This document shows, one piece after another, positions 1-40,544 of a stretch of DNA of 40,544 nt. The DNA comes from Chitinophagia bacterium (GTDB lineage Bacteria; Bacteroidota; Bacteroidia; Chitinophagales; Chitinophagaceae), in assembly GCA_009922495.1 (NCBI GenBank), contig RFVQ01000002.1, forward strand, positions 1 to 40,544. The letters run 5' to 3'. How positions within the stretch are numbered: the stretch's first letter is position 1; each line of letters opens with the position of its first letter. The notes under the pieces were generated by a model. It was not told the DNA's origin. It saw only the letters and a list, made by a program, of their open reading frames with translations, and did no database searches. Made by a program: the position numbers and the translations under genes.

Positions 1-274
1 CCTGCGTAGAGAATATGTTACAAGAGCTCCATTTTACTTCCGCACCCAAGGCCACGAGGGTCTCGATCAATACGGCAGTCTGGATGGTCATGTGAAGGCA
101 TCCGGCCACGCGGGCTCCTTTCAAGGGCTGGGAAGCGCCATATTCAGCACGAAGGGCCATCAGTCCAGGCATCTCGGCTTCCGCCAGGCGGATCTCTTTT
201 CTTCCCCATTCCGCCAGGGTGATATCTTTAACCTTGTAAGGCAGTGCAAAGTCTAGTTGAGCAGTAGTTGACAT
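1..274 (-). CDS. ahcY: Adenosylhomocysteinase, N-terminal part (runs off window start)
   Basis: The enzyme hydrolyses S-adenosylhomocysteine to adenosine and homocysteine in the cytosol, which keeps methyltransferases free of product inhibition. Translating the minus strand from the ATG at 272-274 gives 91 complete codons before the window edge. They contain the family's N-terminal signature: an early DYKVKDI-like stretch (here [14 protein letters not shown]), then EMPGLMALR, then [21 protein letters not shown] followed by GAEV and the start of SCNIFSTQ. The NAD-binding domain lies outside the window. A Bacteroidota-type promoter candidate is 17 nt upstream. The identification is secure from these motifs, but completeness cannot be judged. 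Confidence 0.93.
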
Positions 275-290
275 GTCAGTAAAATTTGCG

Positions 291-322
291 CAAAATTAGC
301 CCTTTCATGCATAAAAGAACAA
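291..322 (-). promoter_or_regulatory. Candidate promoter for ahcY
   Basis: On the minus strand a TAATTTTG box (291-298) matches the Bacteroidota TAnnTTTG -7 consensus. A TTG lies 21 nt upstream (320-322). The -7 box is 17 nt from the ahcY start codon. The assignment rests on motif match and position only. Confidence 0.5.
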
Positions 323-346
323 TAAATTTACCGTAAACCTGCTGCC

Positions 347-1558
347 ATGCGATATGCATTAATACTTGTTCTGATTTTGTTTTTTTCCGGTAAAGAACGC
401 CCTGATGTTGAATGGACAGAATACCTCGGGGGAGCCGATCGAAACCATTATTCACCACTGGATCAAGTAAACCGGAGCAATGTGTCGAAGTTGAAAAAGG
501 CATGGGAGTATCATACGGGGGATACATCCGGACAAATGCAATGCAATCCCATCATTGCGGATGGATTGTTGTATGCAACTACTGCTTCTATTGAGGTCTT
601 TGCATTGGAACCTTCTACCGGCAAGGAAGTCTGGCGATTCCGCAATGCCGGGGAAGTCAAATGGTACAGTTTGAGCAGGGGGGTTAGTTATTGGGCCAAA
701 GGGGACGATAAAAGGATTTTTTTCACCGCAGGTGAATGGTTGTATGCATTGAATGCCAAATCTGGGGAGCTTGTGAAAAACTTTGGCAATGGGGGACGGG
801 TAAGCCTTAAAACGGGATTGGGAGCATCTGCCCGGAACAAATTTGTGATCTCTTCTACGCCCGGTGCCATTTTTGAGAACCTGATCATCATGCCATTGCG
901 GCTTTCTGAGGGTGCCGATGCGGCCCCTGGTTACATACAGGCTTTTGATGTGGTGTCAGGAAACCTCCAATGGGTATTCAAAACCATACCATCGCCCGGC
1001 GAGTACGGTTATGAAACCTGGGAAAAGGGAAATCACCTGAATGAAGAAATCGGTGGAGCCAATTCCTGGGCGGGCATGAGTGTAGACCACAAAAGGGGGA
1101 TGATTTTTGTCCCGACCGGATCCGCAGCATTTGATTTTTACGGGGGAAACCGCAAGGGAAACAACCTTTTTGCCAACTGTCTTTTGGCCCTGGATGCCCG
1201 AACCGGAAAGCGGAAATGGCATTATCAGTTTGTGCACCATGATGTATGGGACAGGGATCTTCCTTCACCTCCTAACTTATTGACAATAAACAAGAATGGA
1301 AAGCCTATTGATGTGGTTGTTCAGGCTACAAAGGCTGGTTATCTTTATGTGTTTGAGCGAACAACCGGTAAGCCGGTTTATGATATCAAGGAAGTTTCGG
1401 TTCCTGTAGAAGGGCTTATGGGAGAGCAGCTTTCTGCGACGCAACCTGTTCCGGTCATGCCCCAACCCTTTGCCCGAACCGAATTCAGGGAGGAGGATCT
1501 TAATCCCTGGGCGGAAAACCTGGAGGAGTTGAGGGATCTTGTACATCAACTCACATGA
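347..1558 (+). CDS. N-terminal fragment of the broken PQQ-dependent dehydrogenase
   Basis: This 403-residue frame starts with a short hydrophobic leader (MRYALILVLILFFSG) that could direct export. It continues as a quinoprotein beta-propeller: an early WTEYLGGADRNHYSPLDQ segment, an AL(E)PSTGKEVWRF blade repeat near residue 90, VPTGSAAFDFYGGNRKG, a LLALDARTGKRKWHYQ repeat, HHDVWDRDLPSPPNL and a TKAGYLYVFERTTGKP blade. These are typical of PQQ-linked glucose dehydrogenases. The last five residues (VHQLT) come from reading past the deletion junction into the wrong frame. It lacks the final blades and the heme domain, so it is unlikely to be active alone. The start is the only ATG that leaves the leader intact. 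Confidence 0.7.
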   Translation: MRYALILVLILFFSGKERPDVEWTEYLGGADRNHYSPLDQVNRSNVSKLKKAWEYHTGDTSGQMQCNPIIADGLLYATTASIEVFALEPSTGKEVWRFRNAGEVKWYSLSRGVSYWAKGDDKRIFFTAGEWLYALNAKSGELVKNFGNGGRVSLKTGLGASARNKFVISSTPGAIFENLIIMPLRLSEGADAAPGYIQAFDVVSGNLQWVFKTIPSPGEYGYETWEKGNHLNEEIGGANSWAGMSVDHKRGMIFVPTGSAAFDFYGGNRKGNNLFANCLLALDARTGKRKWHYQFVHHDVWDRDLPSPPNLLTINKNGKPIDVVVQATKAGYLYVFERTTGKPVYDIKEVSVPVEGLMGEQLSATQPVPVMPQPFARTEFREEDLNPWAENLEELRDLVHQLT

Positions 1559-2303
1559 GGTTCCTTGCATCCTTAAAATGAACGAAAATAAAAATTACAT
1601 AAATAATTCATTGTCAAATGGTAATAAAATTTATATAGAGTATTGCTCTAGTTGTCACAAGGCTGATTTCTCGGGTATGCCCCAGGCTGGGATTCCCTCA
1701 CTGAAAGATATTGGCAAAAGAAAAGACTCGCTTTATGTCGCTTCCATTGTATCCCAGGGAAAGGGGATGATGACGGGTTTTCCCCAGTTGACAAATGATC
1801 AAAAAGGAGCAGTGGTGGCATTTCTTTTGGGTAAAGAGAAGTCTTCAGCCTTGACCGAAAGCAGGCCGAAAAAAGCGGTTTCGCCCTATGTTTTTGATGG
1901 ATATACCCGGTTTTTGGATAAAAATGGATACCCGGCGGTCAAGCCGCCATGGGGACAATTGACCGCTGTCAACCTCAATACGGGGAAAATTGTTTGGCAG
2001 AAAGTATTGGGTGAATACAAAGAGTTGACAGCCAAAGGAATCCCCCAGACCGGTGCAGACAATTATGGGGGAGCGGTGGTGACCAAAGGGGGATTGGTCT
2101 TCATTGCGGCAACCAAGGATGAACGGATCAGGGCTTTTGACAAATCGACCGGTAAGCTTTTGTGGGAGGCGGAGCTCCCGGCTTGTGGATTTGCGACTCC
2201 CAGTGTCTACGAATCCCATGGAAAGCAATACCTGGTTGTCGCCTGTGGTGGTACAAAACTCGGGGCTAAAAAGGGAGACAGCTATGTGGCGTTTGCCCTA
2301 TGA
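1539..2303 (+). CDS. C-terminal fragment of the broken PQQ-dependent dehydrogenase (cytochrome c domain plus last propeller blades)
   Basis: The frame could open at the TTG at 1539 or the ATG at 1578. Neither is preceded by a signal peptide, so the heme site would remain in the cytosol if it were translated independently. A c-type heme motif CSSCH lies near residues 36-40, with YIEYCSSCHKADFSG around it and a MMTGFP segment supplying a possible axial methionine. After this come quinoprotein blades: DGYTRFLDKNGYPAVKPPWG, LNTGKIVWQKVLGEY, TGADNYGGAVVTKGGLVFIAATKD and FDKSTGKLLWEAELP. It is read as the remainder of the upstream gene, not as a separate gene. Confidence 0.66.
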   Translation: MYINSHEVPCILKMNENKNYINNSLSNGNKIYIEYCSSCHKADFSGMPQAGIPSLKDIGKRKDSLYVASIVSQGKGMMTGFPQLTNDQKGAVVAFLLGKEKSSALTESRPKKAVSPYVFDGYTRFLDKNGYPAVKPPWGQLTAVNLNTGKIVWQKVLGEYKELTAKGIPQTGADNYGGAVVTKGGLVFIAATKDERIRAFDKSTGKLLWEAELPACGFATPSVYESHGKQYLVVACGGTKLGAKKGDSYVAFAL

Positions 2304-2338
2304 TAAAAAATAATTAAATTATTGTAAATCATAGTTTA

Positions 2339-5164
2339 ATGATACTTAAGTCAAGTAAATATATATATAGTGTTTTGATTTTTTTTCTCCTCAGTCAGGC
2401 AGCAATTGCCCAACGATTTGGAGGAAATCCTCCTGGGATGAAATGGCACAAAGCAAAGGGAAAATCAGTGGATTTGATATATCCCTTGGATTTGAAGAAG
2501 GAGGCGCAAAGGGTATTGGGAATTTCAGAAGCACTATCATCAGGATCAGCTTTTAGCTTGGGGACCGCTGTTCTCAAAGCCCCCATTGTGCTGCAGGGTT
2601 TGCCAATTGTTTCCAATGCCTATGTTGGATTGGGGCCCTGGCGAAGTGAATTTTTCTTATATCCTCCCCAAAACGCCTTGGAACTGGGTTCAACCTCCTG
2701 GCTGGACAACCTGGCATACCATGAGTACCGACACATTCACCAATATTCAAATTTTAGGAAAGGATTGTCAAAGTTCGCCTATTGGGTAGCAGGTGAACAA
2801 GGTCAGGCCCTGGCCAATGCTGCTTCGATACCGGACTGGTTCTTTGAAGGGGATGCGGTTTTTCATGAAACCCTTCATTTGGGGCAAGGTCGAGGTCGGT
2901 TGCCGGGTTTTTTTGATCCTTTCAGGTCAATTTGGCAAGCGAATAAAACCTATTCTTATCAAAAGCTAAGGAGTGGTTCCCTGAAGGATTTTGTTCCCAA
3001 CCACTATGATCTGGGCTATTTGCTGGTGGCATATGGGTATAAAAAATACGGACAGGATTTCTGGGGAAAGGTTACCAATGATGCGGTACGGTTCAAGGGG
3101 CTGACCTATCCCTTTCAAAAGGCCATTCGCAGGCACAGTGGATTGGCATATACGCAGTTTGTTGCGCATGCCTTGGACTCTTTTCGCATGGCAAATTTGG
3201 CTGGTTTTGAGAATGAGTCGATAAAGCCCATCAACAAGGTGGACACGAGAAGGGTGGTGGATCATTATTTCCCGGTATGGATGGGGGGAGATTCTATCCT
3301 CTCATTGAGGAAACCGTATAACCAACAACCCCATTGGTCGATCTTCTCGAAAGGGAAATGGTCTAAACTGGTCAGCAAAGACATCAGCAGCGAAGATTAT
3401 TTCACCTACAAAAGAGGAAATATCGTTTATACGGCCTATGACCCTGATCCCCGCTGGCAATGGAAGGAGTTCAGTGAGATCAGGATGTTCAATGTATACG
3501 ATCGCAGTACCCGAACCCTGACCCAGAAAGGAAGATTTGCCTCTCCTGATCTTTCCCATGATGGTGACAAACTGGTTGCGGTAGAAGTATTGCCGGGTGG
3601 AAAGAGCCAGCTTGTATTGCTCAACACCTCAGATGGAGCCGTGCAGAAAAAGTTCAAGTTTGCCGAAGAGGATTTTTATAGCTATCCTGTTTTTTCAAGT
3701 GATGATCATTTCATTTACGTCATTGCCAGGAAGCCTGATGGATCTTCTTCAATCCTTTCCCTTGATCAAGCTACCGGAGCATCAAAACCGCTCTTCTCTT
3801 ATGTAAAGGCACCACTTTCTTTTTTAAGGGTAAGGAGAAACAGCTTATTGTTCACCGTAAGCCAGGGCAATGCCAATGAACTCAGGGAAATCGATCTCAC
3901 CAGCGGATTAACAAAGGTTCTTTCTAGGGGACTGACAGGCTCTTATGGAGGGGATCTTCATGAAGACCAAAACAAGATTGTCTATGGAAGTCCTACTGCA
4001 GAGGGACAACAGCTCTTTGTCAGAGATTTGAGCATGACCAGACAGGATGCGGGAAATTCTCCACTCCAAGATATCGTTTCCAGTCCACTCTTCTCATCAG
4101 CCGATAAAGTTGCTGCATCACCTGCAAAAGATTCTTTACCATTGAAGCAAAGTCCCATCTCATCTCTTCATGCTCCTGTTAACCTTCACAGCTGGCGTCC
4201 ATTTTATGAGCAGCCGGAATGGAGTTTTACTTTATATGGTGAAAACGTATTGAATACTGTGCAATCTCAGTTCAGCTATGTATACAATGAAAATGAGGGT
4301 TCACACAGGGTGGGAGCAGATTTTGCAGTGGGCACTTTGTATCCTTGGATAACGGGTGGTACGAATTATACAATGGACAGAACCTTTAAGGATGCAACGA
4401 GGGAGTTTCAATGGAACGAATGGAATGGGAATTTGGGCCTTCGCTTGCCCTTGAATTTTAGTTTTGGCAAATGGTACAGGAATCTTGATCTCTCTGTGCG
4501 ACTGAATGGGGTTTCATTGGATTATCAAAACAAGAACAACGTGAGTCCTGCTGACCGCTTTGTGACCTATTGGCAACAACAAATTTCCTGGTCCATGCAG
4601 ACGCAACAGGCCCTGCAACAGATCTATCCGCGTTATGCGCTGGTAACGAGGATCCAAAACCGTACGGCATTGGGAAATACGCAAGCCCATCAGCTCTTCT
4701 ACAGTGCCAATGCTTTTTTACCCGGTCTTGGCAGAACACATTCCACGGTATTGGGTTTTCATTATCAGCGGAGGGATACGTTGGGGCAATACAATTATTC
4801 CAATGGGATGCCCATGGCAAGAGGATATGAGCCTTTCAATTATCCCAGGATGTGGCGGTATTCCTTGAACTATCATTTCCCCTTATTCTATCCCGATAAG
4901 GGAATAGGGAACATGGTCTATTTTCTTCGGGTTAGGGGAAATGCCTTTTATGATGACATGACCCTAAAGAGTTTAAGAACCGGAAGAAAGATCAACCTGA
5001 GGAGTGCAGGCATGGAGATATACTTTGATACAAAATGGTGGAACCAGCAATCGGTTTCCTTTGGGGTGAGATACAGCCGTTTGCTGGATACCGATCTGTT
5101 TGTGCAAAAACCCAATCCGAACAGGTTTGAGTTCATCATGCCCTTGAACCTATTTCCGGATTGA
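2339..5164 (+). CDS. Exported protein: HExxH peptidase-MA-like domain, PD40-type beta-propeller, C-terminal outer-membrane-barrel-like region
   Basis: This 941-residue protein has a signal peptide (about residues 1-24, cleavage after AAIA-Q). Residues 128-132 read HEYRH, a gluzincin HExxH zinc motif, and PDWFFEGDAVF (E170) follows at the spacing expected for the third zinc ligand in the peptidase MA clan. Residues about 300-620 contain repeated strand patterns with SPDLSHDG, YPVFSSDDHFIYV and similar, like WD40-like/TolB (PD40) blades. From about 640 the sequence alternates aromatic amphipathic strands (YNENEGSHRVGADFAVG, FHYQRRDTLGQYNYSNGMPMARGYE), as in surface-antigen or BamA-type barrels. 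It probably acts at the outer membrane. The substrate is unknown. It starts 35 nt after the broken dehydrogenase. Confidence 0.72.
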   Translation: MILKSSKYIYSVLIFFLLSQAAIAQRFGGNPPGMKWHKAKGKSVDLIYPLDLKKEAQRVLGISEALSSGSAFSLGTAVLKAPIVLQGLPIVSNAYVGLGPWRSEFFLYPPQNALELGSTSWLDNLAYHEYRHIHQYSNFRKGLSKFAYWVAGEQGQALANAASIPDWFFEGDAVFHETLHLGQGRGRLPGFFDPFRSIWQANKTYSYQKLRSGSLKDFVPNHYDLGYLLVAYGYKKYGQDFWGKVTNDAVRFKGLTYPFQKAIRRHSGLAYTQFVAHALDSFRMANLAGFENESIKPINKVDTRRVVDHYFPVWMGGDSILSLRKPYNQQPHWSIFSKGKWSKLVSKDISSEDYFTYKRGNIVYTAYDPDPRWQWKEFSEIRMFNVYDRSTRTLTQKGRFASPDLSHDGDKLVAVEVLPGGKSQLVLLNTSDGAVQKKFKFAEEDFYSYPVFSSDDHFIYVIARKPDGSSSILSLDQATGASKPLFSYVKAPLSFLRVRRNSLLFTVSQGNANELREIDLTSGLTKVLSRGLTGSYGGDLHEDQNKIVYGSPTAEGQQLFVRDLSMTRQDAGNSPLQDIVSSPLFSSADKVAASPAKDSLPLKQSPISSLHAPVNLHSWRPFYEQPEWSFTLYGENVLNTVQSQFSYVYNENEGSHRVGADFAVGTLYPWITGGTNYTMDRTFKDATREFQWNEWNGNLGLRLPLNFSFGKWYRNLDLSVRLNGVSLDYQNKNNVSPADRFVTYWQQQISWSMQTQQALQQIYPRYALVTRIQNRTALGNTQAHQLFYSANAFLPGLGRTHSTVLGFHYQRRDTLGQYNYSNGMPMARGYEPFNYPRMWRYSLNYHFPLFYPDKGIGNMVYFLRVRGNAFYDDMTLKSLRTGRKINLRSAGMEIYFDTKWWNQQSVSFGVRYSRLLDTDLFVQKPNPNRFEFIMPLNLFPD

Positions 5165-5180
5165 GTCTTTGAAAAGTAGA

Positions 5181-5819
5181 TCAGATGGTAACAAAAAGCT
5201 CTTCAGACTTTCTTCTTACTTTGATCGCCTTGGAAAGAAAATCTTTTTCTTCATCTCTATAGCCCAGGGCCAATATGCAGGAAGCGGTAAGCCCTTTATT
5301 TTCCAGATCCAGCACCGAATCTACTCCTGCTGGAATAAAACCTTCCATGGGGGTAGAATCGATTTTTTCTACTGCAGCAGCAGCCAGTCCAAAGCCCAAG
5401 GCGATATAGGTTTGCTTGGCGGCCCATACCAACAGTTCTTCTGGGGAGGAGTTGCTGATTTTACCTTTGATATTGGCAGCAAAACCCTCCAGTGATTCCA
5501 GGCTGACATTTCTTGTGGTGGCAATTTCCTGCATGTATTTTTCCACCTGCTCCACGTTGAATTCTTTCCAGGCAGCGAATACCACCAATGCAGATGCGCT
5601 GGTAATTTGGGATTGGTTATAGCAATGGGGGAGCAGCTTCTCCTTGGTTTCTTGGTCTTTGATCACCAGGATGGTGTAGGGAGTAAAGCCCAAAGAACTG
5701 GGACTCAACCTTATTGCTTCCAGAATGTTATTCAATTGTTCTTCAGGGATCTGCTCCCCATTCATCTTCTTGGTTGCGTACCGCCATTCCAGTGCTTCAA
5801 TAAATATAGACTTCTTCAT
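5181..5819 (-). CDS. Nitroreductase-family NAD(P)H-dependent oxidoreductase (NfsB-like)
   Basis: This is a cytosolic FMN-dependent reductase of nitro or quinone-type compounds, 212 residues long, the normal length for the family. Motifs: ALEWRYATKKM near the N-terminus (the phosphate-contacting RxS/T-type segment), IRLSPSSLGFTPYTILVI around residues 36-54 (FMN-binding loop), then AAKQTYIALGFGLAAAAVEKIDSTPMEGF around residues 132-160, and a C-terminal ALGYRDEEKD with a basic RRKSEELF tail. It is monocistronic and converges on the 941-residue gene with a 16-nt gap. The promoter carries a perfect palindrome between the -7 box and the start codon, so repression by a dimeric regulator (possibly redox- or xenobiotic-responsive) is likely. 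No regulator gene is adjacent. Confidence 0.87.
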   Translation of the reverse strand: MKKSIFIEALEWRYATKKMNGEQIPEEQLNNILEAIRLSPSSLGFTPYTILVIKDQETKEKLLPHCYNQSQITSASALVVFAAWKEFNVEQVEKYMQEIATTRNVSLESLEGFAANIKGKISNSSPEELLVWAAKQTYIALGFGLAAAAVEKIDSTPMEGFIPAGVDSVLDLENKGLTASCILALGYRDEEKDFLSKAIKVRRKSEELFVTI

Positions 5820-5821
5820 AA

Positions 5822-5839
5822 TTGATGTTTAAACATCAA
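5822..5839. promoter_or_regulatory. Perfect 18-bp palindrome, probable operator of the nitroreductase gene
   Basis: TTGATGTTTAAACATCAA is identical to its reverse complement. It begins 2 nt upstream of the nitroreductase start codon and overlaps the last bases of its predicted -7 box (5837-5844). A bound dimer would cover the transcription start. The binding protein cannot be identified from this window. Confidence 0.6.
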
Positions 5840-5868
5840 AATTAAAAATAATTTCTGATCAACCAAAA
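5837..5868 (-). promoter_or_regulatory. Promoter of the nitroreductase gene
   Basis: On the minus strand a TTTTG element (5864-5868) is followed after 19 nt by TAATTTTG (5837-5844), a full match to the Bacteroidota TTTG-N19-TAnnTTTG promoter. It lies 17 nt upstream of the start codon. Confidence 0.62.
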
Positions 5869-5886
5869 TATTTTCATTTTTCGCCC

Positions 5887-5894
5887 TATATTTG
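5887..5894 (+). promoter_or_regulatory. -7 box of the tRNA-Val(UAC) promoter
   Basis: TATATTTG fits TAnnTTTG and lies 10 nt before the first base of the tRNA. No clear TTG -33 element is present upstream. Confidence 0.55.
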
Positions 5895-5904
5895 CAACCC
5901 GATT

Positions 5905-5979
5905 GGGAGTTTAGCTCAGCTGGTTTAGAGCATCTGCCTTACAAGCAGAGGGTCGGCGGTTCGATCCCGTCAACTCCCA
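5905..5979 (+). tRNA. tRNA-Val (anticodon TAC)
   Basis: The cloverleaf can be folded by eye. The acceptor stem is GGGAGTT (5905-5911) with AACTCCC (5972-5978) and discriminator A5979. The D-arm is GCTC/GAGC. The anticodon stem TCTGC/GCAGA encloses the loop CTTACAA, giving anticodon TAC. The T-arm is GGCGG-TTCGATC-CCGTC. TAC reads GUA/GUG valine codons. The terminal CCA is not encoded. A terminator follows immediately, so the transcript appears to be a single tRNA. Confidence 0.95.
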
Positions 5980-5984
5980 CAGAA

Positions 5985-6018
5985 AAAAAGGTTCAGGATC
6001 AACTTCCTGAACCTTTTT
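5985..6018 (+). terminator. Rho-independent terminator after tRNA-Val(UAC)
   Basis: Arms AAAAAGGTTCAGGA and TCCTGAACCTTTTT pair perfectly over 14 bp around a 6-nt loop, starting 6 nt after the tRNA. The 3' arm ends in a T run. Because the A/T tracts mirror each other, it could also work on the opposite strand. Confidence 0.88.
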
Positions 6019-6066
6019 GTTTATCCCTACCACTTGAATATGTATATTGGTGGAAAGTATTTCACC

Positions 6067-7236
6067 ATGCAAGAGAATATCTCCCGCCAACAATTTTTAT
6101 CCATGTCAGCTGCCGCCGGTGCTGCCATGTTGCTGGGTTCATTGGAGGGCTGGGCTGCAGAGAAACAGCTGACCAAATTGCGGGTAGCCATCATTGGCTG
6201 CGGCAGTGTGAGCAACCGATACATTCCTCATCTTCAGACTTCCGCTCTTATCCAGATCGTCAGTCTTTGTGACATCAAACCAGAGAGAGCCATTGCCCAA
6301 AACAAAGAATACAAGGTCAATGCTGCCACCTATGGCAACATCGATGACATGTTGAAAGGAGTTCCCTTTGACATGATGGTCACCTTGACGGACATGCAGA
6401 AGCATGGTATACTGAACAAGAAAGCGCTGTTGGCAGGCAAACATGTTTGGAGTGAAAAACCGATGGCCAATACCTACGCAGAAGGGAAGGCCTTGCTGGA
6501 GCTGGCGCGCAGCAAAGGATTGAAACTATGGGGTGCACCGGCAGTCGTCAACAGTCCACAATTTGCTTTCATGAGCAAATCCATTCAGGCAGGTAAATTG
6601 GGAAGAATTGCCAGTGCACATGGGCAATACGGGCATACCGGTCCCACCTGGTCTGCCTTTTTTTATGAAAAAGGCGGAGGCAGCATGCCAGACCTTGGTG
6701 TATACAACATGGCCACGCTTACTGGCTTACTCGGACCTGCAAAATCCGTCATGGCCATGCTCAGCATTGTCAATCCGGAACGCACGGTAGATGACAAAGG
6801 CAAGATCAAAGTTGAGGCAGAAGACAATGCCCATGTTCTGTTGGAACACGCCAATGGAGTGATCAGTCATGTGATGTGTGGGTTCAATTATTTTGACCCG
6901 CATGGTCATGAAGCCAAGGGTCAAGAACTGCATTCCATCCAGATCTTTGGTGACAAAGGAAACATGCGCTTGATCGGATATGATTGGGAGACCAATGGTG
7001 TGATCTTAGATGACTCTTGGGAAAGAGCCGGAGTGCTCCATGAAAAAGAAACGGGAGGATACCAATGGCAGGAAGGAGCAACCAAGGTAGGGGAGTCAAT
7101 TGTCAACAAGACCGAACCCCGCATCAATGTTGAACATGCCTTGCATGTGCTGGAAATAATCGAGGCGGCCAGAAAATCATCGGCCACCGGAATGAAAGTC
7201 AAGCTGACTTCCAGTTTCCAATGGCCAATGATCTGA
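6067..7236 (+). CDS. Gfo/Idh/MocA-family oxidoreductase with Tat-like signal
   Basis: This is an NAD(P)-dependent sugar or sugar-derivative dehydrogenase of 389 residues. The N-terminus reads ISRQQFLSMSAAAGAAMLLGSLEGWAA: the layout of a twin-arginine signal, but the second arginine is glutamine. After it comes the Rossmann motif VAIIGCGSVSNRYIPHL, then the family EKP motif (WSEKPMAN), and a C-terminal domain with GGGSMPDLGVYNMATL in place of the usual D-x3-H site. I chose the ATG at 6067, not the in-frame ATG at 6034, because 6067 puts the export signal at the N-terminus. A near-match -7 box TATATTGG (6043-6050) also lies between them. It runs convergently into the DUF1080 gene with a 1-nt gap, and is probably functionally linked to that cluster. 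Confidence 0.86.
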   Translation: MQENISRQQFLSMSAAAGAAMLLGSLEGWAAEKQLTKLRVAIIGCGSVSNRYIPHLQTSALIQIVSLCDIKPERAIAQNKEYKVNAATYGNIDDMLKGVPFDMMVTLTDMQKHGILNKKALLAGKHVWSEKPMANTYAEGKALLELARSKGLKLWGAPAVVNSPQFAFMSKSIQAGKLGRIASAHGQYGHTGPTWSAFFYEKGGGSMPDLGVYNMATLTGLLGPAKSVMAMLSIVNPERTVDDKGKIKVEAEDNAHVLLEHANGVISHVMCGFNYFDPHGHEAKGQELHSIQIFGDKGNMRLIGYDWETNGVILDDSWERAGVLHEKETGGYQWQEGATKVGESIVNKTEPRINVEHALHVLEIIEAARKSSATGMKVKLTSSFQWPMI

Positions 7237-7237
7237 T

Positions 7238-7948
7238 TTATTTGAGTTTCTTCAGGTAGATCTCCCGGTACTCCACTTTCATCTTGGGCATTACATGCAC
7301 CTGTAGGCCAATAAGCCCACTCATTTTCCTCTTGGAAGCATCTTCATCCGTGGTCTCGCTCATGAGCACGCCATTGATGTAATGCAAGATATGATTGCCT
7401 TTCGCAATGATGTGGATCTGGTTCCAGTCGTCTTTTTTGATCTTGGATTTTAATTCATCACTGTTGCCTAGACTACCGGTGATCGTGGGCTTTTGACCCT
7501 CTTTCAACACAGATTGTTCACCTCGCATGGCCAGGAAACCTCTTCCTCTTTCCTCATAGTTCTGACCGGTGTAGCGATTGGCACCATCGATGTCGGCCTG
7601 ATAGCCCTTCAATCCGTAAGGCACATTTTCAACCATTTCGCTGCGGTATTGTACGCCGCTGTTGCCTTCGGGACTGATCCTGTACTCCGCCTTGAATTCA
7701 AAGTCTCCCGGAGTATCACCGCGGTAAATCAGGAAAGTGTTGGATTTTAGCTGTTTCTCTTTTGTCACTTCACCCACGAAAGTTCCGTTCTCAATTCTCC
7801 AGTGACTGGTATCCGCCTCCCAGTGCTTCATGGTTTTCCCATCAAAGATCTTCTTGAATCCATCCTTGCTTTTTTGGGCATGAAGGTTCAAGAAAAGCGA
7901 ACTGAATGCGCAGGTAAAAAGCAACAACTTGAGGTTCCTGGTTTTCAT
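7238..7948 (-). CDS. DUF1080 / 3-keto-disaccharide hydrolase domain protein
   Basis: This 236-residue protein has a signal peptide (residues 1-24, ending LHAQ) and one DUF1080 jelly-roll domain. Family hallmarks are FDGKTMKHWEAD near the start, WRIENGTFVGE, SNTFLIYRGDTPGDFEFKAEYRIS, GNSGVQYRSE, GYQADIDG, and the closing GLIGLQVH...VEYREIYLKKL. Characterised members cleave 3-keto glycosides, either as hydrolases or as 1,2-lyases. It is the last gene of the nine-gene minus-strand cluster, 45 nt after a Gfo/Idh/MocA dehydrogenase that could generate the keto-sugar. It is expected to act in the periplasm. The preferred substrate cannot be inferred. Confidence 0.88.
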   Translation of the reverse strand: MKTRNLKLLLFTCAFSSLFLNLHAQKSKDGFKKIFDGKTMKHWEADTSHWRIENGTFVGEVTKEKQLKSNTFLIYRGDTPGDFEFKAEYRISPEGNSGVQYRSEMVENVPYGLKGYQADIDGANRYTGQNYEERGRGFLAMRGEQSVLKEGQKPTITGSLGNSDELKSKIKKDDWNQIHIIAKGNHILHYINGVLMSETTDEDASKRKMSGLIGLQVHVMPKMKVEYREIYLKKLK

Positions 7949-7993
7949 CTTTTTGTTTTGTGGTATAGAGTTGATCCGGTTTAGGAAGGGCCG

Positions 7994-9136
7994 TTAATCA
8001 CAGCTCTTCCAACTGCGGCTTGCAGCAGAGTCCAGAACGGCCTGACAAACTTTTTGGGTTTCATAAGCATCCTGGAAGGTAGGGGAGCAGGGCTCACCGG
8101 TTTCAATGCTTTTCAGGAAATCAGCCACCTGGTGAACAAAGGAATGCTCATAACCGATGCCCAATCCGGGTACCCACCATTTGTTCATGTAGGGTTGTTC
8201 GCCATCGGTTACATGGATGGAACGCCATCCCCTCAGATTGGATTCATCTCCGTTGTCGAAATACTCCAGGCGATTGAGATCGTGAAGATCCCAGCGGATG
8301 GAAGCATTGGCACCATTGATTTCAAATGTATACAAGGCCTTGTGTCCGCGCGCATAGCGGGTGGATTCAAAAAGCCCCAGTGATCCATTGTTGAATTTGC
8401 AGAAGAACGAACAGGCATCATCAATGTGCACATCTTCCACCTTGCCCGTCAGCTGGTGCATCCTTTGTTTGACGAATGTTTCCGTCATGGCGGATACTTC
8501 CTGAATACCTCCGTTGATCCAGATGGCAGTATCGATACAATGCGAGAGTAGATCGCCTACCACACCGGATCCTGCAACCGCTGCATCCATGCGCCATAGG
8601 GCTTCGCCTCCTTGTGGAAGGTTTTCATTGATGGTCCAGTCCTGCAAGAAGTTGGCACGGTAGTGATAGATCTTGCCCAACTTTCCGGAGGCTACAATAT
8701 TCTTGGCCAAGGTAACGGCAGGGATTCTTCTGTAGTTGTACCATACAGTATTCTTCACACCGGCTTTTTCAATGGCGTCCACCATTTCCTTGGATTCTGC
8801 CAAGTTTCTGGCCAATGGTTTTTCACAGAGAATCATCTTGCCTGCCTTTGCTGCTGCAATGGCGATCTCTGCATGGGTATCATTGGGCGTACAAATATCC
8901 ACTGCATCAATGTCGTCTCTTTCGATGAGTTTTCTCCAATCGGTTTCGGTGCTTTCATAACCCCATTGTTCAGCAAAGGCCTTGAGTTTTGTTTCGTTTC
9001 GAAAACAAACCGCTTTCAATACTGGCTGGTATTCCAAATCTGGGAAAAAGTTGGGTATTCTCTTATAACCGTTCGAATGGGTTCTGCCCATAAAGCCGCC
9101 ACCGATCAATCCGATGTTCAATGTTTTTTTTGCCAT
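7994..9136 (-). CDS. Gfo/Idh/MocA-family sugar dehydrogenase (cytosolic)
   Basis: This 380-residue protein has no signal peptide and opens directly with a Rossmann motif ([13 protein letters not shown], glycines 12-17). E105-K106-P107 is the family EKP motif, whose lysine contacts substrate. D195 and H199 in [13 protein letters not shown] are the expected D-x3-H catalytic pair. The [15 protein letters not shown] segment resembles levoglucosan- and glucoside-dehydrogenase-type members. It is probably an NAD-dependent oxidation at C3 (or another ring carbon) of a sugar. It lies between the TIM-barrel isomerase gene (37-nt AT-rich gap) and DUF1080 in the operon. Unlike the exported paralogue at 6067-7236, it should be cytosolic, so the cluster may use one enzyme on each side of the inner membrane. 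Confidence 0.88.
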
Positions 9137-9173
9137 GTTTTAATTTTTTAAAAAATATATAGTCAATTTTCTT

Positions 9174-10205
9174 TTAACCGTTCCAACCATGATGATCCCT
9201 CACCTTGATCAAGGCGGCCAGGATATCGTTCCAGGTTTGTTGTTTCATCATCACTTCATTGGGGAACATACAGCCGTCCCAACAGATATGTTGAAAGGCC
9301 TTGGTGAGTTCTCCTTTTTCATCCCTGAGCCAGAAGCCCGCATGTTTGGCAATGTCGAGCTTGCCGTTGGGATCCAATGCCTGACAGTGCCTTCCGGTCT
9401 TGTCATGTGATCCAGTTCCATGAACGGTACCATCATTTTGTGCTACATGAAAATCGATGGTCCAGGGTCTCAAGGCAGCAGTAAGTTTCCTCAATCCTTC
9501 ATCGAGAGCAGCACCATCGCTCCAATCAAAATTTTCAGGAAGAATGCGATCTTCTGGAGCGTTGTATCCCAGCAGATACAGCAGGGTATGGGCCATGTCG
9601 GCCTGGAAACCAATGTTCGGACGATCCACGGCTTCCAGTGTATCAATCATGGTCTTCCAGCTGTGCATCCCACCCCAGCAGATTTCCCCCTCGGCTGCCA
9701 GTCGCTCACCGTAATCAGCCGCCACGTCACAGGCTTCGCGGAATGTTTCTGCAATCAATTTGGTATTGCCGGCAGGATCCTTGGCCCATGCTTCAGGTTT
9801 GCTGGCAGAATCGATTCTGATGATGCCGTAGGGCCTTACACCAGCGTTGCGCAGTTTCTTGCCGAACTCACAGGAGCGTTTTACCATGTCTACAAAGACA
9901 GCACGATCTTCCTTGCTGCCCATGGCAGGACCGCCCCAGATGGGAGCCACCAAAGAGCCAATGTTCAGGTTCAGCGAACCTACTTTATCGGCCAGTCTTT
10001 TGATGCCATCTTCTGATTCATCAATGTTGAAATGCGGTTCAAACAAACCGATATCGATGCCATCGAATTTCACTCCATTCACCTCAGCATTGGCAGTGAA
10101 ATTGATGAGGGTATCCAGATCGATCGGTGGTTCTGAATCCGGACCTTTTCCTACGATACCAGGCCAGGTTGCATTGTGCAGTTTAGGGTAATTGTTTTGA
10201 GACAT
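9174..10205 (-). CDS. Sugar phosphate isomerase/epimerase, xylose-isomerase-like TIM barrel (343 residues)
   Basis: The sequence shows an AP-endonuclease-2/xylose-isomerase TIM barrel: [14 protein letters not shown] near residue 50, [11 protein letters not shown] (82-92), [16 protein letters not shown] (E172 or E174 as metal ligand), [17 protein letters not shown] (D203, H206) and [20 protein letters not shown] (H253). The last segment differs from the epimerase next door. No signal peptide is visible, so it is cytosolic. Members of this superfamily isomerise or epimerise keto-sugars using a divalent metal. It sits 26 nt after the D-tagatose-epimerase-like gene in the operon. The short gap holds a 13-bp inverted repeat CAATTT-T-AAATTG (10213-10225). 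The reaction is not determinable from the sequence. Confidence 0.8.
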
Positions 10206-10231
10206 ATGGTTGCAATTTTAAATTGAAAGAA

Positions 10232-11083
10232 TCAGTGTGAATGTTTGGCGATTTGTTGTTTGATAAACTTGAGACCATGCTCTGCCATGTCCCATGGTGC
10301 GGAATATTCTCTCCATACGTTGATGGCATTGGCAAAGTCGGGATCGTTTCTGGAAAAGGCTTCAATGGTCAGCCATCCGTTGAAGTTGATCTCAGCCAGC
10401 GCAGCAAAGGTTTCATCCCAATGCACATGGCCATCACCCGGTGTACCACGGTCGTTCTCGCTGATGTGTACATGTGCGAGAAGGGGAGCGATGGTATGCA
10501 AGGCGTCCTTGGCTTTTTTCTCCTCGATGTTGGAATGATGGGTATCGTACATGGCTTTCACATTGCTGTGAGAAGCCAATTCGATCAGGTGACGCAGTTG
10601 TGTCATGGTATTGCAGAGGTAACATTCAAATCTGTTCAAGGCTTCCAATGCAAGGGTGATTCCTGCTGTTGCCGCATGTTCACCAGCTTGGTGCAGCACT
10701 TCTGCACACCATTTGTATTCGTCTTCCTGAGGAGGTTTTTTTGAAAAATTTCCATGGGCAGAATGAAAGGGACCACAGAGAATGGTTGATTGCATGTCGT
10801 GTGCACGGTCAATGCCCCATTTGATGCGATCCAAGGCTTTTGCTCTAACAGCAGGATTGGGATCTACCGGATTCTGTTCTGCATCTACCACAAATACGGC
10901 AGTGGTTTCCAATCCAATGTTCGCTGCATGATCTCCAAAACGTTTGTAGGCTGCGTCATCGGGTGCACCGATGAAACATTCTACCCCATCATAACCAATC
11001 TCTTTGAGTCGGTCGATGATGGGAAACTGCTCATCTGAAACAACCGCTGACCAAACCAGTGTATTGAAACCTATTTTATACAT
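10232..11083 (-). CDS. D-tagatose/D-psicose 3-epimerase-like TIM-barrel protein
   Basis: The 283-residue length and the metal-site pattern match the ketose 3-epimerase family: ALEALNRFE (E147), YDTHHSNIEE (D180), HVHISENDRGTPGDGHVHW (H206) and TIEAFSR (E241). The spacing is that of D-tagatose 3-epimerase, whose ligands are E152/D185/H211/E246. The enzyme would invert C3 of a free ketose using Mn or Co. No signal peptide is present. It starts 8 nt after the ThuA stop and precedes a second TIM-barrel isomerase. A close alternative is a 3-dehydro-sugar isomerase/epimerase acting on a keto-glycoside product. Confidence 0.85.
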   Translation of the reverse strand: MYKIGFNTLVWSAVVSDEQFPIIDRLKEIGYDGVECFIGAPDDAAYKRFGDHAANIGLETTAVFVVDAEQNPVDPNPAVRAKALDRIKWGIDRAHDMQSTILCGPFHSAHGNFSKKPPQEDEYKWCAEVLHQAGEHAATAGITLALEALNRFECYLCNTMTQLRHLIELASHSNVKAMYDTHHSNIEEKKAKDALHTIAPLLAHVHISENDRGTPGDGHVHWDETFAALAEINFNGWLTIEAFSRNDPDFANAINVWREYSAPWDMAEHGLKFIKQQIAKHSH

Positions 11084-11091
11084 GTTGTATG

Positions 11092-11985
11092 CTATTTTCT
11101 GTAGGGTACATGAATGTCAATCGGACCAGCCCATTTCTTGGGGATCTTTTTTCCTGCTGCCCAGTGGATGGCATTGATCACCAAATGCTGGAAGGGCTCC
11201 TGATCAAAATCTTCCGGATGTCCCATCGTGGTGAAAAAAATCTTTGCACCATATTGGTTGATGCCTGTCCAGGCCACGGGATTATCATAGGCTTTGTTCG
11301 TATTGGGATTCACGGAATGTCCCATCATCAGGGCCTTTGAGCCATTGGAAGGAAATTTTGGCAGCACCTGGTACAGCCATGAACGCACATGAAAACTTTT
11401 GCCTACACCATTGAGTATCGGATCATCCGCTACGGCTTCGATCATGGTCACATCGGTAGAAGATTCATGTCCGTAGTGTGTGTGTTTGTCTACACCGCCC
11501 CAACCGGGAGGCGTATTGAAAGCCCATTCACCAAAGGCGTTCCAGCTTGCCAAAGGATGACCCTTTGGATAATTGAAAGCATGTGTGGTGGTACGGAATC
11601 CTACCATGGGTTTTTTTGTTTGCAGAAATTCTTCGATCAGTTTCACTTGGTCAGCCGGTAATCTTCTCCAGCGGAGAAAAAATACTGCCATGTCTGCCTC
11701 CTTCAAGGCTTCGAGTCCGGGTATGTTTTCTTCTGCATTGTGATCAGGATAAGCCTTTAATACCTTGGTCCGGAATCCATAATTTTTTTCCAGTTCCGCA
11801 GCAATTTTGGGCATGGTGGCTTCGCTGCTGTATTCATGATCACCGGTTACAAAAACAACCAAAGGTTGTTTGGATTTTTTCTGTGCCATGCCAATGGTGG
11901 CAATCAGCATGCTGCAGGATAGGAGCAAAACACCGATCGTGCCCTTGTGTAACAGATAATATGCTATTTTTTGAGTGTTCATCAA
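11092..11985 (-). CDS. ThuA domain protein, exported
   Basis: This 297-residue protein has an N-terminal hydrophobic segment ending IGMAQ (about residues 17-35), consistent with a signal peptide. The ThuA glutamine-amidotransferase-like fold follows: VVFVTGDHEYSSEATMPKIAAEL, ALKEADMAVFFLRWRRLPADQVKLIEEFL, PMVGFRTTTHAFNYP, HTHYGHESSTDV, and FFTTMGHPEDF with HLVINAIHWAAGK at the end. ThuA was named for trehalose/sucrose use, and proteins of this family recur in keto-sugar clusters. The catalytic role is not settled. The start is the first of two adjacent ATGs, 15 nt after the 1065-residue gene. Confidence 0.87.
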   Translation of the reverse strand: MMNTQKIAYYLLHKGTIGVLLLSCSMLIATIGMAQKKSKQPLVVFVTGDHEYSSEATMPKIAAELEKNYGFRTKVLKAYPDHNAEENIPGLEALKEADMAVFFLRWRRLPADQVKLIEEFLQTKKPMVGFRTTTHAFNYPKGHPLASWNAFGEWAFNTPPGWGGVDKHTHYGHESSTDVTMIEAVADDPILNGVGKSFHVRSWLYQVLPKFPSNGSKALMMGHSVNPNTNKAYDNPVAWTGINQYGAKIFFTTMGHPEDFDQEPFQHLVINAIHWAAGKKIPKKWAGPIDIHVPYRK

Positions 11986-12000
11986 GTGTATGATTTAAGG

Positions 12001-15000
12001 TTATTTTTTCTCCATGGGATGTTGCTTGAGCAATTCATCCGGAGTATAGAAACCGGTTCTGTCTTTAATGGCAGCCCTCACTTCTTTTACTTTCTGGGGA
12101 GATACTGCTGGGGCTTTGTTGCCAAATGCATTTCGCACATAAGTCAATACTGCCGCCATGTCATTGTCATTCAGCATACCTGCGTAGGGAGTCATGGGAA
12201 CCTGACCTGGATATTTTTTTCCGTTGACTTCGATCGGTCCATATATCCCTTTCATGACCAATTTGATCAATCGGTCTTCACTGCCGTTCACCCATTCAGA
12301 ACCTGCCAGCGGAGGGAAGCCGGATGTTTCCAGTCCCTTGCCATCGGCCTGGTGACAGGTATTGCAAAATCCTTCGCGCATGTAAATGGCCTTGCCCGTA
12401 GACATTACTTCGGGTTTGATACCGGCTACCACAGGAGCTTTGTCTTCAGGAACCTGTTTGGTTTTGATGATGCCATGTCCGTTGATATGTGCCTCTGCTG
12501 CGGCATAAGCACCTTTCATCCAAGAGTCCAAGGGTTTTTTTCCTGCTTCCAGGATGATGGGCAATCCTTGTTCTTTGCTCAACCAGGAAGCAGAAACAAT
12601 GGCCTCCAGGCGAACCCTGGCATCTTCATCCTTTGCAGCGCTCATCAGCAAATTGGCTTTGTCGGGTAATTCGCTTCCAGCAAACCTCACCACTTCAACC
12701 GCTGCAGACCTGATCCGACGATCCTTTGCTTGCAACAATTGGCGGAGCAGGGGTTGGTCTACTTTGTTTTGTCCCCATGAAACCCAAAGGGCTTCCAGCA
12801 ATAGTTTTTCATATTGTGGAGATGTTTTGTCAAGACCGGCTATCCATTTCTTGAGTTCAGGTAATACTGCTGATGCAGGATGCTCCCTTAATTCTCTTCT
12901 TGTTCTGTACCGGGTTCTGTACTCAGGAAGCTTCAGGTTATTCAGCAATTCTGAAATGCTTGCACCATCCACTTTTGCCGGCGTAACCAATGGCCTGGAA
13001 GGGTAGGTGACCCTGTAGATCCGGCCATGTGAATGGTCCCTCAACGGGTCCCTGATATTGTGTTGCATGTGGCCGATCAATACATTGTGCCAGTCGGCGA
13101 TGTAGAGCGAACCATCCGGTGCAAATTCCAGGTCAACGGGACGGTAATTGATGTCGCTGGATCGAACCAGGTCCTGGCGATGCTTGCTGCCAAATCCGGC
13201 TCCGTCATCGTACATCCTGTGTTGTTTGGTGCCCAGGAAACCAATCGTGTTGTTGATCAGCATATCCCCCTGCACATCATCCGGAAAATGCCTGCTGGAA
13301 ATAAATTCCAGACCCGATGTAGGCCTTACCCTCTGCTTCTCTTCAATGATGCTGGCTGGTTTGGGGGTGTATTCGCCATAGCGAGGTTTTACCGTTCCGG
13401 GGATCATCCAGGTTACATCCGGACCGGAGGTTTCGGCATAGAATACCTGTCCCCATTCATCAAAGGCAATACCCCAGGGATTGGGAATCGACAATTGCGC
13501 AATGCGGTCGAGTTTTTTCTTTTTGGGATCGTAGCGGAAGAAACCACCGTTGGTTCCCCTAACAGTGCCATAGGATGTTTCGATGTCATTGGCAAGGAAT
13601 ACACCTTGTCCCATGTAGATACCACCGGATGCATCCGTGGTATAGGCATGGTGCGCGTGATGGGTATCGTGGTCATCGAATCCGCTCAGCAGGATCTCGC
13701 GTTTGTCTGCCACATCATCACCATTGGTATCTTTCAGCAAAAAGAAATTGGTGCCCTGTGAAAGATACACTCCTTCAGGTGCCAGTTCAAAGCCCAGTGG
13801 GAGGTGCAGGTTATCAGCATAGGTGATTTGCTTGTCAGCCTTGCCATCATTGTTGGTGTCTTCCAGGATGATCAGCTTGTCGTTCGGTTTGGGATCACCC
13901 GGTTTCCAATGGGGATAGGTAGGCATAACCGCTACCCATAGCCTGCCTTTGTTGTCGAATGAGATTTGAACAGGTTTTGCCAGATCAGGGAATTGTTCTT
14001 CTGACGCGAAAAGATCAATCTTATAGCCAGGTGCCAATGTGAATTTCTGCAAGGCTTCCTCGCCATACAAATAACGCAAGGCTGCACTGGTGTCCTTGGG
14101 AACATAGTTGGTTTTTACGGCGGGCAGAACGGATGTTTTGGCATCAGCAGCAGCTAGGTCATATGCAGTGCCTCTCGCAGCCATCCAGATCGCGGTATCC
14201 CTGATCAGGGTCATCTCGCGGATCTTTTTTTGTTCTGCGGGATAGTTATCCGGTCCAAATGGATCATATCTTCTTCCGAATACATGAACCCCATTGGGTA
14301 TTTTGTAATCGTTGTGCCAGATCCAGTTTTTTTCCATCACGGCATCAAACACCGTTTTTGGATTGGCCGTTGAGATCGTTTTCTGTTTTCCAAAAACTTT
14401 GTCAGCCAGAAAAGGTCCGAATTTGGCATACCCATCATAGGTCAATTGTGATCCGTCAATCGTCAGATCTGTTGAGGGATCGTCTATCCATTGTTTGCTG
14501 ACGGTATAGGCATCCACAAAATGAACTTTGTTTTTGGCGGCCACCTCTTTCATGGCGAGTGCATACAATTGCAGATTGGCATTCTCTTTCTTTCCATTGG
14601 GCAGATCATACTTGGCAGAAAGATCTTCAAAAGCAATAGGAGATACCAGTACCAACTGAGGAGCAGCTTTGCCGTTGTATTGCTGGGCAAGGGTATGTTT
14701 GATGAAGGCGTCGAGTTCGGCCTTGTAATTGTTCAAACCAGCGGCGCCGGCAAAGGATTCATTGTAACCAAAGAAAGCGATGATGATGTCTGCTTTGTGA
14801 TTGGTCAGCCATTGATCAGGATATTCTTGAAATCCCTGAAGGTCTGCAGGCTTTGCCAGTTCTGTTTGAAATTTTTCCGCACCCGGAAAAGCCCATGGTG
14901 TCTTTCTTCCTGAATGAGGTCTGAATCCAGGCGTGTTGCCACCGTCACACATGTTGCGGACATACAACAGGCTGTCTGGGTAACGAAGATGAAGAGCGGT

Positions 15001-15198
15001 CTCAAAATAATCGGCATTGATCATCCTGGACCCCAGGTTGTTTCCGATCAGGATGATATGGGATCCTTTCTTGATGCTGATCTTGGGATCCTCAGGGAGT
15101 ATGAAGGCCATGATACCTGCCAATAGCATGCATCCTGATAACAACCATGTAGCCTGTTTTTTAAAATTCGATTTTATTTTCATGTTGGAAAGCATCAT
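12001..15198 (-). CDS. Exported SGNH-like / beta-propeller / HEAT / c-type cytochrome protein (PVC-type heme-binding family)
   Basis: 1065 residues. An N-terminal hydrophobic segment (about 15-33) is followed by four regions. (1) An SGNH-hydrolase-like domain (45-270) ending near DGSQLTYDGY. (2) A six-bladed propeller (about 385-710) with LAPGYKIDLFASEEQFPDLAKPVQISFDNKGRLWVA, EDTNNDGKAD and NPWGIAFDEWGQVFYAETSG. (3) An alpha-helical HEAT-like region (about 750-890). (4) A cytochrome c domain with CNTCH at 945-949 and a candidate axial Met in PMTPYAGML. It is probably periplasmic, oxidising a sugar and passing electrons to the respiratory chain. The start ATG shares an ATGA overlap with the cupin gene stop, indicating translational coupling. 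An alternative start is 15183. The SGNH triad is degenerate: GNN for GDS and Q for H. Confidence 0.84.
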   Translation of the reverse strand: MMLSNMKIKSNFKKQATWLLSGCMLLAGIMAFILPEDPKISIKKGSHIILIGNNLGSRMINADYFETALHLRYPDSLLYVRNMCDGGNTPGFRPHSGRKTPWAFPGAEKFQTELAKPADLQGFQEYPDQWLTNHKADIIIAFFGYNESFAGAAGLNNYKAELDAFIKHTLAQQYNGKAAPQLVLVSPIAFEDLSAKYDLPNGKKENANLQLYALAMKEVAAKNKVHFVDAYTVSKQWIDDPSTDLTIDGSQLTYDGYAKFGPFLADKVFGKQKTISTANPKTVFDAVMEKNWIWHNDYKIPNGVHVFGRRYDPFGPDNYPAEQKKIREMTLIRDTAIWMAARGTAYDLAAADAKTSVLPAVKTNYVPKDTSAALRYLYGEEALQKFTLAPGYKIDLFASEEQFPDLAKPVQISFDNKGRLWVAVMPTYPHWKPGDPKPNDKLIILEDTNNDGKADKQITYADNLHLPLGFELAPEGVYLSQGTNFFLLKDTNGDDVADKREILLSGFDDHDTHHAHHAYTTDASGGIYMGQGVFLANDIETSYGTVRGTNGGFFRYDPKKKKLDRIAQLSIPNPWGIAFDEWGQVFYAETSGPDVTWMIPGTVKPRYGEYTPKPASIIEEKQRVRPTSGLEFISSRHFPDDVQGDMLINNTIGFLGTKQHRMYDDGAGFGSKHRQDLVRSSDINYRPVDLEFAPDGSLYIADWHNVLIGHMQHNIRDPLRDHSHGRIYRVTYPSRPLVTPAKVDGASISELLNNLKLPEYRTRYRTRRELREHPASAVLPELKKWIAGLDKTSPQYEKLLLEALWVSWGQNKVDQPLLRQLLQAKDRRIRSAAVEVVRFAGSELPDKANLLMSAAKDEDARVRLEAIVSASWLSKEQGLPIILEAGKKPLDSWMKGAYAAAEAHINGHGIIKTKQVPEDKAPVVAGIKPEVMSTGKAIYMREGFCNTCHQADGKGLETSGFPPLAGSEWVNGSEDRLIKLVMKGIYGPIEVNGKKYPGQVPMTPYAGMLNDNDMAAVLTYVRNAFGNKAPAVSPQKVKEVRAAIKDRTGFYTPDELLKQHPMEKK

Positions 15199-16409
15199 AA
15201 TGAGAGATCGGGGTTATTGGGACCAAAATGTTTGAGGATGACAATGGGATCGGTCGTGGAGGTATTGACGATCTTCACGCCTTCCATCGCCGCTTTTTCA
15301 CTGATGAAGAATTCATCGTTGGTGAGTTGTCCATAGCGGATCAATGCTGGGGTTTCAATTTCCCATACGCCAAATGTTCCGCGACCTTGCATGACAATGA
15401 TGCCATACGCAGCACTGTCTTTGATGGTAACGGTTTGTCCGGGCAACACAGTCAGCTCTTTGGCACTGAAGGCATCCGATTTATAACAAACCCAGTTTTC
15501 AACATAACCTTCGGCCTTCATTTCATCCAAATTCCTTACTGGCTTGGGCGCCATGAATCGATGCTGCATCATGTTGGGATCCACATTGAGTTCCCAGTCG
15601 AGCACATCCATCAGGGCATCATAATCGCCGATGCTTTCTTTTGGGGTACCATTCCACAACAATTCTTCCGGTATGATCGCTTCATTCACGAGCGACTGGT
15701 ACATCGCAAATACATCTGAAGCTTTTTGGGGCTCATAAGTACACATGCTGCCGGGTGCATGAAGGAGTCCGGGGGGAACATCCCATCCAGTTCCGGGTTC
15801 CAGTCGGTAGGCTTGAGAATAGTTGGTAAGCTTGTTATCGCCCTTGGTGAAATTCATCAGACATTCCTTGATCACTTCTTTGGGCGTACCAGGAGCGATA
15901 CCGATGAAGGTATAGGGGAAATCGCCACCATGGTTGTTCAATTGTGGTGGGAAATAATAGGCTTCTGGTTTTCCTTTCTGTCCTATGAGTGCAGCCTTTT
16001 CATCATTGTGGTGCACATGATGGGGAAGGGGCCCCATGTTGTCGAAGAATTTGGAATACATGGGCCAGCTCTGGTATTCATTCCAAAGACGGTCACCGAT
16101 CAATGCGCCTTTGAGTTCATCAACAGCGTCTTTGAGCAGGAACTGATGGGTTTTTCCTCCCTCTTCAAAAACAATGGGACTCAATCCTTCGTTCTCTCCG
16201 GTAAGGGGTCCATTTTTCGCAGGTGTAGTGGAGGACAGCCAACGCTCATCAATACCCCCACGCGCACCGCCGAGTACATAGTAATCGTCTGGATGCAATT
16301 TGATCCTTCTTCCGGGAACACAAAAGGATCGCGGTACCCAGGTGGGAGCCAGGCGTAGAATACCTTTTCCTTGTTCCAGTGCTTTCTGTGCCATTGATTG
16401 TGCGCTCAT
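15195..16409 (-). CDS. Cupin-domain protein resembling type I phosphomannose isomerase
   Basis: This 404-residue cytosolic protein has no signal peptide. A metal-binding cupin motif is visible in GPLPHHVHHNDEKA near residue 130, followed by KPEAYYFPPQLNNHGG, in the arrangement used by mannose-6-phosphate isomerases (H-x-H and downstream E/H). Residues about 205-235 (EPGTGWDVPPGLLHAPGS) give the second H-containing strand, and a C-terminal cupin-like segment ends the protein (LPGQTVTIKDSAAYGIIVMQGRGTFG). It may isomerise an aldose-ketose pair in the cluster's pathway. The gene starts 10 nt after the DUF4432 stop and ends in a 4-nt ATGA overlap with the next gene. A non-catalytic sugar-binding cupin is an alternative. 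Confidence 0.7.
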   Translation of the reverse strand: MSAQSMAQKALEQGKGILRLAPTWVPRSFCVPGRRIKLHPDDYYVLGGARGGIDERWLSSTTPAKNGPLTGENEGLSPIVFEEGGKTHQFLLKDAVDELKGALIGDRLWNEYQSWPMYSKFFDNMGPLPHHVHHNDEKAALIGQKGKPEAYYFPPQLNNHGGDFPYTFIGIAPGTPKEVIKECLMNFTKGDNKLTNYSQAYRLEPGTGWDVPPGLLHAPGSMCTYEPQKASDVFAMYQSLVNEAIIPEELLWNGTPKESIGDYDALMDVLDWELNVDPNMMQHRFMAPKPVRNLDEMKAEGYVENWVCYKSDAFSAKELTVLPGQTVTIKDSAAYGIIVMQGRGTFGVWEIETPALIRYGQLTNDEFFISEKAAMEGVKIVNTSTTDPIVILKHFGPNNPDLSL

Positions 16410-16419
16410 AACAGTTGTT

Positions 16420-17436
16420 TTAAGTGGTAATTTCTATTGTTAGGTTGTAGGTTCTTGTTTCTCCGGGTTCAATGAAGATCAGGGTGTTGTTTTCTCTTGC
16501 CTTTGCCTGTCCGATGGGTGGGTGTGATCCCGGCTCAATGCCGGTTACATATTCCCCTTTGCCAAAGTGTTGCCAGTTGGTGAGCCAGGGAAGTTCTAGT
16601 TTTGAAAATTTCATGGCAATGCCGAGATGGATTTTCGGATTGTGCAGTCCTGCAATGCATTGTCCCTTCTCATCCGCTTCAATATCGATGATGGCCACCT
16701 GCTCTCCGTTACCATTGTGCTCAGGGATGGCATCGCGGCATACTTTGAAAGCTTCAGGGTTGGGGAATTCCTTCCCCTCTCTTGTTGTCATGTTCCCCTT
16801 CCAAATCAACTGGGCTCCTTCATCCGCCAGTGGCCAACCAAAGTTGCAATGATAAAGGATCATGTGCGGGGCGGCTGTATTTCCTCGGTTGGTTATTTCG
16901 TCATGAATATGGATGGCTGATGATCCAAGCGTTGAAGAGATTGTTCTCCGCAGTTCAAGAGCAGGACCAAAAATATTGGACTCTTTGATGATGCCGGTAA
17001 TGCTCATTTCGTATTTGCCTGCAGCGGGATCGGGTTGGATGATGGATTCAACATAAGCAGGGGTATTGCTGATCCTGCCATGAATGCCTCTTTCTCCATA
17101 TTCATCTTTTTCAGGACCCCCTACATGGGTGAGCCCGCATGTATTCAAGAGCCCGCCTCCAAAGGTTCGCAACCAATCCAATCCCTTGTCGGACAAGGGT
17201 TGCGGGGGGGTGAAACCTCCATGGCTGAGCCATGCCAAGTTGAATTGATTGTAGGATGCATCAGCAATGTCCATCGCACGGTCAATCAACACCTTGTAGC
17301 GAAGTCCGGATCCTGTATTGATCCAGGCCACCCGCATGCCCCTGCTAAGACCATTGTCGATCACAGCGGTTTCAATGCCTCCGATCTGGGAAGCATTGCC
17401 AACCTTGTCATTCCATATGGATGGGTTTGGTGCCAA
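16420..17436 (-). CDS. DUF4432 family protein (aldose-1-epimerase-like fold)
   Basis: 338 residues, cytosolic. DUF4432 proteins share the galactose mutarotase beta-sandwich. Typical segments are GLSRGMRVAWINTGSGLRYKVLIDRAMDIADASYN (about 29-63), LDWLRTFGGGLLNTCGLTHVGGP (85-107), GERGIHGRISNTPA, IHDEITNRGNTAAPHMILYHCNFGWPL, and a C-terminal GIEPGSHPPIGQAKARENN with conserved E. It could mutarotate or bind a sugar intermediate. The gene begins 6 nt after the stop of the leading cytochrome gene and ends 10 nt before the cupin gene. Confidence 0.8.
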   Translation of the reverse strand: MAPNPSIWNDKVGNASQIGGIETAVIDNGLSRGMRVAWINTGSGLRYKVLIDRAMDIADASYNQFNLAWLSHGGFTPPQPLSDKGLDWLRTFGGGLLNTCGLTHVGGPEKDEYGERGIHGRISNTPAYVESIIQPDPAAGKYEMSITGIIKESNIFGPALELRRTISSTLGSSAIHIHDEITNRGNTAAPHMILYHCNFGWPLADEGAQLIWKGNMTTREGKEFPNPEAFKVCRDAIPEHNGNGEQVAIIDIEADEKGQCIAGLHNPKIHLGIAMKFSKLELPWLTNWQHFGKGEYVTGIEPGSHPPIGQAKARENNTLIFIEPGETRTYNLTIEITT

Positions 17437-17442
17437 TTCAAA

Positions 17443-20133
17443 TTATTTTGAACTGCTGTAAACCGGGTGATTGGGGTTGCCGCCGGATTTCAGAAAAGCC
17501 ATCAGGTCTTTCAATTCATCAGGATTCAAGCCATTGATCATGCCGGGAAGCATGGGAGAGATCTCGGAAACCCTTGTTCTTACCACATTCTTTTTCAAGA
17601 TCACCTTGATGGTTTGGGTGTCAAACGGATTTTGAGAGATATAGTATTTTTCATTGTCCTGGCGGATCAATCTTCCCAATACTGACCCTCCGGTTTTCAG
17701 GAAGAATACTGTTGATCCATATTGATCAGAAATGGTTTTGCTGGGGGCGATGATGGCTTCCAGCATGTCTTTGTTCGAAAATCTTGTACCCAGTTGTGTA
17801 AGATCAGGACCGGCTATGCCTCCTTCTCCTTTGACCTGGTGACAGGTACGACAGAGCGAGGCAGCGAACATGGCCTTGCCTTGCTCAAAGTTTCTGGTTC
17901 CGTTTCCACTGTCAACAATGGCCAATGCTTCTTCCACTTTCCAGTTCCTGCCGGGTCCTTTGGGACGAATGGGTCCAATGTCCAACCCTTTTCTTGCAAG
18001 GGTTACCAGCGAATCTCCCGATAGCTTGTTGAAGTTGGCAAAGCTTTCCTTTGGTACGTTTTCCAGCGCATTTTTACGTGCCTTGTCAATAAAGCCAACA
18101 TAACATACACCGCCTTTGTATCCAAACGCATTGTAGTACCATTGGAAATATTTGTTCCTGGACTCGTTTGTCCATCCATTTTTCGCCTGACTCAACACGT
18201 TGGCATACCATGTCTGGGTGAGGGGAGGCATTTTGGAAAGCATGCCGGCTATGTCCATTCCATATTGAGGATTGCGGAGGATTAGGTCGGATGATTCAGA
18301 CAATGTTTTTTGTCCGTTGGCATCGTCTTTGGCAACGGTAAGCAAAGCCATTGTTTTGTCTACAGCACCAGGGGCATCAACATATACCAATATCTTGCTC
18401 AATTCCTTGTTCAGGTCATTGGTGGTGGCTGGATAAATGGGATTGAGCAGTTTGGCTACCGCTTCTTTTTCTCCTGCATCCGGTGCACCCAATCTGGCAA
18501 AAACCAGTTCGATGGCACGGATCAGATCAAGCCTTTGTGATTCTGTCAAAGGAGTGATATTCACCTTGGTGAGGGCATCCAGCAATGGCTTCTTGACAGA
18601 GACATCTCCTCTTCTGGCCAATCCAATGGCAGCATGGGTAAGGATGATGGGGTCTTTTTCATTCAATGTTTTTTCCTTCCATTCAGACAATGGTTGAGCC
18701 TCTATGGCAATGCGGGCGGCATAACGGATGAACCGGTCTTTGTCCTTTAGGTAGGGCCATGCTTCATTTACTGCACCAGGTTTGGCAACACCGTGAAGGG
18801 CTTCAAGTTTTCTTCTGGTCTTTTGTGCTTCGCTCAACTCTGCTGCAATTGGTTTTGCATCCTTGCTCTCATTGCCAACATAATAAACCCTGTACAGATC
18901 AGATTCAAGTCTGCGGCCACCGGTAAGAAAATACATGGCGCCATCAGGACCTATTGTACCATCGGTGAGGGGCAATGGGGAGCCTGAAACAAATTCTTCA
19001 CCTGTTGCAGTATAGGATGCACCGTTCAGTTTTGGATAAACAGCGTAGATGATGCCGAAGCTCCAGTCAAATGCAAAAAACGCATTGCGGTATTTTTCTG
19101 GGAAGCGGGCATTCCCTCCATACATGAAATTTGTAGGAGAGCCTTGTCCCACATTCACTGCTGCAGGAAGATTGTCTGCATAGTTGGCATTCCATTTCAG
19201 TGTTCCGGGTCTCCATCCATATTCACCACCACTGGTCACTTGCAGGATCCTTGTGGGTCGGTACCAGGGTGTGCCGAAGTCCCATTCCATGTCAGAATCA
19301 TAGGTGAACATTTCGCCAACATTGTTGAAGGCAATATCAAAAGGATTGCGGAAGCCGGAAGCAATGAGTTCCCACTTGCTGCCAGTTGGGTCCACCTTTG
19401 CCACCCATCCACCATGGGATTCAACAGTATTGTCGTGACCATTGGGATCTTTGATGAGGGGGAAGAGGTTATCCAGTTTGCCATCTGGAATGTTCCGGTA
19501 GGCATCCATTTTCGGGATCTTGGTAAAATTACCCGCCACCACATGGATGGATTGTTTGTCGGGTGACAGCACCACACTGTGAGGGCCATGTTCACCGGAT
19601 CCTTCGAGTACTTTGAGCAAACTGATCTTATCAAATTGGTCATCGCCATCAGTATCCTGCAAACGATAGAGTCCGCTTGTTCTTTTCAATTTATTGTCAC
19701 CATTGTGATTGACCATTACATAAAGACTGTTGAAGGCATACAACAAGCCTTGTGCATACCCCATGGAAACTTTGTTGGGAGTGGTGTTGTTGAGAAACAT
19801 GGTATCTTGTAATACCTCAAGTTTCTCTACAGTTGTTTTGGTAACCGTATCACCAATCGCAGGTACTTTGATGCGATAAAGGAATCCATACTGATCGGAT
19901 GCGATGATCCTTCCTTTGTCATCAAATGTCATGGAAACCCATGATCCTTCTTGGTGCTCTGATGGCCCATACAGACGTTCTGCTTTGAAACCTTGTGGAA
20001 GTTTCAACTTGGCAACCTTAGGGTCAGGAGAGTCGAAAAATGCTTCTTGAATATTTGTTGAAAATGAAAAGGCAAGGGCAACCAAAAGGCATGATGCAGT
20101 AACCCAAACAAACAGGTTGATTTTTTTTCTCAT
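17443..20133 (-). CDS. Exported beta-propeller / HEAT-like / c-type cytochrome protein (PVC-type heme-binding)
   Basis: 896 residues and the first gene of the nine-gene cluster. It has a signal peptide (about 1-27). A quinoprotein-like six-bladed propeller (40-430) contains LKLPQGFKAERLYGPSEHQEGSWVSMTFDDKGRIIASDQYGFLYRI, DTDGDDQFDKI, HGPHSVVLSPD, SGFRNPFDIAFNNVGEMFTYDSDMEWD and GTIGPDGAMYFLTGGRR. A helical repeat region follows (440-720). The C-terminal cytochrome domain has CRTCHQVKGEGGIAGPDLTQLG at 761 onward, then the IIAPSKTISDQYGS segment typical of this heme-domain family. It probably exchanges electrons from periplasmic sugar oxidation with the respiratory chain. Unlike the 1065-residue relative in the same operon, it has no SGNH-like domain. 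Confidence 0.84.
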   Translation of the reverse strand: MRKKINLFVWVTASCLLVALAFSFSTNIQEAFFDSPDPKVAKLKLPQGFKAERLYGPSEHQEGSWVSMTFDDKGRIIASDQYGFLYRIKVPAIGDTVTKTTVEKLEVLQDTMFLNNTTPNKVSMGYAQGLLYAFNSLYVMVNHNGDNKLKRTSGLYRLQDTDGDDQFDKISLLKVLEGSGEHGPHSVVLSPDKQSIHVVAGNFTKIPKMDAYRNIPDGKLDNLFPLIKDPNGHDNTVESHGGWVAKVDPTGSKWELIASGFRNPFDIAFNNVGEMFTYDSDMEWDFGTPWYRPTRILQVTSGGEYGWRPGTLKWNANYADNLPAAVNVGQGSPTNFMYGGNARFPEKYRNAFFAFDWSFGIIYAVYPKLNGASYTATGEEFVSGSPLPLTDGTIGPDGAMYFLTGGRRLESDLYRVYYVGNESKDAKPIAAELSEAQKTRRKLEALHGVAKPGAVNEAWPYLKDKDRFIRYAARIAIEAQPLSEWKEKTLNEKDPIILTHAAIGLARRGDVSVKKPLLDALTKVNITPLTESQRLDLIRAIELVFARLGAPDAGEKEAVAKLLNPIYPATTNDLNKELSKILVYVDAPGAVDKTMALLTVAKDDANGQKTLSESSDLILRNPQYGMDIAGMLSKMPPLTQTWYANVLSQAKNGWTNESRNKYFQWYYNAFGYKGGVCYVGFIDKARKNALENVPKESFANFNKLSGDSLVTLARKGLDIGPIRPKGPGRNWKVEEALAIVDSGNGTRNFEQGKAMFAASLCRTCHQVKGEGGIAGPDLTQLGTRFSNKDMLEAIIAPSKTISDQYGSTVFFLKTGGSVLGRLIRQDNEKYYISQNPFDTQTIKVILKKNVVRTRVSEISPMLPGMINGLNPDELKDLMAFLKSGGNPNHPVYSSSK

Positions 20134-20218
20134 GATGGCAGTTTTGAGGTCACGGAAAATAAGCTGAACAGGCGAATTAAAAAAATAAAATGGCCAAAGT
20201 TTATCTACAGCTTTTAGC

Positions 20219-20226
20219 TAACTTTG
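20219..20226 (+). promoter_or_regulatory. -7 box of the tRNA-Val(GAC)/clpS promoter
   Basis: TAACTTTG fits TAnnTTTG and ends 10 nt before the tRNA, the same distance as at the other tRNA-Val gene. No clear -33 element is present. The minus strand in this 103-nt intergenic region must also hold the promoter of the nine-gene cluster. The closest box there is TAAACTTTG (one base longer than consensus, around 20192-20200), which I consider weak. Confidence 0.5.
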
Positions 20227-20236
20227 TCGCCCAACC

Positions 20237-20311
20237 GGAACATTAGCTCAGTTGGTTTAGAGCACTACTTTGACAGAGTAGGGGTCACTGGTTCGAGCCC
20301 AGTATGTTCCA
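20237..20311 (+). tRNA. tRNA-Val (anticodon GAC)
   Basis: Acceptor arms are GGAACAT (20237-20243) and ATGTTCC (20304-20310), with discriminator A20311. The D-arm is GCTC/GAGC. The anticodon stem CTACT/AGTAG encloses the loop TTGACAG, so the anticodon is GAC, reading GUC/GUU. The T-loop is TTCGAGC. CCA is not fully encoded. It lies 20 nt upstream of clpS with no terminator between, so both may be on one transcript that is cut at the tRNA 3' end. Confidence 0.95.
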
Positions 20312-20331
20312 CCCTCAAATCTCAGACCCAA

Positions 20332-20619
20332 ATGCCTCAGGAAAACCCTATTTATCTCGAAGAACATGAGGTGGAGGTGCTGGACAGCACCGGATATGTG
20401 CTCATCGTCTGGAACGATGATATCAATACCTTCGACTGGGTCATCAAAACACTGATAGAAGTCTGCAAACACGAGCCCGAACAGGCAGAGCAGTGTGCCA
20501 TGATTGTTCATTTCAAGGGCAAATGCGACGTCAAGAAAGGTTCCTTCGAAGAGCTCAAGACCATGTGCGAAGCGATAGTCGACAGGGGAATAGGGGCAAC
20601 GGTGGAGGAGTTGAAGTAA
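20332..20619 (+). CDS. clpS: ATP-dependent Clp protease adaptor ClpS
   Basis: ClpS delivers N-degron substrates to the ClpA/ClpC unfoldase for ClpP degradation. The 95-residue product has the family core: YVLIVWNDDINTFDWVIKTLIEVC (the NDD motif binds the substrate N-terminus), EQAEQCAMIVHFKGKCDVKKGSFEELKTMCEAIVDRG. The reading frame stays open upstream through the tRNA, but the ATG at 20332 gives a standard-length ClpS and lies after the tRNA 3' end. It converges on the exonuclease/GIY-YIG gene with a 10-nt gap. Confidence 0.92.
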   Translation: MPQENPIYLEEHEVEVLDSTGYVLIVWNDDINTFDWVIKTLIEVCKHEPEQAEQCAMIVHFKGKCDVKKGSFEELKTMCEAIVDRGIGATVEELK

Positions 20620-20629
20620 AGGTTGGCCT

Positions 20630-22000
20630 TTATTCATAATGAACCACCCACTCCGGATTTTCATCTATTTGACTGATGACGGAGGATCGAATGAATTCGT
20701 TCAATGCTGCAGGTTCCAGGTATTTCATTAGTTTTTTCAAGGGCATTTTCATGGCATGAGCAGGAACAAAGCCTGTATGAAGTTCATCTTTCCTGTTGAG
20801 GAGGATGCAGGACAATTCATCCTTCTTTCTTCCCGGACCGTAAACAGCAACTGTTGGCTTGGACGAACGCAGCTCTTCAAGGGCATTTTGCACTTTTGTA
20901 TTGTAACTGCTGATATCTTCTGCATGATTGCAAATGCCACTGCAAAAATCTTCTTCAATTCCCAAACAGTCTACGGTTTCCAATTGGAGGAAACACATTT
21001 TGGGACAAAGACCATGTTCCCTTGCCAGTCTGTTTAACAAGCGCATGCCATCGACTTGCATTGGGAAAGTGGTATGGGTCTGTATGTATTTTTTTTTCTT
21101 TACGATACCCAATCGCAGGATGCCTTTTTGATCGACATAACTGCAGATGCCAAACTTGTTTTCGAATTTTTTTTGGGAACGGTTGAACAGGGGCCAGATC
21201 CTTTTGATCTCAATACTTTCCATTACGGTCATCATCAATTCATTGCCACATTCCTTGTAACTTATTTTCTTGACCATCCGCATGAGTTCCTGCTTTTTTT
21301 TGCTCACGCTGTTGTTGGAGAAATGACTGGTAACACGCTTTTTAAGTCGTTTGGCTTTTCCAACATAGATAACCTTTCCTTTGGTGTCGTGGAAGTAATA
21401 GATACCGGGTGTGTCAGGCATCTCCAGCAAGTCCTTTTCTGACAGGTACATGGGTAAGTAGCTGTCTTTGCTCCCTTTCTTTAACATGCTTTCAACATGC
21501 TGCTGGGTGTCGTTTTCCAGCAGCTTGTGAAACAGGTGGGTCGTGGCTTCTGCATCGCCCATGGCCCTGTGCCTTTCCTTGATGCCTATGTTGAGAGAGC
21601 GACAAAGATTGCCGAGGCTATAGCTGGGAAGGTCTTCAAATATTTTTCTACTCAATCTTACTGTGCACAGTTTTTTGTTGTTGATTTTAAAACCATGTTG
21701 TGAAAGCTGATGCGAAATAAAGGAGTAATCAAAGTTTACATTGTGGGCAACAAATATTTTGTCCTGGAGCATGCTGTGAATTTCATTGGCCAAGTCACCA
21801 AATACAGGTGCAGTTTTGACCATCTCATCATTGATGCCGGTTAGTTTTTCGATGAACAGGGGTATCGGTCTCATGGGATTAACCAGAGAGTTATACCTGT
21901 CTAAAATTTGTTTCCCGTCGGTGATCAGAATCGCAATTTCAGTGATGCTTCCCTGTGAGGCATTCCCGCCGGTGGTTTCTATGTCTACTACTGCATACAT
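20630..22000 (-). CDS. DEDDh 3'-5' exonuclease fused to GIY-YIG (UvrC-N-like) nuclease
   Basis: 456 residues. The N-terminal half is a DnaQ/epsilon-type exonuclease: VVDIETTGG (D6, E8), HNVNFDYSFI (D91) and ERHRAMGDAEAT (H144, D149) supply the full DEDDh set. Residues 197-285 form a GIY-YIG nuclease: TPGIYYFHDTKGKVIYVGKAKRLKKRV, with a later SIEIKRIWPLFNRSQKKFENKFG as in UvrC/Cho. The C-terminal third contains a cysteine-rich part with CPKMCFLQLETVDCLG and FCSGICNHAED. The combination suggests a DNA-repair enzyme that nicks and then trims. UvrA/UvrB partners are not in the window. The isolated gene ends convergent with clpS. Confidence 0.85.
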   Translation of the reverse strand: MYAVVDIETTGGNASQGSITEIAILITDGKQILDRYNSLVNPMRPIPLFIEKLTGINDEMVKTAPVFGDLANEIHSMLQDKIFVAHNVNFDYSFISHQLSQHGFKINNKKLCTVRLSRKIFEDLPSYSLGNLCRSLNIGIKERHRAMGDAEATTHLFHKLLENDTQQHVESMLKKGSKDSYLPMYLSEKDLLEMPDTPGIYYFHDTKGKVIYVGKAKRLKKRVTSHFSNNSVSKKKQELMRMVKKISYKECGNELMMTVMESIEIKRIWPLFNRSQKKFENKFGICSYVDQKGILRLGIVKKKKYIQTHTTFPMQVDGMRLLNRLAREHGLCPKMCFLQLETVDCLGIEEDFCSGICNHAEDISSYNTKVQNALEELRSSKPTVAVYGPGRKKDELSCILLNRKDELHTGFVPAHAMKMPLKKLMKYLEPAALNEFIRSSVISQIDENPEWVVHYE

Positions 22001-22067
22001 CGCCCCTAACTTTTACCCAAAAGTAAAACGATATTCGGGCCCCTGCAACAGTGTCAGCAAGAATTGA

Positions 22068-22502
22068 CTATTGAAGGGAAAGGTTGTAGTGTTTTTCGGT
22101 TTCCATTTCCAATTCCCTTCTTGATAATTTGCTGCTTGCCCGGTTTTCTATCCAAACCCCATTCAGTGTTTTGCTTTTGTGGATGGCATTCTGTAATTCA
22201 AACCGGGCATCACCGGAACCCAAAATCAGAATAGCATTGGCATGATCCAATTCAGCAACAATGGCTTTGATGAATTTATTCAGGTGATTGTTTTCTCGGG
22301 CCTGCATTCTTTTCTCCGGGCTAAGGGTGCTTCCCAACATACCGGTTTTATTGGTGCTTTCTCCGGCAAAACGTTCTCTTTTCTGGTTGCTGGCTTCCAT
22401 TTCCTTGAACGATACTGTCCCATCCCCCTGGATTTTAAGGATTTTGGCATGTCTGCTGTCCATCCACAAACCATACCGCGTGTTGTTGATTGATTTTTTC
22501 AT
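22068..22502 (-). CDS. Small protein resembling bacterial eRF1-like (baeRF/host-attachment) domains
   Basis: 144 residues, no signal peptide. The N-terminus TRYGLWMDSRHAKILKI and the C-terminal ILILGSGDARFELQNAIHKSKTLNGVWIENRASSKLSRRELEMETEKHY have the pattern of the eRF1/pelota domain-3-like fold used by baeRF proteins: a strand with WMDxRxA, then a lilGxGdaRxEL helix cap. The middle (RERFAGESTNKTGMLGSTLSPEKRMQARENNHLNKF) is polar. A role in ribosome or peptidyl-tRNA handling would be an extrapolation from the fold. I assign no function with confidence. A candidate promoter is at 22537-22567. Confidence 0.55.
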   Translation of the reverse strand: MKKSINNTRYGLWMDSRHAKILKIQGDGTVSFKEMEASNQKRERFAGESTNKTGMLGSTLSPEKRMQARENNHLNKFIKAIVAELDHANAILILGSGDARFELQNAIHKSKTLNGVWIENRASSKLSRRELEMETEKHYNLSLQ

Positions 22503-22726
22503 GTAAGTATTTGTTTTTCAGTTTTTTGCAATGATTCAAAATTCACCTAGCGATTTGCATAAGTCAATGACTCATGTCAGCAATGCCTCCATCATTTCTC
22601 ATGCAACAGCCAAATCATTCCCCATGATTTTTACGAAATGCTAGGATTATGTTTGGTTCATGAAATAATCATCCTGGATGGATTGGGCCGCTGCCCTTGT
22701 GTATTCCAATTGTAACCTATTCGAAC
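22503..22726. other. Intergenic stretch between the eRF1-like gene and the 39-residue ORF
   Basis: About 220 nt with no convincing ORF of normal size. It contains one candidate minus-strand promoter (22537-22567). I see no hairpin terminator, repeat or tRNA in it. Confidence 0.5.
22537..22567 (-). promoter_or_regulatory. Candidate promoter for the eRF1-like gene
   Basis: Read on the minus strand, TTGACT starts at 22567. Twenty bases after its TTG comes GAATTTTG (22537-22544), which differs from TAnnTTTG in one position. It is 34 nt upstream of the start codon. Confidence 0.4.
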
Positions 22727-22846
22727 ATGAAAACTGATTTCATGAAAAATCTAAACTCCTTTCAGCTGCCGCAAACAGTCAAGATTGCATTGGTGGTTCT
22801 TGCTGTTTATGGCTTGATTGCTTTGATCACTTATCTTGTTTGGTGA
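22727..22846 (+). CDS. Putative 39-residue single-pass membrane protein
   Basis: Reading from the ATG at 22727 gives MKTDFMKNLNSFQLPQTV followed by a hydrophobic segment (about residues 19-38, KIALVVLAVYGLIALITYLVW) and a stop at 22844-22846. The short positively charged N-terminus plus one transmembrane helix is a normal small-membrane-protein layout. It ends 42 nt before valS, and the valS promoter overlaps its last codons. No family is recognised and no clear own promoter was seen. It could be a chance ORF. An alternative start is the internal ATG at 22742. Confidence 0.4.
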   Translation: MKTDFMKNLNSFQLPQTVKIALVVLAVYGLIALITYLVW

Positions 22847-22865
22847 TCCTTTCTCGCTACCTTTG
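22836..22865 (+). promoter_or_regulatory. Promoter of valS
   Basis: TTG (22836-22838) is separated by 19 nt from TACCTTTG (22858-22865), matching the Bacteroidota promoter consensus. It lies 23 nt upstream of the valS start codon, within the end of the 39-residue ORF. Confidence 0.6.
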
Positions 22866-22888
22866 TAGACCAAAAAAGGTAGTATTTC

Positions 22889-25549
22889 ATGGAAAGCCCC
22901 AAGAATTTTGATTTCAGAGCGGCAGAGCAACATTGGTACCAGCATTGGCTGGATCAGAAATATTTCGAAAGCACCCCCGATGACAGAGAGCCCTATACCA
23001 TCACCATACCCCCGCCCAATGTAACAGGTATCCTGCACATGGGACATTGCCTGAACAATACCATTCAGGATATTTTGATCCGAAGGGCCAGGATGACAGG
23101 TAAAAACGCCTGTTGGGTTCCCGGTACTGATCACGCTTCCATTGCAACCGAAGCAAAGGTTGTGCAGATGCTTCGAGAAAGAGGAATCCAGAAAGCAAGT
23201 CTTTCGAGAGATGAATTTCTCCAATATGCATGGGAATGGAAGGAGAAATATGGAGGCATCATTCTGCAGCAGCTCAGAAAATTGGGATGCTCTCTCGACT
23301 GGAGTCGCACCAGTTTCACCATGGATCCTGACTACTACCGTTCAGTTATCCATGTCTTCAATGACCTTTATAACAAAGGATATATCTATCGTGGGAAAAG
23401 AATGATCAACTGGGATCCCAAGGCAAAGACGGCCCTGAGCGATGAGGAAGTGATCTTCAAAGAAGTACAGGGAAAACTCTATTTTCTGCGCTATGCTTTG
23501 GTAGATGCGAACGGCGATTCATTGTCGTTGGATGAATCATCCATTACCATTGCAACTGTTCGTCCTGAAACCATCTTGGGTGACGCTGCCATTGCTGTCA
23601 ATCCCAATGATGAAAGATTCAAGCACCTGATTGGCTCCTATGCTTTGGTTCCCCTCATTCATAGAAAAATTCCCATCATCGGAGATGATTATGTAGCCAC
23701 GGATTTTGGTTCAGGTGCGCTCAAAATAACGCCAGCACACGACATGAACGATAACCAGATCGGCATCAAGCACGGACTGGAAGTTTTTGAGATACTCAAC
23801 GAAGATGGAACACTCAGCAGCGAAGCTGTTTTACATGTTGGCAAGGACCGATTCGAAGCCAGGAAAGATATGGTCGAAGAGCTGAAAGCAGCAGGACATG
23901 TGGTTAAAATAGAGGAATATACCCATCAGGTGGGCTTCTCAGAAAGAACCGATGTAGTGGTGGAACCCAGGTTGTCTTTACAATGGTGGGTCGACATGAA
24001 AAAGATTTCTGCCCCTGCCTTAGCGGCAGTTCAGGAAGGCGAGATCAATTTTCATCCTGCAAAGTTCAAGAATCTATACCGGCATTGGATGGAGAACATC
24101 AAAGACTGGTGTATTTCACGCCAGCTATGGTGGGGACATCGCATTCCGGCCTGGTATGATCAAGAGGGTAGGTTCGTTGTGGCGTTGGATGAAAACGAAG
24201 CCAAGCAAAAATTCACCGCTGCCTTTGGGATAGCGGACCCATTGCTGAAACAAGACGAAGATTGTTTGGATACCTGGTTCTCCTCCTGGTTATGGCCTTT
24301 TGAAGTGTTCAAAGGAATATCAAACCCCGGCAACAGGGATGTGAATTATTATTATCCAACCAATACATTGGTCACCGCTCCGGAGATTATATTCTTCTGG
24401 GTTGCCAGAATGATCATGTCTGGTTACGAATACATGGGCAAGAAGCCCTTCCAGGATGTCTATTTCACAGGAATAGTGAGGGACAACCTGGGCAGAAAAA
24501 TGAGCAAGCAGTTGGGCAACTCTCCCGACCTCTTGGAGATGATCGATGAGATTGGTGCGGATGCTGTTCGTTTCGGCATTTTGATTGCATCCCCCGCAGG
24601 TAACGATCTTCTGTGGGACAAAGCCTCCAATGAGCAGGGTAGGAATTTCATCAACAAGATCTGGAATGCCCTTAAACTTGTTCAATTGTGGAAGTCGAGA
24701 GCCAAGGAGAATTTGAGCGCAGATGAAATCTCATTGGCTTCTGATTGGCCACACCAATGGTTTGAAGCCCGCTCCCGACAAGTATTCTCAGAAGTTGATC
24801 AACTGATGGGCCAATTCAAACTCAGCGAAGCCCTGAAGACCCTGTATACACTGATATGGGATGATTTCTGCAGTTGGTACCTTGAATGGATCAAGCCCGG
24901 TTTTGAAAAGCCCATGGATGCCGCACACTTGGAAAAAGCAATCACCCATTTTGAAAGATTGCTGGAAAGACTGCATCCGTTCATGCCATTTGTAACCGAA
25001 GAGATCTACCATGCACTCAGGGATCAATCAGTAGATCTTTGTGTGAAGCAGATTGAAACTTCGATAATGGTCTCCAATGCTGATGCCCAGATATTGAAAC
25101 AGTCTGATCTCCTGAAAACTGCCATTACTGCCATCCGTGATGCAAGGGTAAAGGCACAGATCAAGAACAAGGATGTAGTTACACTTTATTGTACTACCAA
25201 AGCTGCTGAGAACTGGACCTCCATCACGGATCTGCTCTGTAAACAAGTGAATGCTGCCTCACTGCAAATGGTTGATTCACCGGTTGCAGATACTATTCAG
25301 TTGGTCATTGGAGGAGATAGGTTCTATGTCAAAGCAGACAAGGAATTGGATACCACTGCTCAAAAGGCAGAACTGGAGAATGAACTGAAGTATTATATCG
25401 GTTTCCTTGAATCTGTGGAAAAGAAATTGAGCAATGAAAGGTTTGTTCAAAATGCCAAACCAGAAGTTGTTGAACTGGAAAGGAAGAAACAGTCCGATGC
25501 ACAAGAAAAGATCAAGCTCTTGCAGGAAAGCCTTCGCAATCTTTCATGA
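22889..25549 (+). CDS. valS: Valine--tRNA ligase
   Basis: This class Ia aminoacyl-tRNA synthetase charges tRNA-Val. At 886 residues it is typical of full length. It shows PPPNVTGILHMGHCLNNTIQD with the HMGH (HIGH) signature at 50-53, the GTDHASIATEAKV segment, and the editing (CP1) domain with TVRPETILGDAAIAVNP near 230 and ITPAHDMNDNQIG near 285. The DTWFSSWLWPF segment and the KMSKQ signature (537-541) follow, and a C-terminal coiled coil ends the protein (ELENELKYYIGFLESVEKKLSNERFVQNAKPEVVELERKK). Both tRNA-Val isoacceptor genes of the window lie upstream. It is probably monocistronic from its own promoter. Confidence 0.97.
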   Translation: MESPKNFDFRAAEQHWYQHWLDQKYFESTPDDREPYTITIPPPNVTGILHMGHCLNNTIQDILIRRARMTGKNACWVPGTDHASIATEAKVVQMLRERGIQKASLSRDEFLQYAWEWKEKYGGIILQQLRKLGCSLDWSRTSFTMDPDYYRSVIHVFNDLYNKGYIYRGKRMINWDPKAKTALSDEEVIFKEVQGKLYFLRYALVDANGDSLSLDESSITIATVRPETILGDAAIAVNPNDERFKHLIGSYALVPLIHRKIPIIGDDYVATDFGSGALKITPAHDMNDNQIGIKHGLEVFEILNEDGTLSSEAVLHVGKDRFEARKDMVEELKAAGHVVKIEEYTHQVGFSERTDVVVEPRLSLQWWVDMKKISAPALAAVQEGEINFHPAKFKNLYRHWMENIKDWCISRQLWWGHRIPAWYDQEGRFVVALDENEAKQKFTAAFGIADPLLKQDEDCLDTWFSSWLWPFEVFKGISNPGNRDVNYYYPTNTLVTAPEIIFFWVARMIMSGYEYMGKKPFQDVYFTGIVRDNLGRKMSKQLGNSPDLLEMIDEIGADAVRFGILIASPAGNDLLWDKASNEQGRNFINKIWNALKLVQLWKSRAKENLSADEISLASDWPHQWFEARSRQVFSEVDQLMGQFKLSEALKTLYTLIWDDFCSWYLEWIKPGFEKPMDAAHLEKAITHFERLLERLHPFMPFVTEEIYHALRDQSVDLCVKQIETSIMVSNADAQILKQSDLLKTAITAIRDARVKAQIKNKDVVTLYCTTKAAENWTSITDLLCKQVNAASLQMVDSPVADTIQLVIGGDRFYVKADKELDTTAQKAELENELKYYIGFLESVEKKLSNERFVQNAKPEVVELERKKQSDAQEKIKLLQESLRNLS

Positions 25550-25612
25550 TCGGAATGCGCTTGCATTGACAAAACATCTTGATCAGTTTCCAGAATCCTT
25601 TTCGTAATTTGG

Positions 25613-27061
25613 ATGAAATCATCGTCCATGAAAAGGCTTTTGCTCGCATCACTCATCATCATCACCGCAAGTGCAAAGGCACAGCAGCATGCAGCTGCCA
25701 TCCTTCAGCAGCTTGATCAACAGAGAAACCATTATGAACAGATGGCAGCAACCATTTGGAAATGGGCAGAACCGGGCTACCTGGAAGACAAGACAACTGC
25801 ACTCATGCAAGATGAGCTCGCCAAAGCGGGGTTCAAGATAGAAAGGGGGATAGCCGATATTCCAACAGCCTTTGTGGCAAGCTTTGGATCAGGCAAACCC
25901 GTCATTGGCATCCTGGCAGAGATGGATGCATTACCGGGCCTTTCCCAGCAACCCACCCCTGATCGAAAGCCGTTGGAAGAAGGAGGATATGGCCATGGAT
26001 GTGGACACAATCTTTTTGGCACAGGATCTATTGCTGCGGCCATTGCTACCAAAAACTGGATGGCGGCCAATAATATCAAGGGAACCATTAGACTCTATGG
26101 TACACCTGCAGAAGAAGGTGCCGGTGGTGGCAAAACCTATTTGGTGAGAGCCGGGGTTTTTGATGATGTGGATGCTGTTCTGCACTGGCATCCCGGTGAT
26201 AACAACAGTGCGAGTCCCTCTTCCTCATTGGCGTATAAAGTGGCTTTGTTTCGTTTCAAGGGACAGGCAGCCCATGCTGCAGCAGCTCCTGAGAAAGGAC
26301 GCTCCGCATTAGATGGCGTGGAAGCCATGAACTTCATGGTAAACCTTATGCGTGAGCATGTATCACAGGAAACAAGGATACATTATGTGATCAAAAAAGG
26401 GGGCCTTACCTCCAACATCGTACCTGATTTTGCGGAAGTGGAGTATACCATTCGTCATCCAACCGTTGCAGGCCTCAATGACATTTGGGATCGTTTGAAC
26501 AAGACGGCTGATGCAGCCGCCATGGGTACTGGAACATCGGTCAGCCATGAGGTCATGACGGGACTTTACAATGTTTTGCCCAATGAAACATTGGCAAAGC
26601 TGGTACAGAAAAATCTTGAAAAAGTCGGAGGGGTATCTTATACTGCTGAAGAAACATCTTTCGCAGAAGCCATCAGAAAAACAGTAAGTGCAACCGGATT
26701 GCCATCTGTTGGCAGTGCTGCAGAAGTAAAGCCCTATGCATTGAATGGACTTACATCGGCTTCTACTGATGTGGGCGATGTGAGTTGGGTGGTGCCCACA
26801 GCGGGACTATCTACGGCTACCTGGGTACCGGGAATTCCTGCACACAGTTGGCAGGCGGTTGCGTGTGACGGCATGAGCATAGGGTTCAAGGGAATGATGG
26901 TAGCTGCCAAGACCATTGCTTTGTCAGCTGCAGATATCTTTCAGCATCCTGGCATTTTACCCATAGCCTCTGCTGAATTAAAGAAAGCAAGGGGAGGGGA
27001 AAGTTTTCAATACAAATCACTGGCAGGAGATAGAAAAGCACCTTTGGATTACCGGAAATAA
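25613..27061 (+). CDS. Exported M20-family amidohydrolase (AbgB-like)
   Basis: 482 residues with a signal peptide (about 1-23, ending ASAKA). Metal-binding segments are ILAEMDALPGLSQ, GGYGHGCGHNLFGTG (H-x-C-G-H), YGTPAEEGAGGGKTYLVRAG (catalytic EE pair) and AVLHWHPGD, with the dimerisation domain between (FKGQAAHAAAAPEKGRSALDG) and GLTSNIVPDFAEVEYTIRHP later. The overall pattern is that of p-aminobenzoyl-glutamate hydrolase subunit B and related M20D amidohydrolases. It would hydrolyse an N-acyl amino acid or similar amide in the periplasm. An alternative start, the ATG at 25628, is equally compatible with the signal peptide. It converges on mtaB with a 2-nt gap. Confidence 0.87.
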   Translation: MKSSSMKRLLLASLIIITASAKAQQHAAAILQQLDQQRNHYEQMAATIWKWAEPGYLEDKTTALMQDELAKAGFKIERGIADIPTAFVASFGSGKPVIGILAEMDALPGLSQQPTPDRKPLEEGGYGHGCGHNLFGTGSIAAAIATKNWMAANNIKGTIRLYGTPAEEGAGGGKTYLVRAGVFDDVDAVLHWHPGDNNSASPSSSLAYKVALFRFKGQAAHAAAAPEKGRSALDGVEAMNFMVNLMREHVSQETRIHYVIKKGGLTSNIVPDFAEVEYTIRHPTVAGLNDIWDRLNKTADAAAMGTGTSVSHEVMTGLYNVLPNETLAKLVQKNLEKVGGVSYTAEETSFAEAIRKTVSATGLPSVGSAAEVKPYALNGLTSASTDVGDVSWVVPTAGLSTATWVPGIPAHSWQAVACDGMSIGFKGMMVAAKTIALSAADIFQHPGILPIASAELKKARGGESFQYKSLAGDRKAPLDYRK

Positions 27062-27063
27062 AA

Positions 27064-28335
27064 TCAGTTTCTGATCTCCCATTCGATTTCCTGGTTGACC
27101 CATTCTTCCCTGAAAGGAGTAGAGATACGGATATAGTTATCGGTATATCCCTCTATCATGCCATTGCGGTTCTCCTGCTCGAACAATACCTTTCTTGTTT
27201 GTCCCACTTGTGAAGCTCGGAAATACTGTGCCTTTTGATAGGAAAGGTTGCGCAGTATTTTATTCCTTTCATTTCTGATATGAACCGGAACAACAGGTTT
27301 GATCTCCAATGCTTTTGTATGATCGCGTTCCGAGTAAGTGAAGACATGTAGGTAAGAAACATCCAGTGCATGCAGGAAGTCGAAGGTTTCCTGAAATTCC
27401 TTTTCTCCTTCTGCAGGGAATCCAACGATCACATCGACGCCTATGGCACAATCCGGCATCAGGGATTTGATCAATTCAATTCTTTCGGAATACAATTCCC
27501 TCTTGTACCTTCTTCTCATAAGTCCCAGTATGGTATTTGAACCGCTTTGCAAGGGTATATGAAAATGGGGCATGAATTTTTGGCTGTTGGCAACCAACTC
27601 AATAATCTCTGCGTTCAAAAGATTGGGCTCGATGGAGGAAATCCGATAGCGACTGATGGCTGGGAGCTTATCGAGTTCTTTGCAAAGGCTGAGAAAATCA
27701 GTGCTGCGCTCACCATCGATGATGCCAAAATCGCCAAGATTGACGCCGGTCAAGACAATCTCCTTCACACCCTGTTTTCCAATCTCTTCTGCCTGGCGAA
27801 TGACATTGTCAATCGTATTGCTTCGGCTCTTGCCCCTGGCCATGGGTATGGTACAAAATGAACAGCTATAGTCACAGCCATCCTGAACTTTCAGAAAAGT
27901 TCTTGTTCTGTCGGTCACGGAAAAAGAGGCATTGAAATCATGCACTTCCTCAATATCGCAGCTGCAGATCTTGGTAGGATCTCCCTTGGTCAGTCCGCGC
28001 AAATGTTCTCCCAGGTTGAATTTTTCTGCGGCACCCAATACCAGGTCTACCCCTGGAATGGCAGCTATCTCTTCCGGTTTTAATTGCGCGTAACAACCGG
28101 TGATCACCACCAACGCTTCGGCATTTTGTTTTTGGATCCTTCTGACCAGTTGCCTGCATTCCTTGTCGGCATTTTCCGTAACCGAACAGGTATTGATCAC
28201 GTATACATCGGCAGGCTCATCAAATTCCTTGCGGACAAAACCATCTTTTTCCAGCATTCTTCCCAGTGTGGAAGTCTCTGAAAAGTTAAGCTTGCAGCCC
28301 AGGGTATGAAGCGCTATGGATCTATTTTCTGGCAT
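27064..28335 (-). CDS. mtaB: tRNA (t6A37) methylthiotransferase MtaB
   Basis: MtaB converts t6A37 to ms2t6A in tRNAs reading ANN codons. The 423-residue length is normal. The UPF0004 domain has TLGCKLNFSE (C14), INTCSVTENADKEC (C50) and ITGCYAQ (C81), which bind one Fe-S cluster. The radical-SAM CxxxCxxC motif is CDYSCSFC (C154, C158, C161), followed by TIPMARGKSRS. The LTGVNLGDFG, IPLQSGS and C-terminal TRAM-like segments complete the architecture. The TLGCKLN form separates MtaB from MiaB and RimO. The ATG at 28335 lies 7 nt beyond a TATCTTTG -7 box, so any leader must be very short. Confidence 0.95.
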   Translation of the reverse strand: MPENRSIALHTLGCKLNFSETSTLGRMLEKDGFVRKEFDEPADVYVINTCSVTENADKECRQLVRRIQKQNAEALVVITGCYAQLKPEEIAAIPGVDLVLGAAEKFNLGEHLRGLTKGDPTKICSCDIEEVHDFNASFSVTDRTRTFLKVQDGCDYSCSFCTIPMARGKSRSNTIDNVIRQAEEIGKQGVKEIVLTGVNLGDFGIIDGERSTDFLSLCKELDKLPAISRYRISSIEPNLLNAEIIELVANSQKFMPHFHIPLQSGSNTILGLMRRRYKRELYSERIELIKSLMPDCAIGVDVIVGFPAEGEKEFQETFDFLHALDVSYLHVFTYSERDHTKALEIKPVVPVHIRNERNKILRNLSYQKAQYFRASQVGQTRKVLFEQENRNGMIEGYTDNYIRISTPFREEWVNQEIEWEIRN

Positions 28336-28342
28336 GGGTTTG

Positions 28343-28350
28343 CAAAGATA
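28343..28350 (-). promoter_or_regulatory. -7 box for mtaB
   Basis: The minus-strand sequence TATCTTTG fits TAnnTTTG. It lies only 7 nt before the ATG, implying a near-leaderless transcript. No clear -33 element is present. Confidence 0.42.
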
Positions 28351-28379
28351 ATCAAACTAGTCTTTACCCTTGTTTGCCG

Positions 28380-28387
28380 TATATTTG
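28380..28387 (+). promoter_or_regulatory. -7 box for the plsC-type acyltransferase gene
   Basis: TATATTTG fits TAnnTTTG and lies 8 nt before the preferred ATG at 28396. It stands back to back with the mtaB -7 box, forming a compact divergent promoter region. Confidence 0.42.
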
Positions 28388-28395
28388 GTGTTGCG

Positions 28396-29190
28396 ATGGC
28401 CATTTTCAAACCACTCCTTCGACTCATACAAATTCTTTACAGCCTGTATGCTTTTGCCCTGTTTATAGTGGTGATAGTGGGGGTTCTTTTTCCCTGTTTG
28501 ATCCTCTGTTTGCCCTTGGGAAGAATCAAAGGAGGCAATATCATGTTTGATCTGTATCGTTTCCTGGGAAGGCTATGGTATTGGATGCTGGGGATCAGGC
28601 ACAGCAATCATTATGAGTCGACTCCCGACCCGAATGGACAATATATTTTCATCGCCAACCATATCTCTTATCTGGATGCGGTCGACATCATTCTAACACT
28701 GAAGCATGATTTTCGCGCGATAGGAAAATTTGAGCTTCTCAAGGTTCCCATCTTTGGATTTTTGTATCGCTTTTGTGTGGTAACCGTGAACCGCTCCAGT
28801 GCAGAAGACAGGGCAAGAAGCCTTGCTGATCTGCGCAAGATGCTGGCCAAAGGGATTTCCATCATGGTTTTTCCTGAGGGTACTTTCAACATGGCTGACG
28901 GTCCGCTTGCACAGTTCTACGATGGTGCTTTCAAATTGGCCGTAGAAACAGGTAAGCCCATTCAACCCATCCTCTTGTTGGATACCTTTGACCGGTTGCA
29001 TTATCGCAATGTTTTTACACTCACTCCCGGACGCGCAAGGGCTGTATACCTGGCGCCGATAGATCCCGCCCAACATCCAGGCGCTGATCACAAGGCCTTG
29101 AAAGAACTTGCCATCAAGCACATGTCAGATAAACTTATTGAATACAGGGCTTCCTGGATCAATCCCAATTATTTTCATCCACCCCGATAA
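28396..29190 (+). CDS. plsC: 1-acyl-sn-glycerol-3-phosphate acyltransferase (PlsC family)
   Basis: The enzyme acylates lysophosphatidic acid to phosphatidic acid at the inner membrane. After an N-terminal transmembrane segment (LYAFALFIVVIVGVLFPCLILCLPLG) come the acyltransferase blocks NHISYLDAVD (NHxxxxD), the block II segment CVVTVNRSSAEDRARS, and FPEGTFN followed by FYDGAFKLAVETGKPIQPI. I chose the ATG at 28396 (264 residues) over the longer frame from 28306. It gives a family-like start directly before the membrane helix, and the longer frame would overlap mtaB and place the TATATTTG box inside the gene. It is followed after 7 nt by priA, so the two are probably co-transcribed. Confidence 0.88.
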   Translation: MAIFKPLLRLIQILYSLYAFALFIVVIVGVLFPCLILCLPLGRIKGGNIMFDLYRFLGRLWYWMLGIRHSNHYESTPDPNGQYIFIANHISYLDAVDIILTLKHDFRAIGKFELLKVPIFGFLYRFCVVTVNRSSAEDRARSLADLRKMLAKGISIMVFPEGTFNMADGPLAQFYDGAFKLAVETGKPIQPILLLDTFDRLHYRNVFTLTPGRARAVYLAPIDPAQHPGADHKALKELAIKHMSDKLIEYRASWINPNYFHPPR

Positions 29191-29197
29191 CATTCCT

Positions 29198-31642
29198 TTG
29201 TACGCCGAGATCATCATACCATTAGCCATTCCCAAAACCTATACCTATTCGATACCGGAGGAATTGAAGACAGCTGTTATGCCGGGGGTAAGGGTAGAAG
29301 TGGTGTTCGGTCGGCAAAAAAGGTATTCCGGCATCATCAAATCCCTTTCAGATCAGGCCCCCAAGGGTTTTGAGCCCAAGCCCATCATCCAAGTGCTGGA
29401 TCCTGAGCCGGTTGTTTATCCGCTTCAATTGCAGTTTTGGAACTGGATGGCCAACTACTACATGTGCAGTGAAGGGGAGGTCATGTCAGCCGCATTGCCC
29501 ACCCAGCTCAAACTCAGCAGCGAGACCATCCTCGTGTTGAATGAAGAATATGGGGAAGATTTTTCCGATTTGGATGAACAGGAATACCTGGTGGCCGAGG
29601 GGCTCCTGATCAAAAAGGAACTCAAAATGGAGGAGGTTCAGGGGATACTGGATCTTCATCATGTTTACCCGGTTGTGAAGCGCTTGTTGGATAAAAAAGT
29701 TTGCATGGCCTGGGAGAGCCTGAAAGAAAAGTATACTCCCAAAAAGGAAAATTTCATTCAGCTGCATGTCAATTATCACCAAGAGTCAGCCTTGGCTGAT
29801 CTGCTGAACAACTGGAACAACCGGGCTGCCAAGCAGATGGAATTGCTGCTGGCTTTTTTGCACCTGCAAAAGACCGAAGGCGAAGTGAAACAAGCTGAGC
29901 TCCTAAAAAAATCTGGAGCCACCTCTGCACAACTAAAAAGTTTGATCGAGAAAAATATCTTGGTGGCAACAAAGCAATCGGTGGATCGCTTGTCGTTTCA
30001 AGCCAAAGAAGTCAACATTGATTTTGAGCTTTCAGCAGTCCAATCCCAGGCATTGGAAACCCTCAGGACACAGTTAGATGACAAGGGCACATCCTTGCTC
30101 CATGGTGTTACCTCCAGTGGGAAGACACAAGTATACATAAAGCTCATTGAGGAACAGGTCCTGCAAGGCAGGCAGGTGCTCTACTTGTTACCCGAGATTG
30201 CCCTGACGGCCCAGATCATCAGGAGGCTGCAGGCTCATTTTGGTGGATACATTGCCATTTATCATTCCCGATTCAATCCCAATGAAAGGGTTGAGCTTTG
30301 GAACAAAGTGAAGAAAGGAGAGATAAAGGTGGTGCTGGGTGCCAGATCAGCCCTCTTCCTTCCATTCGCGGATCTCTCGCTGATCATTGTAGATGAAGAA
30401 CAGGATGCTTCCTTCAAGCAACAGGATCCGGCTCCCCGATACCATGCAAGGGACGCCGCACTCTATTATGCCCGCATTGCCCAGGCAAAGGTGGTGCTCG
30501 GAAGTGCCACACCCAGTCTGGAAACCTATGCCCAGGCGGTTTCTGGAAAGTATGGTCTCGTAGAGATGTTTGAACGCTATGGCGGAGTGCAATTGCCTAC
30601 CATTGAAACAGCTGATACAAGATCAATGGTTGACAACAGGATTGTCAAGCATGTCATCAGCCAGGGTTTGAAGGAAGCCATGGAGGAGGTCTTGAAGGCA
30701 GGTAAGCAGGTCATTCTTTTTCAAAACCGAAGAGGATATGCACCTTATAAAATTTGTGCCACTTGTGGTTTCATCCCGCATTGTGAAAATTGTGATGTAA
30801 CCCTTACCTACCATAAGTTGCACCATCGTCTGCAATGTCATTACTGCGGCGCCTCCTATCCGGTTGTTACCACCTGCGCTGCCTGCGGCAGCGCGAACTG
30901 GATCGAAAGAAATTTCGGAACAGAGAAGGTGGAAGAAGAATTGATCCAGTTGTTCCCGGATCAGCATGTGGCGAGAATGGACATTGATACGGTCAAGGGA
31001 AAGCATGCGCACGATGAGATGATCCGGAATTTTGAAATGAAAAGAATGGACATCCTCGTGGGTACTCAAATGGTGGTAAAGGGGTTGGATTTTGAACATG
31101 TAGCATTGGTCGGTATACTCGATGCGGACGGATTGCTTTCCTTCACTGATTTTCGTGTCAATGAAAGGGCTTTTCAATTGATGGAGCAGGTCAGTGGCAG
31201 GGCAGGGCGGCGCGGATCTCAGGGAAAGGTGATCATCCAAACCACACAGCCCCAACATCCTGTGATCAAGCAGGTGATGGAACATGATTACAAAGCCTTT
31301 TATGAGCAGGAAATTGCCTCCAGAAAAATCTTTCATTATCCGCCATATACCCGCTTGATTCAATTTTTCTTTCGCCATGCCGACAAACAAAAGGCCCTGC
31401 AGGCTGCTGAATTTTTTGCCGCCAGGATGCTGCCCGTTTTTGGGGATTACCTGATCGGTCCCGCTGAACCCGTCGTCAACCGTATCCGGAACCGCTATAT
31501 CTACGAGATCCTCCTGAAGTTGCCCCGTGATGGATCGAAGAATACCATGGCCAGAACCCATATACAACAGGTCATGGCCATGATGCAAAATGAATCGACC
31601 TATAAGTCAGTTCATGTTCAGGTCAATGTAGATCCTGCCTAA
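29198..31642 (+). CDS. priA: Primosomal protein N' (replication restart helicase PriA)
   Basis: PriA recognises stalled forks and reloads the replisome. From a TTG start at 29198 the product is 814 residues and begins (M)YAEIIIPLAIPKTYTYSIPEEL, as is usual for PriA. An ATG 90 nt upstream would add a tail translated from inside plsC. Seen in order: the N-terminal DNA-binding domain, Walker A GVTSSGKTQVYIKLI (about 303-317), the DEEQD box, a zinc-binding region with paired cysteines (CATCGFIPHCENCDVTL, then CHYCG and CAACG, about 520-570), VGTQMVVKGLDFEHVALVGILDADG and the QVSGRAGR helicase motif. It stands 7 nt after plsC and about 50 nt before dnaG. Confidence 0.94.
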   Translation: MYAEIIIPLAIPKTYTYSIPEELKTAVMPGVRVEVVFGRQKRYSGIIKSLSDQAPKGFEPKPIIQVLDPEPVVYPLQLQFWNWMANYYMCSEGEVMSAALPTQLKLSSETILVLNEEYGEDFSDLDEQEYLVAEGLLIKKELKMEEVQGILDLHHVYPVVKRLLDKKVCMAWESLKEKYTPKKENFIQLHVNYHQESALADLLNNWNNRAAKQMELLLAFLHLQKTEGEVKQAELLKKSGATSAQLKSLIEKNILVATKQSVDRLSFQAKEVNIDFELSAVQSQALETLRTQLDDKGTSLLHGVTSSGKTQVYIKLIEEQVLQGRQVLYLLPEIALTAQIIRRLQAHFGGYIAIYHSRFNPNERVELWNKVKKGEIKVVLGARSALFLPFADLSLIIVDEEQDASFKQQDPAPRYHARDAALYYARIAQAKVVLGSATPSLETYAQAVSGKYGLVEMFERYGGVQLPTIETADTRSMVDNRIVKHVISQGLKEAMEEVLKAGKQVILFQNRRGYAPYKICATCGFIPHCENCDVTLTYHKLHHRLQCHYCGASYPVVTTCAACGSANWIERNFGTEKVEEELIQLFPDQHVARMDIDTVKGKHAHDEMIRNFEMKRMDILVGTQMVVKGLDFEHVALVGILDADGLLSFTDFRVNERAFQLMEQVSGRAGRRGSQGKVIIQTTQPQHPVIKQVMEHDYKAFYEQEIASRKIFHYPPYTRLIQFFFRHADKQKALQAAEFFAARMLPVFGDYLIGPAEPVVNRIRNRYIYEILLKLPRDGSKNTMARTHIQQVMAMMQNESTYKSVHVQVNVDPA

Positions 31643-31692
31643 GGTTCATTGAAATCAATTATTTTTACAGACCGGGGACACCGGAACCTGCT

Positions 31693-33633
31693 TTGATAAC
31701 GCAACAAACCATACAAGAAATCCAGAACCGTATCGATATCATTGATATCGTAGGGAGCTTTGTCAAACTCAAAAGAAGGGGTACCAATTTCATCGGTAAC
31801 TGCCCCTTTCATCATGAGAAAACACCTTCGTTCACGGTTTCTCCCTCCAAGGAGATCTACAAGTGTTTCGGATGTGGCAAGAGCGGGAATGCGATTGGTT
31901 TTGTCATGGACCATGAGAAGTACAGCTATGTGGAGGCTTTGCGATGGTTGGCACAACGCTACAACGTAGAAATTGAAGAGACAGAAACCAGTCCTGAATA
32001 CCGAGAACAACAGCAACTGGCAGATAGTTTGCATATCTTGAACCAGTTTGCCAGCAAGTATTTCTCAGCACAGTTGAAAGAGTCAGAAGAGGGACAAAAC
32101 ATTGCACTTACTTATCTTAAGGAAAGAGGCTTTGATGATGCGACCATCCATAAATTTCAACTGGGATATTGTCCGGCCCAAAGAGATGCCTTTGCAAAGG
32201 AAGCCCTGAAGAACCAGTATAGTCCTGATTTGCTGAAGAGGAGTGGTCTCTGTGTAGAAAGAGATGGAGAGCTGGTTGACAATTACAGGGGGCGGATCAT
32301 TTTTCCTATCCACAACCAGAGTGGCAAGATCATCGGTTTTGGCGCCAGGATCATTGGATCCAGCGATCGTGCTCCCAAATACATCAATACTCCGGAAAAT
32401 GAGCTCTATGTAAAGAGCAGAATCCTGTATGGGTCCTATTTTGCGAGACAGACCATAGACCGACTGGATGAATGTTTTTTGGTGGAAGGCTATACGGATG
32501 TTACTGCCATGCACCAGGCAGGCATTGAGAATGTGGTGGCATCTGGAGGAACCTCTCTTACCATCGACCAGCTTCGGTTGATCAAAAAATATACCAACAA
32601 CCTGACCATCATTTACGATGGAGACGCTGCAGGTGTGAAAGCAGCATTGCGGGGACTGGACCTGGCGATTGAAGAAGGGCTCAATGTTCAGCTGGTATTG
32701 ATCCCGGACAAAGAAGATCCTGACAGTTATGTAAAGAAAGTAGGAGCGGATGCCTTCAGGGATTTTGTAAAACAAAACAAAAAAGATTTTATTCTTTTTC
32801 AGCTGGAAGTGGCCTTGAAGGATGCCGGCAATGACAGCAATAGCAAGGCTGCTGTTGTGAACCAAATTGCAGAATCCATTTCCCGCCTGAACCGTACGGA
32901 AGATTTTACCAGACAGCAGGATTATATCAAACGTTGCGCACAGATCCTAAAGGTGGATGAGCAAGGGTTGACGGCGTTGGTGAAAAAATTAGCCCAGGAG
33001 AAACTGGGAAAGGATGAGAAAAGATTACAAAGAGAAGCCGAAGCAATTCCAGTAGCAGGGACTGAGGAAAAGATACCGGAAGATGCCGGGCTCGACTTGC
33101 TCTTTAAAGATGAGTCCAATGAACAGGCAGTTATTCGTTCCCTTATAGAATTTGGATCCAGGGTTTGGGATGATACAAAGACGGTGGCTGAGTTTATTTT
33201 TGAAGAGGTGGACAGGGATGGCTTGGAAGAGTTGTTTGACAACAAGGTATTGATCAGCATCCTACAAGATTATCGAAGCTTGTATCACCAGGGAAGCAAT
33301 CCCACCGAAAAGAATTTTTTATACCATGCTGATCCCAATATTTGTCAGATGGCAGTATCCTTGCTGACAGAAAAGCACCAGATCAGTCCCAATTGGAACA
33401 AATACTTCAAGGGGGACATTCTGGACAGGGACCAACGTTATCGGGAAGAGGTAGTGTCTTGCATGACCTATTTGAAACTTAAAAAAGTCAAGCGCCTGAT
33501 TCTGGAAAATCAACTTGATCTTGAAAAAGAACAGACGGCTGATGACATGATGTTACTCCTGCAAACGCACCGTCATCTGAAACAGCTGGAGATGGACCTG
33601 ATGAAAGGAGTTGGAACAGTAATATTCAAATAG
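31693..33633 (+). CDS. dnaG: DNA primase DnaG
   Basis: DnaG synthesises RNA primers for lagging-strand replication. At 646 residues it is a normal length. The N-terminal zinc-ribbon contains NCPFHHEKTPSFTVSPSKEIYKCFGCGKSGN (C37, H40, C58, C61). The TOPRIM core has FLVEGYTDVTAMHQAGIENVVASGGTSLT and IIYDGDAAGVKAALRGLDLA, and the C-terminal helicase-binding region follows from about residue 470. The frame opens with TTG at 31693 (MITQQTIQEIQNRIDIIDIVG). No ATG lies near the conserved beginning, so TTG is the likely start. It is probably in a transcription unit with plsC and priA. Confidence 0.95.
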   Translation: MITQQTIQEIQNRIDIIDIVGSFVKLKRRGTNFIGNCPFHHEKTPSFTVSPSKEIYKCFGCGKSGNAIGFVMDHEKYSYVEALRWLAQRYNVEIEETETSPEYREQQQLADSLHILNQFASKYFSAQLKESEEGQNIALTYLKERGFDDATIHKFQLGYCPAQRDAFAKEALKNQYSPDLLKRSGLCVERDGELVDNYRGRIIFPIHNQSGKIIGFGARIIGSSDRAPKYINTPENELYVKSRILYGSYFARQTIDRLDECFLVEGYTDVTAMHQAGIENVVASGGTSLTIDQLRLIKKYTNNLTIIYDGDAAGVKAALRGLDLAIEEGLNVQLVLIPDKEDPDSYVKKVGADAFRDFVKQNKKDFILFQLEVALKDAGNDSNSKAAVVNQIAESISRLNRTEDFTRQQDYIKRCAQILKVDEQGLTALVKKLAQEKLGKDEKRLQREAEAIPVAGTEEKIPEDAGLDLLFKDESNEQAVIRSLIEFGSRVWDDTKTVAEFIFEEVDRDGLEELFDNKVLISILQDYRSLYHQGSNPTEKNFLYHADPNICQMAVSLLTEKHQISPNWNKYFKGDILDRDQRYREEVVSCMTYLKLKKVKRLILENQLDLEKEQTADDMMLLLQTHRHLKQLEMDLMKGVGTVIFK

Positions 33634-33644
33634 CCTCACCCGTA

Positions 33645-35804
33645 TTAATAAAAGAATACCTCATCCACAAATACCCAAGCTTTTTCTCCCTTACCATTGT
33701 GCCATTTGGGTAATTTCTGGATATTTTTTGCTTCAATCTCTATGTATTTATAATTGCCTTCTTTGACTGCTATCGAAAATGGAAGTGTAGCGTTGGGAAG
33801 ATGTTTGTCAGGCAGGGTTGGCTTGAATGTTCCAATGATTTTAGCATCCGTACTGTTGGATCCACCCTTGATGATGATCATGGTTGGTGGAAATACATAG
33901 GACTGTGTATTTTGAGCAATGCTTAGCATCACTTCTTTTATCATGGGGGCATTTGAAAAATGAAAACCCGCCTTCATCTGATTTTCCCTGAATCCCAGCC
34001 AGTACAAACCAAGGTTTCCAGTCTCGCCTTTGCTTAAATCTATCAGTCCCGCTGCACCAATTTTTCTGTATTTGGGTTCTGGCAAGGTTAGCAAGGTTGC
34101 AGAATCAGGCGCAATTCCTTTGGCAAAAAATGTATAGTCGGTTGTACCGCTATTCAGCCATCCATCTGCCACAGACATGGAAATAACCCTGGTGACTTTT
34201 TCAGGAGTAATGGGGGTGCTATAGAATATTCCATTTACTGAATCTGGAGCAGTACCATCAAGGGTATATTTGATTTTGACACCAGGAAGTGGATGCTTTA
34301 GCGCAATTTTTTCACCCGGTTCTAAAATGGTCTTGTCTCGATTTACGGGATAAGGGGCAGTCAGTTTAAGTCTTTCTGCTTTGTCTGGAATGAATCCAAT
34401 GTCCCACTTGATGCTTGCATAGGATGTATTCAATTTGGCTGCTTCTTCCGGGCCAACCTTTGTGTTCCACAGGTATACCTGTTTCAGAGAGGGAAGGGAA
34501 GACAAAGAGGCAAGGGATTTGCTATCAACCTGCGTGCCTGCTACAGAGAGTTGCACCAATTTTTTATTGGCTTTTAATGCAGAAAGATTTTTTCCTGTAA
34601 TGGCAGTTCCGTTGAGATTGAGCTTTTCCAGGTTTTTAAATTCATTGAGGATGGGAATGATGTTATCATCAGCTGGCATTCCTGATAGATTGATCTCAAT
34701 GACCTGTTCGCGGATGCTCTGGCATTCTTTTAGTGCATTGGCACTGAATTGTTCTTTCAGGTAAAACTTCACGCTCAAGGCAGGTGAATTATTGGCAAGT
34801 GGCAATATCCTGCGGAATGGATTGTTCAACGATTGAATCGTCTTGGCATCTGCCGCTTTGAAGTCATATGTTTTGGCCTTTTTTTCTGTGGAGGAAGCCG
34901 CTCTGACAGACATGACAAGATTTTTCAACAGGATCGAATCCGGAATGCTTTGTACGGTAGCCTTCTGGTCACCTCCGGCTTTGATCCATTCTGTGAACAA
35001 CATGATCTCCTGTTCTGAAAGCTGTGCCTTGCCTTTTGGAGGCATGTGTTTTTTATCATCCATGTTGAGGATCATTCTTTCCACCAGGATACTCTTGTCA
35101 GGGTCTCCTGAAACCCAGGCAGCACCTGTTTTTCCACCTTTGAATCCAGTCTCGAAGCTGCTGAGGTCCAACCCGCCTTTCTTCTTTTGACTGTTGTGAC
35201 AAGTGATGCATTTGGACTGCAAGACAGGATGAATGGCCGCATCGTATACGGTTGTTTTATTGCTCAGGGGGGGGAAGCTTACTTCTTCTTCTTGCTGTAA
35301 GTCCAAGCTTAGAAAATCTTCTCCATGGGTCAGCGAACCACCGAAATGACTGCCAATGGCCATTGTTACAATGCCTGAAAAAAGTGCGGTATTCCAGATC
35401 ACTTTATTGTAGCGGGCCTGTTGGAGGTACATCAGTCCGTGAGCGATCAATGCCGTTGTGACTCCCATCCACTTGTGCCAAAATAAAGTATTGGCATTGT
35501 ATTCTTCGCCGGATGCCAGCAGGAGTCCACCCAAGGCTGCCAATGTAGCTGCCAGCGCAGTATAGGAAAGGTAAAAGCTAAAAATATTTTTCAGTACATC
35601 GTTTTCAGGGTATTTGTTTTGAATCAAATACAATGGGAGTGCCAGCAACAAAAGGGTAATGGGTAAATGCAGCAAGAGTGGATGCAATTTTCCGATATAG
35701 GCAATCAAGGGTGGCAAAGCCGAAAGGTCAACAAAGCAAAGAAAGATCATGAAGACCTGCAGGACAATCAAACTATTCGAAATAATGGATAGGTGTTTCG
35801 ACAT
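33645..35804 (-). CDS. Membrane-anchored c-type cytochrome with LRR-like, chitobiase-like and C-terminal beta domains
   Basis: 719 residues. Five hydrophobic segments lie in the first 155 residues (about 9-29, 40-61, 76-97, 111-127, 139-155). A planctomycete-type heme domain follows, with CITCH at 199-203, SGDPDKSILVERM and a HMPPKGK axial-Met loop at 253-259. Residues about 365-470 show leucine-rich repeats (LEKLNLNGTAITGKNLSAL, LVQLSVAGTQVDSKSLASL). Residues about 495-575 match a chitobiase C-terminal-like domain (VKIKYTLDGTAPD). The end is discoidin-like. It is the third gene of the DUF1553/DUF1501 unit. It probably carries electrons between a surface complex and the inner membrane; substrate unknown. 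Confidence 0.78.
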   Translation of the reverse strand: MSKHLSIISNSLIVLQVFMIFLCFVDLSALPPLIAYIGKLHPLLLHLPITLLLLALPLYLIQNKYPENDVLKNIFSFYLSYTALAATLAALGGLLLASGEEYNANTLFWHKWMGVTTALIAHGLMYLQQARYNKVIWNTALFSGIVTMAIGSHFGGSLTHGEDFLSLDLQQEEEVSFPPLSNKTTVYDAAIHPVLQSKCITCHNSQKKKGGLDLSSFETGFKGGKTGAAWVSGDPDKSILVERMILNMDDKKHMPPKGKAQLSEQEIMLFTEWIKAGGDQKATVQSIPDSILLKNLVMSVRAASSTEKKAKTYDFKAADAKTIQSLNNPFRRILPLANNSPALSVKFYLKEQFSANALKECQSIREQVIEINLSGMPADDNIIPILNEFKNLEKLNLNGTAITGKNLSALKANKKLVQLSVAGTQVDSKSLASLSSLPSLKQVYLWNTKVGPEEAAKLNTSYASIKWDIGFIPDKAERLKLTAPYPVNRDKTILEPGEKIALKHPLPGVKIKYTLDGTAPDSVNGIFYSTPITPEKVTRVISMSVADGWLNSGTTDYTFFAKGIAPDSATLLTLPEPKYRKIGAAGLIDLSKGETGNLGLYWLGFRENQMKAGFHFSNAPMIKEVMLSIAQNTQSYVFPPTMIIIKGGSNSTDAKIIGTFKPTLPDKHLPNATLPFSIAVKEGNYKYIEIEAKNIQKLPKWHNGKGEKAWVFVDEVFFY

Positions 35805-35821
35805 GTTGGGTAGCGTTCTAC

Positions 35822-37273
35822 TTATGCAATAATTCCTTTTACCAGTTCGCCTGCGATATCTGTGAGCCTGTAACGTCTGCCCAAATGTCGATAGGTTAAC
35901 TGTTCATGATTGATGCCCATCAGGTGCAGTACGGTAGCGTGAAAATCATGAACGCTAACGGGATCTTTCACAATGTTGTATCCGAATTCATCGGTTTCGC
36001 CATAGACAACCCCGGGCTTTATACCGCCTCCGGCCATCCAAATACTAAAGCATTTGGGATGGTGGTCACGTCCATAATTAACAGCATCAATTTTTCCCTG
36101 ACAGTAGTTGGTTCTGCCAAATTCACCTCCCCAGATCACAAGCGTTTCATCCAGCAACCCTCTTTGTTTTAGGTCTTTTATCAGACCTGCCGATGCCCTG
36201 TCTACATCTTCTGCCTGCATGAGCATGTCGTTTTTTAAGTTGCCATGGGTGTCCCAACCTTGGTGGTACAATTGAACAAAGCGCACGCCTGATTCTGAAA
36301 GTTTCCTGGCCAGCAAGCAATTGGCTGCATACGTTCCAGGCACCAGACAGTCAGCTCCGTACAACTTGATGGTGCTATCCGATTCTTTGCTTAGATCTGT
36401 GAGCTCGGGTACCGCACTTTGCATGCGATAGGACATTTCGTATTGCTGGATCCGCGCATTGATCTCTGGATCACCAAATTGAGAAAACGATTCTGCATTG
36501 AATTGTGCCAGTTGGTCCAGCATATCCCTTCGGCTCTTTCTATCTTGTCCGCTCGGATTGTTTAGATATAGAACAGGGTCTTCGCCGCTGCTGAAAACAA
36601 CTCCTTGGTGCAGGCTATCCAAAAATCCGTTGGTCCATAGTTTTGAATAGACGCCCTGTCCATTTCCCCTGCCACGAGAAAGCAAAACACAGTAGGAGGG
36701 GAGATTGGAATTTTCACTTCCCAGTCCATAACTCATCCATGCGCCCATACTGGGTCTGTTTCCCTGTTGTGCGCCTGTTTGAAAGAAGGTCAGTGCCGGA
36801 TCATGATTGATGGCTTCGGTATGGATGGTCTTGATGATGCAGAGATCATCTACGACTGAAGCCATGTTGGGGAACAATTCAGAAACCCAAGCCCCTGATT
36901 GTCCATGTTGAGCAAAATTGAAGGTAGAGCCAACCAAAGGAAATTTTTCCTGATTCGCAGTCATGCCGGTAAGTCTTTGACCCATCCGAATGGATGCGGG
37001 CAACTCTTCACCATGCATTTTGTTGAGCAGTGGTTTGTAATCAAATGTTTCCAACTGAGACGGCGCCCCATTTTGAAAAAGATAAATGATCCTTTTGGCT
37101 TTGGGGGCAAACTGTGCAACACCCAATGGGAGATTGGATTGTTCGGAGCTGCCAAAGAGTTGGTCTTTGAACAGCATAGAACCCAAAGCGGCACTGCCAA
37201 ATCCTAATCCAGCCTTTGTCAGAAAATGTCTTCTGGTAACGTTGAGCCTGAATTGTTTTTCCTGGTTGTCCAT
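35822..37273 (-). CDS. DUF1501 family protein with Tat signal
   Basis: 483 residues. The N-terminus NVTRRHFLTKAGLGFGSAALGSML is a canonical twin-arginine signal. The body shows the alkaline-phosphatase-superfamily-like features of DUF1501: APKAKRIIYLFQNGAPSQLETFDYKP, SHFGxHGQSGAW-like FAQHGQSGAWVSELFP, HDPALTFFQTGAQQGNRPSMGAW, FVQLYHQGWDTHGN and VIWGGEFGRTNY with GRDHHPKCFSIWMAGGGIKPG. It stands 4 nt after the DUF1553 gene, with which it almost always occurs. The catalytic activity of the family is not established. It is probably a periplasmic partner that needs folding before export. Confidence 0.88.
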   Translation of the reverse strand: MDNQEKQFRLNVTRRHFLTKAGLGFGSAALGSMLFKDQLFGSSEQSNLPLGVAQFAPKAKRIIYLFQNGAPSQLETFDYKPLLNKMHGEELPASIRMGQRLTGMTANQEKFPLVGSTFNFAQHGQSGAWVSELFPNMASVVDDLCIIKTIHTEAINHDPALTFFQTGAQQGNRPSMGAWMSYGLGSENSNLPSYCVLLSRGRGNGQGVYSKLWTNGFLDSLHQGVVFSSGEDPVLYLNNPSGQDRKSRRDMLDQLAQFNAESFSQFGDPEINARIQQYEMSYRMQSAVPELTDLSKESDSTIKLYGADCLVPGTYAANCLLARKLSESGVRFVQLYHQGWDTHGNLKNDMLMQAEDVDRASAGLIKDLKQRGLLDETLVIWGGEFGRTNYCQGKIDAVNYGRDHHPKCFSIWMAGGGIKPGVVYGETDEFGYNIVKDPVSVHDFHATVLHLMGINHEQLTYRHLGRRYRLTDIAGELVKGIIA

Positions 37274-37277
37274 GATT

Positions 37278-39617
37278 TTATTTTACAGTCGTTTCGTCAA
37301 GGTTAAAAAGCATTTGGTGTACCTGCATCAATGCAGCGGTGGCAGCAGGATCTTTGGTTTCAATTTGCTGAAATTCTCCTGCCTTCAAAAATTGGAGGGC
37401 TCTTTCCCGGTTGTTTTTGAACTTTGTCTTTTCCGCAGCAAAGTATGCGCTGAGCATCTTCATTTCCTTATCGGAAGGTTTTCTGCAAAGGATGCGTTGA
37501 AAACTTTTTTGCAGCATTTCGTTTTCACCAAGGTTCATGTTCATCGTTCGCTGGGCCAGAACCCTTGCAGCTTCCAATAGCTGTGGATCGTTCATGAGCA
37601 CCAAGGCCTGAAGGGGAGTATTGGTTCTCGACCTTGTTACTTCACATTGATCCCGGGTGCTGGCATCCATGATCAGCAAGGCAGGTGGAGGGGCTGTTCT
37701 TTTGATAAAGTTGTATAGGCCTCTTCTGTACAATTTGTCTCCCTTGTCTTGCACATACCTGGCCAGTTCACCTCTTCCCGAGGTGGTGGATTCCCATACC
37801 CCTTTGGGTTGATAGGGCTTTACACTGGGGCCTCCGATTTCTTCATTTAAAATTCCGGAAGCACTCAGCAAGAGATCCCTTTGCAATTCTGCCGTTAATC
37901 GAAGTCTTGGGTAATAACTGTAGTATTTGTTTTCAGGATCCAATTCGAGTTTTTTGCTGTCTCGTTGTGCGGATTGCCTGTATGTGGCGGAGGTCACTAT
38001 CTTTTTTACCAGTTTTTTGATGTCCCAGCCATTTTCACGGAAATCCACTGCCAGCCAGTCCAGCAATTCAGGATGGGTGGGGAGTTCTCCCTGCATGCCC
38101 ATGTCTCCAATGGTTTTGACCAATCCCTTGCCAAAAAACTCATTCCAAATTCTATTGACAAAAACCCTTGCTGTTAGTGGGTTTTCCGCTGAAAGCATCC
38201 ATTTGGCCAGACCCAGTCTGTTCTTCTCATATTTCTTGAGATCAAAGGGCATGATGGATTTAGGAGTATTCATTTCCACCGTATCAGTAGGTTGATCATA
38301 ATTGCCTCTTCTCAAGACGCGGGTTGGACGAATGTCTGCGCTGTCTTTCATGATCATTACTGTCACATCATTGGTGTCTTTTTTGTTGATGAAGTGTAGC
38401 ATGTTCTGGATATCGGCTGTGCTGATTTTCATGTTTGGCGGATCCCCGGGTGATGCAAGGCCGATGTCGCCAACCAGTCCTTTTTCCGGTACTTTATCAA
38501 AGAAGGCAAACATGCTGTAATAATCCTTTTGAGAAATGGGGTCGTATTTGTGGTCATGGCATTTGGAACATTCTAACGTAATGGCCATGAAAGCCTTGCC
38601 AAAGGTATTGGTGCGGTCTGTTACATATTCGATTCTGTATTCTTCGTCAATGATGCCGCCTTCTTGTGTTATTTTGTGGTTTCTGTTGAAGCCGGTAGCC
38701 AACAATTGTTCTTTGTTTGGATTGGGGAGCAGATCTCCTGCCAATTGCCAGGTAAGGAATTTGGCAAATGAATAATTCTGGTTGAAGGCATGAATCACCC
38801 AATCTCGCCAGGGCCACATGGTTCTGTAGCCATCATCCTGGTAACCATGGCTGTCGGCATATCTTGCCAGGTCCATCCATTGTATGGCCATTTTTTCTCC
38901 GTAATGCTTATTGGCCAGCAATTCGTCTACTATTTTTTCATAAGCATTGGGCGATGGGTCTTTGATGAATCTTTCCTGCATTTCTATCGTGGGCGGAAGA
39001 CCGGTCAGGTCCATGCAAACCCTTTTGAGCAGTGCTTCTTTGGATGCCTCGGGATTCTGTTTCAATCCCTTTTTTTGTTGTTCTGCCAAGATAAAATGGT
39101 CGATCTCATTTATGGGGTGCAATTCTTCGTCTACTTCAGGAATGGCTGATTTTACCGGTGGAATGAAAGACCAGTGTTTCTTGTATTTGGCGCCTTGGGC
39201 AATCCATTTTTTGATGATGAGAATTTCATTCTTTGTGAGCATCAGGTTAGAGGAGGGAGGAGGCATGACTTCAGCAGTATCCTTTGAGCTGATGCGGAGA
39301 TAAAGTGCAGAGGAAAGTGGATCACCCGGTACAATAACATGATGGGAAGGATCATCTTGCAAGGCGGCAAAAGCCCCTTCTTCAGTATCCAGTCTAAGGT
39401 TGGCCTCTCTTTTATTGGCATCTGGGCCATGACATTTGAAACACCTGTCAGATAAAATCGGCCTGACATGAAAGTTGAAATCAACCACATCAGGTATTTC
39501 GTTTGAAGCAGTATTTCTGTTTTGTAAAAGCCATCCTGCAATGATCAGGGAGATCAGCAAAATGCCGCCCACGTAATATTTTTTGCTCACTTGTGAAATG
39601 CGAAAAAAGGAACTCAT
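37278..39617 (-). CDS. DUF1549/DUF1553 protein with planctomycete cytochrome c domain
   Basis: 779 residues from the ATG at 39617, which I chose over an upstream in-frame ATG at 39680 because it puts the membrane helix (YYVGGILLISLIIAGWLL) close to the N-terminus. A heme domain follows: DVVDFNFHVRPILSDRCFKCHGPDANKREANLRLDTEEGAF with CFKCH. Then comes the DUF1549 region (EAILxRVCMDLTGLPPT, NKHYGEKMAIQWMDLARYADSHGYQDDG, CSKCHDHKYDPISQKDYYSMFAFF). The C-terminal DUF1553 contains ENPLTARVFVNRIWNEFFGKGLVKTIGDMGMQGE and CEVTRSRTNTPLQALVLMNDP. CSKCH gives a second heme motif. It is the first gene of the three-gene unit. Confidence 0.9.
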   Translation of the reverse strand: MSSFFRISQVSKKYYVGGILLISLIIAGWLLQNRNTASNEIPDVVDFNFHVRPILSDRCFKCHGPDANKREANLRLDTEEGAFAALQDDPSHHVIVPGDPLSSALYLRISSKDTAEVMPPPSSNLMLTKNEILIIKKWIAQGAKYKKHWSFIPPVKSAIPEVDEELHPINEIDHFILAEQQKKGLKQNPEASKEALLKRVCMDLTGLPPTIEMQERFIKDPSPNAYEKIVDELLANKHYGEKMAIQWMDLARYADSHGYQDDGYRTMWPWRDWVIHAFNQNYSFAKFLTWQLAGDLLPNPNKEQLLATGFNRNHKITQEGGIIDEEYRIEYVTDRTNTFGKAFMAITLECSKCHDHKYDPISQKDYYSMFAFFDKVPEKGLVGDIGLASPGDPPNMKISTADIQNMLHFINKKDTNDVTVMIMKDSADIRPTRVLRRGNYDQPTDTVEMNTPKSIMPFDLKKYEKNRLGLAKWMLSAENPLTARVFVNRIWNEFFGKGLVKTIGDMGMQGELPTHPELLDWLAVDFRENGWDIKKLVKKIVTSATYRQSAQRDSKKLELDPENKYYSYYPRLRLTAELQRDLLLSASGILNEEIGGPSVKPYQPKGVWESTTSGRGELARYVQDKGDKLYRRGLYNFIKRTAPPPALLIMDASTRDQCEVTRSRTNTPLQALVLMNDPQLLEAARVLAQRTMNMNLGENEMLQKSFQRILCRKPSDKEMKMLSAYFAAEKTKFKNNRERALQFLKAGEFQQIETKDPAATAALMQVHQMLFNLDETTVK

Positions 39618-39713
39618 ATGGCAGGTGTCGATTGTCCGCTGAAGATAACAAAAAAACAAAACAAACGCTGCTTGTTGCAACCCGATTTGTCAGTGCTCAA
39701 TGTCCAAAAACAG

Positions 39714-39721
39714 TAACTTTG
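39714..39721 (+). promoter_or_regulatory. -7 box for pckG
   Basis: TAACTTTG matches TAnnTTTG and lies 29 nt upstream of the ATG. The nearest upstream TTTG is 24 nt away, longer than usual, so only the -7 box is offered. Confidence 0.42.
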
Positions 39722-39750
39722 TTGTTCCGTTTCTATTTAATCAAACACCT

Positions 39751-40544
39751 ATGACAACAAATCAACCTGCTTTCCTAAAAAATGCTGAATTGATCTCGTT
39801 TGTGAATGAGATGGCTTCCGTTTGCACCCCTACTGATATCAGGTGGTGTGATGGCTCCACGGAAGAGTACAACGAACTTTGTGAACTGCTTGTTTCCAAT
39901 GGAACTTTTAAACGCCTCAATCCCGATCGTTGGCCCAATAGTTTTGCCTGTAATTCCGATCCAAGTGATGTTGCCAGGGTAGAAGACAAGACCTTTATCT
40001 GCAGCAGGCGAAAGGAGGATGCTGGTCCCACCAACAATTGGGTTGATCCCAAGGAAATGAAAGCCAAAATGAAGGGTTTGATGCAGGGGGCCATGAAAGG
40101 CAGGACCCTCTATGTTATCCCATTCTGTATGGGACCGATAGGATCTCCCATCAGCAAGTTGGGTGTTCAGGTTACGGATTCCCCTTATGTGGTGGTCAAC
40201 ATGCACATCATGACCAGGGTAGGCACCAAGGTGCTGGAGCTGCTCAATGAAGGAGCAGAATACATCAAGTGTTTGCACTCTTTGGGGGCGCCGCTGGAAC
40301 CCGGACAAAAAGATGTTTCCTGGCCCTGTAATCCTGCAACCAAATACATCGTTCACTATCCCGAGGATAGGGCAATCGTTTCGTATGGATCAGGGTATGG
40401 TGGGAATGCATTGCTGGGAAAAAAATGCTTTGCCCTGCGCATTGCATCGGCCATGGCAAAAGAAGAAGGATGGCTGGCAGAACACATGCTGATACTGGGA
40501 GTAGAAGATCCACAGGGCCGTAAAACCTATGTGGCCGCTGCCTT
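39751..40544 (+). CDS. pckG: Phosphoenolpyruvate carboxykinase (GTP), N-terminal part (runs off window end)
   Basis: This GTP-dependent enzyme interconverts oxaloacetate and phosphoenolpyruvate for gluconeogenesis. The 264 visible codons start at ATG 39751 and contain hallmark segments of the GTP-type family: [133 protein letters not shown]. The downstream nucleotide-binding part lies outside the window. The ATP-type enzyme has a different sequence, so the GTP assignment is firm. Confidence 0.95.

Follow-up and report, generated by a model that had tools for sequence, protein, structure and literature searches.

A conserved, non-canonical pocket in the SGNH-like domain of a propeller–cytochrome c protein found mainly in Bacteroidota

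In soluble PQQ glucose dehydrogenase, His144 is the catalytic base and the Arg of the RNP motif contacts PQQ. Proteins of the DUF1080 family (PF06439) have been proposed as partners of periplasmic 3-dehydrogenases in lactose use (PMC9007349), and among SGNH enzymes, some depart from the catalytic triad (PMC9487903). Literature searches on a family joining an SGNH domain to a propeller and a cytochrome, or on SGNH pseudoenzymes, returned nothing specific. Here, we describe a protein of this architecture, encoded in a 40,544-nucleotide stretch of DNA from a Chitinophagia bacterium (hereafter, the window). Family search labels its N-terminal domain a GDSL-like lipase, whereas the motif evidence indicates that a large Bacteroidota clade of such domains would not be Ser/His hydrolases.

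Domain architecture and fold

The gene (12001–15198, minus strand) encodes a protein of 1065 aa, for which Pfam, NCBIfam and a full-length model (pLDDT 83.9, pTM 0.85) delineate an SGNH-like domain, a beta-propeller, HEAT-like repeats and a cytochrome c domain. The first-pass annotation had placed an SGNH-like domain at 14388–15066 on the minus strand and described it as fused to a propeller-HEAT-cytochrome protein. Both statements are borne out: the interval corresponds to aa 45–270 of the open reading frame, and in addition to a Lipase_GDSL_2 match in the N-terminal domain (Pfam, E 9e-8), the propeller matches DUF7133 (Pfam, E 4e-69) and TIGR02604 (NCBIfam, E 7e-66; 223 bits, above the curated cut-off of 122), with HEAT and cytochrome c matches further along. 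The SGNH-like core spans aa 45–272 (14383–15066, minus strand, like all features below) and is followed by a helical extension (aa 273–345, WHN...GRRYDPFGPDN; 14164–14382), the beta-propeller (aa 380–732; 13003–14061), HEAT-like helical repeats recognized by Pfam and the full-length model (about aa 760–905; 12484–12921), and the cytochrome c domain recognized by Pfam (aa 934–1023; 12130–12399). As the extension is common to fused and stand-alone relatives, we take the N-terminal module to comprise about aa 45–345. Within the heme site, C945-N-T-C948-H949, residues C945, C948 and H949 are invariant. A hydrophobic helix at the start of the full-length model (aa 6–31) suggests that the protein is probably exported, and the c-type heme site would need export.

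An AlphaFold2 model of the SGNH-like domain, informed by 103 family members, reached a pLDDT of 93.9 and a pTM of 0.92. Its closest solved structures in Foldseek were the acetylxylan esterase Axe2, LAE5, BT4096 and other GDSL enzymes, with E-values of about 1e-8 and TM-scores of 0.54–0.65 against several GDSL esterases, in keeping with the SGNH alpha/beta fold. The model assigns this fold to aa 45–272 with high confidence.

Foldseek searches with the full-length model, which also cover the propeller, returned soluble PQQ glucose dehydrogenase and Coprinopsis pyranose dehydrogenase as best matches, then DFPase and a heme-Cu nitrite reductase, the last of which matched the cytochrome part; besides DFPase, NHL propellers matched likewise. 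By sequence, the propeller had no significant homologue among solved structures. In a weak hhalign alignment to same-genus GSDH proteins, for which both profiles were shallow, the HH of DTHH fell on HH and PNPWG on RNPQG, and the Arg that precedes NPxG in soluble glucose dehydrogenase appeared, again in this weak alignment, as Pro. The PDB chain was checked and contains the stretch of glucose dehydrogenase with His144. The model thus relates the propeller to GSDH/PQQ proteins by fold only, and a sugar-oxidizing propeller is a plausible reading of it. GSDH matches of 1034–1066 aa in genomes of the same genus are not claimed as orthologues; in one genome (G503), such a match lies on contig 22 and the SGNH match on contig 79.

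Substitutions at the catalytic positions

In the domain model, Asn54 opens the helix that comes after strand 1, where the catalytic Ser would be expected, and Gln251 occupies the loop ahead of the last long core helix, where active enzymes have the catalytic His. Aligning the family profile to solved esterases points to the same two positions: the GNN of block I (G52-N53-N54; 15037–15045) is matched to GNS in 7br2 and to GDS in 3rjt, and Gln251 of block V (D248-G249-S250-Q251; 14446–14457), in which the Asp is kept, falls on the His in the DGLH motif of 1yzf and 2hsj. Set against active SGNH domains, the protein therefore carries Asn for the Ser and Gln for the His, in line with the apparent loss of both catalytic residues that the first-pass annotation had noted.

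We collected 110 SGNH-like domains from 297 genomes of the phylum and from a GTDB contig collection, the latter covered by a single scan that yielded mostly Bacteroidota; 107 of them, mostly from Bacteroidota, formed the main clade. All but one of these 107 domains have Q251 (the 106 that do are the Gln clade), the exception carrying Ser251, and within the Gln clade N54 occurs in 104 of 105 readable rows and D248 in all 106. In the same genus, 21 of 41 genomes proved to carry the gene, and every locus readable by pattern (16/16) has both N54 and Q251. Conservation of the substitutions among Bacteroidota homologues, a point left to be checked by the earlier annotation, is thus near-complete, so that they are not due to chance or sequencing error. 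One Gln-clade member with 66% identity (L084:6379-9450) lies in a metagenome-assembled genome labeled Acidobacteria, by gene transfer or misbinning.

Further residues of the domain are conserved as well. R58, R81, N82, R93, W102 and D248 are invariant in the Gln clade, with R81, N82 and R93 located in the block II loop (RNMCDGGNTPGFRPH, aa 81–95; 14914–14958), whose Gly87, at the oxyanion-hole position of active hydrolases, is kept in 109 of the 110 domains. An insert at aa 97–121 (14836–14910), containing a near-invariant PWAFPGAEKF, is present in the Gln clade and missing from His-keeping relatives. Together with these invariant residues, N54 and Q251 plausibly form a polar pocket. In block III (FGYNESF, aa 143–149; 14752–14772), E147 and S148 are kept, S148 being near-invariant like S57. 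The G-x-N block, which had been considered retained, is indeed present in the window protein but not throughout its relatives, where the oxyanion position 146 is variable (N in 78, S in 17 and D in 9 of the 110 domains), and this lack of conservation is a further argument against ester hydrolysis. No His of the domain is conserved above 92% in the Gln-clade alignment, making an alternative conserved Ser/His pair unlikely; such a pair was rejected at the sequence level. Loss of the Ser/His hydrolase mechanism, with neither the catalytic Ser nor the catalytic His of active hydrolases in place, is well supported by these comparisons.

Decay of an unused domain was ruled out by dN/dS values of 0.02–0.10 between close relatives and by a mean conservation (0.77) like that of the cytochrome (0.79; HEAT part, 0.73). 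Sites conserved in at least 98% of sequences are enriched in the loops of blocks I, II, III and V: these loops make up 45 of the domain's 228 positions and contain 22 of the 53 sites (hypergeometric test, p 2e-5). This pattern supports a constrained pocket that was retained and rebuilt, not abandoned.

At block V, more distant relatives, from the Bacteroidota phylum search (L028–L030) and from the phylum to which L084 is assigned, have NGVHL or a similar sequence, so that they keep the His but show Asn or Gln where the Asp is expected. Their block I reads GNS, GNT, GNG or GNA, and in a few cases GSA, GGT or GGA. The GDS sequence was found only in two distant relatives (L138 and L139), the former combining it with DGVH. 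With T, G, A or S occupying the nucleophile position in distant fused relatives, a Ser nucleophile is dispensable outside the Gln clade, too. When the three sites and the insert were left out of tree building, 86 Gln rows grouped as one with the only Ser251 row (SH-aLRT 99), their common stem measuring 1.33 changes per column; the outgroup branches were long, leaving the outgroup order unsure. Judged against the more distant relatives, the substitutions look to have arisen in one old event, and the tree fits this scenario. A plasmid collection searched for outgroups returned one distant Runella protein only. At loci L141–L148, long open frames of 1291–1739 aa encode a divergent SGNH-like domain whose block I is GGT or GGA and whose block V is NGMHL; in L141, a related propeller comes after it.

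Genomic setting and candidate roles of the pocket

The gene is part of a minus-strand run (7238–20133) that comprises, in order, genes for a second propeller-heme protein, a DUF4432 protein, a 404-aa protein, the SGNH-cytochrome protein, a ThuA protein, two TIM barrels, a Gfo/Idh/MocA protein and a DUF1080 protein, and this order is collinear in many Chitinophagales loci. The DUF1080 neighbor belongs to the 3-keto-disaccharide hydrolase family, and the Gfo/Idh/MocA neighbor is related to levoglucosan dehydrogenase, below that family's cut-off. Conserved neighbors in the available DNA of 80 relatives, whose flanks are often cut short, were ThuA-like proteins (at least 61), TIM barrels (at least 47 and at least 41) and Gfo proteins (at least 39). 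A periplasmic 3-keto-sugar route is the likely setting, the 7238–20133 run being a likely 3-keto-sugar catabolic cluster.

Several members of the run are highly similar between loci. The TIM barrel at 9174–10205 and the Gfo/Idh/MocA protein at 7994–9136 (both minus strand) are 71–96% identical in loci containing them, and in several marine flavobacteria these two genes stand directly upstream of the SGNH-cytochrome gene. The 404-aa protein (15195–16409, minus strand) is 79–93% identical in relatives that have it; it matched nothing in Pfam or NCBIfam at E 0.01, nor any PDB sequence at E 0.1.

We lean, with somewhat better than even confidence, toward a catalytically dead SGNH domain whose pocket was rebuilt once and early, and which now offers a non-hydrolytic site to a ligand that is polar and probably sugar-like, within a probably sugar-oxidizing propeller-cytochrome protein. 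In a mainly Bacteroidota clade, Asn would have replaced Ser and Gln would have replaced His, with the gain of a new loop insert. The matches of the full-length model to PQQ sugar dehydrogenases and the sugar-oxidation genes nearby count in favor of a sugar-like ligand for the resulting binding site. As the N-terminal module of an exported protein, the domain may help the GSDH-like propeller, which would probably oxidize a sugar and pass electrons to the C-terminal cytochrome c. A carbohydrate-binding module that presents substrate to the oxidizing propeller, as suggested in the first-pass annotation, is plausible; we infer both the sugar binding and the hand-over.

A conserved polar pocket would also fit a new enzyme activity. 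The rebuilt pocket might be not a mere binding site but a new active site with non-SGNH chemistry, in which, for instance, Asp248, Arg58/Arg93 and Glu147 would serve a lyase, isomerase or hydratase reaction on a keto-sugar. The strong conservation of the pocket-loop residues, the near-invariant clade-specific insert and the position of the gene among 3-keto-sugar chemistry genes would suit such an activity, but E147 is changed in 3 of the 106 Gln-clade members and no SGNH-fold enzyme with this chemistry was found in the literature searched, so that we regard it as quite unlikely. More doubtful still is its most elaborate form, in which the SGNH scaffold was turned once into a site built from Asn54, Arg58, Arg81, Arg93, Asp248, Gln251 and the PWAFPGAEKF loop, performing non-hydrolytic chemistry on oxidized sugars and coupled in one polypeptide to the sugar-oxidizing propeller and cytochrome.

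Conservation of the pocket could also stem from contacts, if the domain were a structural scaffold that packs on the propeller or docks the protein to a partner. Main-clade matches do lie in frames of fused length, a helical extension connects the SGNH-like domain to the propeller, and the full-length model scores well (pTM 0.85); set against this, conservation is focused in the loops lining the old active site and stand-alone relatives of the domain exist, making a scaffold unlikely in our judgment. Continued hydrolysis through another nucleophile and base, such as Ser57 or Ser148 with His95, is very improbable: S57 and S148 are near-invariant and triad deviations occur in some SGNH enzymes (PMC9487903), yet about 9% of the clade have another residue in place of His95, none of the His residues is invariant, Asn146 of the oxyanion hole is variable, and S57 is new to the clade, its close relatives mostly carrying D or E there. 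The preferred reading remains that of a non-hydrolytic binding site.

Relation to described systems

Hydrolases and the present family together form a natural series, from canonical domains with GDS and DGxH through relatives with T, G, A or S and NGxH to the Gln clade with N and DGxQ, along which the step-by-step change from a hydrolase to a domain with a binding role or a new function becomes testable. Were the domain to serve a sugar dehydrogenase, this would help explain a widespread, uncharacterized exported redox system.

With the SGNH/GDSL hydrolases, especially Axe2 and BT4096, the domain shares its general fold and the placement of its blocks I, II, III and V. Unlike in hydrolases of this type, the catalytic Ser is replaced by Asn, the His by Gln, and the oxyanion Asn is not conserved; the insert, the helical extension and the fusion to a propeller-cytochrome protein are additional. 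The oxidizing protein of LacABC is of an architecture unrelated to that of the protein described here. As with the LacABC lactose 3-dehydrogenase and its DUF1080 hydrolase (PMC9007349), a DUF1080 protein is encoded near putative exported sugar-oxidizing proteins at the present locus, too. Soluble PQQ glucose dehydrogenase and the PQQ domain of Coprinopsis pyranose dehydrogenase are the top Foldseek matches, and the His of DTHH can be aligned with the catalytic His144; the protein nevertheless differs from both enzymes in lacking a significant sequence match, in apparently carrying Pro for the Arg before NPxG and in its multidomain build. PVC-type heme-binding CxxCH proteins (TIGR02604) resemble it in a propeller that scores above the family cut-off here and in a C-terminal CxxCH heme domain. 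It is set apart from them by its N-terminal SGNH-like module and by a cytochrome of the Pfam Cytochrom_C type, without a TIGR02603 match, like that of heme-Cu nitrite reductases.
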